From: an uncultured Bacteroides sp.
GTDB taxonomy: Bacteria; Bacteroidota; Bacteroidia; Bacteroidales; Bacteroidaceae
Direction of reading: 5' to 3'
DNA length: 64,000 nucleotides
Assembly (NCBI GenBank): GCA_947646015.1
Contig: CANSEY010000002.1
Span: 310,001-374,000, forward strand
Position 1 is the stretch's first letter; every line of letters begins with the position of its first letter. The position numbers and the translations under genes were made by a program. Below the pieces are notes generated by a model. That model saw nothing but the letters and a program-made list of their open reading frames with translations. It made no database searches and was not told the origin of the DNA. Below, piece after piece: positions 1 to 64,000 of this stretch.

Positions 1-161
1 TTTTCACGCCACGGATAAACCACCGCAGAATCGAAACGCATAGCAAAATGTAAATCATATACATTCGTATATGTTTGTTTCTCTAATTTAGCGGTACATG
101 ATACGGCATAGAATATAAATACAAAGAAAAACAATACATGGAGTTTTGTTATTGAATTCAT
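1..161 (-). CDS. Lipoprotein, N-terminal part only (likely paralogue of the neighbouring esterase-like lipoprotein)
   Basis: Only the first 53 codons are present; the gene runs off the left edge. Residues 1-22 form a lipoprotein signal: basic start, hydrophobic Phe-rich stretch, lipobox ending AVSC with Cys at 22. The following stretch (TYTN, then DSA and a YP pair) resembles the same region of the next gene upstream, which has TYTN, DSAI and YP in the same order. I infer a second member of that family. An intrinsic terminator ends the upstream gene, so this one may have its own promoter within the roughly 190-bp gap. The function of the missing part cannot be judged. Confidence 0.6.
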   Translation of the reverse strand, partial: MNSITKLHVLFFFVFIFYAVSCTAKLEKQTYTNVYDLHFAMRFDSAVVYPWRE

Positions 162-320
162 GTTTAATATTATTTATAAAGATTATCAATACTTAGTTTC
201 CTCTGACTTCTCGTCCTTTCGCCAAACCATCTCTCAGCCCTTTAGAATACCATAACATTTCATAATCGGCATTATGCCACTATGGATTCAAAAATAGCGA
301 TAAAGTCAGAGGAAGTACCA

Positions 321-350
321 CCTTTTTTCCGAATATTTCGGAGAAAAGGT
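321..350 (-). terminator. Intrinsic terminator after the esterase-like gene
   Basis: Just beyond the stop codon the minus strand can fold CCTTTT..CCGAA against TTCGG..AAAAGG with a short loop. This separates the esterase-like gene from the partial lipoprotein gene downstream. The stem is imperfect and the T-tract is part of the stem, so strength is uncertain. Confidence 0.45.
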
Positions 351-2156
351 TCATGGAATCCATTTTCTTTTCTTTTCATACAAATACATAAGAGCAAATA
401 AAGTTTGGACATGATAGTCTAAGTTCATTTTAAAAAACTCTTCCCTCTTATTTATGGCGGACGCGTTTTTTGTGAACAGCACTCCGTCCATCATACATTT
501 TGGAAAAACCCACTGGAATTGTCCAATTTTCGATTCTGTATTTCCTATATATCTCATTTTCAAAACATCCGCATCGGACAGTTTATCCATCGACAGATAA
601 CACGGACTGATACCCGAACGTTCGATACAGTATTCCAATCCGGCAGACGACGAAGACTGCAATCGCCTTATTCCCATTTTACCAGGAAATACCCATGTCA
701 AATAACTTCCCCCTCCGGCAAGCAGTCCCACGGCGGAGTAGTCATCACCGTATGAACCCTTCATATATTCTCCGAAAGGGCGCATGTCCGATCCCAGCCA
801 TCCAGCGATACTTGTATAATTCGCATGCCCCAAATGACAATATACGGTAGTCGTTTCATCTTTTTTAAGCATTGTTTTCATTAAGAACTTCGCATTCTCG
901 TACATGCCGGAATCCCTACCCCGAAAACGATTCAGTTCATCAACGGTCGCTTCCTCCTCCGCATTCAGGCAATAACTCATTATTTCCGCTTCTCGCCGGG
1001 TAAGTATGCCCTTGAAGCCATGATTGGCATGCAACACAGAGTCCGCCCCTTTAAAAGGGAACTTCTCGTCCGACAACAGAAGAGAATTGCATATCGCTTT
1101 CAAGCCTTCGTCGCCTTTACCTCTGCGGAGCGTGTAAAAGAAGTAAAACAGGTCGATACTGCTTTGTAAGCGGTAAATATTCCGGTCAATGCCAAAGAAG
1201 CTCACCTTTTCTTCCGAATGCCGGTTGTATTCTTTAATCCATCGCATAAGAGACACAAAGGATGAAGAAGAAAATAAGACCTTGTCAAAAGAGGAAGCGA
1301 TACTGTCCGGCTTGAACCGCTCGTCCCCCTCCAAATACCGGTTGATATGGAAAGACAATGTCAGGGGCATTTCTAACAAGACGAGCCTGCATTTTCCGTG
1401 TTCGATCCTATTCTTGATTATTTCAACACCCATGTCATTCATCGTTCCGGTGCCATGCACGCTCTCTCCGATGGCAAGTATCCTCTTATCGGAAAAGGAC
1501 AGAGACTTAAGATCGTCACCGTTCACGGGTATCACATCCAATTCCCGAACGGAAGCCGTTGCACCGTTATTCAATGATGGGGGTTCAACCGCATATTTTC
1601 CATCAATTAAGATATCCAAAGAGTCAATCCATATTTTAGAGTATTCCCCGGGCTTAAAGGAATTATCCGCCGATCCTAAAGGATCGACCGGAAAATCCTT
1701 TTTCCTGGGCTTCTCCCCTTGGGCTTCAAGAGCCACTCCCAGCAACAGAGGAGAAGCTATATCCACACTCCGGCGGGCTACCCTCCATGTGTTGGCAGCA
1801 GACAACCGAAACGTGTCCACGGAAGTGACCTCCCTGCATTCACTAATCCCACTCAGCTTCAAATACAGGTCATTGCAGTTTTCTGTTTTATACTTTATCC
1901 TCACTTCAATATCTGCCCGCTTTTTTTTATCCATATGATAAAAAAGCGGTACCGTGAACCCCGCGCTCCCCTTAGCTTCATATGACGGATACAATAAAAG
2001 CGGATAAGAGCTGATCGCGCTATCTATTTTTGATTGCCAGGAAAAATTAGTGTACGTAGCCCAGTCGTACGATCGGGCGGATTCACGCATGGAGGGTGCA
2101 ACCGAGCAAGATTGCGCTAAAAAAATAACCGACGCCAATAATATAAGGTATTTCAT
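351..2156 (-). CDS. Erythromycin-esterase-family lipoprotein
   Basis: A 601-residue exported lipoprotein: signal at residues 1-17 with lipobox LAQSC. Residues about 18-200 are an extra N-terminal region I do not recognise, beta-rich in appearance. Residues about 205-600 match the erythromycin esterase fold: GESVHGT at 230-236 supplies the conserved Glu and His, followed by an LLEMP segment and a later HLGHANY segment. Cytosolic EreA/EreB proteins are shorter and cleave macrolides, but most family members have other or unknown substrates, so antibiotic resistance should not be assumed. It is the gene after the leader-peptide gene (60-bp gap), and a similar lipoprotein follows, so a role in maturing or protecting against the exported peptide is plausible. 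GC content (about 47 percent in a hand count) is higher than in the genes upstream. Confidence 0.75.
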   Translation of the reverse strand: MKYLILLASVIFLAQSCSVAPSMRESARSYDWATYTNFSWQSKIDSAISSYPLLLYPSYEAKGSAGFTVPLFYHMDKKKRADIEVRIKYKTENCNDLYLKLSGISECREVTSVDTFRLSAANTWRVARRSVDIASPLLLGVALEAQGEKPRKKDFPVDPLGSADNSFKPGEYSKIWIDSLDILIDGKYAVEPPSLNNGATASVRELDVIPVNGDDLKSLSFSDKRILAIGESVHGTGTMNDMGVEIIKNRIEHGKCRLVLLEMPLTLSFHINRYLEGDERFKPDSIASSFDKVLFSSSSFVSLMRWIKEYNRHSEEKVSFFGIDRNIYRLQSSIDLFYFFYTLRRGKGDEGLKAICNSLLLSDEKFPFKGADSVLHANHGFKGILTRREAEIMSYCLNAEEEATVDELNRFRGRDSGMYENAKFLMKTMLKKDETTTVYCHLGHANYTSIAGWLGSDMRPFGEYMKGSYGDDYSAVGLLAGGGSYLTWVFPGKMGIRRLQSSSSAGLEYCIERSGISPCYLSMDKLSDADVLKMRYIGNTESKIGQFQWVFPKCMMDGVLFTKNASAINKREEFFKMNLDYHVQTLFALMYLYEKKRKWIP

Positions 2157-2216
2157 AACCTATGTTTTTATAAGGTTTTATTTTCATTAAAGCCGAAGGA
2201 TCTTATGCGGGGAATT

Positions 2217-2750
2217 TCATTCACCAACCGTTCTTGATGTAACAAACTGACCCGTGGCAGCATCATAAACTGAAATTTGAGTTCCTCCGTACGGTATATT
2301 CGTTTTAACAAAGTTGAAAGAAGACGAAGCATTATAGCCCTTTTCCAACAGCTCTCTCAAAATAGATAATTCCATATTGGTGATGTCTTGTGAAACATGG
2401 CTTACGAGTGATCCTAACGGAGTAAGCCCTACAGCTTCGGAGAGAAATCTGTCCCACCCTGTAGAGGAGATCGAGGTGACATAATCAGGAAATGTATAAT
2501 ACATTTGTGATACCGATCCCGAGTATACCGAACTCCCATAAATATACGTATTGGTAGCTACATATCCCATTCCTTCTACATAACCACCGTTCCAGTTGTC
2601 ATTGCTAAGCATGTTATCGAATTCCGCTTGGGTATAAGGATTGGCTGATGTTCCATTTCCTCCCCCAACATAGCTCATTTGCAAGGACTCTTCAATTACC
2701 GGCATTGTTTTCGCCAGTTCATTTAAACTTTTTCTTGTCAGTTTTTTCAT
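2217..2750 (-). CDS. Double-glycine leader exported protein (candidate RiPP or bacteriocin-like precursor)
   Basis: 177 residues. Residues 1-30 look like the Bacteroidales double-glycine leader type: MKKLTRKSLNELAKTMP, an acidic stretch, then SYVGG at 26-30, where a C39 peptidase would cut. The predicted cargo, about 147 residues, is rich in Gly, Ser, Thr, Tyr and Asn and contains no cysteine, so thioether rings are impossible. It begins GNGTSANPYTQAEFDNML, then has NWNGGYVEGMGY. It lies 33 bp after the glycosyltransferase and is transcribed with the TolC and LanC-like genes, which fits export through a type I route. The peptidase/ABC exporter is not in the window. The leader is recognised with fair confidence; the activity of the cargo is unknown. 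Confidence 0.7.
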   Translation of the reverse strand: MKKLTRKSLNELAKTMPVIEESLQMSYVGGGNGTSANPYTQAEFDNMLSNDNWNGGYVEGMGYVATNTYIYGSSVYSGSVSQMYYTFPDYVTSISSTGWDRFLSEAVGLTPLGSLVSHVSQDITNMELSILRELLEKGYNASSSFNFVKTNIPYGGTQISVYDAATGQFVTSRTVGE

Positions 2751-2783
2751 TGTTGTTGAATTTTAAAGTTATTATTAAATTTA

Positions 2784-3623
2784 TTATAGGTTCAACTTCT
2801 TTTCATTCTTTGAAAATAAAGTTTGAAATAAAGTTAATACTTCACACTTAGTAAGTAATTGTTTTTCATACAACTTACATAAATCACCATAAGCTGCCAC
2901 TAATTCCGGATATTCATTTTTATTGAGTTCTATCAGATATTCCAAAACCTCATTAATTATAGACTCTGTTGTTGCTCTTTGCTCACTACTTTTTTGGCTA
3001 CTGACCTGACTATCTGATATTCGGTAATAGAGTAATGGTTGACTGTCAATATAAAATCTCCCTCCTGACTTTGCTATCTCCACCCAAAATTTAAAATCTT
3101 CGGCATAAGGGCAGTTCTCATATTTTAATGCATTCTTTTTCAAAAAATCCATCCTTATCATAGTAGTGGGATGAAACAAGAAATTTCCCTTTGTAAATTT
3201 TAACAGTGGTTGTTCAACCAACCCACTCAAGGTACTCAATAAACCATTCGTTTGTGAATATGTTCCAATACTGTTCATCCAAGTTCCACAAACAGTTACA
3301 TCCGGATATTCTTGCATAATCGCATATTGAATTTTTAGTCTATCGATATGCATTATATCATCTCCATCCATACGAGCCATATACTTTCCTAAAGAATTCT
3401 CTATTCCAAGGTTCAATGACTCTATAAAATTATGACTGTTCTGAATAAGACGTACTCTTTTATCATTATATGACTGAATAATAGAAGACGTGCGGTCAGT
3501 AGAACCATCGTCTATGAGGATAAACTCAAAATCCACAAAAGATTGCTCTAAGACGCTTTCTATCGCATCTTTTATATGCATTTCGGCATTATAGACAGGC
3601 ATTACAACAGATATCTCACACAT
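2784..3623 (-). CDS. Family 2 glycosyltransferase
   Basis: 279 residues with a GT-A fold start: ISVVMPVYNAE at about 3-13, the nucleotide-sugar DDGSTDRT at 38-45 and the metal-binding DGDD at 86-89. A Cys-Pro-x-AEDF segment further on is typical of family 2 enzymes. I chose the ATG giving MCEISVV because the family fold begins there and it lies 13 bp after the stop of the LanC-like gene; the longer reading frame would overlap that gene by 71 bp. There are no membrane segments, so it acts in the cytosol on a sugar nucleotide. Its place between the LanC-like gene and the leader-peptide gene suggests that the exported protein could be the acceptor, but this is inference; a cell-surface glycan is equally possible. 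Confidence 0.85.
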   Translation of the reverse strand: MCEISVVMPVYNAEMHIKDAIESVLEQSFVDFEFILIDDGSTDRTSSIIQSYNDKRVRLIQNSHNFIESLNLGIENSLGKYMARMDGDDIMHIDRLKIQYAIMQEYPDVTVCGTWMNSIGTYSQTNGLLSTLSGLVEQPLLKFTKGNFLFHPTTMIRMDFLKKNALKYENCPYAEDFKFWVEIAKSGGRFYIDSQPLLYYRISDSQVSSQKSSEQRATTESIINEVLEYLIELNKNEYPELVAAYGDLCKLYEKQLLTKCEVLTLFQTLFSKNEKKLNL

Positions 3624-3636
3624 TGTTATCAAGTTA

Positions 3637-4608
3637 TTAAAGTAAAGGAAATTTTTTATTCGCGCAAAAGCCAAGATAACGGGCCAATCCATATTGATAT
3701 CCAACATGTATACAATTGGGACGAACCATTCTTTTTATCCTTTCTAAACTTTCTTCAAACAAATCCATTTCTATACGCTGAATTTTTACACGATTTTCAT
3801 CAGCGTTTTCTATGATTCCCGTTAAATTTATCTTTTGGTCCAAAAAGAGAATAGCCGGATTAATATTCTTTTGTCCATATCTGATATGATCTCTTATTAC
3901 ATCATTAAAACCAACCATATTATTTTTAGTAATGATACTACGTAAATAATACCCCCTAACGAGTGAACTCGCAATTCTTCCCTCACTATATAATGTAACG
4001 TAACTATCCATCAATGATTTTGAAAAATATTTATAATTGCAAAAATCGACCAACTTTAAATAAGCCTCATACATTTGTAATACATAATCTTTACTATTTA
4101 TGTAATAAATATTTTTCCAATCGAAAAACTGAAGTGATAAATAAAGTTCCAGTCCTTGAAATATTTTCTCAATAATTGAATATATTCTCTCATCTTGCTT
4201 TTGTAATTTATCCAAGACAAATAAAAAATAAATAATTTTATATGAAACTAACAGCTTATCCGGCTGCTTGTCAATGTTTTCAAAATGTTTGATTATTGCT
4301 TCGCGTTGGTCTCCAAACAAATCTTCAAAATCGGCATCAATTAATTTATTTGTTATTAGATAAATAAGGACATATCCTATTCCGGACATACCATTTTCAA
4401 AGCCATAATCATTTGTTTTTCTTATTAAAGATTCTTGGAATAGGCTGAAAGCTTTATCTTCAATTTCAGTATCTTGCAAACATTTAGCAGTTTCAAATAA
4501 CGCTAAAGAGATTCCTGACTTTCCGTTGTAAAGACCGGAAGAGTTGACAGAGCAGGCATTCAGTGAGATATAATCAACAAGTTTTCGTATGGTTGTATCA
4601 CTAATCAT
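3637..4608 (-). CDS. LanC-like protein lacking the zinc ligands
   Basis: 323 residues. Two early segments, GLYNGKSGISLALFE (about 26-40) and FENGMSGIGYVLIYL, match the Gly-rich inner-helix repeats of the LanC alpha/alpha toroid. The later segments that carry zinc ligands in true cyclases (a Cys in a WC-x-G context and a Cys-His-Gly pair) are absent; the C-terminal third has only scattered Cys. The protein is also shorter than usual (about 400). It overlaps the TolC gene by 8 bp, pointing to translational coupling, and the gene is very AT-rich (20-27 percent GC in two sampled lines). With a precursor lacking cysteine, it is probably not a lanthionine cyclase; a binding or scaffold role in peptide processing is my inference. 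Confidence 0.6.
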   Translation of the reverse strand: MISDTTIRKLVDYISLNACSVNSSGLYNGKSGISLALFETAKCLQDTEIEDKAFSLFQESLIRKTNDYGFENGMSGIGYVLIYLITNKLIDADFEDLFGDQREAIIKHFENIDKQPDKLLVSYKIIYFLFVLDKLQKQDERIYSIIEKIFQGLELYLSLQFFDWKNIYYINSKDYVLQMYEAYLKLVDFCNYKYFSKSLMDSYVTLYSEGRIASSLVRGYYLRSIITKNNMVGFNDVIRDHIRYGQKNINPAILFLDQKINLTGIIENADENRVKIQRIEMDLFEESLERIKRMVRPNCIHVGYQYGLARYLGFCANKKFPLL

Positions 4609-6067
4609 TGAAGAGTATTTTTTCTAATTCGACATTTTTTTTAAAATCATATAAAGCCAAATTACGTAATGTAAAGAAGCTTTCGTAAGAATCTTTGATG
4701 GCAGAGTAGTAACGCTGCATAGCATCATTCCGCTCTTTTTGTGCGGTGGCAAGTTCATATACCGACACTTTTCCCAATGAAAACTTTTTCGTCAACATCT
4801 TATACTGTTCTTTCGATAACGCATAGGCTCTTGATGCTGTCAGCCAAAGCTTTACACTATGATCATAAGCATTTATCTTTTCTTTTACTTCGTTCTCAAA
4901 TTCAAAATTTTTTTTTTCTATTCGCAACCGACTTGCATCATAATTATTCTTTGCGATCCGGATATTATTTTTGTTGATGCCCCACTGAAAAATAGGTATT
5001 TGAAATTCAATGATCACGGACTGTCTTGTATTTCCATGCCGGTAAGCATCTGCCAATGTTTCAGCATACTGATTTATTCCATAGTTTAAACTTATATTTC
5101 CATTGAACCTATTCTTCAATTTGATAGAGAACAGGTTTTTCTCCTCTTCCAACTGTTGAATCTCTTGCTGATTTGAAATTGGATTATTTTTTTTCACATA
5201 GTAGATTGCAAGCCGAGCATCGATGGTTAAGGGTAAGTCAAAATCCGGTATTGTAATTTCGGCATTATTTTCTATTCCTAAAAAAGTAAAAAGTTTTTGT
5301 ATTGATTCCGCATAGTGTTTGACCGCATTTTCATACATGTATTGCAAGTTTAAGGACTGCAATTCCATCTGCTTGTAATCATATTCAGTGATACTTCCAT
5401 TCCTCAATTTTATCTCTGCAATATGTAACAGAGTGTCGTTGCTCTGTTTGATATCTATGGCAAGTTCACTATCCATCTTACTCAGTATGGCGGATAAATA
5501 AAGCGTCAATGCTTGTTGCTGGATCTGGGCAATGTTTGAACAATATTGTTTCACGGCCACTTCGTTTTTGGCACGTTCAATTTTGTTTTCCAACCTTTGT
5601 AATTTTCCTCCTCCCCACAACTGCTGCGAATAGCTTATAAAAAACGGATTTGTACTAAAACTGTTTTGTTTACGTGAAAACTCATTCAAATAATTTATAT
5701 TACTTCCAATACTCAGTTCCCCTCCTGTTATGCTTATTTTCTGTCGTACAGTAGTACCAAAATTAGTATTATTTGAATTGTCCTCTACATAAGAATAACT
5801 TCCATCGATCGGTTGTTGCAATAATCGCAGTGACCTGTTAAAATTGATAGGATTAAAATTCAGCACAAATGCAGGGAGAAAGCTTTTCTTATAATTCTCG
5901 TATCGCAATAAGTCATTTTGGAAGTTAAGTAATTCTATTTTAGCCGATGATGATTCCAGAGATAGTCTGTTTATCACTTCATCTAATGTCACTTCCCTTG
6001 GTATACTTTGACAATATGCATTCGTATAGCACAAAGAAAATACCAATATATATAATAATGTTTTCAA
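4601..6067 (-). CDS. TolC-family outer-membrane efflux protein
   Basis: 488 residues with a signal peptide (cleavage likely after NAYCQ, about residue 20). The body is the usual duplicated arrangement of long amphipathic helices separated by beta-strand pairs: residues about 160-260 and 360-470 are coiled-coil-like, and PFFISYSQQLWGG and IIEFQIPIFQWG are the strand segments found in each half. Length fits the TolC/OprM family. It is the first gene of the peptide-export block and overlaps the LanC-like gene, so it probably forms the outer-membrane exit for the double-glycine protein. The membrane fusion protein and ABC peptidase partners are not in the window. The 154-bp region upstream is AT-rich; no full consensus promoter was found there. 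Confidence 0.88.
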   Translation of the reverse strand: MKTLLYILVFSLCYTNAYCQSIPREVTLDEVINRLSLESSSAKIELLNFQNDLLRYENYKKSFLPAFVLNFNPINFNRSLRLLQQPIDGSYSYVEDNSNNTNFGTTVRQKISITGGELSIGSNINYLNEFSRKQNSFSTNPFFISYSQQLWGGGKLQRLENKIERAKNEVAVKQYCSNIAQIQQQALTLYLSAILSKMDSELAIDIKQSNDTLLHIAEIKLRNGSITEYDYKQMELQSLNLQYMYENAVKHYAESIQKLFTFLGIENNAEITIPDFDLPLTIDARLAIYYVKKNNPISNQQEIQQLEEEKNLFSIKLKNRFNGNISLNYGINQYAETLADAYRHGNTRQSVIIEFQIPIFQWGINKNNIRIAKNNYDASRLRIEKKNFEFENEVKEKINAYDHSVKLWLTASRAYALSKEQYKMLTKKFSLGKVSVYELATAQKERNDAMQRYYSAIKDSYESFFTLRNLALYDFKKNVELEKILFND

Positions 6068-6221
6068 TGTTTTAGAATATCTTTAGGTTTAGGTTTATTT
6101 TGCAATATCATAAAAACCATATAAATAGAATAATATTACTATTTCTATTTATTTATTTTTAATAATTATACAGTAATTTATTCTAAAACCATAAGATATT
6201 TAACAAAGATCATCTACAAGA

Positions 6222-6749
6222 CTATTTCAACTTTTTAAATAAATCCCAGATCACAATTCCTGCTGTTACCGATACATTCAATGAATGTTTTGTGCCATAT
6301 TGGGGAATCTCAATACAACCATCCGAATGGTCAATAACCTCCTGCTGCACTCCTTTTACTTCATTTCCCATAACTACAGCATATTTCTTCGAACGGTCCA
6401 GTGTTAACTCATCCAACATGATACTCCCTTCCGCCTGTTCGACAGAGTATACCACATATCCTTCACTCCGGAGGTTATCAACCGTTTCAACTGCGTTATT
6501 AACATACTTCCAATCCACTGTAAACTCGGCTCCCAAAGCTGTCTTATGCATCTCGGGATGGGGAGGAGTAGCCGTAATTCCACACAGATAAATACATTCA
6601 ATCCGGAAAGCATCTGCCGTACGAAACACAGAACCGATATTATGCAAACTCCGTATATCGTCCAACACTACAACTAAAGGCAATTTATCAGCTTCTTTAA
6701 ACTCTTCTATACTTATCCGGTTCAGCTCGGTTATTTTCAATTTTCGCAT
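6222..6749 (-). CDS. TrmH-family (SpoU) RNA 2'-O-methyltransferase
   Basis: 175 residues. The three SPOUT motifs are present: NIGSVFRTADAF, VMGNEVKGV and the trefoil-knot segment IPQYGTKHSLNVSVTAGI with its conserved Asn and Ser. It methylates ribose in tRNA or rRNA using S-adenosylmethionine; which nucleotide cannot be told. Start chosen at MRKLKITEL: a Bacteroides -7 element (TACTTTTG on this strand, 6777-6784) sits 28 bp upstream, inside the longer reading frame, so the longer start would lie upstream of the promoter. The gene is core in character and unlike the AT-rich locus after it. On the plus strand it is markedly C-rich over G-rich. Confidence 0.88.
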   Translation of the reverse strand: MRKLKITELNRISIEEFKEADKLPLVVVLDDIRSLHNIGSVFRTADAFRIECIYLCGITATPPHPEMHKTALGAEFTVDWKYVNNAVETVDNLRSEGYVVYSVEQAEGSIMLDELTLDRSKKYAVVMGNEVKGVQQEVIDHSDGCIEIPQYGTKHSLNVSVTAGIVIWDLFKKLK

Positions 6750-7205
6750 GATGATGTCGTTTCTGTTAGTATGTTGCAAAAGTAATTCTTTTCTTGTTAA
6801 CATAGGTGTTGATAACGGTTTAAAACCTGTCAAAAGAATCAGCATATATTTTGAAAACTAATTCTTGCATTATTCAAATGAAGGTATAAGAGCAACAGGA
6901 TATGAACAATACAAAAAAGTTAGCTTCAACTTTCCAAGCATACTTCAACAGATTTTTCAGTACTAATTAGCCTGTTTATATCCATAAAGTTTTTAACTTT
7001 GCACTTTATCAACAAGGTGTTAATGAAGTTAGCAATATAGCTTATTATCAATAAATAGACACGTTCATAAACTGATTATAAACTTAGATAAGTAACTAAT
7101 AACTTATCCGGCAAGAAAAAGCCGGTTTATTTGCTAACACTATTAACAGGCTATAATCACTAACAAAGGATTTCTTTTTAAAAGAAGAGAAAAAATAAGA
7201 ATATA
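6750..7205. other. AT-rich intergenic region with DnaA-box-like motifs; candidate part of the replication origin
   Basis: No gene seen. It holds two nonamers one base from TTATCCACA: TTATCAACA at 7006-7014 and on the other strand at 6807-6815. It also holds a plus-strand -7 element TAACTTTG (6994-7001), probably for nadA, which gives nadA a leader of about 200 nt. The leader contains a CCGGC/GCCGG hairpin (7108-7125) followed by T-rich sequence. Base skew of the flanking minus-strand genes differs on the two sides (see findings). Confidence 0.4.
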
Positions 7206-8198
7206 ATGAATCGAGAAGAATGGGTGAATAAGGGATTCGTTGACGAGCCCGTAGACAAAAGCATTGATCTGAAAGCAGTCATCAATGAACTGAAAAAAGA
7301 AAAGAATGCAGTAATCTTGGGACACTATTACCAGAAAGGCGAAATACAGGATATTGCCGACTACATTGGGGACAGTCTGGCTTTGGCTCAAATTGCAGCC
7401 AAAACCGATGCGGATATTCTTGTGATGTGTGGCGTTCATTTTATGGGAGAAACCGCAAAGGTGCTTTGTCCGGACAAGAAGGTGCTGGTGCCCGACTTGA
7501 ATGCAGGATGTTCGTTGGCAGACAGCTGTCCGGCAGATAAGTTTGCTGAGTTTGTGAAAGCACATCCGGGATATACGGTGATCTCGTATGTGAATACAAC
7601 GGCAGCTGTGAAAGCGGTGACAGATGTAGTAGTGACTTCGACTAATGCAAAACAGATCGTTGAAAGTTTCCCGAAAGATGAAAAGATTATTTTCGGCCCG
7701 GATCGTAACCTGGGAAATTATATCAATTCGATTACAGGACGTGAAATGCTGTTGTGGGACGGAGCTTGCCATGTGCATGAACAGTTTTCGGTGGAGAAGA
7801 TTGTAGAACTGAAAGCACAATATCCCGATGCGGTAGTATTGGCGCATCCCGAATGTAAGAGTGTGGTATTAAAGTTGGCCGATATGGTCGGATCTACAGC
7901 GGCTTTATTAAAATATGCAGTGAACAGTGACAAGCAACGGTTCATTGTGGCCACGGAGGCTGGTATCTTACACGAGATGCAGAAAAAGTGCCCTCAAAAA
8001 ACATTCATTCCGGCTCCTCCTAACGATAGTACCTGTGGATGCAATGAATGTAACTTCATGCGGCTGAACACGCTGGAAAAGCTCTATAATTGCCTTAAAT
8101 ACGAATTCCCGGAAGTAACTGTTGACCCGGAAGTTGCCAGAGAGGCGGTAAAGCCGATTAAACGGATGCTGGAGATTTCAGCTAAGTTAGGCTTATAA
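7206..8198 (+). CDS. nadA: Quinolinate synthase
   Basis: 330 residues. NadA condenses iminoaspartate with dihydroxyacetone phosphate to quinolinate, the first committed steps of de novo NAD synthesis in the cytosol. Recognised by ILGHYYQKGEIQDIADYIGDSL, MCGVHFMGETAKVLCP, GPDRNLGNYI, WDGACHVHE, AHPECK, ATEAGILHEM and the CGCNECNFM cluster. The three [4Fe-4S] ligands are expected from the Cys in VLCP-type and CNEC-type segments. It is monocistronic here: the next gene is convergent and a strong hairpin follows. Its leader is long for a Bacteroides gene. No nadB or nadC is nearby. Confidence 0.97.
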   Translation: MNREEWVNKGFVDEPVDKSIDLKAVINELKKEKNAVILGHYYQKGEIQDIADYIGDSLALAQIAAKTDADILVMCGVHFMGETAKVLCPDKKVLVPDLNAGCSLADSCPADKFAEFVKAHPGYTVISYVNTTAAVKAVTDVVVTSTNAKQIVESFPKDEKIIFGPDRNLGNYINSITGREMLLWDGACHVHEQFSVEKIVELKAQYPDAVVLAHPECKSVVLKLADMVGSTAALLKYAVNSDKQRFIVATEAGILHEMQKKCPQKTFIPAPPNDSTCGCNECNFMRLNTLEKLYNCLKYEFPEVTVDPEVAREAVKPIKRMLEISAKLGL

Positions 8199-8259
8199 AC
8201 AGGTTGTGAATAATAAGTTAACTTTCCGGTTAATATTGAATGTATTTATCATATAAAAG

Positions 8260-8302
8260 AATCGTATTATACTTATATATAAAGGTATAATACGATTTTT
8301 TG
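8260..8302 (+). terminator. Intrinsic terminator of nadA
   Basis: A perfect 13-bp stem (AATCGTATTATAC against GTATAATACGATT, 8260-8272 and 8285-8297) with a 12-nt loop, followed by a run of T. It starts about 60 bp after the nadA stop codon. Confidence 0.85.
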
Positions 8303-8472
8303 TTATTAACAAGATCGGTTGAAATACCTGTTAATAATAAGTGTATAGTGTTTAAACAGGAAAGATCCATTCAATGGCGGTTACTCTTTAGGAAAAAGAG
8401 GGATAAATTGGATAAAGGACCAGAGAAAAAGGATAGAGTCCGGAAGAATAAAGTAAAGAGTATAGAGTAATA

Positions 8473-8553
8473 ACATGGGGATGTTTTGCTGAATAAGATC
8501 CCCATGTTATGATATAAAACATCCGGATGTTCTAATGCAGAACATCCGGATGT
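8473..8553. repeat. Four palindromic 12-mers at exact 23-bp spacing
   Basis: Units ACATGGGGATGT (8473), AGATCCCCATGT (8496), ACATCCGGATGT (8519) and ACATCCGGATGT (8542) are separated by 11-bp AT-rich linkers. Units 1-2 and 3-4 can also pair as long hairpins: 8471-8482 with 8498-8509, and a perfect 16-bp stem 8517-8532 with 8538-8553, the latter followed by TTTTTG. So the array could act as terminators or as an array of protein sites. Confidence 0.75.
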
Positions 8554-8721
8554 TTTTGTAATGTAAGCTTAGTGTTTCAGGATGAATGAAGTATTGAAAT
8601 GAATTTTATTCAGCTTCGTTATGTATTTCGCATGTACCCATTCATCTCCTGATGTTTGATGTCATATTTGGTCACATTAGTAGCGGGTGGGGAAGTGCCG
8701 TCTGCCGACATCGGTAAGTAT

Positions 8722-8763
8722 AAAAAAATCCTTCGGTTTGAAATTATATTCAGCCGAAGGATT
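8722..8763 (-). terminator. Intrinsic terminator of rdgB
   Basis: On the minus strand AATCCTTCGG pairs with CCGAAGGATT across an AT-rich loop and is followed by seven T. It begins 25 bp after the rdgB stop codon. Confidence 0.85.
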
Positions 8764-8788
8764 CATTTTATTTATTTCGTTTTATCGA

Positions 8789-9373
8789 TCAGATTGAACG
8801 AAGAAATTCACATAGTTTGTTCACAGCCAAAGCACGATGACTGATTTGATTTTTAATTTCATTACCTAATTCGGCAAAGGTCCGGTCGTATCCTTCAGGA
8901 ACGAATACCGGATCGTATCCGAATCCGGAATCACCTCTTTTTTCTTTGATTATTTCGCCTTTTATGATTCCTTCGAAGAGATACTCCTTTTCATCCAGAA
9001 TGAGCGAAATAGCTGTACGGAACTGTGCTCTACGGTTGTCTTTTCCTTCCAGTTCGTGGAGGAGTTTCAACATGTTGGCTTCCGCATTGTGTCCTTCTCC
9101 ACCGGCATAACGGGCCGAATAGACACCCGGAGCACCTCCCAGTGATTCAACTTCCAGTCCCGTGTCATCGGCAAAGCAGTTTAATCCGTAGTTCCGGTAA
9201 ATAAAAGATGATTTGAGGTATGCATTGCCTTCAAGAGTCTCTGCTGTCTCCGGAATATCTGTATGACAATTGATGTCATTCAGGCTGAGTAGCTCGACTT
9301 TATCCCCTAAGATAGCAGATACTTCTTCCAGCTTATGTGCATTATTGGTTGCGAAAACAAGTTTACGTTTCAT
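8789..9373 (-). CDS. rdgB: Non-canonical purine NTP pyrophosphatase (RdgB/HAM1)
   Basis: 194 residues, the normal family length. It hydrolyses dITP, XTP and dHAPTP to the monophosphates, keeping deaminated purines out of DNA and RNA. Diagnostic segments are [11 protein letters not shown] near the start, [25 protein letters not shown] in the middle, [23 protein letters not shown] and the C-terminal [11 protein letters not shown]. It is the last gene of leuS-yitT-rdgB, 10 bp after yitT, and is followed by its terminator. Confidence 0.96.
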
Positions 9374-9383
9374 TGTATGCAGT

Positions 9384-10283
9384 TTATTTTATTTTCAGGC
9401 GGTCGAATCCTTCACCATATACACCGATTACCGAACTCTGCGAGATAAAAGCATTCGGATCGATATCTTTCACTAAACGGAAAATATCGAGTGACTGACG
9501 TTTGTAGGCAAGTACAACTAATACCTTTACATTATTCTGGCTGTACCAGCCCAATCCGTCAAGTACGGTCACTCCCCGATGGGTTTCTTTCGTAATGCGG
9601 TCGGCAATCTTTGCATAATCTTTCGAAAAGATAAAGAACTGTACCGATTGACGGGCGCTGTTGACTACATAGTCCAGAACGAAACCGATGATAAACAAGG
9701 TAACGAAACCGAATATCACTCTGCGCCAGTCGTTAAAGATGAAATAACATGAACTGATGATAATGATATCACAGAACATGATCATTCGTCCGAGAGTAAC
9801 GTCCTTATATTTATTAACAATGGCTGCAATGATATCGGTACCACCCGTGCTGCCGTTATTATTAAATACCACCCCTAATCCGAGACCACACATGATGGCT
9901 CCGATGATGCAAGCCATAAAGTCCTGCCCTTCTCCTACCAACTGAAGCGGAGCTCCTTTATCGTCCACAATGATCAGTTGGAAGAACCATAGGAAGAAAG
10001 TGAGCATAAAGATGGCGTATGTCGTCTTTATACTGAATTTCGGACCGAGTATCTTAATAGCAAATGTCATCAGGACAGCGTTGATGATGAAGTAGGACCA
10101 TTGAATGGGGAAACCTGTTGCATAATAGATGATGGCACCGATACCGGTTGTTCCACCTGTAGTGATCTGATAAGGAATCAGAAAAGCTGTCCAGCCTAAT
10201 GCATAACTTATCAGTCCGAGAGTGATGAAAATATAATCTCTCAACTCTCGCATTACATCGGATTTTGTGGGTTTACTAATCAT
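9384..10283 (-). CDS. YitT-family membrane protein (DUF161 plus DUF2179)
   Basis: 299 residues. Five or six hydrophobic segments lie between about residues 15 and 205, with the family signature [18 protein letters not shown] and a second [13 protein letters not shown] loop. A soluble C-terminal DUF2179 domain follows (about 215-295: [19 protein letters not shown], then VYGEGFDRL). The transported substrate of the family is not established. It sits 14 bp after leuS and 10 bp before rdgB, clearly in one operon. Confidence 0.9.
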
Positions 10284-10297
10284 TTTGTGTGTAGGTA

Positions 10298-13129
10298 TTA
10301 AATAACAATGTTAACAATCTTCTTCGGGACTACGATAACTTTCTTCGGTGTTTTGCCTTCTGTCCATTTTAACGAGCGTTCGTCGGCAAGTACAGTGGCT
10401 TGAATCGCATCGCTGGCGGCATCAGCGGGAAATTCCATATTGAAACGTGCTTTACCATTGAAAGAAATGGTGTAATTAACCGTATCTTCTACCAGGTATT
10501 GCTCGTTGAAAGCCGGCCATTGTGCATCACATACAGAGGTGGTGTTTCCTAATGTATCCCATAACTCTTCGCATACATGCGGAGCAAAAGGTGCAAGAAC
10601 TACGATGAGTTGCTCCAATACCTCTTTTTTATTGCATTTCAGACTTGAAAGTTCATTGACACAGATCATGAAAGCACTTACTGAAGTGTTGTAAGAGAAC
10701 TGTTCGATATCACCGGTTACTTTCTTAATCAACTTATGGAGTGCTTTTAGTTCTTCTTTGGTAGCCGGTTCGTCTTTTACCAGATATTCGCCGTTTCTGT
10801 CATAGAACAATGACCAGAATTTTTTGATGAAACGATGTACGCCATCTATTCCGTTCGTATCCCAAGGTTTGGACTGTTCAACCGGTCCGAGGAACATTTC
10901 GTACATACGGAGTGTATCGGCACCGTATTTTTCAACAATCATATCCGGATTTACCACATTGAACATAGATTTACTCATCTTTTCAACAGCCCATCCACAG
11001 ATATACTTGCCGTCTTCCAGAATAAATTCGGCAGTTTCGTATTCGGGTCTCCAAGCCTTGAAAGCTTCCAGGTCGAGGATATCGTTGGATACGATGTTGA
11101 CATCTACGTGGATAGGAGTAACTTCATATTGATCTTTCAGATTGAGAGATACGAAAGTATTGGTATCCTTGATACGGTAGACAAAGTTACTTCGTCCTTG
11201 TATCATTCCCTGATTTACAAGTTTCTGGAAAGGCTCTTCGGCTACGGAGATACCCCAATCGTGCAGGAACTTATTCCAGAAACGTGAATAAATCAAGTGT
11301 CCGGTAGCATGTTCCGTACCTCCTACATATAAGTCTACATTTTTCCAGTACTGATCCACGGCGGGAGAAACGAGAGCTTCGTGATTGCGCGGATCCATAT
11401 AGCGCAGATAATAGGCGGATGAACCGGCAAATCCCGGCATCGTATTCAGTTCCAGTGGGAAAATGGTTATATTATCAATGTTTTCATTGTCAGTCACGCA
11501 TTTGTTGACAGTGTCCCATGCCCATTTAGTGGCATGTCCCAATGGTGGTTCACCGGTTTCGGTAGGAAGGAATTTGGCTACTTCCGGCAATTCCAGCGGG
11601 AGGCAACTTTCATCAATCATGTAAGGCATTCCGTCTTTGTAGTAAACCGGGAATGGTTCGCCCCAATAGCGCTGACGTGAGAAAATTGCATCACGCAGAC
11701 GGAAATTGACTTTCACACGGCCTAATCCGGTTGCCTTGATATATTCTTTAGTTTTGGCGATTGCTTCTTTTACGGTCAATCCGTTCAATACGAGTCCGCC
11801 TTCGGGAGCTCCCGGACGGGGAGAATTCATCATGATGCCTTCTTTGGCGTCGAAGCTTTCTTCACTGACGTCGCAACCTTCGATCAGCGGACGGATTTCC
11901 AGATTGAAATGTTTGGCAAAAGCATAGTCACGGCTATCGTGTGCAGGAACAGCCATGATGGCACCTGTACCGTAACCTGCTAATACATAATCGCTAATCC
12001 ATACCGGTATGGGTTCGTTGGTCAATGGGTTAATGGCATAGCTTCCGGAGAATACGCCGCTTACGCTACGGTCGGCAATACGTTCGCGTTCGGTACGTTT
12101 TTTGGTACGGTCCAGATAAGCATCTACTTCGGCTTTTTGTTCCGGAGTGGTCAACTTGGCTACCAATTCACTTTCCGGGGCAAGCACCATGAAAGTAACT
12201 CCAAATACGGTGTCGGCACGGGTTGTAAAGATAGTAAATTCAATATCCGAATCTTTCACTTTAAAGTTCATTTCAGCACCTTCGCTGCGTCCTATCCAGT
12301 TGCGTTGAGTCTCTTTCAGCGAGTCGGTCCATTCTACGGTTTCAAGTCCGTCGAGCAAACGCTGTGCATAAGCGGATACGCGCAGGCACCACTGACGCAT
12401 CACTTTTTGAATAACGGGATAACCGCCTCTTTCGGAAACACCGTCAACTACTTCATCATTGGCAAGTACGGTACCCAAAGCCGGACACCAGTTTACCATT
12501 GTATTGCCCAAATAGGCTATACGGTAGTTCATGAGGATTTCCTGTTGTTCTTTTTCGCTTTTAGCATTCCATTCGTCGGCAGTGAAGTCCATTTCTTCGC
12601 CACAGGCTACGTTCATACCTTGTGTTCCGTTGGTACTAAAAGCTTCTATTAACTCTTCGATGGGACGTGCCTGTTTTTCATCATTGCAATAATAGCTGTT
12701 GAACATTTTGATAAATGCCCATTGGGTCCAATGATAATATTCCGGATCGCAAGTGCGAATTTCACGATTCCAGTCGAAAGAGAAACCAATCTTATCTAAT
12801 TGTTCACGATAGCGGTTGATGTTATTAACAGTGGTAATTGCAGGGTGCTGTCCGGTTTGAATAGCATATTGTTCGGCCGGCAGTCCGTAAGCATCATATC
12901 CCATCGGGTTCAATACGTTAAATCCTTGCAGGCGTTTATAGCGCGCATAAATGTCTGAGGCAATATATCCCAGGGGATGACCTACGTGCAGTCCGGCACC
13001 CGAAGGATAGGGGAACATATTGAGTACATAGAATTTTTGTTTGGATGCATCTTCATTTACCTGGTAGGTATGGTTGTCTACCCAAATTTTCTGCCATTTC
13101 TTTTCGATCTCCCTGAAATTATATTCCAT
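10298..13129 (-). CDS. leuS: Leucyl-tRNA synthetase
   Basis: 943 residues. Class Ia synthetase charging tRNA-Leu. The HIGH motif is HVGH at 48-51 within [16 protein letters not shown]; the KMSKS motif is at about 716. The CP1 editing domain lies between ([18 protein letters not shown], then [19 protein letters not shown] with the editing Asp). The C-terminal anticodon-binding region ends KIVNIVI. Length is slightly above the 860-880 common in enterics, as is usual in Bacteroidetes. A minus-strand -7 element TAAATTTG lies at 13183-13190, so leuS heads the leuS-yitT-rdgB operon. Confidence 0.98.
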
Positions 13130-13444
13130 AGCGATAACCTTTTGTTTATAGTGATTTATAATATATGCTTTATATGAGGGAGCAAATTTACATGATTATT
13201 TTCAGATAACCACGAAGATAGCTAAAAAACAAAATAGGTATGAAAAGGAAGAATCAGAAAATAAAAATCTTATATTTGTTGATAATTTAAATTTTAGTAT
13301 TTATATTTGTAATCATCGATTAGGTATATGATTACTCAAAAGATAAAAATGATGACATTCATTCAATAGGTTTGAGCACGAAGATGTGCTGAAAGGATAA
13401 CGAATCGGGATATAGTTTACAAAGACTATATCCCGATTTCTTTA
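13130..13444. other. Intergenic region between leuS and a beta-propeller lipoprotein gene
   Basis: No gene seen. It contains the leuS -7 element (13183-13190) and a perfect 14-bp stem-loop (13403-13416 with 13425-13438) immediately after the upstream lipoprotein gene. The stem lacks a T-run on the minus strand but is the likely transcription end of that gene. Confidence 0.6.
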
Positions 13445-14521
13445 TTATTTTTCCGCTAATATGATCACCGGATTTTCATCATTCTCTTGTATTTCATACG
13501 AAATCAGATATTTTCCGTCGTCAGACATACACTTAGGTATGAATGAATGTTCTTCCGGTATGGCGAATGAATTTTCCGGGTAAGAAATTTGAATGCTATT
13601 GGATTTCTTTTCTTTCAGGTCATAGTAAAAAAGATAATTCTGTTTATTGGCCCTTGCAGAAAAGAAAAGTTTATTATCCCATTTCCCGATGGGAGTTAAA
13701 GTCGCTGCATTGTCAAAGACACTTTTTCTGGGATCGGTTAATGTGTAGCGGGCATCTTCTGCTATTTTGTATTTTCCTAATTCAATGTACCAACGTGGAA
13801 CGGGTTGATATTGATTATCGATGGAAAAAATGGTATCGTTGAACATCTCTTTAAAGAAAGTCCGGCCATTTGCATGGAATGGATAGCATTCATTGTAGAA
13901 TACCATTGTCATCTCTCCTTTTTGAAAGGATTTGCCATAGGGTATTTTAGCCAGGATGGTGCTGTCTTTGAATAGGTAAATTTTGTGAGGTTCATTTCCG
14001 GTAATATTCTGTATATAACCGGCTTTTATATTATTACCTGATGCAAGGGGAAATACTTCTTTGATATTGCTTTCCGGGATAGGTTCGGTCTTTATCCATT
14101 TTCCGTTCCAGTTATATGTTTTAATTTTGTTGGCTATGTCGAAAATGTGAATGCCTTCATCATCTGTCCAAGCATTATTAATGCCGCTATATTCGGTGGG
14201 ACCTCCTCCTTTGCTACCTATGTTACAAATAAATTTGCCCGACAGATCGAAAAGGGATAAATTATTGTGATGTACCAGTATTTTGTCTTTATGTAGGATT
14301 GTTGCGCGGATATTACCTATCAGTATGGAATCATTGGTTTCTAATTGGACAAAGTGTATAGATTTTGCCCATTCTTTCAAAGGGATCTTTTCCGGTTGGC
14401 CGTCAAAAAGGGTAGAGAAGTCGATAGTCTGACATTCGGTAGTAGATTCTTTGTTACATGAAGTAAACATGGAGCAGACAAACAGGGAGAGTACAAAGAA
14501 ACAGGCGGATTTGTTTTTCAT
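13445..14521 (-). CDS. 6-bladed beta-propeller lipoprotein
   Basis: 358 residues. Lipoprotein signal with lipobox MFTSC (Cys at about 22) followed by NKESTTEC. The rest shows the repeated strand pattern of Bacteroides propeller lipoproteins (the BF3164/DUF4934 type): early IPLKEWAKSIHFVQLETNDSILIGNI, then LSLFDLSGKFICNIGSKGGGPTEYSGI, which is the hallmark blade. Members are numerous in Bacteroides, lie on the cell surface or periplasmic face and have no established function. It is alone between leuS and mutS. Confidence 0.85.
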   Translation of the reverse strand: MKNKSACFFVLSLFVCSMFTSCNKESTTECQTIDFSTLFDGQPEKIPLKEWAKSIHFVQLETNDSILIGNIRATILHKDKILVHHNNLSLFDLSGKFICNIGSKGGGPTEYSGINNAWTDDEGIHIFDIANKIKTYNWNGKWIKTEPIPESNIKEVFPLASGNNIKAGYIQNITGNEPHKIYLFKDSTILAKIPYGKSFQKGEMTMVFYNECYPFHANGRTFFKEMFNDTIFSIDNQYQPVPRWYIELGKYKIAEDARYTLTDPRKSVFDNAATLTPIGKWDNKLFFSARANKQNYLFYYDLKEKKSNSIQISYPENSFAIPEEHSFIPKCMSDDGKYLISYEIQENDENPVIILAEK

Positions 14522-14660
14522 AATTGTATTGTGTAACGGATTAATTAAGGGATCTAATATAGGTATTTAAATTATCGGGAAATCATTAACCGACCAAACG
14601 TTAAGGTTTTAAAAGCTTTTTTAGAGAAGCCTTATGGAGGGGGATAGATAAGTACGGGCA

Positions 14661-14726
14661 TAAAAAAAGGAGCAACGCCTTGCTCCAACCTTTGTTAACC
14701 TTAAATCTAATACTATGAAAAACACA
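14661..14726 (-). ncRNA. Candidate small RNA, copy 1
   Basis: A minus-strand promoter, TTTG (14758-14761), 19 bp, TACCTTTG (14731-14738), matches the Bacteroides consensus exactly. About 6 bp later a transcript of about 64 nt would start. It has an unstructured 5' half complementary to TTAACCTTAAATCTAATAC and ends in the stem GGAGCAA/TTGCTCC (14669-14686) with loop GGCG and seven T. No open frame of use fits inside. Support comes from the two other copies. Confidence 0.65.
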
Positions 14727-14914
14727 GTTGCAAAGGTACGGCTTTCTGCGAAAATAGCAAATAAACCAAGTAAATTAGTATGTTTTATAACACGTTTTAA
14801 GAAAATAATGTGATTTGTTAAGTGTTGAAAGCTCTGAAATTCTATATTTGGGGTGGATCGGAGACTGTTGTGATTCATACTTCCTCCGGTTGAGAGGATG
14901 TTGGGATATGGGCA

Positions 14915-14979
14915 TAAAAAAAGGAGCAACGCCTTGCTCCAACCTTTGTTAACCTTAAATCTAATACTATGAAAAACAC
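14915..14979 (-). ncRNA. Candidate small RNA, copy 2 (tandem duplicate)
   Basis: Nearly identical to copy 1 over about 100 bp. The promoter is CTTG (15011-15014), 19 bp, TACCTTTG (14984-14991); the -33 element has one change. The terminator stem GGAGCAA/TTGCTCC is at 14923-14940 with seven T after it on the minus strand. The upstream flanks have diverged more than the transcribed part. Confidence 0.65.
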
Positions 14980-15217
14980 ATTGCAAAGGTACGACTTCCT
15001 GCGAAAATAGCAAGTAATTCGGATAAAAATCGGTGTTTTATAATATATTTTAAAGGATATAATAAAGTTATTAATAAAACAGACTCTTTTTGAAAGGTTT
15101 ATTTAGAAATGATAATAGCCAAACTTATTATCGGAATAAGGGGCAGACCGATCAATATACATTATTTTAGGTATGGTAAAACTGTCTGTTAGGATAGGTA
15201 GATTTGAGGGAAACCGC

Positions 15218-15225
15218 TATCTTTG
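15218..15225 (+). promoter_or_regulatory. -7 promoter element of mutS
   Basis: TATCTTTG, a perfect Bacteroides -7 element, 11 bp before the chosen mutS ATG. No clear -33 TTTG at normal distance. It implies a very short leader and rules out the ATG further upstream at 15204. Confidence 0.55.
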
Positions 15226-15236
15226 CCTTGTTATTT

Positions 15237-17876
15237 ATGAACTTAAAAAGAAGACTATCCGTGAGCAATGATATTGAATTAACCCCGATGATGAAACAGT
15301 TTCTTGACCTGAAGGCTAAGCATCCGGATGCAGTGATGCTGTTCCGGTGCGGAGACTTCTATGAAACTTATTCTACCGATGCGATTATTGCAGCTGAAAT
15401 ATTAGGAATTACTCTCACAAAACGTGCCAATGGAAAGGGTAAAACCGTTGAGATGGCGGGATTTCCGCATCATGCGTTAGATACATACCTGCCGAAATTG
15501 ATCCGTGCAGGTAAGCGGGTGGCCATATGTGACCAGCTTGAAGATCCTAAGACAACGAAGAAATTGGTGAAGCGTGGCATTACGGAGTTAGTTACTCCGG
15601 GTGTTTCGATCAATGATAATGTCTTAAATTATAAGGAAAATAACTTTCTGGCAGCTGTTCATTTTGGAAAATCGGCTTGTGGTATTGCATTTCTGGATAT
15701 TTCTACCGGAGAGTTCCTGACGGCTGAAGGACCTTTTGACTATGTAGATAAGCTGCTGAATAATTTTGCTCCGAAAGAGATTCTTTTCGAACGTGGGAAA
15801 CGCGGAATGTTTGAGGGAAATTTCGGAAGTAAGTTCTTTACTTTTGAACTGGATGATTGGGTATTTACCGAATCCAGTTCCCGGGAGAAATTGCTGAAGC
15901 ATTTTGAAACAAAGAATCTGAAAGGATTCGGGGTTGAGCATCTCAAGAATGGTATTATAGCTTCCGGAGCTATCCTGCAATATCTGGATATGACGGAACA
16001 TACACAGGTAGGACATATCACTTCGCTGGCACGTATCGAGGAAGACAAATATGTGCGTCTTGATAAATTTACAGTGCGTAGCCTGGAGTTGATCGGTAGC
16101 ATGAACGATGGTGGCAGCAGTTTGCTTCATGTTATTGACAAGACTATCAGTCCTATGGGAGCCCGTCTGTTGAAGCGTTGGATGGTATTTCCTTTAAAAG
16201 ATGAGAAACCCATTAATGACCGGCTGAATGTAGTAGAATACTTCTTTCGTAAACCGGATTTCAGGGAGTTGATTGAAGACGAACTGCATCGGATCGGAGA
16301 TTTGGAACGTATCATTTCAAAAGTAGCCGTCGGGCGTGTTTCTCCTCGTGAGGTAGTACAGTTAAAAGTTGCTTTACAAGCAATTGAACCTATTAAAGAG
16401 GCTTGTCAACAGGCCGATAATCCGAGTTTGAACCGAATCGGTGAGCAGTTGAATCTTTGTATTTCTATTCGTGACCGGATTGAAAAAGAGATTAATAATG
16501 ATCCTCCTCTGTTGATAAATAAGGGGGGAGTCATAAAAGATGGTGTAGATACGGAATTGGATGAGCTTCGGCAGATTGCTTATTCTGGCAAAGATTATCT
16601 GCTTAAGATACAGCAACGTGAAAGTGAACTGACAGGAATACCTAGTTTGAAGATTGCTTATAACAGTGTTTTCGGATACTATATTGAAGTGCGGAATGTG
16701 CATAAAGATAAAGTGCCGCAAGAGTGGATACGTAAGCAGACGTTGGTAAATGCGGAGCGTTATATCACTCAGGAACTGAAAGAATATGAAGAGAAAATTC
16801 TGGGTGCCGAAGACAAGATCCTGGTATTGGAGACTCGCCTGTATACAGAACTTGTACAGGCATTGAGTGAATTTATACCTGCCATCCAGATCAATGCTAA
16901 CCAGATAGCCCGCATTGACTGCCTGCTTTCATTTGCCAATGTAGCCAAAGAGAATAATTATATTCGCCCGGTGATTGAAGATAATGATGTATTGGATATT
17001 CGTCAGGGGCGGCATCCGGTAATTGAAAAGCAACTGCCTATCGGAGAAAAATATATAGCTAACGATGTGTTGTTGGATAACGCTACCCAGCAGGTTATCA
17101 TTATTACCGGTCCGAATATGGCCGGTAAGTCGGCCCTGTTAAGGCAGACTGCATTGATCACCCTGCTTGCCCAGATTGGTTCGTTCGTTCCGGCCGAAAG
17201 TGCTCATATCGGATTGGTAGATAAGATTTTTACTCGGGTCGGTGCCAGTGACAATATCTCTGTAGGAGAATCTACTTTTATGGTCGAGATGAATGAAGCG
17301 TCTGATATTCTGAATAATATTTCTTCCCGAAGCCTTGTCCTGTTCGATGAATTGGGACGCGGAACTTCTACTTACGACGGAATATCCATAGCTTGGGCTA
17401 TTGTAGAGTATATCCACGAGCATCCGAAGGCAAAGGCACGTACGCTTTTTGCTACTCACTACCATGAACTGAACGAAATGGAGAAATCCTTTAAGCGTAT
17501 TAGGAATTATAACGTATCGGTTAAGGAGGTGGATAATAAAGTTATTTTCCTCCGGAAACTTGAAAGGGGCGGAAGTGAGCACTCGTTCGGTATCCATGTG
17601 GCCAAGATGGCAGGCATGCCTAAAAGTATTGTGAAACGTGCCAATGAAATTCTGAAGCAACTCGAATCTGACAACCGCCAGCAGGGAATTTCGGGTAAGC
17701 CGCTGGCAGAAGTCAGTGAGAATCGCGGAGGTATGCAGTTGAGTTTCTTTCAGCTTGATGACCCGATTTTGTGTCAGATCCGGGATGAAATACTTCATCT
17801 GGATGTGAATAATCTTACTCCGATTGAGGCATTAAACAAACTGAATGATATCAAAAAGATAGTCAGGGGAAAATAA
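15237..17876 (+). CDS. mutS: DNA mismatch repair protein MutS
   Basis: 879 residues. MutS binds mismatches and small loops and recruits MutL. Domain I starts at [28 protein letters not shown] with the mismatch-stacking Phe-x-Glu equivalent; the clamp lies mid-protein; the ATPase has Walker [11 protein letters not shown] at about 625, then STFMVEM, Walker [17 protein letters not shown] and the ATHYHEL switch. The C-terminal tail (LSFFQLDDP, then [17 protein letters not shown]) is the usual tetramer segment. The start is MNLKRRL, because the -7 element lies between it and the next upstream ATG. The stop codon touches the stop of the convergent acetyltransferase gene with no gap. Confidence 0.97.
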
Positions 17877-18518
17877 TTATTTAAGAAACTCTTCCACCTT
17901 TTTATAAAACAGGGATAAGTGATGTCCGTCTATAAATCCATGATGAATGGTCATAGCGATGGGCATCACTAATACACCACCTCTTATAACGGCTTTACCC
18001 GCATTCATTAACGGGTAATTACCACCGTGACGATGTTCCTGCGTACAAGTCAGTGAGGTGAAATATAAATCGGGAGTAGCGCTGAGGAGCACTACATCCA
18101 GTAAATCACTACCTCCTGTCTTTTCTGCTTCATAAGGATCTTTATCCGGATCTATTCCGCTAATGATGGCTTTGGCTTCTGTGTAGAAAGTCTTAAAATC
18201 AGGATACCAGGGAAGTCGTACTGTAAAAAAACGTCCGTTATCTGCCACTTTAATGGGAGTCAGCATATCCACTGTATCGAAATAAACTACCCGTCCTTCA
18301 GAATCAATGCGGAATCGGAACTCTTTGATTTCATTGACAGCACGCAACACGGCATAAAGGTAGTGCAGGAAGAAGGATTCTCCGGCGGTTTTGGCACGTG
18401 TTCTAGCACCCGAACATTCTACTTCTGAAGTAATGGAGATAGTGGGATTCTGGAAACCAAGGAAAAATTCATAATTTTCTTTTCTTTCCCAGGTTTTAAT
18501 ATCAATTATATGTTTCAT
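17877..18518 (-). CDS. Chloramphenicol-acetyltransferase-like protein
   Basis: 213 residues, the CAT monomer length. The active-site motif appears as HHGFIDGHH at about 192-200 (consensus HHxxxDG), with the catalytic His second in the pair. Other family segments are [13 protein letters not shown] at the start and [12 protein letters not shown]. Many chromosomal Bacteroides homologues of this fold are not resistance genes, so the acyl acceptor is unknown. The start is the ATG overlapping the lgt stop codon in an ATGA arrangement, so it is translated in coupling with lgt; upstream in-frame codons would lie inside lgt. Confidence 0.85.
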
Positions 18519-19348
18519 TTTACACTCTTTTTCTTTCCGTAGAAAAACATAAAGTAAATGCCGATAATTACGAACGGGATGCTTAACCATTGACCCATGT
18601 TCAGTGCCATGCTATTTTCGAAATCCACCTGATTTTCTTTCAGGAATTCTACAAAGAAGCGGAAAGTGAAGATAGCTGTCAGGCAAAGTCCGAAGAAGAA
18701 CCCCCGATGTAGTTTTTTGCTATAGTTCTTATAGAGGAACATCATTACCAGGAAGAGGATAAAATAGGCGATTGCTTCATAAAGTTGTGCCGGATGCCGT
18801 GGTTGCATGTCTACCCGTTCGAAAACGAATGCCCAGGATACATCGGTTACCTTACCTATGATTTCGGAATTCATCAGATTGGCAAGGCGAATGAAACATG
18901 CCGTAATAGGAGTGGCTACGGCAATCATATCTACCACATCCATATAATTCATTTTCGTTTTGCGGCAATAGAGCCAGAGAGAAATGATCAGTCCGAGGGT
19001 ACCTCCATGACTGGCCAGTCCTTCATAACCCGTGAACTTCCATCCACCTCCCGGAAGAAATTTAACCGGAAGTATCATTTCCCAAAAATGATTTAGGTAA
19101 TATCCTGGATCATAGAACAGGCAATGTCCCAGTCGTGCCCCGATCAGGATGCCGAAAAAACAGTAAAAGAAAAGCGGTTCGAACTTCTTTTCGTCTATCT
19201 TCTTATCACGATATTGATAGTGCACCACTATGTAAGCAAAGAATATTCCGATAGCCCACAATAGTCCGTAATAACGGATTGAGATGCCGAAAAGATTAAA
19301 TAATTCCGGATTTGGGTTCCAGTTGATAGATAAAAGAAGGTTGTTCAT
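18515..19348 (-). CDS. lgt: Prolipoprotein diacylglyceryl transferase
   Basis: 277 residues, inner membrane. Lgt transfers diacylglycerol from phosphatidylglycerol to the lipobox Cys of prolipoproteins, which the many lipoproteins in this window need. Seven hydrophobic segments; signature [28 protein letters not shown] with the essential His, [16 protein letters not shown] with the essential Arg-Asn pair, and RHPAQLYEA. The start [10 protein letters not shown] lies 10 bp after panE; a longer frame would run into panE. Order panE-lgt-cat-like. Confidence 0.96.
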
Positions 19349-19358
19349 ATTGATTTCT

Positions 19359-20288
19359 TTATTGTTTGATGAATTTTTTAGCAACTTCCCGATAAGTAGG
19401 CACATCGATACCTTGCTCTTCGGCTGCTGTTATCATGTCAAAGAGCAGACCTTGTACCTCTGATTCGTGTCCGCGTGCTATATCTTTTTGCATGGATGCT
19501 GTGCTTTCGGGAGCCAGTTTATCAATTACTTTCAGATTGTATGTGACTATGTCTTCTTTAAATTCAATTCCGAGTTTCTTTCCCAGAGCAGCGCTCTCGG
19601 TAGAGAGTCCGATAAAAGTATCGCGCACTTTGCCGGGTTTCTGAACTTCTCCCATCGGGACATCGAAATAAGCTCCGGTGACTGCCATGGCTGAAATAAA
19701 CGACCATTTAATGAAGGTATCCCGATTGATGTCGGAAGAGATTTCTACTTTGATGCCGCTTTCCTGCAAGTCCCTCTGTACGGCCTCCATCAGCCCTGCC
19801 GGAACAAGGATTCCCCGGTGTGCACCATATACCAGACGAAAGATGGTTCCCATCTGAGTGATTTCGCCCGGTCCGGAAACAAAGCCTACAATGTAGATAC
19901 ATCCGTCCAGTACGGTGACTCCCGGTACGAGACGTTGGATGCGCGGTCCTGTGCCGTATACATTCAATATGGGAATTACAATCGTTCGGTCGTGGGCTGC
20001 CCGCTTGATAAGCTCTGTGATAGAGTCTACGGAATACCCTTTGACACATACAAATATCACATCAGCTTTTCCGTTATATTCTTCTGCCGTGCAGGCATTT
20101 ATCCGTAGAGCATGTTCACCTTTCAAATCTGATTTCAATTTGAGCCCGTCTTGTTGTATTGCTTGCAGATGTGCTCCACGGGCAATGCAAGTGACGTCTT
20201 TTCCGGCAAGTGACAGAAAGCCGGCTATACTTCCGCCTACGCCTCCGGTTCCTGCGATAAGATAACGAAGTCTGTTGGTACTTTCCAT
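19359..20288 (-). CDS. panE: 2-dehydropantoate 2-reductase
   Basis: 309 residues. NADPH-dependent reduction of ketopantoate to pantoate, for coenzyme A synthesis. N-terminal Rossmann motif [17 protein letters not shown] at 14-30; [13 protein letters not shown]-terminal helical domain with the catalytic-Lys region [20 protein letters not shown] and [19 protein letters not shown]. It heads an operon with lgt and the CAT-like gene; a -7 element TATCTTTG lies upstream at 20336-20343 on the minus strand. Confidence 0.9.
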
Positions 20289-20428
20289 ATTTATTGATAT
20301 TTTATGTGTTGCTTGTTAGGCATGATATCCGGTCGCAAAGATAATGATTTGCTTGAAGATAGTAGTAGAAAACCGGGAGTTTTCGTTGGAAGAGAGGAGG
20401 GATAACAACAGGAGGAGGTGTCGATACT

Positions 20429-20524
20429 CACCACAGAGGACGCTGAGTAACACGGAGGAGATTTAAAGTTGTTGATTATTGGTTTTTAAAAAAACTCTGT
20501 GATACTCCGTGTTACTCAGTGGTG
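20429..20524. repeat. Large imperfect inverted repeat (CTCCGTGTTACTCA type)
   Basis: Arms 20429-20457 and 20495-20524: 15 bp pair (CTCCGTGTTACTCAG), then an 8-nt bulge, then GTGGTG pairs. Loop AT-rich. Same family as the repeat at 33056-33213. It lies between the ychF 3' end and the panE promoter, so it may end ychF transcription. Confidence 0.7.
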
Positions 20525-20583
20525 AAAAGGGTTATGACCCTTCCTCTTCGGTTTATGAATGAAAATAGATGATTCCGGATGAG

Positions 20584-21687
20584 TTATACATTGAAACGGA
20601 AATGCATGATATCTCCATCCTGTACTACGTATTCTTTTCCTTCAACACCCAATTTTCCGGCTTCTTTGACAGCAGCCTCCGAGCCATATTGAAGGAAGTC
20701 TTCGTATTTGATAACTTCGGCACGGATAAAACCTTTCTCAAAGTCGGTATGGATCACTCCGGCACATTGTGGAGCTTTCCATCCTTTTTCGTAGGTCCAG
20801 GCACGTACTTCCTGTACACCGGCAGTGAAATAAGTCTCCAGGTTCAACAGTTTGTAGGCCGATTTAATGAGACGTGCCACACCCGATTCTTCCAGGCCGA
20901 TTTCGGCAAGAAACATCTGACGGTCTTCGTAGGTTTCCAGTTCGGCGATGTCAGCTTCTGTTTTTCCGGCTACTACCAGGATTTCGGCGTCTTCGTCCTT
21001 TACTGCCTCACGTACCATGTCTACGTATTTGTTTCCATTTACCGCACTTGCTTCGTCCACATTGCAAACATACATTACGGGTTTACTGGTGAGTAAAAAC
21101 AATTCTTTCGCTATTTTCTGTTCGTCTTTTGTTTCGAACGTTACCGTACGCGCCGATTTGCCCTGTTCCAACGCATCCTTGAATTGAACAAGTACATCAT
21201 AAGCTTGTTTGGCGGCTTTATCTCCTCCGGTCTGAGCTTGTTTTTGTACTTTCTGGATACGGCTCTCGATGGTTTCCAGGTCTTTTAACTGTAATTCGTA
21301 ATCGATGATTTCCTTGTCGCGAACCGGATTTACACTTCCGTCCACATGGGTTACATTGTCATCGTCGAAGCAACGGAGTACGTGAATGATGGCATCGGTT
21401 TCCCGAATATTGGCCAGGAACTTGTTTCCCAGTCCTTCACCTTTGCTGGCACCTTTCACAAGTCCGGCGATATCTACGATTTCTACTGTTGTGGGGACGA
21501 TGCGGTTGGGGTGTACCAGTTCAGCCAGTTTATTTAAACGTTCGTCGGGCACGGTAATTACGCCTACGTTCGGTTCGATTGTACAGAAAGGGAAGTTTGC
21601 CGCCTGTGCTTTCGCATTGGACAGACAATTAAAAAGTGTTGACTTACCTACATTTGGAAGTCCGACAATACCACATTGCAATGCCAT
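20584..21687 (-). CDS. ychF: Ribosome-associated ATPase YchF/Ola1
   Basis: 367 residues. Obg-like P-loop protein that prefers ATP and binds ribosomes. G1 GLPNVGKSTLFNCLS at 9-23; FPFCTIEPNVGVITVPDERL; G3 DIAGLVKGASKGEGLGNKFL; a coiled-coil insertion at about 130-200 and the C-terminal TGS domain (TYFTAGVQEVRAWTYEKGWKAPQCAGVIHTDFEKGFIRAEV). A -7 element TATCTTTG is at 21802-21809 on the minus strand, giving a leader of about 110 nt. Monocistronic. Confidence 0.97.
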   Translation of the reverse strand: MALQCGIVGLPNVGKSTLFNCLSNAKAQAANFPFCTIEPNVGVITVPDERLNKLAELVHPNRIVPTTVEIVDIAGLVKGASKGEGLGNKFLANIRETDAIIHVLRCFDDDNVTHVDGSVNPVRDKEIIDYELQLKDLETIESRIQKVQKQAQTGGDKAAKQAYDVLVQFKDALEQGKSARTVTFETKDEQKIAKELFLLTSKPVMYVCNVDEASAVNGNKYVDMVREAVKDEDAEILVVAGKTEADIAELETYEDRQMFLAEIGLEESGVARLIKSAYKLLNLETYFTAGVQEVRAWTYEKGWKAPQCAGVIHTDFEKGFIRAEVIKYEDFLQYGSEAAVKEAGKLGVEGKEYVVQDGDIMHFRFNV

Positions 21688-21907
21688 AATATTATAGTCT
21701 TTTTTATATTATCAATCAGTTGTGTATTTCTATCAAATGGAAGAGTAATTCTGTAAAGTTGAAAAAGAGCAATTACTCTGATATTATTCCGTTTTGGGGT
21801 GCAAAGATAATCAATTTTAGGCTAATGCAGTCATCTGCTTTCTCTTTTTGTCCAAAACGGGGTTGCCTTTTATTACCTGGATCACAGACAATGAGAGAGA
21901 ATTTGTG

Positions 21908-23293
21908 TCACTCTGCCGTCTTGAAAGAAATTTCGTAGGGTTTTATGGCATCTCCTTCCGGAGTGCGGAAAGAGAGTCCTAAAAGAGTGATTCCATACTC
22001 TTTCCCGGGTAACAATTCTACTCCGATAATCACGGTACGGTTGTCATTGGCGTAGTTGACATTTATAATTTTAGGCATTGCTTCCATTCCGAGGTGACCA
22101 TAATTGAAAGAGTGTCCGCGGCCCACCAAAGGACGGTCGAAGTGGACAGTAATAGTTTTGATGTCGCTCCGAACGGTTGTATCGCCGTTGGTAAATTCGT
22201 CGATCGAAACTACTTTGGGACGGATAGAATCATAGTTTGCGGTATATTGGGCAAAGCCTGTATAAGCTTCTGCCAGCCGCGGCATATAGCTGTTGAGGGT
22301 CGGGTATGTCGTGCGGTCAGAGGAATACTTCTCGAGTTCATCAACCAGCTTGCTTATCCAGACAAAGCCACGTGTTTTTTGTATGACGGTTTCTTTGGTG
22401 ATTTCGACAGCCGGGAAGTTATGGTCTTTCATGTATTTTATGACTGCCGCACGTACCATTGCTTCGGTGAGGACAATAGACCATTGTCCATAGGCTTGGC
22501 GCGCCATCTGTTCGCCAACCGCAGCATAAATCTGTTCTCCGCTTGTGCGGAACATTTCCGGGTCGAAGTTTATGAATGAATGGTTGAATTCGTGGATTAA
22601 GATCGGCAAGATTAATTCAGGCGGATAAACAACCATTCCTACGGAATCGGTAACCCATGCTCCCATGACTGAAAAGACATTGTGTACGTTTTCCTTGTCA
22701 GTGACACTCGGTCCGTAATTTCCCGGGCCATTGGACATTGAAAGTATAATGTGAAACCGGTCGTTGGACTTCTGCCCGTAGAAATCATTATACCATTGGG
22801 TATCTATGCTTTTGTAAATAGGCATAAAACGACTTACAGCCTCTTGATATAAGTTCTCGTTCGAGTGATAAAAGGCATCGAAACGACTGTCTTTGACAAA
22901 CTTCTTTAGCAGTTTTATGAATGGGCCTACTTGATTCCGATTCCAGCGAGAGTCCAGTGAACCATAATCTGCGGGCAGATTGAACTGGTTATCGAGATTG
23001 ATGGCCATACTCATCACTGCATCGTATGAAACACCGTCAGTCTTGACCAACGAGCGTGCGAATGATATAAGTTCGTGGTTTTTATAGGGAGAAAAATGCG
23101 ATTCGATGCGGTCTGTGTAGAGTTTGAAATCGTTTCTGTTATACTCCGGATTACCCGTTAAACGGAAAATAATGCTAAGTAGTTCGACTCTTTTATCTAC
23201 TGTCGGCCGGATGAGCATACTGTCAGTTTGTGCCTTTACTTGTTGCGCTGCACAGATTAGCAGCGTAAACATGATGAGGGTGATCTTTCTCAT
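21908..23293 (-). CDS. DUF4932-type secreted protein with HExxH zinc-protease motif
   Basis: 461 residues. Signal peptide ending about residue 22 (VKAQ). Residues about 30-380 match my recollection of the Bacteroidetes DUF4932 family and contain HEFNH at 234-238, the zincin HExxH motif, with acidic residues downstream as possible third ligands. Residues about 375-460 form a beta-rich Ig-like end (ITVHFDRPLVGRGHSFNYG, then GITLLGLSFRTPEGDA). Periplasmic or surface peptidase activity is inferred, not known. Monocistronic, divergent from the esterase gene. Confidence 0.7.
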   Translation of the reverse strand: MRKITLIMFTLLICAAQQVKAQTDSMLIRPTVDKRVELLSIIFRLTGNPEYNRNDFKLYTDRIESHFSPYKNHELISFARSLVKTDGVSYDAVMSMAINLDNQFNLPADYGSLDSRWNRNQVGPFIKLLKKFVKDSRFDAFYHSNENLYQEAVSRFMPIYKSIDTQWYNDFYGQKSNDRFHIILSMSNGPGNYGPSVTDKENVHNVFSVMGAWVTDSVGMVVYPPELILPILIHEFNHSFINFDPEMFRTSGEQIYAAVGEQMARQAYGQWSIVLTEAMVRAAVIKYMKDHNFPAVEITKETVIQKTRGFVWISKLVDELEKYSSDRTTYPTLNSYMPRLAEAYTGFAQYTANYDSIRPKVVSIDEFTNGDTTVRSDIKTITVHFDRPLVGRGHSFNYGHLGMEAMPKIINVNYANDNRTVIIGVELLPGKEYGITLLGLSFRTPEGDAIKPYEISFKTAE

Positions 23294-23465
23294 ATTAAAA
23301 TAAGTGTTTGGAGGTTATGATATTGACAAAGGTAATTAAATTGGGATTAATACAGTTATTTCTCTATACTTTTTTGATATTGAGTATATAAAGGAACGCA
23401 TTATTTTTCAAACAGTGTCGTTATTGTAGTATATTTGCCCAAGTAATTCACAAACACTTAATAGC

Positions 23466-24278
23466 ATGAGAAAGTATTTATCATTCATTCTCCTGTTGAT
23501 TGGCTTGACCTTACAGGCACAGGAGACGTACAAAACAGTAAAAGACATTTCGTATATTCCTGCGGGGGAAACGGACGGTTACCGTAAAGAGCGTTGCAAA
23601 CTTGATGTTTACTATCCGGTCGGGAAGAAAGACTTTCCGACGATCGTCTGGTTTCATGGCGGTGGATTGGAGGGAGGAGGAAAGCATGTTCCCGAGATGT
23701 TTATGAATCAGGGATTTGCAGTCGTCGCTGTCAATTACCGCCTGAGTCCTAAAGCTCAGAATCCGGCTTATACAGAGGATGCTGCCGCTGCCGTGGCCTG
23801 GGCTTATAAACATATAGAAGAGTATGGAGGCTCACCGAGACGTGTTTTCGTTACCGGTCATTCGGCAGGAGGCTATTTGACTTTAATGGTGGGACTGGAT
23901 AAGTCTTATCTTCAGGAATACGGGGTAGATGCCGATAGCATAGCTGCTTATCTTCCTATCAGCGGACAGACTGTGACACACTTCACGATACGTAAGGAAC
24001 GCTCGTTGCCCGAGGGTATTCCGGTGATCGACCAATATGCTCCTTGCAACAAGGCCCGTAAAGATACACCGCCTTTTGTACTGATTACCGGCGACCGGAA
24101 TCTTGAGATGGCCGACCGCTATGAAGAGAATGCCTTATTGGCTTCGGTACTAAAGAATATTGGTAATAAGAAGGTATCGCTATACGAATTGCAGGGGTTC
24201 GATCATGGGCAGGTATACGTCCCCGGCTGTTGCCTGGTAGCGAATTATATTCGTAATTTTATTGCGGACGGAAGGTAA
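23466..24278 (+). CDS. Secreted alpha/beta hydrolase, carbohydrate-esterase/lipase-like
   Basis: 270 residues. Signal peptide ending at about 18 (LQAQ). Oxyanion HGGG at 64-67, nucleophile Ser133 in GHSAGG, acidic residue probably in TGDRNLE and His in FDHG near 245. This layout is that of the hormone-sensitive-lipase/CE10 group, often active on acetylated sugars or small esters. No polysaccharide-utilisation genes adjoin, so the substrate is open. It is followed by a short GC-rich hairpin (24305-24322). Confidence 0.85.
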   Translation: MRKYLSFILLLIGLTLQAQETYKTVKDISYIPAGETDGYRKERCKLDVYYPVGKKDFPTIVWFHGGGLEGGGKHVPEMFMNQGFAVVAVNYRLSPKAQNPAYTEDAAAAVAWAYKHIEEYGGSPRRVFVTGHSAGGYLTLMVGLDKSYLQEYGVDADSIAAYLPISGQTVTHFTIRKERSLPEGIPVIDQYAPCNKARKDTPPFVLITGDRNLEMADRYEENALLASVLKNIGNKKVSLYELQGFDHGQVYVPGCCLVANYIRNFIADGR

Positions 24279-24338
24279 CCTGACGGTCCGGTTGATGTTT
24301 TTAAGGGGGAGGCTTCTCCCTCATTCGTAGTATGAATT

Positions 24339-24385
24339 TACCATACTTATGGTATTGAGAATGAACTAAATCTGCACTACCTTTG
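24339..24385 (+). promoter_or_regulatory. cysK promoter with an abutting inverted repeat
   Basis: ATTG (24354-24357), 20 bp, TACCTTTG (24378-24385) fits the Bacteroides promoter. A 16-bp inverted repeat, TACCAT-actt-ATGGTA (24339-24354), ends at the -33 element, where a repressor or activator could sit. The leader would be about 35 nt. Confidence 0.55.
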
Positions 24386-24425
24386 TCATATTATTAATAA
24401 ACAGATATATACTAAATAGACAGAT

Positions 24426-25373
24426 ATGGGAAAGATAGCAAAGAAACTGACAGATTTAGTGGGTAACACCCCGTTACTGGAACTGAGTAATTACAATGCA
24501 AGTAATGGGCTGAAGGCTCGTGTAGTGGCAAAACTGGAATATTTCAACCCGGCAGGGAGCGTGAAAGACCGTATCTCTCTGGCTATGGTTGAAGATGCCG
24601 AAGCGAAAGGGACGTTGAAGTCCGGCGCTACTATTATTGAGCCGACCAGTGGAAATACAGGTGTCGGCCTGGCATTTGTGGCAGCTGCCAAAGGTTACAA
24701 ACTGATATTGACCATGCCCGATACGATGAGCATGGAACGCAGGAATCTGCTGAAAGCACTGGGAGCGGAGCTTGTGCTTACTCCGGGAGCGAACGGAATG
24801 AAAGGAGCCATCGCCAAAGCCGAGGAACTGAGGGATGCCACTCCCGGATCTGTTATCCTGCAACAGTTCGAAAATCCGGCTAACCCTGCAGTCCATGTCC
24901 GTACTACGGGTCAGGAGATCTGGAGAGATACCGATGGAAAGGTGGATATCTTTGTAGCCGGAGTGGGAACGGGAGGTACTGTAAGCGGGGTAGGAGCTGC
25001 TTTAAAGGAGCATAATCCTGCCGTACGAATCGTTGCCGTAGAGCCTGTCGATTCGCCGGTGCTGTCCGGTGGAGCTCCCGGTCCGCACAAGATACAGGGG
25101 ATTGGTGCCGGGTTTATTCCTAAAACTTATCATGCAGCCGTAGTAGACGAGATCAGGCAGGTGGGAAATGACGATGCCATCCGCACCAGTCGTGAGTTGG
25201 CTGCTAAAGAAGGACTTTTGGTCGGCATTTCTTCGGGAGCGGCAGTATATGCGGCTACAGAGCTGGCAAAACTGCCGGAAAATGAAGGAAAGCTGATCGT
25301 TGTATTGCTGCCGGATACGGGAGAACGCTATCTGTCGACTATCTTGTATGCGTTTGAAGAGTATCCGCTTTGA
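24426..25373 (+). CDS. cysK: Cysteine synthase A (O-acetylserine sulfhydrylase)
   Basis: 315 residues. PLP enzyme making cysteine from O-acetylserine and sulfide. PLP-binding Lys47 in NPAGSVKDR; substrate loop [12 protein letters not shown]; phosphate loop [13 protein letters not shown]-terminal [11 protein letters not shown]. Length is typical of CysK. Monocistronic, with its own promoter and a convergent neighbour across an inverted repeat. Confidence 0.97.
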
Positions 25374-25384
25374 TTATTCTCATT

Positions 25385-25463
25385 ACAGATTACGCTGATT
25401 GACACAGACTGACCGACTGCTTATCTGTCGGCTGAAAATTCTGTGTAAATCGGTGTAATCTGT
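25385..25463. repeat. Inverted repeat between convergent gene ends
   Basis: Arms 25385-25407 and 25441-25463 match at 20 of 23 positions (CTGTGT.AATC..GTAATCTGT). It begins 12 bp after cysK and ends 8 bp before the convergent gene, so it probably acts as a two-way terminator. Sequence differs from the CTCTGTGTTACTC family but the layout is the same. Confidence 0.75.
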
Positions 25464-25470
25464 GGTGAAT

Positions 25471-25944
25471 TCATTTTGTATGCGGCACTGCGTACTCCTT
25501 TGCCGTAACGCTGTCAATCGGAATCTCCCAGATTTTTACGTTCTTGACTGCCGGATCGGAATACACAAATTCCCGGCTACTGTAATGGCGCATCAGTATA
25601 TTGAGTGCCTCGCGCTTCTCTTCCGGATCTTCAATGAAGTTCACACGTCCTCTGCAAATCACACTCTTGGCCCGCATCCGGTAACTGCATGCCACTTTGG
25701 GATGCTGAAATACCAATTCGTGGTCTACACTGAAGGTAATGCAAACACGGTTGTTTCTTGCCAGCATATCGATGCTGCTGCCCGTGGGACCGGAATGCAG
25801 ATAGATCACCCCGTCCTGATAACCGAAGTTCATGGGAATTACGTACGGATTTCCTTCCAGGTCAGTGATACCTACAAAGCAAATGTCACAGCGGGAGATA
25901 ATTTCTTCTACTTGCTCTTTGTTTTCAATGATTACTGTCTTCAT
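25471..25944 (-). CDS. Pyridoxamine 5'-phosphate oxidase-like flavoprotein (Nim-like fold)
   Basis: 157 residues. Split beta-barrel FMN-binding fold: CDICFVGITDLEGNPYVIPMNFGYQDGVIYLHS near residues 19-51, ITFSVDHELV and a C-terminal WEIPIDSVTAKE. The family includes Nim nitroimidazole reductases, but this is a common core Bacteroides version and resistance should not be inferred. Cytosolic; a redox substrate is unknown. The start ATG is 30 bp from an AT-rich leader. Confidence 0.8.
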   Translation of the reverse strand: MKTVIIENKEQVEEIISRCDICFVGITDLEGNPYVIPMNFGYQDGVIYLHSGPTGSSIDMLARNNRVCITFSVDHELVFQHPKVACSYRMRAKSVICRGRVNFIEDPEEKREALNILMRHYSSREFVYSDPAVKNVKIWEIPIDSVTAKEYAVPHTK

Positions 25945-26112
25945 AACTATATTCTCTTGATAGAACTACAAAGATGGAAATTTATTTTAGATATCCGTGC
26001 AGCAACAGGGCATTTACAGGCATTGTTTTTTTGTTTGTTCTGATTTTCGGGATGAATGCGAATCTCCCGGTGCCTGTTGTGATTGGTGACGACAGAATGG
26101 TAACCCCCCGTT

Positions 26113-26721
26113 TCATCTCCCTTCCTGATCTTCAATCTCAAATTGTCTGTACAGTTCTTTCAGCTCTTGCAGGGTTCTCCGGTAATTCCGTTTCAGAGAG
26201 CGTTTGATGATCAGAAGGTAAATGCACATGCCGAGCGGAATAACAATGACGTTCAGTATGCCGGGGACGACGTTCGTTGCCATCAGGTAAAACACGTAGA
26301 AGCCGATTGCCGAAAGGAAGGAACATGTGTATACAATCCAGTCATATTTGGTATTGAACCTGATGCTTTTCTCAATCTCTTTGATACGGTATTCCAACCA
26401 TTCCTTTACGGGCATTCCATGGGTATACTTCCGCATCTTGTATGCGGAGCGTTCCCAGAGGAAATAAGAGACGGACAACACGGCCAAAGCGCCCATATCC
26501 AAATACATTCTTGTTGCGTTTTGCTCTTTTACGAACTGTGATACGATGAGGAAAACGGCCACGGCAATGATAACGAGCCGGAAAACAGTTCCGGGATACA
26601 CTGTCTTGATTGATTTTCTGGCAGAGTTGACAATCATTTCATTCAGTCTCTCTTCCGGATACGGTTTGATGGTTCTTTCTATTCCCGCTTTCCAGGTTTC
26701 TTTAATGTCATTTGTTTCCAT
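26113..26721 (-). CDS. Membrane protein paired with an ECF sigma factor
   Basis: 202 residues. Cytosolic N-terminus (about 1-45) containing IKETWKAGIERTIKPYPEERLNEMI, then four hydrophobic segments (about 47-62, 75-90, 127-147, 152-172) and a charged C-terminal helix. I do not recognise a named domain. It begins 5 bp after the sigma gene, so it is co-expressed and may bind the sigma factor as an unusual anti-sigma protein; there is no FecR-type domain. Confidence 0.65.
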   Translation of the reverse strand: METNDIKETWKAGIERTIKPYPEERLNEMIVNSARKSIKTVYPGTVFRLVIIAVAVFLIVSQFVKEQNATRMYLDMGALAVLSVSYFLWERSAYKMRKYTHGMPVKEWLEYRIKEIEKSIRFNTKYDWIVYTCSFLSAIGFYVFYLMATNVVPGILNVIVIPLGMCIYLLIIKRSLKRNYRRTLQELKELYRQFEIEDQEGR

Positions 26722-26726
26722 TACGT

Positions 26727-27212
26727 TTACTTTTTAAATTGTTTTTGTAGCTGACCTTTCAGTCTGTGAATCTTTACGCCGACGGCGGAACTGCTTATCC
26801 CCACTATTCCGGCTATCTCTTCGTAACTATAGTCTTCCATATAAAGCAGCATGATGGATTTGTCTATTTCATTCAGCTTTTGCAGGGCATTGACAAGTCT
26901 TTGCCAGTTTTCGTCCTGTTCCTGTTGTTCCCAGGGGTCAACAGGCTCTCCATCCGGCGGCGAGTCACGAAATTCGATGCGGCTGTCCTTTCTTACTTTC
27001 GAGATGGAGGTGTTGATTGCCACCGTATAAATCCACGAAGCAGGTTTCTCTTTATTCTGCAACGCCGGGAAAGACCGCCAGAGCTGGTAGACTGTTTCCT
27101 GAAAATTGTCCTCCCTGTCGGCTTCCGACCTGAAATATATCCGGTTTACTTTGTGGATAATTCCCTGGTAGGCCGTCAGTAGTTTTAGAAATTCATTCTT
27201 GTTCGACTTCAT
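26727..27212 (-). CDS. ECF-type RNA polymerase sigma factor
   Basis: 161 residues. Region 2 (about 8-75: YQGIIHKVNRIYFRSEADREDNFQETVYQLWRSF) for -10 recognition and region 4 (about 105-155: LQKLNEIDKSIMLLYMEDYSYEEIAGIVGISSSAVGVKIHRLKGQL), a clear helix-turn-helix. No C-terminal extension. The pair with the following membrane protein forms a two-gene operon; no TonB receptor or susCD pair is adjacent, so this is not a nutrient-uptake sigma of the usual kind. Confidence 0.92.
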   Translation of the reverse strand: MKSNKNEFLKLLTAYQGIIHKVNRIYFRSEADREDNFQETVYQLWRSFPALQNKEKPASWIYTVAINTSISKVRKDSRIEFRDSPPDGEPVDPWEQQEQDENWQRLVNALQKLNEIDKSIMLLYMEDYSYEEIAGIVGISSSAVGVKIHRLKGQLQKQFKK

Positions 27213-27912
27213 TTGGTTTAATCTTTACTTTATAGTCGGCTGAAAGATGCTTTTATTACAAGGACTATGAAAAAAGGAAGTGTTCTACAGAATTAAGGTA
27301 TGTATCGGTAAAAGGTGTTTGACCGGGCAGAGTTGTTGCATCAGACTAATTGATGTATTTTGCCTTCATTTCATTTCAAAAAGGTGCTGAATGGCTGTTT
27401 CTGCTTACATGTACTTTCTTTTTTAGAGGGCAGATAGGAAGCCAAAGAGCCCGGAGGTGGACTTTTGGGGTTCGATAAACGCTCTTTTCGGATCGGAAAG
27501 CCGGGCTTTTCGGGTCGGAGTCCCTTGTTTCCGGCAAAAAGAAGGAGGTGTTTTCCGGAAACGCTTACTTCTTTCGGGTGAAATGCTTACTTCTTTTTCG
27601 AAAAGACAAGGAGCTTTGGTTTCATGTTCTTTCTTTATCCCGGTTCTGAAGTAGGATAAGGCTATATGCTCCTCCCGTTGCTCTTGAATAAAGAAGGCTT
27701 CCGGAAAGATAAAATACTTTCATATACTCTTTCTTCCTTCCATTTTGTTCTTGTTTTTCCTGTTTCTGCTTTCGGTTAGGTTGCTTCTTTTTCGATTGGG
27801 ATAATAAAAAGAAAATCGCTAACCCGTAGGGAAAGCGATTTTTCTTTGTGCCCATACTCTTGGCCGTAAATAAGCCGATCTGAGCAAATACGATTATCAT
27901 TTTGACAGAATG
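27213..27912. other. Intergenic region between the sigma operon and rnr, with a 22-bp periodic array
   Basis: No credible gene. It holds a degenerate tandem array (27463-27600), a low-complexity A/T region and a hairpin (AAAATCGCT at 27812-27820 pairing with 27834-27842) that ends rnr transcription on the minus strand and is followed there by CTTTTT. Two short open frames (27457-27654 and the opposite-strand 27622-27900) lack coding character. Confidence 0.6.
27463..27600. repeat. Degenerate tandem array with 22-bp period
   Basis: A TTTT-CGG-like core recurs at 27463, 27485, 27507, about 28-29 of the next unit, 27551, 27572 and 27595. The clearest pairs are TTTTCGGATCGGA/TTTTCGGGTCGGA (27485, 27507) and two copies of GCTTACTTCTTT (27563, 27585). 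Spacing is 22 bp, plus or minus one. Confidence 0.55.
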
Positions 27913-30057
27913 TTACTCTACCAGTGCGAAGTCCAGTTGTTTCTTTTCCAGGTTGGCGCGTGCCACTTTGACGGTGATTGCGTCTCCCAGGCTGTAGATA
28001 CGGTTTTTACGACGACCGCGCAGGCAGTAGTTCTTTTCGTCGAATTCGTAGTAATCATCGTCCAGGTCACGGATAGGTATCATTCCCTCACACTTGTTTT
28101 CGTTCAGTTCCACGTACAGTCCCCATTCTGTTACGCCGGAGATTACTCCGTCATAGGTCTGTCCCAGCCGTTCGCTCATGAACTCCACCTGTTTGTATTT
28201 GATGGAAGCGCGTTCGGCATTGGCTGCAATCTGCTCCATGTTCGAGCTGTGGTCGCACAGGTCTTCGTATTTTGTTTCCGACACGCTGCGTCCTCCATCC
28301 ATATATCTGGTCACCAACCGGTGCACCATCATGTCCGGAAAACGCCGGATAGGAGAGGTGAAGTGGGTATAATAGTCGAAAGCCAGTCCGTAGTGTCCGA
28401 TGTTGTGTGTAGAGTAGCGCGCTTTCTGCATGGCCCGGATAGATACGGTTTCAATCAGGTTCTCTTCCTTCTTTCCTTGTATGTCGTCCAGCAGATGATT
28501 GATCGATTTAGATACATCCGTCTTGGTTCCGCTTGTGCGGAGTCTGTAACCAAAGCGTGCGATGAACTGAGCCAGATTGTCCAGTTTCTCCGGATCCGGA
28601 AGATCGTGGATACGGTAAGGCAGCACTTTGGGCTTTTTACCTTTGGGAGCTTTTCCTATCTTTTCCGCTACGGTACGGTTGGCAAGCAACATAAACTCTT
28701 CTACCAGCTTATTGGCGTCTTTGGATTCCTTAAAGTAGACGCTGATGGGTTTCCCTTTTTCGTCGATCTCGAATTTCACTTCGTAGCGGTCGAAGTTGAT
28801 GGCTCCTGCCGTAAAGCGCTTTTCACGCAGAGCCTTGGCTATGGTGTCGAGCATCAGTATTTCGTCTTTGAAGTCGCCTTCTTTGGTTTCGATGATTTGT
28901 TGCGCCTCTTCGTAAGTGAAGCGGCGGTCCGATTCGATGACCGTGTGTACAATGCGTGAGTCTCTCACTTCCCCTTTTTCCGTAATATCGAATATGGCAG
29001 AAAAAGCAAGTTTCTCTTCATTGGGGCGGAGCGAACAGATGAAGTTGCACAGGCGTTCGGGCAGCATCGGTATGGTGCGGTCTACCAGATAGACGGAAGT
29101 TGCACGCTTTTCGGCTTCCTTGTCGATGATGCTTCCCTCTTTCACATAGTGAGTCACATCGGCAATGTGTACGCCGACTTCCCAAAGCCCATCTTTCAGC
29201 GGGCGGATGGAAAGGGCATCGTCAAAGTCTTTGGCATCTTTCGGGTCGATGGTGAAAGTGGTTACTTTCCGGAAATCTTCGCGGCGGGCTATTTCTTCGG
29301 CGGAAATTTCCGCCGGAATCTTATCCGCGGCTTTCTCTACCGATTGCGGATAGACGTATGGCAATCCGAATTCGGCCAGGATGGCGTGCATCTCGGTAGT
29401 GTTATCTCCGGCTTTGCCGAGAATATCGAGCACCTGCCCGATCGGGTTTTTGGCTTTATCCGGCCATTCTGTTACTTTTACCACTGCTTTGTCACCGGTC
29501 TTTCCGCCCTTCAGCTTATCTTTAGGGATGAAGATGTCGTTGGCAAGCGTGCGGTTCTCCGTTACGAGGAAGGCATACGATTTCTCTACTTCCAGTGTGC
29601 CGACAAAGGTATCGTTGGCACGCTGCAATATTTCAATCACTTCCCCTTCGGCTTCGCACCCGCGGCGTTTGGCATAGAAGGCGATGCGCACTTTATCATT
29701 ATTCATCGCATGGGCGGAGTTACGCTCTGCGACGAATATCGGATCTCCGCCTCCTTCGGGGATGAAGGAGTTCTTTCCATTGCTTTTGCGCTGGAAGGTT
29801 CCGGTCATCTCTATGCCGTGATTGTTAAGCTTATATTTGTTTTTATCTACTTCGGTTATGTAGTCATCAGCCAGGAGATCGGACAGGATATCCATGCAAA
29901 GCATTTTTAGCGGATGAGTGGTTAACTTCAGTTCCGAGAAAATATATTTCAGGCTGATCACCTCATCTTGTTTGGCATGGAAGAAATCGAGAACCGCCTT
30001 CGACAGCTCTTTCTTCTTCATTCTTTTGCCGGCTTTTTTTTCTTTCTTTTTAGCCAT
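27913..30057 (-). CDS. rnr: Ribonuclease R
   Basis: 714 residues. Processive 3'-5' exoribonuclease that degrades structured RNA. A basic N-terminus (MAKKKEKKAGKR), winged-helix and cold-shock regions (about 15-230), the RNB catalytic domain with TIDPKDAKDFDDALSI (metal-binding Asp cluster, about 273-288), HYGLAFDYYTHFTSPIRRFPD, and a C-terminal S1 domain (YDGVISGVTEWGLYVELNENKCEGMI). Length is normal. Divergent from the CDF transporter gene. Confidence 0.96.
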   Translation of the reverse strand: MAKKKEKKAGKRMKKKELSKAVLDFFHAKQDEVISLKYIFSELKLTTHPLKMLCMDILSDLLADDYITEVDKNKYKLNNHGIEMTGTFQRKSNGKNSFIPEGGGDPIFVAERNSAHAMNNDKVRIAFYAKRRGCEAEGEVIEILQRANDTFVGTLEVEKSYAFLVTENRTLANDIFIPKDKLKGGKTGDKAVVKVTEWPDKAKNPIGQVLDILGKAGDNTTEMHAILAEFGLPYVYPQSVEKAADKIPAEISAEEIARREDFRKVTTFTIDPKDAKDFDDALSIRPLKDGLWEVGVHIADVTHYVKEGSIIDKEAEKRATSVYLVDRTIPMLPERLCNFICSLRPNEEKLAFSAIFDITEKGEVRDSRIVHTVIESDRRFTYEEAQQIIETKEGDFKDEILMLDTIAKALREKRFTAGAINFDRYEVKFEIDEKGKPISVYFKESKDANKLVEEFMLLANRTVAEKIGKAPKGKKPKVLPYRIHDLPDPEKLDNLAQFIARFGYRLRTSGTKTDVSKSINHLLDDIQGKKEENLIETVSIRAMQKARYSTHNIGHYGLAFDYYTHFTSPIRRFPDMMVHRLVTRYMDGGRSVSETKYEDLCDHSSNMEQIAANAERASIKYKQVEFMSERLGQTYDGVISGVTEWGLYVELNENKCEGMIPIRDLDDDYYEFDEKNYCLRGRRKNRIYSLGDAITVKVARANLEKKQLDFALVE

Positions 30058-30160
30058 AATTGGTTCGTTTTATATCAATCAGTACAAAGTAAGCGATTAA
30101 ATATTAATAATTCAAGATTTTCATGTACATTTGCCCCTCACATTATGAATAATCTAACAA

Positions 30161-31060
30161 ATGGAAAGTGAAAAGTCTTCCAGGGAGAAGGGAATTTATA
30201 AAGTAACGATCGTGGGAAGTATCGTGAACTTCCTTTTGCTCGTTTTTAAATTCTTTGCCGGAATTGCCGGGCATAGTGCGGCTATGCTGGCCGATGCTGT
30301 CCACTCACTATCCGATTTCATCACCGATATTGTTGTCATTGTCTTTGTCCGCATTGCCGGGAAACCGGAGGATAAAGGTCACGATTACGGCCATGGCAAA
30401 TACGAAACCTTGGCTACGGCCATCATCGGGTTGTTACTTCTGTGTGTCGGTTTCGGTATCTTTTGGAATGGGGCTTCGTCCATTTATACTTTTTTGCGGG
30501 GCGGACAGTTGGAGTCTCCCGGTGTAGTGGCATTGGTGGCGGCACTGGTGTCGATCGTTTCAAAGGAGATACTTTATCAGTATACAGTGATTCAGGGCAA
30601 GAAGTTGAACTCCCAGGCTGTGATAGCCAATGCCTGGCATCACCGGAGTGATGCATTGTCGTCTATCGGGACGGCCATCGGTATCGGCGGTGCCATCCTG
30701 TTGGGAGATCATTGGCGGGTGCTCGATCCGGTTGCTGCGGTGGTAGTCAGTTTCTTTATCATGAAGGTGTCTGTACGGTTGCTGATTCCGTGTGTGGACG
30801 AACTGCTTGAAAAGTCGTTGCCGGAAGATGTGGAGAAAGAGATTGAGCAGACTGTACTCTCTTTCCCGGGAGTGAGCCAGCCCCACCATTTGCGTACCCG
30901 CAGAATCGGCAATTATTATGCCATCGAATTGCATGTCCGTATGGATGGGAAGATAACTCTGGAAGAGGCACATAGTACGGCAACTGCCATTGAAAACAAG
31001 CTGAAAGAGATGTTTGGGAAAGGAACCCATGTAGGCATTCATGTGGAACCGACGAAATAA
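30161..31060 (+). CDS. Cation diffusion facilitator (zinc/iron efflux) transporter
   Basis: 299 residues, inner membrane. Six transmembrane helices (about 15-210) with the metal site in MLADAVHSLSDFITD (HxxxD) and GHDYGHGKYE, then the partner motif AWHHRSDALSS (HxxxD). The cytoplasmic C-terminal domain (about 215-299) contains the FPGVSQPHHLRTRRIGNYYAIELHV ferredoxin-like fold. A proton antiporter exporting Zn or Fe is the family role. A -7 element TACATTTG lies at 30126-30133. Confidence 0.92.
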   Translation: MESEKSSREKGIYKVTIVGSIVNFLLLVFKFFAGIAGHSAAMLADAVHSLSDFITDIVVIVFVRIAGKPEDKGHDYGHGKYETLATAIIGLLLLCVGFGIFWNGASSIYTFLRGGQLESPGVVALVAALVSIVSKEILYQYTVIQGKKLNSQAVIANAWHHRSDALSSIGTAIGIGGAILLGDHWRVLDPVAAVVVSFFIMKVSVRLLIPCVDELLEKSLPEDVEKEIEQTVLSFPGVSQPHHLRTRRIGNYYAIELHVRMDGKITLEEAHSTATAIENKLKEMFGKGTHVGIHVEPTK

Positions 31061-31081
31061 TTATCATTTGACCAGAATTTT

Positions 31082-32089
31082 ATGGAGAGTATTCTAATTA
31101 CCGGAGCGAGCGGATTTATCGGCAGTTTCATTGTTCAGGAAGCATTGAAGCGCAGATTCGGCGTCTGGGCGGGGATTCGTGCATCCAGCAGTAAGAAATA
31201 CCTGAAAGAACGTAAGATCCACTTTCTTGAATTGGACTTTGCACATCCCAATGAACTGCGGGCACAACTGTCCGGGCATAAGGGGACATATAATAAGTTC
31301 GATTATATCGTCCATTGTGCCGGCGTGACCAAATGTGCGGACAAAAGCGACTTTGACCGTGTCAATTATTTGCAGACCAAATACTTTGTCGACACGTTGC
31401 GTGAGCTCAATATGATTCCCAAGCAGTTCATCTACATCAGTACCCTGAGCGTATTCGGTCCGATACGCGAAAAGGACTATTCACCCATTAGTGAAGAAGA
31501 TACTCCGGCTCCGAATACGGCTTACGGATTAAGCAAGCTGAAAGCAGAGCTCTACATTCAGAGCATACCCGGTTTTCCGTATGTCATCTATCGTCCGACG
31601 GGGGTATACGGTCCCCGGGAAGCAGACTATTTCCTGATGGCAAAATCCATCCGGCAGCATACGGACTTCTCCGTAGGGTATAAGCGGCAAGATCTGACAT
31701 TTGTATATGTGAAAGATATTGTACAGGCCATTTTCCTGGGAATCGAGAAGGAGGTTTCCCGCCGCGCTTACTTTCTGTCTGACGGGAAGGTATATAAAAG
31801 CCGGGCTTTCTCCGACCTGATTCAAAAAGAATTGGGTGATCCGTTTGTTATTCACATCAAATGTCCGTTAATTGTGCTAAAAGTCGTATCTTTGCTCGCC
31901 GAATTTATAGCGACCCGTTCGGGAAAGAGCAGCACGCTGAATTCGGACAAATATAAAATAATGAAACAAAGGAATTGGCAATGCGACATAACTCCGGCTG
32001 TGAAAGAACTGGGATATGCTCCTGAGTACGACTTGGAAAAAGGAGTGAAAGAAACAATTGCCTGGTATAAGAATGAAGGATGGCTTTAG
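31082..32089 (+). CDS. NAD(P)-dependent epimerase/dehydratase (extended SDR)
   Basis: 335 residues. Rossmann GASGFIGS at 8-15, then the catalytic Ser and YGLSK (Tyr and Lys) near 150. It starts 22 bp after the CDF gene and overlaps the next gene by 10 bp, so it forms a coupled pair with the AUR1-like protein. Extended SDRs cover sugar-nucleotide epimerases as well as sphingolipid and steroid reductases; the neighbour points to a lipid substrate but the sequence does not decide. Confidence 0.85.
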   Translation: MESILITGASGFIGSFIVQEALKRRFGVWAGIRASSSKKYLKERKIHFLELDFAHPNELRAQLSGHKGTYNKFDYIVHCAGVTKCADKSDFDRVNYLQTKYFVDTLRELNMIPKQFIYISTLSVFGPIREKDYSPISEEDTPAPNTAYGLSKLKAELYIQSIPGFPYVIYRPTGVYGPREADYFLMAKSIRQHTDFSVGYKRQDLTFVYVKDIVQAIFLGIEKEVSRRAYFLSDGKVYKSRAFSDLIQKELGDPFVIHIKCPLIVLKVVSLLAEFIATRSGKSSTLNSDKYKIMKQRNWQCDITPAVKELGYAPEYDLEKGVKETIAWYKNEGWL

Positions 32090-33045
32090 ATTTATTTAAA
32101 CGTGTAGAAAGCCGTAAGGGCTTGTTTGCTGTTGAGAAGATAACATTGATATACAATCTGTTAACTTCTATCTTGATTTTATTCATGTTTCAACGAATGG
32201 ATCATCCGCTCCACATGTTATGGGACAGGGCGGTGATTGCTGCAATGACTTTTTTGCTGATGTATCTCTATCGGCTGGCTCCGTGTAAGTTTTCTGCTTT
32301 TGTACGTATCGCCATCCAGATGAGCCTTTTATCCTACTGGTATCCGGATACTTTCGAGTTCAACCGCGTCTTCCCCAATCTGGATCATTTGTTTGCTACG
32401 GCCGAGCAGTGGATGTTCGGCGGACAGCCTGCCGTATGGTTCTGTCATGCATTTCCGCAGATGTGGGTGAGCGAGCCGTTCAACATGGGCTATTTCGCTT
32501 ATTATCCTATGATTCTGGTTGTGACGTTGTTCTATTTCATCTATCGGTTCGACCTGTTTGAGAAGATGTCTTTTGTACTGGTCACCTGCTTTTTCATCTA
32601 CTACCTTATTTATATATTCGTTCCGGTTGCCGGCCCTCAGTTCTATTTCCCTGCCATCGGCATGGATTCGGTTTCGCAGGGCGTCTTTCCTTCCATTGGC
32701 GATTATTTCAATCACAATCAGGAGTTGCTTCCCGGTCCCGGTTATCAGCATGGATTCTTTTACAGCCTGGTGGAGGGCTCACAGCAAGTAGGAGAACGTC
32801 CGACTGCCGCTTTTCCCAGTTCGCATGTGGGCGTGTCGACTATTCTGATGATTATGGCATGGCGTGCCAGCAAGAAACTGTTTGCCTGCCTGATGCCGTT
32901 CTATCTGTTGCTTTGTGGAGCTACTGTTTACATTCAGGCACACTATCTGATTGATGCGATCGCAGGATTTGTTTCTGCTTTCGTGTTGTATGTATTGGTG
33001 ACGAAGATGTTCAAGAAGTGGTTCGCAGTGCCGATGTTCAAGTGA
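32080..33045 (+). CDS. PAP2-superfamily membrane protein, AUR1/inositolphosphotransferase-like
   Basis: 321 residues with about six or seven membrane segments. The active-site half has ERPTAAFPSSHVGVS (about 242-257) and later HYLIDAIAGF, the two His motifs of PAP2 enzymes; the AFPSSH-then-HYLIDAIAG pattern is close to AUR1-type phosphotransferases that move a phosphorylated headgroup onto ceramide or a related lipid. The N-terminal half has SEPFNMGYFAYYPMI. Bacteroides make sphingolipids, so a headgroup transferase is attractive, but a phosphatase acting on undecaprenyl or other lipid phosphates is possible. Translationally coupled to the preceding SDR. Confidence 0.78.
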   Translation: MALDLFKRVESRKGLFAVEKITLIYNLLTSILILFMFQRMDHPLHMLWDRAVIAAMTFLLMYLYRLAPCKFSAFVRIAIQMSLLSYWYPDTFEFNRVFPNLDHLFATAEQWMFGGQPAVWFCHAFPQMWVSEPFNMGYFAYYPMILVVTLFYFIYRFDLFEKMSFVLVTCFFIYYLIYIFVPVAGPQFYFPAIGMDSVSQGVFPSIGDYFNHNQELLPGPGYQHGFFYSLVEGSQQVGERPTAAFPSSHVGVSTILMIMAWRASKKLFACLMPFYLLLCGATVYIQAHYLIDAIAGFVSAFVLYVLVTKMFKKWFAVPMFK

Positions 33046-33055
33046 TGGGGTGGAC

Positions 33056-33213
33056 TTACCACAGAGTAACACAGAGTCTCACAGAGAATAAATAAACTTT
33101 ATTAAAATAAAGTTCGTACACATATACTAAAATAAATCTACATAAACTCTAATATCAACTATCGATTTGTCCACTCTACTCTGTGGAACTCCGTGTTACT
33201 CTGTGGTGAGTCC
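33056..33213. repeat. Inverted repeat (CTCTGTGTTACTCTGTGGTG type) overlapping the dus 3' end
   Basis: Left arm from about 33056 to 33087 (CCACAGAGTAACACAGAG), right arm about 33176-33213 (CTCCGTGTTACTCTGTGGTG), with an AT-rich interior. It lies between convergent genes. The right arm supplies the stop and last residues (GLTTE) of the dus gene. Same family as the repeat at 20429-20524. Confidence 0.75.
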
Positions 33214-34170
33214 GTCGAATATCCGGAAGAGTTCTTCTACCGATTCGGTGCGTAGCATGGCAATGCGTGTCTCACGGAAATTGGGGATTCCTTTAAATAG
33301 GGGAGTTGCTGCCAGATGACGGCGGATATGGATGATCCCTCTGCGTTCGTCCAGTCGGGCTACACTGTTCAGCACCTCTTCGCGCAACACATCGAGATAC
33401 CACTCGAATGATTCCCGCGGAAGTTCTTCTCCGGTTTCCAGATAATGCTTCACTTCGCGGAATATCCAGGGACGGCCGATACTGCCGCGTCCTATCATAA
33501 TCGCATCTACACCATATCGCTCAAAGCACTCTTTGGCACCAGCGGCCGTAGTCACATCACCGTTTCCTATAATAGGTATGTGCATACGTGGGTTATTCTT
33601 GACTTCTCCTATCAGGGTCCAGTCTGCCTCGCCTGTATACATCTGCGCACGGGTACGTCCGTGAATGGCCAGTGCCGCAATGCCGCAATCCTGCAGTTGC
33701 TCTGCCAGGTCCACTATTATTTTATGATCGGCATCCCATCCCAGTCGGGTTTTCACGGTGACAGGTATTTTGACTGCATCTACCACGGCACGGGTTATTT
33801 CCAGCATCTTGGGGATATTCTGCAACATGCCGGCTCCGGCCCCTTTCCCTGCTACTTTCTTTACCGGGCAACCAAAGTTGATATCCAATATATCCGGTTG
33901 TGCTTCTTCTACAATCCGGGCGGCACCCACCATGGCTTCCGTGTCTTTACCGTATATTTGAATGGCGACGGGGCGTTCTTCATCGCAGATGGTCAGTTTT
34001 TGAGTGGTTTTATTGACGGAACGTATCAGAGCATCACTCGAGACGAACTCGGTGTATACCATATCGGCTCCAAACTTTTTGCACATCAGGCGAAAAGCGG
34101 GGTCAGTGACATCCTCCATCGGAGCCAGAAATACAGGGCGTTCGCCCAGGTCTATGTGGCCTATTTTCAT
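33196..34170 (-). CDS. dusB: tRNA-dihydrouridine synthase (DusB-type)
   Basis: 324 residues. FMN enzyme reducing uridines in tRNA D-loops. TIM barrel with LAPMEDVTDPAFR at the start, GADMVYTEFVSSDAL, NFGCPVKKV carrying the catalytic Cys, VKTRLGW, AIHGRTRAQMYTG and the FMN phosphate site GRGSIGRPWIFRE. The C-terminal helical RNA-binding domain is present. The last five residues and stop come from an intergenic repeat. A -7 element TACTTTTG (34203-34210, minus strand) lies upstream. Confidence 0.94.
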   Translation of the reverse strand: MKIGHIDLGERPVFLAPMEDVTDPAFRLMCKKFGADMVYTEFVSSDALIRSVNKTTQKLTICDEERPVAIQIYGKDTEAMVGAARIVEEAQPDILDINFGCPVKKVAGKGAGAGMLQNIPKMLEITRAVVDAVKIPVTVKTRLGWDADHKIIVDLAEQLQDCGIAALAIHGRTRAQMYTGEADWTLIGEVKNNPRMHIPIIGNGDVTTAAGAKECFERYGVDAIMIGRGSIGRPWIFREVKHYLETGEELPRESFEWYLDVLREEVLNSVARLDERRGIIHIRRHLAATPLFKGIPNFRETRIAMLRTESVEELFRIFDGLTTE

Positions 34171-34223
34171 CTTTTTACGATTTTCTATTCATTATTTGGC
34201 TGCAAAAGTACGGAAAAAACCCC

Positions 34224-34231
34224 TACCTTTG
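34224..34231 (+). promoter_or_regulatory. -7 element of the DUF2059 gene
   Basis: TACCTTTG, 33 bp before the chosen ATG. The nearest TTTG (34195-34198) is 25 bp away, longer than usual. The divergent dus -7 element lies 13 bp to the left, so the two promoters overlap. Confidence 0.5.
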
Positions 34232-34264
34232 CACCTCATTCATTTATTTAACTGGATAGAAATT

Positions 34265-34723
34265 ATGAAAAAAAGACTATTTTCCATTGCTCTGTGCCTG
34301 ACTTTTATCTTGTCTGCCACTTCCGTCTCGGCCCAGGATGCTGCCTACAGAGAGGCATTAAGCAAGATGCTTGAGGCTTCGGGTGCCATGACTACAGTGA
34401 AGTCGATGGTTCCGCAAATGATCGGGATGATGAAACATACTTATTCGAATGTTCCGGATGAATTCTGGAAGAACTTCGAGGAGCAATTATCGGAGAAAGC
34501 AAACACCCAGTTTCTGGATATATACGTGTCTATCTATCACAGATACCTGACGATAAGCGACCTGAAGAAGATCACTGCATTTTATGAATCGCCGGTAGGC
34601 AAGAAGCTGGCCGAGTCCACTCCTGTGATGACTGCGGAAGCCATGGAAGCGGGCCAACAGATCGGTATGGGAATTGCCAAGGAGATAATGGCAAACCTCA
34701 AAGAAAAAGGATATGTTCAGTAA
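34265..34723 (+). CDS. DUF2059 secreted protein
   Basis: 152 residues. Signal peptide MKKRLFSIALCLTFILSATSVSAQ (cleavage after about 23). The rest is helical, with the DUF2059 pattern YLTISDLKKITAFYESPVGKKLAESTPVM near residues 98-126. Periplasmic, unknown function. The start was set at MKKRL because a signal peptide begins there and the -7 element lies upstream of it; the longer frame runs into the dus gene. The U32 gene follows 34 bp on. Confidence 0.85.
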   Translation: MKKRLFSIALCLTFILSATSVSAQDAAYREALSKMLEASGAMTTVKSMVPQMIGMMKHTYSNVPDEFWKNFEEQLSEKANTQFLDIYVSIYHRYLTISDLKKITAFYESPVGKKLAESTPVMTAEAMEAGQQIGMGIAKEIMANLKEKGYVQ

Positions 34724-34757
34724 GTAGTTACGACTCCGTAACTTATAATTTGTGACT

Positions 34758-36026
34758 ATGTATAAGATAAACGATTTTGAAATAATGGCTCCGGTTGGCT
34801 CACGCGAATCGCTCGCGGCAGCTATTCAGGCAGGAGCCGATTCTATTTATTTTGGTATTGAGAACCTGAACATGCGTGCACGTTCGGCCAATACATTTAC
34901 CATCGAAGATTTACGCGAGATAGCCCGAACCTGTGATGAACATGGAATGAAGAGTTATCTGACAGTGAATACCATCATTTACGATAAGGATATCGAATTG
35001 ATGCGTACCATTGTCGATGCGGCCAAGGAAGCGGGCATTTCGGCCGTGATTGCGGCTGACGTGGCAGTGATGAGCTATGCCAACAAGATTGGGCAGGAAG
35101 TACATCTGTCTACTCAATTGAATATTTCGAATGCGGAAGCCCTGAAGTTCTATGCGCAATTTGCCGATGTAGTGGTGTTGGCTCGTGAACTGAATCTGGA
35201 GCAGGTGGCGGAGATCTACCGGCAGATTCAGGAAGAGCATATCTGCGGTCCGAGTGGTGAGCTCATTCGTATCGAGATGTTCTGCCACGGTGCGCTTTGC
35301 ATGGCTGTTTCGGGTAAATGCTATCTGTCATTGCACGAGATGAATCATTCGGCCAACCGGGGAGCTTGCATGCAAATCTGTCGCCGTGCTTACACCGTCC
35401 GTGACAAAGATACCGATGTAGAGCTTGAGGTTGACAATCAGTATATCATGTCGCCGAAAGACTTGAAGACCATTCACTTCATGAACAAAATGATAGATGC
35501 CGGGGTACGTGTGTTCAAGATTGAGGGTCGAGCCCGCGGTCCCGAATACGTACGTACTGTCGTCGAATGTTATAAGCAGGCCATCCGGGCATATCTGGAT
35601 GATTCGTTTACCGACGAGAAGATTGCGGCATGGGATGAACGTCTGAAGACTGTATTCAACCGGGGATTCTGGGATGGCTATTATTTGGGACAGCGTTTGG
35701 GCGAATGGACCAAGAACTACGGGTCGGCAGCCACTGAGCGTAAGATATATGTGGGTAAAGGCATCAAATACTTCTCTAACATTGGTGTGGCCGAATTCTT
35801 GGTTGAAGCGGCAGAGGTAAGTGTGGGTGATAAACTGTTGATTACCGGACCTACTACCGGAGCTGTGTTTGCTACGCTTGACGAAGCTCGTGTAGAGCTG
35901 AAACCGGTGGAGACTGTGAAAAAGGGAGAACACTTCTCAATGAAACTGGATAAGATACGTCCGAGTGATAAGTTATATAAATTGGTTTCGACCGAAGAAC
36001 TGAAAAAATTTAAAGGGCTTGAATAA
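34758..36026 (+). CDS. Peptidase U32-family protein (TrhP/YegQ-like)
   Basis: 422 residues. TIM-barrel-like N-terminus MAPVGSRESLAAAIQAGADSIYFG, with the family Cys set in MFCHGALCMAVSGKCYLS and GACMQICRRAY (four to five Cys, probably an iron-sulfur site), then MSPKDLKTIHFMNKMIDAGVRVFKIEGRARGPEYV. The C-terminal beta domain is present. E. coli relatives (TrhP) hydroxylate U34 of tRNA; U32 names once implied collagenase. The start is the ATG giving MYKIN; a GTG two codons upstream is less likely. It is the first of a tight U32-thioesterase-dprA group. Confidence 0.9.
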   Translation: MYKINDFEIMAPVGSRESLAAAIQAGADSIYFGIENLNMRARSANTFTIEDLREIARTCDEHGMKSYLTVNTIIYDKDIELMRTIVDAAKEAGISAVIAADVAVMSYANKIGQEVHLSTQLNISNAEALKFYAQFADVVVLARELNLEQVAEIYRQIQEEHICGPSGELIRIEMFCHGALCMAVSGKCYLSLHEMNHSANRGACMQICRRAYTVRDKDTDVELEVDNQYIMSPKDLKTIHFMNKMIDAGVRVFKIEGRARGPEYVRTVVECYKQAIRAYLDDSFTDEKIAAWDERLKTVFNRGFWDGYYLGQRLGEWTKNYGSAATERKIYVGKGIKYFSNIGVAEFLVEAAEVSVGDKLLITGPTTGAVFATLDEARVELKPVETVKKGEHFSMKLDKIRPSDKLYKLVSTEELKKFKGLE

Positions 36027-36027
36027 A

Positions 36028-36432
36028 ATGGAAAAGTATATCTATGAACTTACTTTAAAGGTACGCGACTATGAGTGCGACCTGCAAGGCATTGTGAATA
36101 ATGCGAATTACCAACATTATCTGGAGCATACCCGTCACGAGTTTCTTTCATCGGTAGGCGTAAGCTTTGCAAAACTGCATGAAGAGGGAGTCGATCCGGT
36201 GGTAGCCCGCATCAATATGGCTTTCAAAACCCCGTTGAAGAGTGGCGATGAATTCGTTTCCAAATTGTATATGAAGAAAGAAGGCATCAAATATGTATTC
36301 TATCAGGATATCTTTCGGAAAAGCGATGATAAAGTAGTCGTTAAGTCGACCGTAGAGACCGTATGTGTCGTTAATGGACGCTTGAGCGACAGTGAGTTAT
36401 TCGATCAGATCTTCGCACCCTATCTGCAATGA
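36028..36432 (+). CDS. Hotdog-fold acyl-CoA thioesterase (4HBT/YbgC-like)
   Basis: 134 residues, one hotdog domain. The family segment VRDYECDLQGIVNNANYQHYLEHTRHEFL contains the catalytic Asp and the helix that follows. The ATG is 2 bp from the U32 stop; the end overlaps dprA by 4 bp (ATGA). Thioester substrate unknown. Confidence 0.9.
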   Translation: MEKYIYELTLKVRDYECDLQGIVNNANYQHYLEHTRHEFLSSVGVSFAKLHEEGVDPVVARINMAFKTPLKSGDEFVSKLYMKKEGIKYVFYQDIFRKSDDKVVVKSTVETVCVVNGRLSDSELFDQIFAPYLQ

Positions 36433-37550
36433 GTACGGACGAAGAGCGGATATACAGCATTGCTCTGACACAAATACCGGGTGTGGGGCACATAGGTGCC
36501 AAGCGCCTGGTAGACGGTATGGGAAGTGCTACCGATGTATTTCGCTACCGTACCGAGCTGCCCGACCGTTTGCCCGGAGTGAATCGGGCGGTAGTCGCGG
36601 CATTAGACTCCCCGCAGGCCTTGAAACGTGCCGAGCAAGAATATGAGTTTGCCCGGAATAACCGCATCTCTTGTTTTACACTGGCAGATGAAGATTATCC
36701 TTCCCGCTTACGGGAGTGTGACGATGCTCCTGTCGTGCTGTTCTTTAAAGGGAAGGCCAATCTCAATGCCTTACACATTATTAATATGGTGGGGACCCGT
36801 AATGCGACAGACTACGGGAAGCACATTTGTGTCAGCTTCCTGCAAGAGTTGCAGATGCTGTGTCCGGATGTGCTTGTAGTCAGTGGATTGGCTTATGGAA
36901 TCGATATCAATGCCCACCGCTCAGCACTGTCTGTCGAACTTCCTACTGTGGGGGTATTGGCTCACGGGCTGGATCGCATCTATCCGTCCCTTCACCGTAA
37001 GACAGCTATCGACATGCTTCGGCAAGGCGGATTGCTGACAGAATTTCTTTCCGGAACGAATCCGGATAAACACAACTTCATAAGTCGGAATCGCATTGTT
37101 GCCGGTATAAGTGATGCTACTATTGTGGTGGAGTCTGCCGCTAAAGGCGGTTCGCTGATTACAGCGGATATTGCCGGAAGCTATCATCGAGATTGTTTTG
37201 CTTTTCCCGGGCGGGTCACGGACGAATATTCAAAGGGATGCAACCAGTTGATACAAGATAACAAAGCTGTTTTGCTGGAGTCTGCATCGGACTTTGTGAA
37301 AGCAATGGGCTGGGACAGCGATTTGAAAAGTGTCAAGCCGGAAACCGTACAGCGAAACCTCTTTCCGGATCTGTCTGCCGAGGAACTGAGAATTGTCGAT
37401 ATTCTCGGAAAGCTGGGCGATCTGCAAATAAACGCATTGATGGTTCAGGCCGATATTCCCATTAATAAGATCAGTGCTATTCTGTTTGAACTTGAAATGA
37501 AAGGCGTTATTCGGGTTCTGGCAGGAGGAGTTTACCAGTTACTCAGATAA
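36429..37550 (+). CDS. dprA: DNA-processing protein DprA
   Basis: 373 residues. DprA loads RecA onto incoming single-stranded DNA in transformation. N-terminal helix-hairpin-helix (IPGVGHIGAKRLV, about 16-28), Rossmann-like core with GTRNATDYG, SGLAYGIDINAHR, GLDRIYP, FISRNRIVAGIS and GGSLITA, and a C-terminal winged-helix domain (about 315-370: LRIVDILGKLGDLQINALM). It overlaps the thioesterase gene by 4 bp. No other competence gene is in the window. Confidence 0.95.
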   Translation: MSTDEERIYSIALTQIPGVGHIGAKRLVDGMGSATDVFRYRTELPDRLPGVNRAVVAALDSPQALKRAEQEYEFARNNRISCFTLADEDYPSRLRECDDAPVVLFFKGKANLNALHIINMVGTRNATDYGKHICVSFLQELQMLCPDVLVVSGLAYGIDINAHRSALSVELPTVGVLAHGLDRIYPSLHRKTAIDMLRQGGLLTEFLSGTNPDKHNFISRNRIVAGISDATIVVESAAKGGSLITADIAGSYHRDCFAFPGRVTDEYSKGCNQLIQDNKAVLLESASDFVKAMGWDSDLKSVKPETVQRNLFPDLSAEELRIVDILGKLGDLQINALMVQADIPINKISAILFELEMKGVIRVLAGGVYQLLR

Positions 37551-37557
37551 AAAAGGC

Positions 37558-37628
37558 AAAAAAAAAAGGAGTCACGCCTGACTCCAACCTTTTGTTAACC
37601 TTAAATCTAATACTATGAAAAAAATCAC
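37558..37628 (-). ncRNA. Candidate small RNA, copy 3 (diverged, with compensatory stem changes)
   Basis: Minus-strand promoter TTTG (37661-37664), 20 bp, TACATTTG (37633-37640). The transcript would contain the same conserved 5' half as copies 1 and 2, then the stem GGAGTCA/TGACTCC (37568-37585) with the same GGCG loop, then ten T. Relative to the other copies two stem positions changed on both sides so that pairing is kept. It ends 7 bp from the dprA stop codon. Confidence 0.7.
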
Positions 37629-37823
37629 TGTACAAATGTAGGTTTCTCTTATCTATTATCCAAATATTCTTCTTAATATTGGCTCTCTTTGAGTTTCTTT
37701 TACTGTTTTTTACTGTTCTCTTTTACAAGTGGGCTAAACATCGGCAATAACTCTTTTGCTTTTAACCTCCCTTCACTTTCCTTGAAAAGCTTTCTTCATT
37801 AGGTTCCCACTCTTCATAGTCTG

Positions 37824-37881
37824 ACATGGGGATGTCGGGAGGTTTAACATGGGGGTGTCGGACGGTCTGACACCCCCATGT
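37824..37881. repeat. Three 12-mers at exact 23-bp spacing
   Basis: ACATGGGGATGT (37824), ACATGGGGGTGT (37847) and ACACCCCCATGT (37870), joined by 11-bp linkers that start CGG. Units 2 and 3 can pair as a 13-bp stem. The first unit is identical to the first unit of the array at 8473. Confidence 0.7.
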
Positions 37882-38150
37882 CGGACAACGTATGTCGTAG
37901 AGACAGATCTATTTTCTTGCCGGGATAAGTAAGTCAGGTGGTAAGTAAGAAGATTTAAGCAACGGCAGTACCCACTTTTAGAGGCCGGCATTGGCCGGGA
38001 AGCTACCCAAGTGCGGGGGTGCTTCACCGCCAAACTTGCAAATTCCTTTCAATCGTTTCACAGAAGCATTCAGAGCTTGTATTTAGCTTTGATTAAATTA
38101 TTATGTATCGATTTGAACTTCTATATTTGTATTGCACAAACAGACAAATT

Positions 38151-39122
38151 ATGGAAAACCGTATCTGCATACTGACCCTTTTTGTTTTTCTCTTTCTGCT
38201 TTCGGGAGAAAGCCGGGCCATGGTAGCAATGCCGGATGCCTGGACCAGAATGATGATTGGTGTAAACCAGAAGGATTGGTCGCTGTTACGTGAAAGAGTG
38301 CAGGCTGACCTCCACGTTCCGGATCGTGAGGATGTGCTGATGTTGATCGATTATCACCGCGATGACCGGATGAAATGTGAGAATTTATTACGCAGGTTGA
38401 ACGGTGGAGAAGCATACCGCTATATTATGAATAAAATCTTACCGCTTTTATATGTATACAGAGAACATTCACCTGTACCCATACCGGATGATAAAGCTGC
38501 CGGTGTGTTTTTGAGTACGGCGAATGTATTGCCCCGAGTGAAATTCGTACATCCTCAGCCGGTGGTCCCGGAAGAGGGAAAAATAGAAACACCAGTAATA
38601 ATAGAACAGAGAACAGTGCTTGCACTGAAAAACAACCTGCTATACGACCTGGCATTGGCACCGAATATAGAGGTGGAAATACCATTGAACAGACGCTGGT
38701 CGGTCAATGCCGAGTATAAATGTCCGTGGTGGCTCAATAGTAGCCGGGAGTTTTGCTATCAATTGCTTTCGGGAGGCGTTGAAGGTCGTTGCTGGTTGGG
38801 CAACCGGAAGCGGAGGAATCGCTTGGCGGGACATTTCATTGGAGCTTATGCCGAAGGGGGAATTTATGATTTCCAGTTTAAAGGAGACGGCTATCAAGGA
38901 AGATATTATGCAGCTTCAGGGCTGACTTATGGATATGCAAAGCAGATTGCACGGCATCTCTCGTTTGAATTCAGCCTGGGCATAGGTTATCTGACTACGG
39001 AGTACAAGAAGTACACTCCTTATGAGGGAGACTTGGTTTGGAAAAGTAGTGCACGCTATAACTTCATAGGCCCCACCAAGGCAAAAGTATCTTTGGTGTG
39101 GCTTATAACAGCAAGGAGATGA
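38151..39122 (+). CDS. DUF3575 outer-membrane-type protein of a fimbrial operon
   Basis: 323 residues. Signal peptide from MENRICILTLFVFLFLLSG; a helical N-terminal part (about 25-100), a Pro-rich linker, and the DUF3575 region from LALKNNLLYDLALAPNIEVEIPLNRRWSVNAEYKCPWW to the end, with alternating strands like a small beta-barrel. The start was chosen because the -7 element TATATTTG lies 22 bp before it. DUF3575 genes commonly precede DUF5119 and fimbrillin genes in Bacteroides; the role in fimbriation is unproven. Confidence 0.85.
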   Translation: MENRICILTLFVFLFLLSGESRAMVAMPDAWTRMMIGVNQKDWSLLRERVQADLHVPDREDVLMLIDYHRDDRMKCENLLRRLNGGEAYRYIMNKILPLLYVYREHSPVPIPDDKAAGVFLSTANVLPRVKFVHPQPVVPEEGKIETPVIIEQRTVLALKNNLLYDLALAPNIEVEIPLNRRWSVNAEYKCPWWLNSSREFCYQLLSGGVEGRCWLGNRKRRNRLAGHFIGAYAEGGIYDFQFKGDGYQGRYYAASGLTYGYAKQIARHLSFEFSLGIGYLTTEYKKYTPYEGDLVWKSSARYNFIGPTKAKVSLVWLITARR

Positions 39123-39128
39123 TAATGA

Positions 39129-40094
39129 ATGAAAGATATAACAAGGTTGCTTTGCATGGTTCTCCTCTCGTTTCTGGTGGTGACGGGATGCAGCCGGCGG
39201 GATATTCTGGACGATTATCCGGTGAGTGGTGTGGAAGTGCGGCTGGATTGGAGCGGAGTGACGGAGAAGTTGCCGGAAGGAGTTCGGATTATTTTCTATC
39301 CGAAAGACGAAAAAGGTAGAAAGATAGATACGTATTTGTCGGTAACAGGTGGGGAAGTAAAAGTTCCTTCGGGACACTACGCTGTTGTTATTTACAATTA
39401 CGATACTGAAACGGTCTTAATTCGTGGAGAGGAATCTTATGAAACCATTCAGGCTTATACCAATTTTTGTAAGTTGGGTATTGCAGGTACAGAAAAGATG
39501 GTTTGGGGACCGGATCCGCTTTATGTGGTAAATATAGATGATTTGGATATACAGAATAGTGAAGAGACATTGATTCTGAAGCTGAAACCAAAATTGGTGA
39601 TAAGAACTTACTCCTTTAGTATCAAAGTGCAGGGATTAAGTAATGTTTCAAACGTGATAGGGAGTATTGGTGGGATGGCAGATCATTATTTTTTAGGAAA
39701 AGCTTATGCTATGTGCGATGATTATCCGATTAATATTGACCTGAATGTGAAAGCCGGGAAGATAGAAGGGGTATTTACCACTTTTGGATTACCGGAAGCT
39801 ATTATTACCCGTTTAGAAATAAAACTTCCGGTGATGATGAACCTGATGATTATTAAGGTGGACAATTCGGTACAGGAGGTTAAGATTAATATAACGGAAG
39901 CTGTACAAGAACCTACCGGTGGTGGTGAAGGAGGAGAAGGAGAGGAAACAAAACCGCCGGCATTGGTTGAAGTTGAAATAGAAGATGAAATAAAAGTAGA
40001 TGATGTGGAAACTCCTCCGGATGGTAATGGCGGTATGAATGGGGATGTGGATGATTGGGAGGATGAAACAGATATAGTGATACCGGTGGAATGA
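39129..40094 (+). CDS. DUF5119-type lipoprotein of the fimbrial operon
   Basis: 321 residues. Lipoprotein signal with lipobox VVTGC (Cys21) and then SRRD, basic rather than acidic after Cys. VEVRLDWSGVTEKLPEGVRIIFYPKDEKGR at about 35-65 is the DUF5119 core, followed by two Ig-like strands typical of Mfa2/FimB-like anchor proteins. A Gly/Glu-rich low-complexity tail ends the protein (about 260-321). It begins 6 bp after the DUF3575 gene and is probably an anchor or minor subunit. Confidence 0.8.
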   Translation: MKDITRLLCMVLLSFLVVTGCSRRDILDDYPVSGVEVRLDWSGVTEKLPEGVRIIFYPKDEKGRKIDTYLSVTGGEVKVPSGHYAVVIYNYDTETVLIRGEESYETIQAYTNFCKLGIAGTEKMVWGPDPLYVVNIDDLDIQNSEETLILKLKPKLVIRTYSFSIKVQGLSNVSNVIGSIGGMADHYFLGKAYAMCDDYPINIDLNVKAGKIEGVFTTFGLPEAIITRLEIKLPVMMNLMIIKVDNSVQEVKINITEAVQEPTGGGEGGEGEETKPPALVEVEIEDEIKVDDVETPPDGNGGMNGDVDDWEDETDIVIPVE

Positions 40095-40145
40095 CACTGG
40101 TAGGCAGATAAAAGAGATAATTATTAATTTATAAAACATACTATT

Positions 40146-41150
40146 ATGAAAAAGATTTTATTTGCGGCAGTTGCTGCATTGGCAATCACAGGTTGCTCAC
40201 AGAATGAGGAGATTGAAAAGGCGGCGAAAACTGCGGAGATTGGGTTCAATACAGTTGTAAAGACTACAACAAGAGTCACTCCATTGGAGACTGATAACTT
40301 TACGGCGTTTCATGTGTATGGATACAATATTGGAGAAACAGAGGTTTCTAATACTTCGGCTTTTACAACTCCATTAATTGCTAATGGAAGTAGCTATACT
40401 AGAACTGATAAAAATACATCTTGGGCTGGGGATACTTATTATTGGCCTGCATCTGCTACTGATAAGTTATGTTTCTTTGCTTACTCTCCTGAACTATTAT
40501 CACCAGATGTATATGCTGTCCCTAATAATGGCTACCCAACACTTTCATATGCCATTAAGGGGGTTGGTTCTCAAGAGGATTTGGTTATAGCAAAGGCTAC
40601 GAATCTGCTAAAAGAAGCTAATACCGGTGGAGTGTCTTTGGTATTTGCACATGCACTTACTCAAATTAACTTTTCAGTAAAGTTAACACAAAATTTCACT
40701 TATAAAATAACTGAAATAAAGATAGAGAATGTCGCTAATGAAGGGACATTGGGTTTTGAAAACACTACATGGACATCACAGACAGGTTCCGAGGCCTATA
40801 TTTATAATGTTACTTATAACTCTAGCGGATATAATCCGAAGGAAACTTCTGAAGAATCTTCTGAAAAAACAGTTGATTTTTCAACAGCTGATAATGCACT
40901 TATGCTATTACCCCAGTCATTTGATGATTCATCTACAGCTGCAATTTCTGTTACATATACTGTTACAGCTTCTAATGGACAAACTACTTTTACAGGAACT
41001 AAAAAAGTAGCACTTAAAAATTCTACAGCTTGGGGAGAAGGAAAGAAGATTCGGTATACTTTAACTCTTCCGACAGGTGCAGATGCAATATCTTTCACTC
41101 CTACAGTAGGTGGTTGGACCGATGATTCTAGAGAAGAATCTGCAAAATAG
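40146..41150 (+). CDS. Fimbrillin-family lipoprotein (Mfa1/FimA superfamily)
   Basis: 334 residues. Lipobox AITGC (Cys17) followed by SQNEEIE, an acidic surface-export-like signal. The body shows the two-domain fimbrillin pattern: EIGFNTVVKTTTRVTPLETDNF, SWAGDTYYWPASATDKLCFFAYSP, VSLVFAHALTQINFSVKL, and a C-terminal WGEGKKIRYTLTLP. In relatives a protease trims the lipidated end so that strand exchange builds the type V pilus. Last gene of the operon and followed by a terminator. Confidence 0.88.
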   Translation: MKKILFAAVAALAITGCSQNEEIEKAAKTAEIGFNTVVKTTTRVTPLETDNFTAFHVYGYNIGETEVSNTSAFTTPLIANGSSYTRTDKNTSWAGDTYYWPASATDKLCFFAYSPELLSPDVYAVPNNGYPTLSYAIKGVGSQEDLVIAKATNLLKEANTGGVSLVFAHALTQINFSVKLTQNFTYKITEIKIENVANEGTLGFENTTWTSQTGSEAYIYNVTYNSSGYNPKETSEESSEKTVDFSTADNALMLLPQSFDDSSTAAISVTYTVTASNGQTTFTGTKKVALKNSTAWGEGKKIRYTLTLPTGADAISFTPTVGGWTDDSREESAK

Positions 41151-41172
41151 TATATATCAAGTCTAATTAAAG

Positions 41173-41226
41173 GTCAGTAGTATTTCCATTCTAAAGGGTG
41201 TAGTGGAGGTACTACTGACTTTTTAG
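41173..41226 (+). terminator. Terminator of the fimbrial operon
   Basis: A perfect 10-bp stem GTCAGTAGTA/TACTACTGAC (41173-41182 and 41210-41219) followed by TTTTT, 22 bp after the fimbrillin stop codon. Confidence 0.85.
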
Positions 41227-41298
41227 TTATTGTTAGTTGTTTTTTCAAATAATTCTCTTACATTTGTTGCAAACATACAAACAAACACACCCGTATAT

Positions 41299-42144
41299 AT
41301 GCCCAGCTCCGTTTGTGGAGATCCCATGATGTGTCAGAACTGCAAAAAGTCAGTTCCTAATGCCATTTTCCATGTTTACCATAGACGTGGTTTCCATTAT
41401 CCTGCACAAAAATGTGAGGAGAATTTCATTTTGTTTCTTATCAAGGGAGAAATGCTGGTGAATAGCCGGGAGTATGCCGGAACAATGCTTAAAGCCGGAG
41501 AATTTATGCTTCAGCCCATCAGTTCGAAAATAGAAATGCTGGCCATGACCGATGTGGAATGTATCTATTATCAGTTTAATCAACCTGAATTGTTTTGTGA
41601 TATCCGGTATAATCGTATCATGAAGGAGACTGATCCTCCGTTAATTCCCTCACCCTTACCCATTATTCCCGAACTTCAACATTTTCTTGAGTCTGCACGT
41701 ACTTATCTGAGCGAAAAGAAGATTTGTCGGGATCTCTTATCATTAAAGCGGAAAGAGCTTGCTTTCATACTCGGTTATTTTTATTCGGATTATGACCTGG
41801 CTTCCTTGGTACATCCTCTCTCAAAATATGCTTCTGCGTTTGAGTGCTTTGTATATCAGAACTATAAGAAGGTGAAGACTGTTGAAGAGTTTGCTAAACT
41901 TGGAGGATATAGCCAGACTACATTCAGGAGGATTTTCGATAATGTTTTTCATGAGCCGGTGTATGAGTGGATGCTTAGCCGCCGCAAAGAGGAGATCATT
42001 TACGAACTTCAGAATACAGAGGCTACCATCTCTGAAATCTGTTATAAATTCGGGTTCGAATCTTTACCGCATTTCTCAAACTTCTGTAAAAAGTCATTTG
42101 GTACCTCGCCACGCAGCATTCGATTGAAGCGTTCATCCGAATGA
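41299..42144 (+). CDS. AraC-family transcriptional regulator
   Basis: 281 residues. N-terminal cupin-like sensor domain (about 20-110: FILFLIKGEMLVNSREYAGTMLKAGEFMLQP) with a Cys-rich start (CxxC in MMCQNCKK), and a C-terminal AraC DNA-binding domain (about 185-275: VEEFAKLGGYSQTTFRRIFDNVFHEPVYEWML, then ISEICYKFGFESLPHFSNFCKKSFGTSPRSIR). The ATG at MPSSVCG is chosen as the first plausible start after the fimbrial terminator. A paralogue is at 51284. It sits between the fimbrial operon and xusABC; either could be its target. Confidence 0.88.
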   Translation: MPSSVCGDPMMCQNCKKSVPNAIFHVYHRRGFHYPAQKCEENFILFLIKGEMLVNSREYAGTMLKAGEFMLQPISSKIEMLAMTDVECIYYQFNQPELFCDIRYNRIMKETDPPLIPSPLPIIPELQHFLESARTYLSEKKICRDLLSLKRKELAFILGYFYSDYDLASLVHPLSKYASAFECFVYQNYKKVKTVEEFAKLGGYSQTTFRRIFDNVFHEPVYEWMLSRRKEEIIYELQNTEATISEICYKFGFESLPHFSNFCKKSFGTSPRSIRLKRSSE

Positions 42145-42180
42145 GACAGGCCTCTGGAAGAGAGATTTTTTTTATCATTG

Positions 42181-42253
42181 TATTTAGGTATCGGAGTTTC
42201 GGTGAATACCTAAATATGGTGATTGTCGTCCGGTGTCGATATACGTACCTTTG
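42181..42253 (+). promoter_or_regulatory. xusA promoter with a 36-bp inverted repeat upstream
   Basis: ATTG (42222-42225), 20 bp, TACCTTTG (42246-42253) fits the consensus. Arms TATTTAGGTAT (42181-42191) and ATACCTAAATA (42206-42216) are perfectly complementary, with a 14-bp centre, and end 5 bp before the -33 element. There is no T-run after it, so an operator is more likely than a terminator. Confidence 0.6.
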
Positions 42254-42277
42254 CGGACTAATTAAACAGAGTGATTA

Positions 42278-44695
42278 ATGAACCACAAAGTGTTGTACAG
42301 AGTAGCTTTATTCTGTCTTTTTTCTATGCTGTCAGCCGTTCTTATGCATGCCGGCGAACAGCAACAACAAAGTAAAGGTATAGTGACAGGTCGAATCGTC
42401 GACCAACAGAAGCAACCTTACTATCCGGTTGCAGTTGCCATTGAAGGTGTTTATATTGGCGGATATACCAACGAGAATGGAGTTTATCATATCAATGATG
42501 TGCCGGCGGGCAGTCAGACGATAGTTGTATCGGGCATAGGAGTGAAAACTAAAAAGGTGCCGATACATGTGACTGCCGGAAAAGTGAACCGGATTCCGGA
42601 CATAGAGATCGATACCCAGGCGGAAGAGCTGGAAGAAGTACAGGTGATTGGAAAATCTGAAGCTCGCCGGCAGCAGGAGCAGGCGTATGCCATATCGGTA
42701 CTCGACATCAAGAAAGCGTATAATAGCGCTGCACCTCTCAACAAATTATTGAACAATGTGTCGAGTGTCCGTATCCGTGAGGAAGGTGGTATGGGGTCTA
42801 ACTATAATTTCAGCCTGAACGGATTTTCGGGCAATCAGGTGAAATTCTTTTTGGACGGAATACCGATGGATAATTTCGGATCGTCTTTTAACCTCGCTAA
42901 TATCTCGGCTAACATGGCTGAGCGTGTAGAGGTATATAAAGGGGTATTACCTGTAAATCTGGGTGCCGATGCCTTGGGAGGAGCGGTGAATATCGTCAGC
43001 CGTAGAGATGCCAATTATCTGGATGCGACCTATTCTTTTGGCTCTTTCAATACTCATAAAGTCTCGGTGAATGGAGCCTATACCCATCTGAAAACAGGTT
43101 TCACGGTGCGTGCCAATGCTTTCTATAACTATTCCGACAATGATTATAAAGTGTTTGTGCCCATCATCGATCTGGCTACCAATAAGAAGATAAACGAGCG
43201 GTGGGTAAAGCGCTTTAATGATGCCTACCGGTCAGGAGGTATCCGCCTGGAGACGGGAATAACCAATAAGCCTTATGCCGACTATCTGCTTGCAGGCATT
43301 ATTCTTTCGAAGAATGATAAAGATGTACAGACTGGTGCTACGATGGATGCCGTTTACGGTGGCGTAAAAATGAAGAGTGAATCTGTGATCCCTTCTATTC
43401 GTTATAAGAAAGACGATCTGTTTCTTGACGGACTTTCGCTGTCACTTTACGGAACGTATAATTCTGTAAATACTTTCAATGTGGATACCATCGCCCGCCG
43501 TTACAACTGGTTGGGAGAATCCGTTCCGTCTACTTCTGCAGGAGAAGGGTATTATACGGATTCCAAGATAAAGAACCGCGAATGGTTAGGAAACGGAAAC
43601 ATCAGTTACGTGATCGACGGTCACCAATCATTGATACTGAACCATGTGGTTTCTGCTATGCGGAGAACCATGAATGATAAAGTACGGCCGGATGATGAAA
43701 ACAACAATGTACCTCAGCAACTGACTAAGAATATCACAGGCTTGGGATGGCAGATCCGCTATGATCGTTGGAATGCCAATGTATTCGGAAAGATGTATAA
43801 GTTGTACAGTTCTACCTATAAGCGGTTGGATGAATATACAGAGAATGCCCGTTGGGAAAAAGTGCGGGATCATAAAACCAATTTCGGATACGGTGCGGCG
43901 GCTACTTATTATATCTTACCCTCTTTGCAGGCTAAGTTCTCTTACGAGCATGCCTATCGTTTGCCGGAAAGTATCGAAATGTTTGGAGACGGGTTGATTC
44001 AGCAGCGGAATCCGGATTTAAAACCGGAAAGCAGCCGGAATTTGAATCTGGGGTTGAGCTTCATTCAAACTTTCGGAGCCCATCAACTTTCGGCTGATGG
44101 AAACTTCATTTATCGTTATACGACAGACTTTATCCTGAAAGGGGTCAGCCTGACCAGTAACCCGACTACCGGTTACGAGAATCTGGGTAAGGTGTTGACA
44201 AAGGGTGTTGAGGCTGCTGTCAGATATAACTATAAAGATCTGTTCCATACGGGAGCCGGTTTTACTTACCAGGACATTACCGACCGGCAGCGATATGAGA
44301 AGACGAAGGACAGCTTTGTCGGCGAAGGTATCACAGAGAATATTACCTATAAAGAGCGTTTGCCGAACATCCCTTATTTGTTTGCTAATGCCGATGCAGG
44401 GGTTCGTTTTCACGATTTGATTTGGAGAAACTCTGTGCTGACGTTTGACTATAATCTTAATTATATTCATTCGTATTATCTTTCGTTCCCGGGATTGGGT
44501 GCAAAAAGCTCTAAAAAAGTAATCCCCGAACAGTTCTCACACGATCTGGCATTGGGGTATTCAATGGACAACGGAAAGTATAGTGTGGTTGTGGAGTGTA
44601 CCAATCTGACCAATCAAAAGCTGTATGATAACTACCGCTTGCAGAAACCCGGGCGTGCCTTTAATGTGAAACTGAGATATTTCTTTAGTAAATAA
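42278..44695 (+). CDS. xusA: TonB-dependent receptor, XusA-like (xenosiderophore uptake)
   Basis: 805 residues. Signal peptide (about 1-25), carboxypeptidase-like domain (about 33-115: GIVTGRIVDQQKQPYYPVAVAIEG, then GGYTNENGVYHINDVPAG), plug domain with AYNSAAPLNKLLNNVSSVRIREEGG and RVEVYKGVLPVNLGADALGGAVNIVSR, then a 22-strand barrel ending KLRYFFSK with a C-terminal aromatic. The three-gene context (receptor, DUF4374 lipoprotein, PepSY membrane protein) is that of B. thetaiotaomicron xusABC, which takes up ferric enterobactin and related siderophores. The function is transferred from that context, not shown here. Confidence 0.85.
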   Translation: MNHKVLYRVALFCLFSMLSAVLMHAGEQQQQSKGIVTGRIVDQQKQPYYPVAVAIEGVYIGGYTNENGVYHINDVPAGSQTIVVSGIGVKTKKVPIHVTAGKVNRIPDIEIDTQAEELEEVQVIGKSEARRQQEQAYAISVLDIKKAYNSAAPLNKLLNNVSSVRIREEGGMGSNYNFSLNGFSGNQVKFFLDGIPMDNFGSSFNLANISANMAERVEVYKGVLPVNLGADALGGAVNIVSRRDANYLDATYSFGSFNTHKVSVNGAYTHLKTGFTVRANAFYNYSDNDYKVFVPIIDLATNKKINERWVKRFNDAYRSGGIRLETGITNKPYADYLLAGIILSKNDKDVQTGATMDAVYGGVKMKSESVIPSIRYKKDDLFLDGLSLSLYGTYNSVNTFNVDTIARRYNWLGESVPSTSAGEGYYTDSKIKNREWLGNGNISYVIDGHQSLILNHVVSAMRRTMNDKVRPDDENNNVPQQLTKNITGLGWQIRYDRWNANVFGKMYKLYSSTYKRLDEYTENARWEKVRDHKTNFGYGAAATYYILPSLQAKFSYEHAYRLPESIEMFGDGLIQQRNPDLKPESSRNLNLGLSFIQTFGAHQLSADGNFIYRYTTDFILKGVSLTSNPTTGYENLGKVLTKGVEAAVRYNYKDLFHTGAGFTYQDITDRQRYEKTKDSFVGEGITENITYKERLPNIPYLFANADAGVRFHDLIWRNSVLTFDYNLNYIHSYYLSFPGLGAKSSKKVIPEQFSHDLALGYSMDNGKYSVVVECTNLTNQKLYDNYRLQKPGRAFNVKLRYFFSK

Positions 44696-44704
44696 AAAAG
44701 TCTG

Positions 44705-45925
44705 ATGATTACAATGTATCGAATTTATATGTATCTCCTTGCTGCCTGCCTTTTATTGGGTGTCACGGCATGTGAAGAAGAAGGATTGGGAAATGAGGAA
44801 ACTCCTTTTGCTCCCTATGTACTCAGCCTGGGTATCAATTCCAATGGGACTACCACTTATTATGTGGTTACTGCACCCGAATTGATGTCCGGAACAATCA
44901 ATGCGGTGGCCAAAGGTATCGAGCAAAACGGATATCGTGATTATGAACAGGCCGGACAAACGGTGTTCAGTATTGGCGGACTGGGACTGACCAGTGCAAC
45001 CGGAATTGTACGTGATGCAAACGGCTATCTGACGGAGCGTGGAGACTTTGTCTTTAACAGTTCGCTGAATGCGTTTACACAAATGGACGGGCAGAACATG
45101 ATCGGCCTTGAACTTCCGGCTAATAAGGAGAGTGGGGATCAAATGACCTTATATACCGTAAATATCAGTGATGTTTCTATCACTTCTCAGGTCAAAGCTC
45201 CGGTATTTCCGCTGAATCAACTCGAATGGCCGAGTATCACGGGTATGTGTTATAGTGAAGGTAATGTGTACGTTACTTATTTTCCGATGAACCCTTCCAC
45301 TTTTGAGACTTTATATACCGATACTACTTTTGTTGCGGTATACTCTTATCCGGATATGCAGTTTAAGACATTGATGAAAGATACGCGTACCGGTCCTGCC
45401 GGTTCGTGGAATGCATTTAACGGTATTTTTAAGGTAGAGTCCGGCGATATGTACATCATGTCTAATTCTGCCATTGCCAACGGATTCTCACAAAGTACCA
45501 AGAATGCTGCTTTCCTTCGTATCCCTAAAGGTGAGACGCATTTTGATGACTACTATTTTGACTTTGAGACGGTTTCGGGAGGATTGAAACCTGCCCATAT
45601 CAAATATATCGGTAATGGTCTGGTATTTGCCGAGGTCAGCACCATCAGTCCGCAGACATCCGCCGACCGTTGGGGAGATAAGAGTTTGAAATGCTGCATT
45701 ATCGATCTTAATAATAAAACGGTACGTGACATTAAAGAGATTCCGGTGCATAACGGAGATGGCGGACGGCGTTTTGCCGCTCTGGTAGACGGAGGTTATG
45801 TTTATCGTCCGGTCACTACTTCAGAGGGTACTTACATTTATCAGGTAGATCCTCAGGCGGCTACTGCGGTCAGGGGAGCTAAAGTTTCAACCACGTTTGT
45901 CGGCGGTTTCTTCCGTCTGGATTGA
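44705..45925 (+). CDS. xusB: DUF4374 surface lipoprotein, XusB-like siderophore-binding protein
   Basis: 406 residues. Lipobox LLGVTAC (Cys23) followed by EEEG, an acidic surface-export signal. The remainder has the repeated strand pattern of DUF4374 (a beta-propeller). In B. thetaiotaomicron XusB binds ferric siderophore outside the cell and passes it to XusA. Start taken as the first ATG (MITMYRI); the second ATG, three codons later, is equally good. It lies 9 bp after xusA and 6 bp before xusC. Confidence 0.85.
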   Translation: MITMYRIYMYLLAACLLLGVTACEEEGLGNEETPFAPYVLSLGINSNGTTTYYVVTAPELMSGTINAVAKGIEQNGYRDYEQAGQTVFSIGGLGLTSATGIVRDANGYLTERGDFVFNSSLNAFTQMDGQNMIGLELPANKESGDQMTLYTVNISDVSITSQVKAPVFPLNQLEWPSITGMCYSEGNVYVTYFPMNPSTFETLYTDTTFVAVYSYPDMQFKTLMKDTRTGPAGSWNAFNGIFKVESGDMYIMSNSAIANGFSQSTKNAAFLRIPKGETHFDDYYFDFETVSGGLKPAHIKYIGNGLVFAEVSTISPQTSADRWGDKSLKCCIIDLNNKTVRDIKEIPVHNGDGGRRFAALVDGGYVYRPVTTSEGTYIYQVDPQAATAVRGAKVSTTFVGGFFRLD

Positions 45926-45931
45926 TAGGAG

Positions 45932-47062
45932 ATGAATAAGACTTTTCGGAAGGCTTGTGCGAAACTTCATTTATGGCTTGGATTGCTTTCGGGTATTGTG
46001 GTATTCATAGTCTGCATCACCGGCTGCATGTATGCATTTAAAGACGAAATTACCGATGCCACACAACCTTGGCGCTTTGTAGCTCCATTGGAGAAAGAGT
46101 TTTTGCCGCCTTCCCGCTTACTTGCGATAGCGGATTCTGTCATGGGAGGAGCTTCGGCCACAGCCATCACTTACGGTGAAAGATCGGATGCGGCCTGGGT
46201 GGACTACTATCAGCCGGAAGCAGGGATGAGTACTGTTTTTATCAATCCGTATAGCGGACAGGTATTGAAGTCGGTAGTGAATCATAACGGTGATTTCGAT
46301 TTCTTCCGGTTGGTGCTTAGCGGGCATCGCACTTTATGGCTCCCCAGGGAGATCGGGAGTCCGATTGTTGGTTACAGTGTATTGATTTTCCTCATCACCC
46401 TGATAACGGGAGTGATACTTTGGTGGCCCAGAAGCTGGACACGCAAGGCACTTGTGCAACGGTTGACTCTGAAACGCCCCTTTACCTTTTCAAGGCTTAA
46501 CTTCGACCTGCATAATGTTGCGGGTTTTTATGCTGCATTGGTGCTGGCCGTATTATGTTTTACCGGATTGATATTTAGCCTGAATTGGTTTAGCAGAGGC
46601 GTGTACAGCATCACTTCGGGTGGTGAAGAGTTGAAGCCCTACGTTTTACCGGTATCCGATACATTGCAGGTTGTCAATCGTGTGACAAACCCTTTGGACA
46701 GACTTTATACTCAGCTACGGCTTGAAGAACCTGCTGCCAAGACCTTTTATTTTGCTTTACCCGGACAAGCCGATGGTGTTTACCGGGTCAGTGTTGTACA
46801 TAAAAGAGGGTCTTACTACCGTACCGATAATTTGTTTTTTGACCGGTATACACTGGTTTCTTTGAAAGGAGCCGGTCCTTATGCCGGTAAATATACCGAG
46901 GCCTCTCCCGCCGATAAGTTCCGTCGTATGAATCTGGAGATTCATGACGGGCGCATCTGGGGGCTTCCCGGTAAAATTATAATGTTTCTTGCGAGCCTGA
47001 CGGGTGCTTCACTTCCTGTGACCGGCTTTATCATCTGGTATCGTAAGCGCCGTAAGAGATAA
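45932..47062 (+). CDS. xusC: PepSY-domain inner-membrane protein, XusC-like
   Basis: 376 residues. Four hydrophobic segments (about 12-34, 144-166, 187-209, 347-369) around PepSY regions: LHLWLGLLSGIVVFIVCITGCMYAFKDEI at the start, HRTLWLPREIGSPIVGYSVLIFLITLITGVILWWP in the middle, and FDLHNVAGFYAALVLAVLCFTGLIFS. Such proteins are often siderophore-related ferric reductases. Last gene of the operon, followed by a terminator. Confidence 0.85.
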   Translation: MNKTFRKACAKLHLWLGLLSGIVVFIVCITGCMYAFKDEITDATQPWRFVAPLEKEFLPPSRLLAIADSVMGGASATAITYGERSDAAWVDYYQPEAGMSTVFINPYSGQVLKSVVNHNGDFDFFRLVLSGHRTLWLPREIGSPIVGYSVLIFLITLITGVILWWPRSWTRKALVQRLTLKRPFTFSRLNFDLHNVAGFYAALVLAVLCFTGLIFSLNWFSRGVYSITSGGEELKPYVLPVSDTLQVVNRVTNPLDRLYTQLRLEEPAAKTFYFALPGQADGVYRVSVVHKRGSYYRTDNLFFDRYTLVSLKGAGPYAGKYTEASPADKFRRMNLEIHDGRIWGLPGKIIMFLASLTGASLPVTGFIIWYRKRRKR

Positions 47063-47080
47063 CACTGCTCTCCATATACA

Positions 47081-47112
47081 AAAATTCCCCACCGATACCG
47101 GTGGGGAATTTT
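47081..47112. terminator. Bidirectional terminator between xusC and frdB
   Basis: A perfect 14-bp stem AAAATTCCCCACCG/CGGTGGGGAATTTT with a 4-nt loop; it has T or A runs at both ends, so it can work in both directions. Confidence 0.88.
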
Positions 47113-47142
47113 CCTACTTATTAATCAAATGCTAAGTTGTGC

Positions 47143-47898
47143 TTAGTCTTTCAGTTTTGCGATGATGAAATCGCGGTTCAAACGAGCGATGTTGCTGATT
47201 GAAATGTTCTTCGGACACTCTGCTTCACAAGCACGTGTGTTTGTACAGTTACCGAATCCCAGTTCGTCCATCTTAGAAAGCATAGCTTTTGCACGGCGTG
47301 CTGCTTCTACTTTTCCTTGTGGAAGGAGGTTCAGCTGGCTGACCTTAGCTGATACGAACAACATGGCAGAACCATTCTTACAAGCAGCTACACAAGCACC
47401 GCAACCGATACATGCAGCGGCATCCATAGCCTCGTCGGCGATATCCTTAGAGATAAGGATAGCGTTGGCATCCTGAGGAGCACCTGTGTTTACGCTTACG
47501 TAACCACCGGCCTGCATGATCTTGTCATAAGCCGAACGGTCAACCATCAAGTCACGGATTACCGGGAAACCGGCAGAACGCCAAGGTTCAACTGTGATGG
47601 TGTCTCCATCTTTGAAGCGACGCATATACATCTGGCAGGTAGTAGCACCTGTCGCAGGTCCGTGCGGGTGTCCGTTGATGTAAAGAGAACACATACCGCA
47701 GATACCTTCGCGGCAGTCATGGTCGAATACGATAGGTTCGCCACCGTCATTAATAATCTGTTCGTTCAGGATATCCAGCATTTCGAGGAACGACGTATCG
47801 CCCGGGATATCTTTCATTTGATATGTTTCAAAAGCACCTTTTGCTTTCGGGCCTTTCTGGCGCCATACCTTCAGTGTGAATGATATATTTTTATCCAT
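47143..47898 (-). CDS. frdB: Fumarate reductase/succinate dehydrogenase iron-sulfur subunit
   Basis: 251 residues. [2Fe-2S] site in [17 protein letters not shown] and a later Cys in TTCQMY; [4Fe-4S] and [3Fe-4S] sites in [13 protein letters not shown] and [13 protein letters not shown]. It passes electrons between FrdA and the quinone at FrdC. Last gene of frdCAB; 29 bp after frdA. Confidence 0.96.
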
Positions 47899-47927
47899 TT
47901 TTGTTTTCCTTTAATTGATTAGCCGAA

Positions 47928-49871
47928 TTATGACTTGTAGTTACGAGTCTGAACTTTTACGAACTGGTAGTTCAAATCTTCTTTGATCAACTCCGGTTCT
48001 GAATTTTCACCGGTGTATTTCCAGCAAGCTACGTATGAGAAGTTCTTATCGTCACGTAACGCTTCACCTTCCGGGGTCTGGTATTCGGTACGGAAGTGTC
48101 CACCGCAAGATTCTTCACGGTTCAAACCGTCGCGAGCCATCAGCATACCTACTTCAATGAAGTCGATCAGACGAAGTGCTTTTTCCAGTTCTACGTTCAG
48201 TTCGTTTACATCACCCGGGATGCGAACGTTGGTCCAGAAATCTTTCTTCACCTCTTCAATGCCTGTCAGGGCTTTCTGCAGAGATTCTTTTGTACGGGCC
48301 ATACCTACGAAGTCCCACATGATGTGACCCAGTTTCTTGTGGATAGAGTCAACAGAGTGTTTTCCGTTTACGGCTTTGATCTTCTGGATCTTATCTTTCA
48401 CTTCCTTTTCGGCTGCAGCAAATTCCGGCAGGTCGGTAGAGAAGCGCGGAACCTGAATCTGATCGGCCAGGTAGTTCTGGATAGTGTAAGGCAATACGAA
48501 GTATCCGTCAGCCAGACCCTGCATCAATGCAGATGCACCCAAGCGGTTAGCACCGTGGTCGGAGAAGTTGGCTTCACCGATAGCGAACAGACCCGGGATA
48601 GAAGTCATCAATTCATAATCAACCCAGATACCACCCATGGTGTAGTGGATAGCGGGGAATATCATCATCGGAGTCTTGTACGGGTTCTCGTCAGTGATTT
48701 CTTCGTACATGTCGAAGAGGTTACCATAACGGGCACGAACCACGTCCTCACCCAGACGATCGATAGCATATTTGAAATCGAGGAAGACGGCCAAACCGGT
48801 ATTGTTCACACCGAAACCGGCATCACAACGTTCTTTGGCTGCACGTGAAGCAACGTCACGCGGAACAAGGTTACCGAATGCCGGGTAACGGCGTTCCAGA
48901 TAGAAGTCACGGTCTTCATCAGGAATTTCGGTCGGCTTTTTAGTGCCTGCCTGCAATGCTTTGGCATCTTCAATCTTCTTCGGAACCCAGATGCGACCGT
49001 CGTTACGAAGTGATTCAGACATCAATGTCAGCTTAGACTGTTTGTCACCGTGTACGGGGATACAAGTCGGGTGAATCTGAGCGAAACAAGGATTGGCAAA
49101 ATAAGCACCTTTCTTATAGCACTGGATGGCAACTGAACCGTTGGAACCCATAGCGTTGGTAGAAAGGAAGAATGCGTTTCCGTAACCACCTGTACCGATA
49201 ACTACAGCGTGAGCAGCGAAACGTTCGATTTCACCGGTTACGAGGTTACGGGCAATGATACCGCGCGCACGTCCTTCAATTACAACGAGGTCGAGCATTT
49301 CGTAACGAGTGTAAAGTTTAACAGTACCTTTTTGTACCTGACGGCTCAATGCTGAATAAGCGCCCAGCAACAGCTGCTGTCCGGTCTGGCCGCGGGCATA
49401 GAACGTACGGGATACCTGTGCACCACCGAATGAACGGTTGTCAAGTGTGCCACCGTAATCGCGTGCGAAAGGTACACCCTGTGCTACGCATTGGTCGATG
49501 ATAGCGTTTGATACCTCAGCCAGACGGTAAACGTTGGCTTCGCGTGCACGGTAGTCACCGCCTTTGATTGTATCGTAGAAAAGACGGTAAACCGAGTCAC
49601 CATCATTTTGATAGTTTTTAGCTGCGTTGATACCACCCTGTGCTGCAATAGAGTGAGCACGGCGGGGTGAATCCTGAATACAGAAATTGAATACTCTGAA
49701 ACCCATTTCGCCTAGAGAAGCGGCAGCAGATGCTCCGGCAAGTCCGGTACCTACAACGATAATGTCAAGGCGACGTTTGTTGGCAGGGTTAACAAGTTTT
49801 TGATGAGCCTTATAGTTACTCCATTTTTCGGCGAGCTGGCCTTCAGGAATTTTTGAATCTATCTTAGTCAT
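47928..49871 (-). CDS. frdA: Fumarate reductase/succinate dehydrogenase flavoprotein subunit
   Basis: 647 residues. FAD-binding [18 protein letters not shown] at about 37-54; covalent-FAD His region [17 protein letters not shown]; active-site [14 protein letters not shown] and catalytic Arg in the RYG-type segment; [21 protein letters not shown] near 410. Terminal step of fumarate respiration in Bacteroides. 37 bp after frdC. Confidence 0.97.
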
Positions 49872-49908
49872 AATGCTATTTACAATTTAATCATTTACAA
49901 TTTACAAT

Positions 49909-50601
49909 TTAGCAAGCACCGCATGCCAACGATTTAACGAAGAATACGACTACTACCAGAGCAAAGCATACAACAACGATGGTTGAATAGATGTTGGAGA
50001 TGCATTTCCAGCGGTTGATCCAAATCTTGTTGTTCCAGCCCAAAGATTGCATAGAGCTCCAGAAACCATGAGTCAGGTGGAACCAAAGGGCGCCCAGCCA
50101 AACGAGGTACAGCACTACATATACAGGGTTAGAGAAAGTGTTCATGATGTGATAAACACCATCAGCAGCATAAGTTGTGTCTGCTACTCCTCCCATGTTG
50201 TGCACCAATTCAGGTAACTGCATTTTAGCCCAGAAGTTAAAGAGGTGAAGGCCCAAACCTAAGATAACGATGATACCCAGCACCAACATGTTTTGTGATG
50301 CCCATTCCACGGTTTTAGGTTTGTCAACTACGGCGTAACGTTCGCTACCACGTGCTGCGCGATTCTGTATTGTCAGCCAGAAAGCGTAGATAATGTGAAT
50401 CACGAAGAGGGCAGCCAGGCCCAGCGTAGCTACCAACGCATACCAGTTTGCTCCCAGGAACTCACAAACCAAGTTGTAACCCTCAGCCGAGATGATCGCA
50501 ACAAGGTTCATCGCCATGTGAAACGTTAGAAACAGGACAAGGGCGATACCGGTAACGCTCATCACCACTTTCCTTCCTACAGATGAATTACTTAACCACA
50601 T
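49909..50601 (-). CDS. frdC: Fumarate reductase cytochrome b subunit
   Basis: 230 residues. Five membrane helices typical of the B-type (dihaem) fold: MSVTGIALVLFLTFHMAMNLVAI at the start with a haem-ligand His, then WYALVATLGLAALFVIHIIYAFWLTIQNRAA with another, LHLFNFWAKMQLPEL, VYVVLYLVWLGALWFHLTHGFWSSMQSLGW and a C-terminal helix. First gene of frdCAB. Confidence 0.95.
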   Translation of the reverse strand: MWLSNSSVGRKVVMSVTGIALVLFLTFHMAMNLVAIISAEGYNLVCEFLGANWYALVATLGLAALFVIHIIYAFWLTIQNRAARGSERYAVVDKPKTVEWASQNMLVLGIIVILGLGLHLFNFWAKMQLPELVHNMGGVADTTYAADGVYHIMNTFSNPVYVVLYLVWLGALWFHLTHGFWSSMQSLGWNNKIWINRWKCISNIYSTIVVVCFALVVVVFFVKSLACGAC

Positions 50602-51283
50602 AAATGATTGATTTTAAATTATTTAATTGTTAGAACTATAATTTCTGTTTTACGAGCCTTCTTTCTCATTGTGCAAAAGTACACGAAATACATTGATTAA
50701 CCAAAGAATTAAAGAAATAATTCTTTAATCCTGAATGTCCGGAGAGGATGGGGTAAACGGGACGATCGGTTGGGGGTATAAAGGATTTGTCGTGAATCTG
50801 TTAGAATAGTAAAATCTTTGTCTTTAAGAAGTTAGCTTTTGGAGTCGTTATCATGCTTATATTTAATTGGTCGTTTTCCGAGGTTTTCTCTAATTCTCTT
50901 TTCTGTGCATGAATTAAGAAGAAAACAAGTCAAATGGACATCATTTATAATACTTTGTAAATAAGAGTATTACCGTACCTTCTGATATGTTTATGTGAGC
51001 CTTGCTATCTGGGCTCATGGGCACAGATATACAGGACGAGATAAAGAAAAGACTATTTTCACTAAAGATAGCAAGAAAAATAAAATACTCTAAGTGATAT
51101 AGATAGAAATATAGTTATATACATTTGGATATCAGCATGATGTATTGTATTCCAGCTCTTGTCCGGAGGGTGGAAGATGGAAGATTGAAATCCATTTACG
51201 TGGGAGAAGTATCCGACTGATCCGAAGAATGAGAAGGGGATTCGGATGAAGCTTTGTCCGTTATCGGGTAAAAAGAGCGGTTT
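50602..51283. other. Intergenic region between frdC and an AraC gene
   Basis: No gene seen. The frdC end carries the promoter described separately. A short hairpin TGAGCC/GGCTCA is at 50996-51017 and an ATCCGAA/TTCGGAT hairpin lies near 51220-51248, downstream of the AraC gene. The rest is AT-rich without pattern. Confidence 0.5.
50674..50705 (-). promoter_or_regulatory. frdCAB promoter
   Basis: On the minus strand TTTG (50702-50705), 20 bp, TACTTTTG (50674-50681): both elements match the Bacteroides consensus. It gives a leader of about 65 nt before the frdC ATG. Confidence 0.75.
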
Positions 51284-52159
51284 CTATTCTGTTTTTAAAG
51301 CAGTAATTTTTTCACCTCTGGCTGCACGTGTACGAAGGGCACGTGGAGAGTCTCCAAAGGAAGCTTTGCAGAAATGTGCAAAATGTGATAAAGAGTCGAA
51401 TCCGTAACGATTACTGATCTCGGTGATCCGTTGTTTGGTATGCTGGAGGTCTTCCAGGATGCCTTCTCTTTTCTTGCTCAGAATCCATTCGTATACAGGT
51501 ACGCCATACATGTTCTTGAATAAACGGCGAAAAGTGGTAGTGGTATAGCCTCCCAGGTGTGCAAATTCCTCTACGTTTTTCACCTTTTCGTAATTCTGCA
51601 TGACGAAATATTGGAAACTTTCCGTATAGCTGCTGATGGGATAGAAAAACTTGCTCAACTGGGGTATCGGGTAATAACAGATGATCAGATATATCAGTTC
51701 CTGACATTTCAGATCGATGAATGCGCCGCAAGGCATCTGTTCATCGAGGTAATCACAAATATCTTTCATGAAGTTGGTTATGCGTTGTGTCATAACCAAT
51801 GGTGTATAAGTTAGCGGAGCTTCTGATTGTTGCAGGATCTCATGATAGCGCTGTTCACAGATCAGGGGTGGTTCGTTGAACCAGTACACTACATAATTTA
51901 CGTCTGTCAGTGCCAGTAATTCTAATTTGGAGCCGATCGACTGGAGAATAAATTGTCCTTCACGTAATGTGGTGCCGGGATACTCTTCACTGTTGACCAG
52001 TAATTCTCCTTGTAGTATAAACAGGATACAATTTTGTGTGCATTTGTCGGGCGGAAAATGTTGTCCTTTGGGAAACTTCCGGTGAACAAGTATGCCTTCT
52101 GTAGCTTTGGGACATTGCGCACAATCTGTCTGTCTATTACATTGAGTTTCTCTGGCCAT
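51284..52159 (-). CDS. AraC-family transcriptional regulator (paralogue of the xus-side AraC)
   Basis: 291 residues. Same architecture as the protein at 41299: a Cys-rich start (CNRQTDCAQCPK), sensor domain CILFILQGELLVNSEEYPGTTLREGQFILQSIGSKLELLALTDV, and a C-terminal HTH (NVEEFAHLGGYTTTTFRRLFKNMYGVPVYEWILS, ISNRYGFDSLSHFAHFCKASFGDSPRALR). A -7 element TATCTTTG (52200-52207, minus) lies before it. Divergent from the PAP2 gene; the target is unknown. Confidence 0.9.
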   Translation of the reverse strand: MARETQCNRQTDCAQCPKATEGILVHRKFPKGQHFPPDKCTQNCILFILQGELLVNSEEYPGTTLREGQFILQSIGSKLELLALTDVNYVVYWFNEPPLICEQRYHEILQQSEAPLTYTPLVMTQRITNFMKDICDYLDEQMPCGAFIDLKCQELIYLIICYYPIPQLSKFFYPISSYTESFQYFVMQNYEKVKNVEEFAHLGGYTTTTFRRLFKNMYGVPVYEWILSKKREGILEDLQHTKQRITEISNRYGFDSLSHFAHFCKASFGDSPRALRTRAARGEKITALKTE

Positions 52160-52214
52160 GAATTAAAGTTAGGTGTCAGGGTAAATAATACTTAGGGAAC
52201 AAAGATAGGTTTTT

Positions 52215-52248
52215 TTTGCGAAAACTCTGTCTTTTTAATCTATCTTTG
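52215..52248 (+). promoter_or_regulatory. Promoter of the PAP2 gene
   Basis: TTTG (52215-52218), 22 bp, TATCTTTG (52241-52248), 26 bp before the ATG. The AraC -7 element on the other strand lies 8 bp to the left, so the two promoters share the gap. Confidence 0.55.
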
Positions 52249-52274
52249 CTGCAAAATAGTAAATTAGTAGAAAA

Positions 52275-52898
52275 ATGAAGAAATTTGTGCTTATTTGTTT
52301 TTGTGTGCTTTCTTCGGTAGGGGGATATGCTCAGAACTGGGATATCAATACGTTACATAAAATAAACAGTCTTGATAGTAAGTTTGCGAGGAATTATAGC
52401 AAAGCCTTTTCTAAATCGGCACCTTATATTGCGGTAGGTGTACCGGTGGCGATGGCTGTATATGCAGGTATCGATAAAGATAAAGAGCTGCTGAAAGATG
52501 CCATTTACATCGGTACGAGTGTGGCCGAGGCAGTCGTGATTACGTATGGTATGAAATATGCTTTTGACCGTGAGCGTCCCTACGACCGTTATCCGGATCG
52601 GGTAGATGCACGTAGTCATGAATCGAGTCCTTCGTTTCCTTCCGGTCATACGGCAGCAGCCTTTTCACTGGCTACTTCTTTGAGTATCCGTTATCCTAAA
52701 TGGTATGTGATAGCTCCATCTGCTTTCTGGGCATGTTCTGTGGGATTCTCAAGAATGAATGAAGGGGTACATTATCCGTCGGATGTAGCAGCAGGAGCTG
52801 TGATAGGAGCTGGTTGTGCGGTAGCCAATATTTATGTGAATCGCTGGCTTAACAAGTGGTTGTTCGGTGAGAAGAAGAAGGTTACAATAAGTTATTGA
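52275..52898 (+). CDS. PAP2-family phosphatase (lipid phosphatase, possibly LpxF-like)
   Basis: 207 residues with a signal peptide (MKKFVLICFCVLSSVGGYAQ). The three PAP2 motifs are complete: KYAFDRERPY, PSFPSGHTAAAF and SRMNEGVHYPSDVAAG. A few short hydrophobic segments suggest an outer face of the inner membrane or periplasm. Bacteroides lipid A 4'-phosphatase LpxF belongs to this fold; whether this is that gene cannot be told without comparison. Confidence 0.87.
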   Translation: MKKFVLICFCVLSSVGGYAQNWDINTLHKINSLDSKFARNYSKAFSKSAPYIAVGVPVAMAVYAGIDKDKELLKDAIYIGTSVAEAVVITYGMKYAFDRERPYDRYPDRVDARSHESSPSFPSGHTAAAFSLATSLSIRYPKWYVIAPSAFWACSVGFSRMNEGVHYPSDVAAGAVIGAGCAVANIYVNRWLNKWLFGEKKKVTISY

Positions 52899-52902
52899 CG
52901 AC

Positions 52903-52959
52903 ATACGGTGAATGACGAACAGGCTGCAGGAAGCATGGTCTGTTCGTCATTCACCGTAT
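52903..52959. terminator. 20-bp perfect stem-loop between convergent genes
   Basis: Arms 52903-52922 and 52940-52959 pair over 20 bp, starting ATACGGTGAATGACG. On the plus strand ATCGTTTT follows. It probably ends both the PAP2 and prc transcripts. Confidence 0.8.
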
Positions 52960-52981
52960 ATCGTTTTCCGTTATAGAAACG

Positions 52982-54604
52982 TTATTTCAATATCTTTTCG
53001 TACTCTTTGTCATTTAAGATTTCCAGTGCCCGCTCCACACTCTTATTGGTGGCATTCATTACTTGGAAATATTCATTCATATCCCATAAGTCACGGGCTA
53101 TCAAAGCTTTCAGCTGAGCTTTAATCAGTGGCAGGGCTTTGTTGTACTGCTCTTCGTTGAATTCAATCTTTTCTTTATCGGCAGCTTCTCTCAGGTAGTT
53201 CAATAGCTGGTCGTCGATTTCAAACTTTTCATTGAATTTCTCGAATGTCTTATATTTATCCAATAAAGCCTTTCGGTTCTTTTCAATGAAGTTCATTGTG
53301 GTTTTAATGACTACCCCTTTGGCTACCAGGTTACGGTGATAGTCGGTATATAGCGTTGTGTCTACCGGAACGAAGTAGTCCGGCATGATACCTCCTCCAC
53401 CATAAACCGTACGTCCCAGTTTTTTAGTCTGGCATTTCAGTGAATCCGGGAAGTGGATGCTGTCTGCACTGACCATTTCGCCATGATTATACCGGTCGAT
53501 CAGATCCTGGTTGTATTTTTCGATGCTGCTTTCACTGCTTTTTCCTTTTCCCGGTTTTTCGTTGATGCTGCTGTCATAAGGCTTTTGTATGCAACGTCCT
53601 GCAGGTGTATAGTAGCGGGCAATGGTCAGGCGGATCATAGAACCGTCCGGAAGGTCGATCGGGCGTTGAACCAGTCCTTTACCGAAAGAACGGCGTCCTA
53701 CCACCACTCCTCTGTCCCAATCCTGAATGGCACCTGTCACAATCTCACTTGCCGAAGCCGAATATTCGTCTACCAATACCACCAGACGTCCGTTACGGAA
53801 GTTTCCGTTACCTTTGGCAAAAAACTCACTGCGTTGTGCAGAACGTCCTTCTGTGTAGACAATCAGTTCTTTTTGTCCCAGGAACTCGTTTGCCAGATCG
53901 ATGGCGGCATTCAGATAACCACCTCCGTTGCCTTGCAGGTCCAGAATCAGGTCTTTCATCCCTTTTTTCTGTAACTCTTTCAGGGCTTTTAGAAACTCTT
54001 CGGCGGTAGTTGCTCCAAAACGGTTGATACGGATGTATCCTATTTTAGGCTGAATCATATAAGCAGCATCCAGGCTGAGGATTGGAATTTTATCTCGTTT
54101 TACATTAAATAAAAGCGGTTCTTTCACACCTCTGCGGATAATGGTCAGGTTTACTTTCGAATCTTTGGGGCCCCGCAGGCGTCCCATGATTTCTTCTGTT
54201 CCCATTTTTACGCCTGCTATGGCTGTGTCATTCACCGCGATGATACGGTCTCCTGCCAGGATACCTACCTTTTCGGACGGGCCATTACTCACCGGTTGTA
54301 CGATGAGCAACGTATCTTCGATCATCTGAAACTGTACACCTATCCCTTCGAAATTGCCTTGGAGCGGTTCATTCATTTTCTTCACCTCTTCGGCATCCGA
54401 ATAGGTGGAATGAGGGTCGAGCTGTGCCAGCATTTCTATGATGGCCGATTCAACGAGTTTGTTTTCATTGACCGTATCTACATATAAGTTAGAGATGGCG
54501 AACTCTGCCAGTTGTAATTTTCGCATGGCGGGTGAGCCAAAGTTCTGTGCCTGTAGTCCCAAAACGGAACACAAACCGATAAGCAGGTATATTATTCTTT
54601 TCAT
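52982..54604 (-). CDS. S41-family C-terminal processing peptidase
   Basis: 540 residues. Signal peptide (MKRIIYLLIGLCSVLGLQAQ). PDZ domain (about 85-165: GNFEGIGVQFQMIEDTLLIVQPVSNGPSEKVGILAGDRIIAVND). Peptidase S41 core with DLQGNGGGYLNAAIDLANEFL, the nucleophile Ser in DEYSASASEIVTGAI and the Lys in GRRSFGKGLVQ. Periplasmic processing protease; substrate unknown. The start is the ATG after an in-frame GTG. It follows coaD by 15 bp. Confidence 0.93.
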   Translation of the reverse strand: MKRIIYLLIGLCSVLGLQAQNFGSPAMRKLQLAEFAISNLYVDTVNENKLVESAIIEMLAQLDPHSTYSDAEEVKKMNEPLQGNFEGIGVQFQMIEDTLLIVQPVSNGPSEKVGILAGDRIIAVNDTAIAGVKMGTEEIMGRLRGPKDSKVNLTIIRRGVKEPLLFNVKRDKIPILSLDAAYMIQPKIGYIRINRFGATTAEEFLKALKELQKKGMKDLILDLQGNGGGYLNAAIDLANEFLGQKELIVYTEGRSAQRSEFFAKGNGNFRNGRLVVLVDEYSASASEIVTGAIQDWDRGVVVGRRSFGKGLVQRPIDLPDGSMIRLTIARYYTPAGRCIQKPYDSSINEKPGKGKSSESSIEKYNQDLIDRYNHGEMVSADSIHFPDSLKCQTKKLGRTVYGGGGIMPDYFVPVDTTLYTDYHRNLVAKGVVIKTTMNFIEKNRKALLDKYKTFEKFNEKFEIDDQLLNYLREAADKEKIEFNEEQYNKALPLIKAQLKALIARDLWDMNEYFQVMNATNKSVERALEILNDKEYEKILK

Positions 54605-54619
54605 GATCACATGGGTTTA

Positions 54620-55072
54620 TTACATTTCCATCCCTTTGGGAATGAACATACTGATATCCTTATTATAGCCAAGCAGTTCGCGGACGATGGTAGAGCTGAC
54701 ACAGGTCAATTCCGGTTCGGTAAATAACAGAATGGTTTCAATGCCGGCCAGTTTCCGGTTGATATCGGCAATTGTTTCTTCGTATTCGAAGTCTTTCACG
54801 GTACGGATACCGCGAACGATGAATTGGGCATCTACCTGACGGGCAAAGTCGATCGTCAGGCAATCGTAAGATTCGACCTTGATCCGGGGTTCGTCTTTAT
54901 AGAACTTACGAATCATTTCCACACGTTTCTCGATCGGAAAGTATGTATTCTTGTTTTCGTTGATACCGATACCGATGACCACTTCGTCCATGAATGTCAG
55001 GGTGCGTTGAACTACGGAGTAGTGTCCGATGGTAAACGGGTCGAACGTTCCCGGAAAGATAGCTCTTCTCAT
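54620..55072 (-). CDS. coaD: Phosphopantetheine adenylyltransferase
   Basis: 150 residues. Fourth step of CoA synthesis: ATP plus 4'-phosphopantetheine to dephospho-CoA. Nucleotidyltransferase [10 protein letters not shown] at 8-17 (TxxH type) and the family [13 protein letters not shown] segment near 120-132. Two bp after parE and before prc, so part of a parE-coaD-prc operon. Confidence 0.96.
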
Positions 55073-55074
55073 GT

Positions 55075-56946
55075 TTATGCGATGTCTTCTTCTATAACCA
55101 GATTATCAATAATAAAGTTTTGCCGTTCCATTGTATTCTTACCCATGTAAAATTCGAGTAGTTCTTTTACCGTGTCTGTTTTGCGCAGCGATACTTGTTC
55201 GAGACGCATATCTTTGCCGATAAAGTGTCTGAATTCGTCGGGCGAGATTTCCCCCAAACCTTTAAAACGGGTGATTTCCGGATTCGGGCTAAGCTCTTTA
55301 ATAGCATTTACACGCTCTTCTTCGGTATAACAATAAAGCGTTTTCTTTTTATTGCGTACGCGGAAGAGAGGAGTTTGGAGTATATATACATGTCCTTTCT
55401 TTATCAGATCGGGGAAGAACTGAAGGAAGAAAGTAATCAGCAACAAGCGGATGTGCATACCATCCACATCGGCATCGGTAGCCACGATCACTTTGTTGTA
55501 GCGTAAGCCTTCGATACCGTCTTCTATATTCAATGCAGCTTGCAGCAGATTGAATTCTTCGTTCTCGTAAACTACTTTTTTGGTCAGGCCGAAAGAGTTG
55601 AGAGGCTTACCGCGGAGGCTGAATACGGCTTGTGTGTTCACATCCCGGCTTTTGGTGATAGAGCCGCTTGCCGAGTCACCCTCGGTGATGAAAATGCACG
55701 ATTCCTCTTCCAGCCCTTTGCCTTTCACATCGTTCAGGTGGACGCGGCAATCACGCAGCTTCCGGTTGTGCAGGTTGGCTTTCTTGGCGCGTTCACGTGC
55801 CAGTTTGGTCACTCCGGCAATGGCTTTGCGTTCTTTTTCCGAATCCTGTATCTTTTGCAACATGATTTCGGCTACATCGGCATGTTTGTGGAGGAAATTG
55901 TCTACCTCCTGTTTTATGAAGTCACCCACGAACTTATTTACTGTGATGCCTCCCGGCGACATATTGGTAGAGCCGAGTTTGATTTTGGTCTGGCTTTCAA
56001 ACATAGGTTCTTCCACGTTGACAGCAATGGCGGCTACCAGTCCGTTACGGATGTCAGTATAGTCTTGATTCTTGTTATAGAACTCTTTGATGGTGCGGGC
56101 GATGTGTTCTTTGAAAGCACTTTGATGGGTACCTCCCTGAGTGGTATGCTGACCGTTTACAAATGAGTAGTACTCCTCTCCGTACTGTCCGGTATGGGTA
56201 AAGGCTATCTCGATATCTTCGCCCTTCAGATGTACGATGGGGTAGAGGCCGGTAGCTGTCATGTTATCATTCAGCAAATCTACCAGGCCATTGCGCGAAA
56301 GGATCCGTTGCCCATTATAGATAATTGCCAGCCCGGTGTTCAGGTATGTGTAATTGCGCAGCATCGTCTCGATAAATTCGGGACGGAAACTATAATTCAG
56401 GAATAAAGTTTCATCCGGTTCGAAGAAGATGTAAGTACCGTTTTCTTCTTCCGTATCTTCTGTGTGGTCTGTCACCAACTCTCCTTTGGTAAAGGTGGCG
56501 CAACGCACTTTACCATCCCGGTAACTACGTACTTCAAAGTTTGAGCTCAAAGCATTGACAGCTTTCACGCCGACACCGTTCAGTCCGACACTTTTCTTGA
56601 AAGCCTTGCTGTCATACTTACCACCGGTGTTCAGCACACTGACTGCCTCTATTAGTTTTCCCTGTGGGATACCGCGGCCGTAGTCGCGTACACTGACACG
56701 AAGATTCTCTTCCACTCTGATTTCGATCTTCTTGCCGGATTGCATTTTGAACTCGTCGATACTGTTGTCAATAACTTCTTTCAGAAGGACATATATTCCG
56801 TCTTCGGGATGCGAACCGTCGCCCAGCTTACCGATGTACATACCCGGACGGGTGCGCACATGTTCCATGTCGCTCAGGTGGCGGATGTTGTCGTCTGTAT
56901 ATTCTACAGGGTTGTTGTCTACAGGTATCAGTTCGTTCTCTTCCAT
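55075..56946 (-). CDS. parE: DNA topoisomerase IV subunit B (GyrB/ParE type)
   Basis: 623 residues. GHKL ATPase: [13 protein letters not shown] at about 33-45, [10 protein letters not shown] with the general-base Glu, [49 protein letters not shown] and [14 protein letters not shown]-terminal RFKGLGEI. It lacks the large GyrB insertion, so ParE is preferred; with no parC adjacent this is not certain. Five bp after the GNAT-like gene. Confidence 0.9.
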
Positions 56947-56951
56947 TGTTT

Positions 56952-58088
56952 TTAGTCTATCTTCTTAGTAAACGCACGACGACGTTTATGTTGTTCGGTT
57001 TTAAAGTATTCCCATTGTGCCTGAACCTTTCCGTTCATTTCCAGTTCGGGGTTGCTTTCTGCAAAGATAAAACCTAATTTTTGATAAACCGGAATTAAAT
57101 CGGAAAATAACAAAGCGTTAACACCTTTGTTTTGGTACTCCGGTTTCACGGCTACAAGCAGCAGGTCAAGCATTTTGGCGCGTCGTTTCATGAACAATGC
57201 CTTTAGCAGATAATACCATCCGAGGGGCAAAAGGCGTCCATGCGATTTCTGTAACGCTTCCGAAAGTGAAGGCATTGAAATGCCTACGGCAATTAACTTG
57301 TCTTCCGCATCTGTGATCAGGGTTACCATTCGCAAGTCGACAATCGGAAGGTACATTTTAACATATTGGTCAATTTGCCGTTGCGAAAGCGGAGAGTATC
57401 CGTACAGCGGACTATAAGCTTCGTTCATCAACTCAAAGATAGCTTGTCCGTAATCGGCTGCAATCTTTCTGGATGAGGTATATTTCTTTATCTTGAGGTT
57501 ATATTTACGCTGAATAAGATCGGATATGCGCTGGTGCTTCTCAGGGATGGCGTCAGGAATATAAATTTTGTATTCCACCCAGTCGGCATCTTTCTCAAAT
57601 CCCAGTTTCTCCATGTGTTGCGGATAGTAGGGATGATTGTAGATGGTTGCCATGGTGCTGAGTTGGTCGAATCCTTCGATCAGCATACCTTCTGCGTCGA
57701 AGTCGGTAAATCCAAGAGGTCCCTGAATGTTCTCCATCCCTTTGGATTTACCCCATTCTTCTACGGTTTGCAGAAGTCTGGAAGATACTTCAAGGTCGTC
57801 GATGAAGTCGATCCAACCGAAACGGACATCTTTTTTGTTCCAGGTGGCATTGGCACGGTGATTGATAATACCTGCGATGCGCCCTACGATTTTTCCGTCT
57901 TTATAAGCCAGAAAGTACTCGGCCTCACAGAACTCGAATGCCGCATTTTTCTTCTTATTGAATGTATTCAGCATGTCGTCGTAGAGGTCAGGTACGGAAT
58001 AAGGATTCTCTTTGTATAATTCGTAATTAAAACGAATGAATTTTTTAAGTTCTCTTTTTGTCGATACCTTTTTAATTGTAATGGCCAT
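56952..58088 (-). CDS. GNAT-like N-acetyltransferase family protein
   Basis: 378 residues. N-terminal half has [25 protein letters not shown] (GNAT core) and [22 protein letters not shown]-terminal half has [25 protein letters not shown], the acetyl-CoA pyrophosphate loop (Q-x-x-G-x). Length and layout fit a Bacteroidetes hypothetical family sometimes called GNAT. No known acceptor. First gene before parE; a -7 element TATCTTTG is at 58112-58119 on the minus strand. Confidence 0.78.
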
Positions 58089-58176
58089 AGCTTGTATTTA
58101 TGATGAGGGGGCAAAGATACGTGATAATCTTTAAATTACCACGTACGAAAACTAAAAACTATGTGTCTCGATGTTA

Positions 58177-59133
58177 TCAAATCTGATAGATCAGATAGGT
58201 GGTGTAGGCTATATAGCATAACACCAGAATACTTCCTTCGATCCGTGTGATGGTGCGTTTGGCAAAAAATAATCCGAAAAACCAGAGCAGAATGCCCGAA
58301 CCGACCAAGGTGAAAAGGTCGAAGTTATTGATGTCTGTCAGCCGCAAGGGAGTGATGGAAGCACTGCATCCCAATACAAAGAAGATGTTGAACAGATTAC
58401 TGCCGATCACATTACCGATGGCTATTTCCGGATTCTTTTTCAAGGCAGCCACTATCGATGTAGCAAGTTCCGGTAGGGAGGTACCTCCGGCTACCAGTGT
58501 GAGTCCGATAACAGATTCGCTGACGCCAAGGTGCCGTGCGATGTTGCTTGCTCCCTCTACAAACCATTGTCCCCCGAAAATAAGTCCGGCCAATCCGCCC
58601 AGAATGAAAAGTACGGATTTCCACATCGGGAGGCTTTTGATTTCCTCTTCCGGTTGAGTATTGTTTGTGGGTGAGGCTATGGCAAATGTGTAGCCCAGGA
58701 AGATGGTGAAGAAACAGAGCAGAATCAGTCCGTCCGAGATGCTTAGTATGTTGCTGGAAGCTTTATTCAGAAAAACGTCATTGGCGCATATCAGCAGGAC
58801 GATGGAGGAGAGAATGCATAGCGGAATCTCTTTCCGCAAAGTATTCCGGGTAATTACGATAGGAGCAAATAGAGCGGTGCACCCGACGATCATCAATGTA
58901 TTGAAGATATTACTTCCCACTACGTTACCTACGGCGATGTCCGCGCTACCTTTCAGGGCGGACGATACGCTAACGGTCAGTTCCGGGGCGGAAGTTCCGA
59001 AAGCTACGATAGTCAGGCCGATTACGATGGAAGGAATACGGAATCGCTTGGCTACGGACGCAGCACCATCTGTCAGGCAGTTGGCACCTATCAAAATGAG
59101 GAGTAATCCTCCAATAAGCAGTAATATATCCAT
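58177..59133 (-). CDS. Calcium/sodium antiporter (YrbG family)
   Basis: 318 residues, ten or eleven hydrophobic segments. The two inverted alpha-repeats are clear: GTSAPELTVSVSSALKGSADIAVGNVVGSNIFN (about 47-79) and GGTSLPELATSIVAALKKNPEIAIGNVIGSNLFN (about 212-245), each with the ion-binding Glu. The loop between (about 155-170) is acidic. Minus-strand promoter TTTG (59194-59197), 22 bp, TATATTTG (59164-59171). Confidence 0.94.
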   Translation of the reverse strand: MDILLLIGGLLLILIGANCLTDGAASVAKRFRIPSIVIGLTIVAFGTSAPELTVSVSSALKGSADIAVGNVVGSNIFNTLMIVGCTALFAPIVITRNTLRKEIPLCILSSIVLLICANDVFLNKASSNILSISDGLILLCFFTIFLGYTFAIASPTNNTQPEEEIKSLPMWKSVLFILGGLAGLIFGGQWFVEGASNIARHLGVSESVIGLTLVAGGTSLPELATSIVAALKKNPEIAIGNVIGSNLFNIFFVLGCSASITPLRLTDINNFDLFTLVGSGILLWFFGLFFAKRTITRIEGSILVLCYIAYTTYLIYQI

Positions 59134-59259
59134 GTTTATACCTTTAAATTACGGATTCGGGTGCAAATATAATGATTTCGATCTATGCTATGTCAAAAAC
59201 AATCTGTATGTTTGGCACGTTTATCCATTCCGGTGACAATTACTTTATGAGTTTTTGAT

Positions 59260-61068
59260 ATGAAAAAGAACAGATTATTCGGCCTTTTGTTGTTTCTGTT
59301 GGTGACCAACAATATGTGCGCACAGTTGGGAAAGGCGGTTCGTGAGATATTGACGGGTGATAGTGTGGCTACCCGGACCGCAGTTCGGAACGATTCGGAT
59401 TCCGTACGGATGGCAGATATGAAGAAAGAGCTGGAGGAGGCGCGTCTGAGCGAAGCCAATATGCGTATGGAAATGGAGCAGATGAGGCTGAAAGCTTTTG
59501 CTGCCGACTCTGTGAAATTAGCTCAGCAAAGGGCACGTATCGACTCACTTCGCCAGTTTACGCCGGGAGTACCGGTAGTGGTCGAAGGCGATACATTGTT
59601 TTATTTGTATACCAAGCGTGGGGGATATACCCCTTTGCAGCGGGCCGAAATGATCGATGCGGCCATCATGCAGTTGGGTAAACGGTTTACCCTGCATCCC
59701 GATTCTGTCTATATCGAGAGCAGCGATATCGTAACCGATCTGATGTACGGCAATAAAGTCATTGCTTCGTTTACCGACCAGGATGGACTATGGGAAGGAC
59801 GTTCGCGCGAGCAGTTGGCAACGGATAAGCGGAAGATTGTAGTACAGAAACTGAAAGAGTTGAAGGAGGAGCATAGTTTGTGGCAACTGGGTAAGCGTAT
59901 TCTGTATTTTGTCCTGGTATTGGCAGGGCAGTATCTGTTGTTTTGGCTTACAGGCTGGCTGTTCCGTAAACTGAAAGTACGTATCCAAAAGCTGAAGGAT
60001 ACCAGGCTGAAGCCGATCTCCATTCAGAATTACGAGTTATTGGATACGCAGCGGCAGGTCAACCTGTTGATCTTCCTTTCCAATTTGCTGCGCTACGTAA
60101 TCATGCTTCTCCAATTGTTGATTACCGTTCCCCTTTTGTTCGCTATCTTCCCACAGACCAAGGGGCTGGCCTATCAGATATTTTCGTATATCTGGAACCC
60201 GATCAAGAACATACTGGTAGGTATAGTCGATTATATTCCCAATTTGTTTGCCATTCTTATCATCTGTTTTGCCGTTAAGTATCTGGTGCGCTTGGTTCAC
60301 TACTTGTCCCGTGAGGTAGAGGCGGGGCGGCTCAAGTTCGGTGGCTTCTATCCCGACTGGGCAATGCCTACTTATCATATCATCCGTTTTCTGCTTTATG
60401 CTTTTATGATTGCGATGATCTATCCCTATTTGCCGGGGGCTAAGAATGGAGTATTCCAGGGGATATCTGTTTTTGTCGGTCTGATCATTTCTTTAGGATC
60501 CAGTACGGTAATCGGTAATGTGATTGCGGGGCTGGTCATTACTTATATGCGTCCTTTTAAACTGGGCGACCGGATCCAGCTGAATGATACTACCGGGAAT
60601 GTAATCGAGAAAACGCCTTTGGTGACCCGGATCAAGACACCGAAGAATGAGGTGGTAACCATTCCGAACTCGTTTATCATGTCATCCCATACAGTGAACT
60701 ATAGCGCTTCGGCCCGCGAATACGGTCTGATTATTCACTCGGAAGTGACCATCGGATATGATGTTCCCTGGCGTCAGGTTCATCAGCTATTGATAGAGGC
60801 TGCCTTGAATACTCCCGGGGTGATTGACGATCCGCGTCCTTTTGTGCTTGAAACTTCGTTGAGTGACTGGTATCCGGTTTATCAAATCAATGCTTATATC
60901 CGTGAGGCGGATAAATTGGCTCAGATATATTCGGACCTGCATCAGAATATTCAGGATCGCTTTAATGAAGCGGGCATCGAAATCATGTCGCCTCACTATA
61001 TGGCTATGCGTGACGGCAATGAGTCTACGATTCCCAAAGATGATTTGAGGCCCAAGACTGATAAATAA
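59260..61068 (+). CDS. Mechanosensitive channel of the MscS family
   Basis: 602 residues. Signal peptide (about 1-21), a periplasmic coiled coil (about 45-92, rich in Glu, Arg and Met), a beta-rich region, four or five membrane helices (about 205-430), and the MscS pore and vestibule: SLGSSTVIGNVIAGLVITYMRPFKLGDRIQLNDTTGNVIEKTPLVTRIKTPKNEVVTIPNS at about 410-470. Relieves turgor on hypo-osmotic shock. Larger than the 286-residue E. coli MscS owing to the N-terminal extension. Confidence 0.93.
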   Translation: MKKNRLFGLLLFLLVTNNMCAQLGKAVREILTGDSVATRTAVRNDSDSVRMADMKKELEEARLSEANMRMEMEQMRLKAFAADSVKLAQQRARIDSLRQFTPGVPVVVEGDTLFYLYTKRGGYTPLQRAEMIDAAIMQLGKRFTLHPDSVYIESSDIVTDLMYGNKVIASFTDQDGLWEGRSREQLATDKRKIVVQKLKELKEEHSLWQLGKRILYFVLVLAGQYLLFWLTGWLFRKLKVRIQKLKDTRLKPISIQNYELLDTQRQVNLLIFLSNLLRYVIMLLQLLITVPLLFAIFPQTKGLAYQIFSYIWNPIKNILVGIVDYIPNLFAILIICFAVKYLVRLVHYLSREVEAGRLKFGGFYPDWAMPTYHIIRFLLYAFMIAMIYPYLPGAKNGVFQGISVFVGLIISLGSSTVIGNVIAGLVITYMRPFKLGDRIQLNDTTGNVIEKTPLVTRIKTPKNEVVTIPNSFIMSSHTVNYSASAREYGLIIHSEVTIGYDVPWRQVHQLLIEAALNTPGVIDDPRPFVLETSLSDWYPVYQINAYIREADKLAQIYSDLHQNIQDRFNEAGIEIMSPHYMAMRDGNESTIPKDDLRPKTDK

Positions 61069-61073
61069 TAAAC

Positions 61074-61112
61074 AGAGCCGGCTCTTTCGTCACGAAGAAG
61101 TCGGCTCTTTCA
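61074..61112. terminator. Terminator between convergent mscS and phosphoesterase genes
   Basis: AGAGCCGGCT (61074-61083) pairs with AGTCGGCTCT (61099-61108) with one mismatch; the inner TTCGT/ACGAA pair extends it. Followed by TTCAAAA. Confidence 0.7.
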
Positions 61113-61139
61113 AAATTGTGCATTTTTCAAGAGAGTGAT

Positions 61140-62072
61140 TTATTTTTTCCGGGTTACCGTATAAAGTATATTCCCTTTTTTATCGATCATCCGCAGGTTC
61201 AGTTCCTTTTTATCAATGGAGCAGACTGAGAAGCCAGGTTCGGGGCTGCAGAACTGAGTTCCCTCAATCGGTTTCACCTTGCGTGCCAGTGATCCGGCAG
61301 AGTTTACGATATAGTCGATGTCGCTTCCCGGTACGCGGATGTGTTGGAAGTTGTGGATATGTCCGCAAATGTACATATCTACTTTATGCTTTCTCAGAAT
61401 AGGATCGAGGCGGCTCTGTAAGTCGCTGCGTTCGCTCTGGTCTTTCGGGGTTTCGGCATAGATCGGATGATGCCCGGCAACGATCACCCAGTCTTCTTTG
61501 GCAACAGTCAGCACCGAGTCCAGCCAGGCCAACTGTCCGTTCATATCCTGATGACATGCATCGGGATAGGTTGAGCTTTCGTTACGGTATTTATCGATCA
61601 GAGGAGCAGTATCTATCCAGACGATGCGGACGGTGGCTCCTTTTTCTTCGAATGTCTTGGTGTAGTAACGGGCAGGCATGGTCCAGCGGCGGCTCACTCC
61701 GCTGTAGTCCAGTACAGCTTGTGTGTTGCCCCGGTATTCGTGGTTTCCCAGTACGGGATACCAGTCGATCATGAGTTCCGGGTGACTGTAAATCAGTTCA
61801 AAGTTGGTCATCCAGAGCGGGTCGTTCACGCTGCGTACTCCTTCGAAATGATGGACATCTCCGGCAGCCAGCACAAATTCCGGTCCTATTTCCTCACCCA
61901 TAGTTCCCATTAATTCGGCAATCGGCTTTTGATCGTAGTAGCCGTTACGTCCCAGGTCGTTAGCAATGTAGAAGTTAAACTTCTTGTCAAACATAGAGTA
62001 ATCCTTGAGCTGGGCCGAAGCGGTTGCGACAATGGAGATAAACAGTAGTATCAGTAAGTTTTTTAATTTCAT
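61140..62072 (-). CDS. Calcineurin-like metallophosphoesterase, secreted (purple acid phosphatase type)
   Basis: 310 residues. Signal peptide ending at about 20 (ATASAQ). Metal-site segments in order: ANDLGRNGYYDQ, AAGDVHHFEG, LGNHEY, VAGHHPIYAE, CGHIHNFQH, which match the two-metal calcineurin-like fold with Asp, Asn and His ligands. It lies downstream of a TonB-dependent receptor gene on the same strand, separated by the palindrome array, so the pair may release and take up phosphate esters; this is inference. Confidence 0.9.
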   Translation of the reverse strand: MKLKNLLILLFISIVATASAQLKDYSMFDKKFNFYIANDLGRNGYYDQKPIAELMGTMGEEIGPEFVLAAGDVHHFEGVRSVNDPLWMTNFELIYSHPELMIDWYPVLGNHEYRGNTQAVLDYSGVSRRWTMPARYYTKTFEEKGATVRIVWIDTAPLIDKYRNESSTYPDACHQDMNGQLAWLDSVLTVAKEDWVIVAGHHPIYAETPKDQSERSDLQSRLDPILRKHKVDMYICGHIHNFQHIRVPGSDIDYIVNSAGSLARKVKPIEGTQFCSPEPGFSVCSIDKKELNLRMIDKKGNILYTVTRKK

Positions 62073-62157
62073 AAATATGAGTTTTTATATTGATTATTAA
62101 TGAATTGAATACGTTTTTTCGTCAGTGATGCGAGAAGACGGTTTTGATCTCAGACCC

Positions 62158-62235
62158 ACGGTGCACCGTTCCTTTAGAAACGGTGCACCGTTTTCTGATC
62201 AACGGTGCAGCGTTTTCTGATCGGCGGTGCACCGT
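62158..62235. repeat. Four palindromic 12-mers at exact 22-bp spacing
   Basis: ACGGTGCACCGT at 62158 and 62180, ACGGTGCAGCGT at 62202 and GCGGTGCACCGT at 62224, with 10-bp linkers (two of which share TTTCTGATC). The outer flanks GACCC and GGGTT extend the whole into a larger inverted repeat. It lies between the end of the receptor gene and 86 bp upstream of the phosphoesterase start. Confidence 0.8.
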
Positions 62236-62260
62236 GGGTTCAACCTCCTCTGATAGCCGG

Positions 62261-64000
62261 TTAAAAGTTGATCTTAAATCCGGCATTAATCTTTACACCG
62301 TAGTATTCAGCCTGCATGGTGCGGTCCTGAGTCCCCTGATAATAGCGGAGGGGTTGGTTCAGCAGGTTGTTTGCTTCGGCATAGAGGGTGTAGTGTTTCG
62401 CAAAAGTGTAACTGGCGTTTACGTCCAGATAGTTCACGCGGTCGTAATAGCGGTCGTGAAAGGTGTCTTCACCCATTTCATCGATGAAGGCCGATGCAAA
62501 GTTGTAGCTCAGGCGGAGGTTCAGTCCATTTTTCTCAAAATAGAGCGATGCATTGGCTGTATGCTTCGGAGAACCCGGCAGGCTCAGATCCTTTTCATTT
62601 TCGCGTCCTTCGAAGTTGAAGTCTTCCACACGGGAGTGAGTGAAGGTGTAAGTGCCATAAAAACCGATACATTTCAGGGCAGGAGCGATAAATCCGAAAT
62701 CACGCTGGTAAGAGAGTTCCATACCTATCAGATTGGCATTACCCGCATTCTTGGGCTGGATAAAGCGGTTGTATAGGTTGCCGTTGTATTCGTAGTTTGT
62801 AGACACTTGGTTGACAATGAAATCGTCTATTTTCTTATAGAATACTCCTGCGCTGACCAGACCGATACTTTTGAAATAATAATCCGCACTCAGGTCGAAG
62901 TTATAAGAAAGAGTAGGTTTCAGGCCGGGATTACCCACTGTCACTTCGTTATCCGAACGTTTGATGTTGACACTGGGTACCAGGGCAGAATACTTCGGAC
63001 GTGACAATGTCTGAGTAAACGAACCGCGTACTTTGAAATCCTCGTTTACGTTCCATTTCATGAGGAGTGACGGGAGGAAGTTGATGTAACTGTTCGTTTC
63101 TCGGGCAGTCTTCGAGGTTTGGTCTGTTTCGTCGTCATACGTGCGTCCGGTATAGCTGAGGCTGGTGTTTTCGATGCGGAGCCCGGTCATCAGTTCTACG
63201 TTGTCCGTGAGCTTCTGGTCGAAACGGATGTAGCCCGAACTTACGGTTTCACGTGCTTCGAAGTTACCGGCTAACTCTTCCTGCACCTGTTCTTTGTCAA
63301 AGAGGGAGGGATTGTTCAGGTCCAGTGAACCTACATATTGTTTGTCGGCGTAAATGCCTGCCTGATATTTATGGTCCGGCATGAAGTTTTTGTTGGTTTG
63401 ATCTACCGTGTTCTGCAGGCTGTTGGTCATGAATGCCTCTTCATCTTTCGGAGTGTATTCATAAAAGTCTACCTCTTTATCTTTGGTTTTGCGTACCACC
63501 TTGGCACCGAATTTCAGTTTGTTTCCGTTCCGGAAGGGGAGTTTGAAGTTCATGGAGAATTTCAGGTCTTTTTCCTTGATGTCTTCCTGTTGTTCGGTGA
63601 GTTCCTTCAGGCCGAAATCTTTGTTCAGTGTCATTGTAGAACCGGACTTTGGTGTAGCCAGCGGTTCGCGTTCGTTGCTCAGATCCATGTCGAATTGCTG
63701 TTTCTTCAGTTGGAAATCAATGTAACGTTCGTTCGGACGCTCCTCTGTTGCTTTGGCGTAACTGGCATTCCAATCCATAGACACCGGTCCGAACAGATGC
63801 TCGCCTCCCAATGTGAAGTCCATCGTGCGTTGGCGTTCCAGGCGGGCGTTGCGATTGTCCGGCGTACCGGCTTTAGTCTGTACGCGTACAGTTGCTTTTC
63901 CCTCTTCATCCATATCTTTCAGAGTAGTGCGGTATCGGTTCTCCCAGTCGTTCCGGTTATTGAAAATTCCTTTAAACATCAATTTGTGGTTTTCGCTGAT
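62261..64000 (-). CDS. TonB-dependent receptor, C-terminal part
   Basis: About 580 residues up to the stop; the frame continues past the right edge without an in-frame stop (translating ISENHKLMF just outside the first Met). The N-terminal signal, plug and carboxypeptidase-like domains are missing. The visible part is barrel: alternating strands with NVELMTGLRIENTSLSYTG, INFLPSLLMKWNVNEDFKVRGSFTQTLSRPKYSALVPS, GNPGLKPTLSYNFDLSADYYF, and a C-terminal GVKINAGFKINF with the final Phe needed for assembly. It is of the CirA/TonB-dependent-receptor type rather than a classical SusC. The ligand is unknown; the phosphoesterase downstream hints at phosphorylated substrates. Confidence 0.88.
   Translation of the reverse strand: MSENHKLMFKGIFNNRNDWENRYRTTLKDMDEEGKATVRVQTKAGTPDNRNARLERQRTMDFTLGGEHLFGPVSMDWNASYAKATEERPNERYIDFQLKKQQFDMDLSNEREPLATPKSGSTMTLNKDFGLKELTEQQEDIKEKDLKFSMNFKLPFRNGNKLKFGAKVVRKTKDKEVDFYEYTPKDEEAFMTNSLQNTVDQTNKNFMPDHKYQAGIYADKQYVGSLDLNNPSLFDKEQVQEELAGNFEARETVSSGYIRFDQKLTDNVELMTGLRIENTSLSYTGRTYDDETDQTSKTARETNSYINFLPSLLMKWNVNEDFKVRGSFTQTLSRPKYSALVPSVNIKRSDNEVTVGNPGLKPTLSYNFDLSADYYFKSIGLVSAGVFYKKIDDFIVNQVSTNYEYNGNLYNRFIQPKNAGNANLIGMELSYQRDFGFIAPALKCIGFYGTYTFTHSRVEDFNFEGRENEKDLSLPGSPKHTANASLYFEKNGLNLRLSYNFASAFIDEMGEDTFHDRYYDRVNYLDVNASYTFAKHYTLYAEANNLLNQPLRYYQGTQDRTMQAEYYGVKINAGFKINF

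Follow-up and report, generated by a model that had tools for sequence, protein, structure and literature searches.

The LanC fold occurs in LanKC and LanL on one chain with other modifying domains (a kinase), and glycocins are short peptides whose precursors carry disulfides and whose clusters encode a double-glycine (GG) leader and a C39-type exporter. Bacteroidales RiPP clusters BGC3 to BGC5, as described in the main text of Fernandez-Cantos et al. 2023 (PMC10352776), encode zinc-less LanC-like proteins and GG-motif precursors and have no LanB; BGC3 has glycosyltransferases, and BGC4 has a full PCAT/MFP/OMP exporter. Walker et al. 2020 counted 1392 LanC-like proteins without a recognized dehydratase partner, a number of which adjoin ABC transporters and proteases, and saw in them a possible uncharacterized RiPP class; the excerpted text of that paper proposes no partner or function for them (PMC7268733). 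In glycocins such as enterocin F4-9, a ribosomal peptide is glycosylated on Ser/Thr (PMC8620827). Polymorphic toxins keep their N terminus constant and exchange their C-terminal domains, among which are NlpC/P60-like and further peptidase toxins (PMC3482391).

The window analyzed here is a stretch of 64,000 nucleotides from an uncultured Bacteroides sp. (contig CANSEY010000002.1, positions 310,001 to 374,000). A sequence-only reading had placed genes for a TolC, a LanC-like protein, a family 2 glycosyltransferase (GT2), and a GG-leader protein next to each other on one strand, and all four are present there on the minus strand. It had also suggested looking to the left of the window for a C39-peptidase ABC transporter and HlyD, both of which were found with Pfam matches over cut-off. 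The operon thus comprises 10 genes, adding HlyD, C39-ABC, GT4, GT25, and two Ere-like proteins to the first four:

4601..6067, minus strand: TolC-family outer-membrane channel, 488 aa, TTG start (Pfam OEP PF02321, 76.3 bits, over cut-off)
3637..4608, minus strand: LanC-like protein without zinc ligands, 323 aa (LANC_like in Pfam, 22.8 bits where the cut-off is 23.2, E 4e-5, covering residues 8-94 only; LanC-type alpha/alpha toroid in the AlphaFold model)
2784..3623, minus strand: GT2 (Glycos_transf_2 PF00535, 105 bits)
2217..2750, minus strand: GG-leader cargo, 177 aa, 0 Cys
351..2156, minus strand: Erythro_esteras-family protein 1, 601 aa (PF05139, 67.9 bits; lipoprotein-like N terminus by eye)
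1..161, minus strand: beginning of the other Ere-like protein, 603 aa, whose gene runs left out of the window (PF05139, 57.6 bits)
Contig C2, 308193-307075, left of the window: GT4
Contig C2, 307094-306426, left of the window: GT25
Contig C2, 306429-305071, left of the window: HlyD (HlyD_3, 39.6 bits, over cut-off)
Contig C2, 305066-302883, left of the window: C39-ABC (Peptidase_C39, 111.9 bits, and ABC_tran, 107 bits, both over cut-off)

The C39-peptidase type I secretion set is complete (C39-ABC, HlyD, TolC, and a GG-leader substrate), and the N terminus of TolC is signal-like by eye. The longest GT2 ORF starts at 3707, with an alternative ATG at 3623 that is probably the true start, so that the large overlap of the GT2 and LanC genes is probably not real. 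Scans for promoters and terminators gave counts near chance (34 versus 27.2 [SD, 5.2] and 4 versus 4.5, respectively), and tblastn found no LanC match in 72,556 plasmid records. With BGC3 to BGC5, as their main text presents them (PMC10352776), the operon shares a LanC-like protein without the C...CH zinc motif, GG-motif precursors, and the lack of LanB, whereas those clusters contain radical SAM enzymes and their LanCs were interpreted as endoglucanase-like.

The AlphaFold model of the LanC-like protein has the LanC alpha/alpha toroid, and the structures that it matched, class III/IV lanthipeptide synthetases and LanCL1/2, share this fold. The assignment rests on VIA-align, a second look at the matches of Foldseek itself; Foldseek alone gave no match with an E value of <0.001, with its first seven rows nonetheless of the LanC type. 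The LANC_like score becomes 27.6 bits if a stretch running past an upstream TAG is included. Unlike the synthetases and LanCL1/2, the window protein has no zinc ligands, and its partner is a glycosyltransferase. The motifs WC[YH]G and CHG were present in 10/10 canonical LanCs from the same class, picked out of 42 match rows with the longest frame containing CH taken as the protein and lengths agreeing with the search. In a global profile alignment read by hand, the canonical Cys, Cys, and His positions are N250, V302, and G303 in the window protein. Among the 19 rows with a letter there in a 20-row family alignment, His at 303 occurs in none, Cys at 302 in only one, and Cys at 250 in only one other, and the Cys-His pair is kept in 0/19, so alignment recovered no intact zinc ligands and the earlier claim that the zinc motifs are missing stands. 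Some family members, at ~200 aa, are too short to contain the C-terminal half. The acidic residues E39, D46, and E50 are conserved across the family, which could point to an unrecognized activity. It is unlikely that the LanC-like protein is itself a sugar enzyme, its (alpha/alpha) barrel being shaped like those of epimerases and GH88/GH105 glycosidases and trimming or remodeling a glycan, a reading that agrees with the view in the main text of PMC10352776 that such proteins are more endoglucanase-like.

Lanthionine synthesis is ruled out for this cargo, as the sequence-only reading had concluded, because the cargo has no Cys, the LanC-like protein has no zinc ligands, and no LanB was found. 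The LanB dehydratase (PF04738) was detected in 0/11 carrier genomes tested (of 31 carriers found), the window's own genome being only 74.7% complete, and in 9/10 genomes carrying a canonical LanC, which served as the positive control. LanM (DUF4135) was likewise not found in the same 74.7% complete genome, in a search that had no positive control and is weak.

Across relatives, 51 of 54 LanC-like ORFs (46 loci) are fused to a glycosyltransferase (9 ORFs) or lie directly beside one on the same strand (42 ORFs, one being a 51-aa piece beside the L066 fusion). Among genes more than four genes from any LanC, drawn from the same glycosyltransferase-rich loci, 18/251 are placed in this way (Fisher p 9e-39, with related loci counted as independent). 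Flanks were covered for part of 44 LanC match rows. The count of 54 leaves out the window's own LanC, L081 to L083 (on the same contigs as L038, L037, and L039), and L001 to L004; L047 and L085 belong to the set and gave no LanC-like ORF, L047 because an overlapping frame was retained in gene calling. Three ORFs depart from the pattern, namely, an 86-aa frame in L040, that of L055 (where the glycosyltransferase is further away), and the 2517-aa ORF of L056. Domain order varies among the fusions, with at least three arrangements: (i) GT4-LanC in L057 (LANC_like 25.2 bits, over cut-off); (ii) GT2-LanC in L066 (1513 aa, 25.9 bits, over cut-off), which was found in an assembled metagenome and could be an artifact of assembly; and (iii) GT2-GT-LanC in L057 to L063, where the LanC part was recognized by phmmer with the LanCs of the window genome and is invisible to Pfam in L062. 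Since the partner changes between loci (GT2, GT4, or galactosyltransferase-like), the shared element is the GG-leader substrate.

When the contigs of relatives were searched with five closer LanC queries, LanC, glycosyltransferase, and GG cargo proved co-conserved in Bacteroidales such as Tannerella forsythia, Prevotella conceptionensis, and Paludibacter. TolC was the least constant of the four genes (11/27 window-type loci, several cut by contig or stretch ends), and none was seen in the T. forsythia and P. conceptionensis stretches examined. The sequence-only reading, which a lack of co-conservation in related genomes would have refuted, was therefore not refuted by this search.

The tie was also approached by way of the exporter. 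In 251 genomes, 8 of the 12 closest HlyD homologues (a set that counts the one in the window operon) lie near a LanC match, and all 8 loci have GT2 or GT4b; where the exporter is kept and LanC is absent (4 loci, 3 assessable), adjacent GT2/GT4b was found in 0/3. This set is the best 12 of 31 matches, at least 36% identical, with the cut chosen after the list was viewed; four weaker rows (G202:C39, G003:C100, G000:C17, and G000:C33) are near LanC matches too, and the remaining weaker rows are not. Locus L096 has kept GT4 and GT25 without LanC, showing that LanC is not needed for every glycosyltransferase. The tie is a genomic one of fusion, adjacency, and joint absence, and adjacency does not show a physical complex.

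Surface polysaccharides, too, are built by members of the GT4, GT25, and GT2 families. This leaves a small chance that the target of the glycosyltransferases and LanC is a glycan on the cell surface, serving to protect the producer or to anchor the protein that is exported, and that the cargo itself stays unmodified. Two exporters without a nearby glycosyltransferase would agree with this: L097, which by eye has a GG-leader-like gene, and L098, in which no cargo was recognized. However, by Pfam, none of the 10 operon genes encodes an initiating lipid-linked transferase, flippase, polymerase, or oligosaccharyltransferase, and no strongly hydrophobic stretch occurs in its GT2, GT4, or GT25. Moreover, LanC-glycosyltransferase units at other loci stand with radical-SAM maturases and GG peptides, which points to a peptide acceptor.

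The window cargo is composed of three parts:

2661..2750, minus strand: predicted leader, residues 1-30, MKKLTRKSLNELAKTMPVIEESLQMSYVGG, aligned with relatives and covered by the leader profile
2559..2654, minus strand: segment of residues 33-64, PYT..EF..ML....W.GGYVEG.GYV
2220..2558, minus strand: variable C-terminal domain of type W, common to six cargo proteins, with no Pfam match and a poor AlphaFold model

The leader is predicted to be cut by the C39 peptidase. A profile built from 13 seeds, the window leader among them, was searched over 28 loci and found a GG leader in 31 frames (3 of them <100 aa) that differ downstream of it; five loci gave none (L004, which has no LanC, L043, L045, L076, and L079). 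The W.GG core of the segment recurs in 15/31 leader-bearing frames. The 177-aa cargo had no match in Pfam, NCBIfam, or PHROGs. Its AlphaFold model (pLDDT 54.5) was poor and was kept out of the fold conclusions; a type W profile searched against the PDB gave weak matches only (an adhesin at the leader region and others; E value of 0.005 or worse), which were treated as chance. The reported absence of Cys from this precursor was confirmed, and as a hallmark of the system it fails: only 6/31 leader-bearing frames are Cys-free, one being a 63-aa frame.

Pfam searches with 19 cargo proteins gave four over cut-off: L040 (CHAP, 42.2 bits, and NLPC_P60, 28.2 bits), L074 (Tox-MPTase2, 25.7 bits), and L073 and L080 (DUF5675, of unknown function). 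Another three narrowly missed the CHAP cut-off, and the other 12, one of which is the window cargo, had no usable match. The cargo genes are polymorphic and partly effector-like, with the constant N terminus and variable C-terminal domains, toxin domains among them, of polymorphic toxins; Tox-MPTase2 is the Pfam name of one of the families in PMC3482391. Here a GG leader for C39 type I export forms the constant part, and the excerpted abstract of PMC3482391 does not name that route; a glycosyltransferase module is attached as well. Cargo polymorphism and effector-like domains had been left out of the earlier reading. With glycocin clusters the operon shares a GG leader and a C39-type exporter, and GT2, encoded next to the cargo gene, may modify the exported precursor as a glycocin glycosyltransferase would. 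Unlike a glycocin, the window cargo has 177 aa and no Cys and is accompanied by LanC and several glycosyltransferases. Walker et al., in the excerpted text, looked for precursors of 30-120 aa with core Cys, so that cargo of the window type would be missed (PMC7268733).

Directly 3' of the type W cargo gene, an Ere-like gene is found in 6/6 loci, and the Ere-like protein keeps GESVHG and a GHANYT stretch, both aligned with its structural relative. DUF3828 follows two CHAP-like cargos, with one over cut-off and one under it. A role outside the cytoplasm, as partners in immunity or processing, is probable for the Ere-like proteins. In macrolide self-resistance, inactivation inside the cell is followed by reactivation after export. 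By analogy, the LanC-like/GT2 pair might protect the producer by inactivating the cargo inside the cell, and an Ere-like hydrolase might reactivate it outside the cytoplasm after export. The position of the Ere-like gene and the retained motifs suit this improbable scheme, but many loci with other cargo (L072 to L078 and L080) have no Ere-like gene and LanC-glycosyltransferase is still present.

The best reading of the gene associations is that the LanC fold, without catalytic activity of its own, binds the acceptor for glycosylation in the cytoplasm, ahead of type I export. Reuse of the fold as a binding or scaffold subunit had been suggested by the sequence-only reading, and the fusion or adjacency of LanC-like domains to glycosyltransferases now gives it the best support. 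On balance, we consider it probable that the genes of the operon produce a toxin-like protein, decorate it, and export it, with a metal-free LanC holding the cargo for GT2 and export by the C39 type I route. The cargo would be synthesized with its GG leader and held in the cytoplasm by the LanC-like toroid, which lacks both metal and cyclase site, probably via the leader or the adjoining segment. GT2 would then add a first sugar to the held cargo, most likely on Ser/Thr because the cargo has no Cys, and further extension may be the work of GT4 and GT25. The ABC transporter would then use its C39 domain to cut after the double glycine, and the cargo would leave through HlyD and TolC. We infer the glycosylation of the cargo, the acceptor, leader binding, killing, and immunity.

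The sequence-only reading knew of no described system with this set, but LanC-like proteins lacking zinc ligands had been published from Bacteroidales clusters, and glycosyltransferases accompany some of them (PMC10352776). The advance is the tie of the zinc-less LanC to glycosyltransferases and polymorphic cargo; the main text of PMC10352776 mentions neither fusion of LanC to a glycosyltransferase nor their systematic adjacency or joint absence, nor effector cargo that is polymorphic, and no report of such a fusion or of this operon was found among titles and abstract starts in the open-licence PMC literature.

The role of dehydratase-less LanC-like proteins has been open, with over a thousand unclassified in 2020 (excerpted text of PMC7268733), and fusion and adjacency to glycosyltransferases offer a testable answer for one group of them. 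More tentatively, the LanC fold may have become a general acceptor-recognition module, zinc-less and sometimes half-size, that presents GG-leader peptides and proteins to varied glycosyltransferases, by which Bacteroidales would glycosylate polymorphic antibacterial effectors in the cytoplasm before C39 type I export. If the mechanism is true, exported proteins would be glycosylated by a route that bypasses periplasmic protein glycosylation, polymorphic effectors in Bacteroidales would have a C39/type I route, and a LanC-like gene beside a glycosyltransferase gene, near a GG-leader gene, would be the signature by which to search for such systems.

On the minus strand at the left end of the window, a cytoplasmic glycosylation module may sit beside an export system, as judged from the following genes.

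6067-4601, minus strand, TolC
4608-3637, minus strand, LanC-like protein
3707-2784 (ORF; probable start 3623), minus strand, family 2 glycosyltransferase (GT2)
2750-2217, minus strand, double-glycine (GG) leader protein of 177 aa, the cargo
2156-351, minus strand, Ere-like protein

The first base of the window falls inside a second Ere-like gene, and further left on the same contig there are genes for a GT4 and a GT25 glycosyltransferase, HlyD, and a C39-peptidase ABC transporter, all above the Pfam cut-off. The prediction of the last two genes to the left of the window, made in the sequence-only reading, was therefore correct. With the corrected GT2 start, the intergenic gaps of the operon are -20 to 189 bases. 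The G+C content is 36.8% across the 13.2-kb operon versus 41 to 44% in the flanks, as expected for an acquired island.

Of 251 genomes of the family, 31, spread over 13 of 30 genera, encode a match to the LanC-like protein, which has a predicted LanC fold and has lost the zinc site. Scanning 84,980 species genomes yielded 21 named loci, with carriers including Tannerella forsythia ATCC 43037, Prevotella conceptionensis, Paludibacter, and Proteiniphilum, and with Chitinophaga niastensis as a distant match. The C39 ABC transporter, HlyD, and TolC were present in at least 18, 15, and 11, respectively, of the 27 window-type loci; many of the stretches are truncated, which makes these counts minimum values.

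In the loci with fetched flanks, a glycosyltransferase was fused to (9) or directly adjoined on the same strand (42) 51 of the 54 LanC-like ORFs, compared with 18 of 251 other genes of the same loci (those more than four genes from any LanC). This pairing occurs in four settings: (i) window-type loci, with a LanC of ~335 aa, GT4b and/or GT2, cargo, and exporter genes; (ii) a half-size LanC (200 to 230 aa) with GT4 and a galactosyltransferase-like protein; (iii) a GT2-GT-LanC fusion of 800 to 835 aa adjoining a radical SAM protein; and (iv) a radical SAM maturase with a glycosyltransferase and a GG precursor of the TIGR04148/04157/04149 kind, named from the copy on contig C17 of the window's own genome. 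The fusions of the third setting are as follows.

L057:15060-17501, GT2-GT-LanC fusion
L058:7205-9631, GT2-GT-LanC fusion
L059:9016-11523, GT2-GT-LanC fusion
L060:7053-9455, GT2-GT-LanC fusion
L061:9005-11431, GT2-GT-LanC fusion
L062:5606-8014, GT2-GT-LanC fusion
L063:4000-6411, GT2-GT-LanC fusion

Most of these fusion loci also encode a large protein that looks secreted, together with a short GG-leader-like peptide. Elsewhere, an ORF of 2517 aa (L056:3692-11245) carries a LanC domain at its N terminus and a DUF5128 propeller at its C terminus; a glycosyltransferase domain was not found in it. By eye, transposase-like ORFs lie inside or adjoin loci L037/L082, L067, and L074.

Eight of the 12 closest HlyD homologues in the 251 genomes were near a LanC match, and all eight of these loci had GT2 or GT4b. 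The other four lacked a nearby LanC, and as one contig (L099) is too short, three absences are informative. In L096, TolC, HlyD, and the C39 ABC transporter occur with a GG cargo and a GT4+GT25 fusion, without LanC or GT2/GT4b, and L097 and L098 have exporter genes without a nearby LanC or any nearby glycosyltransferase. This pattern (Fisher P = 0.006, with three informative absences) is suggestive of LanC being gained or lost together with GT2/GT4b, independently of the exporter.

In canonical LanC proteins, the zinc site falls between residues 238 and 327 of ~400, and the half-size forms are too short to hold it. Half-LanC loci encode a protein that combines a C39 peptidase domain with VKOR and thioredoxin domains (L054:12586-14154, with Pfam matches for L054 only; ORFs in L047 and L049 to L053 look similar); it is perhaps an oxidative leader-processing enzyme. 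Contig C17 carries a second, large RiPP-like cluster (L005:373-11196 and L100:11925-12524) with several radical SAM proteins, one of them TIGR04148, a TIGR04157 glycosyltransferase, a TIGR04149 Cys-rich GG precursor, three half-size LanC-like proteins, and, by eye, retropepsin-like proteins.

A profile built from 13 leaders, including that of the window, detected 31 frames in 23 of the 28 stretches examined. The cargo leader (MKKLTRKSLDELAKTMPVI...GG) shows strong conservation, which does not extend to the downstream sequence. Among 19 cargo proteins run against Pfam, L040 matched CHAP (42.2 bits) and NLPC_P60 (28.2 bits), L074 matched Tox-MPTase2 (25.7 bits; cut-off, 25), and L073 and L080 matched DUF5675 (64.4 and 66.7 bits); L075, L077, and L081 fell just under the CHAP cut-off of 26 (22.9, 25.8, and 23.8 bits), and no usable Pfam match was found for 12 of the 19. 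An HExxH pattern was present in 7 of the 31 leader-bearing frames, one of the seven being CHAP-like. The C-terminal domain of the window cargo (W type) is common to five other cargo proteins, and its predicted structure was a poor model. Interchangeable tails with peptidoglycan-hydrolase-like or metallopeptidase-toxin domains are typical of interbacterial effectors, and the window cargo is, by association only, a putative member of this group. The L073 and L080 cargo proteins (13107-13652 and 1685-2218) are made up of the leader and the DUF5675 domain.

An Ere-like gene directly follows the cargo gene in all six W-type loci. By eye, the Ere-like proteins at window positions 351-2156 and L004:16350-18161 have lipoprotein-type N termini; among solved structures, their closest sequence matches carry names that refer to succinoglycan biosynthesis (2rad, a weak match). 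PMC8939145 describes two species whose graspetide loci are nearly identical and include an Ere-related protein, as a modifier or resistance factor. Directly 3' of the CHAP-like cargo, L075:13850-14767 and L077:13803-14678 encode a DUF3828 protein with a signal-like N terminus (22.9 and 26.4 bits, respectively, versus a cut-off of 26); DUF3828 is a candidate immunity family.

Zinc-less LanC-like proteins of Bacteroidales clusters near carbohydrate-active enzymes are reported in PMC10352776 and judged there to be endoglucanase-like, and PMC7268733 sets aside 1392 LanC-like proteins as unclassified, a number of which may form an unknown class. The C39 type I route is not among the polymorphic toxin secretion routes named in part of the abstract of PMC3482391. 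No report of a LanC-glycosyltransferase fusion or of this operon was found among the open-licence papers listed. The exporter and the LanC fold are already known; new are the pairing of LanC with glycosyltransferases and the connection of this pair to effector-like cargo.

We propose that the glycosyltransferases would modify the cargo while it is still in the cytoplasm, with LanC presenting the cargo via its leader. The leader is the favoured binding target of LanC because the partner glycosyltransferases vary between loci and the GG-leader substrate is common to all. Type I export takes cargo straight across both membranes, so that the cargo would not meet periplasmic protein glycosylation, and a cytoplasmic module would therefore be needed if the sugar matters. 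The exported product may then inhibit competitors.
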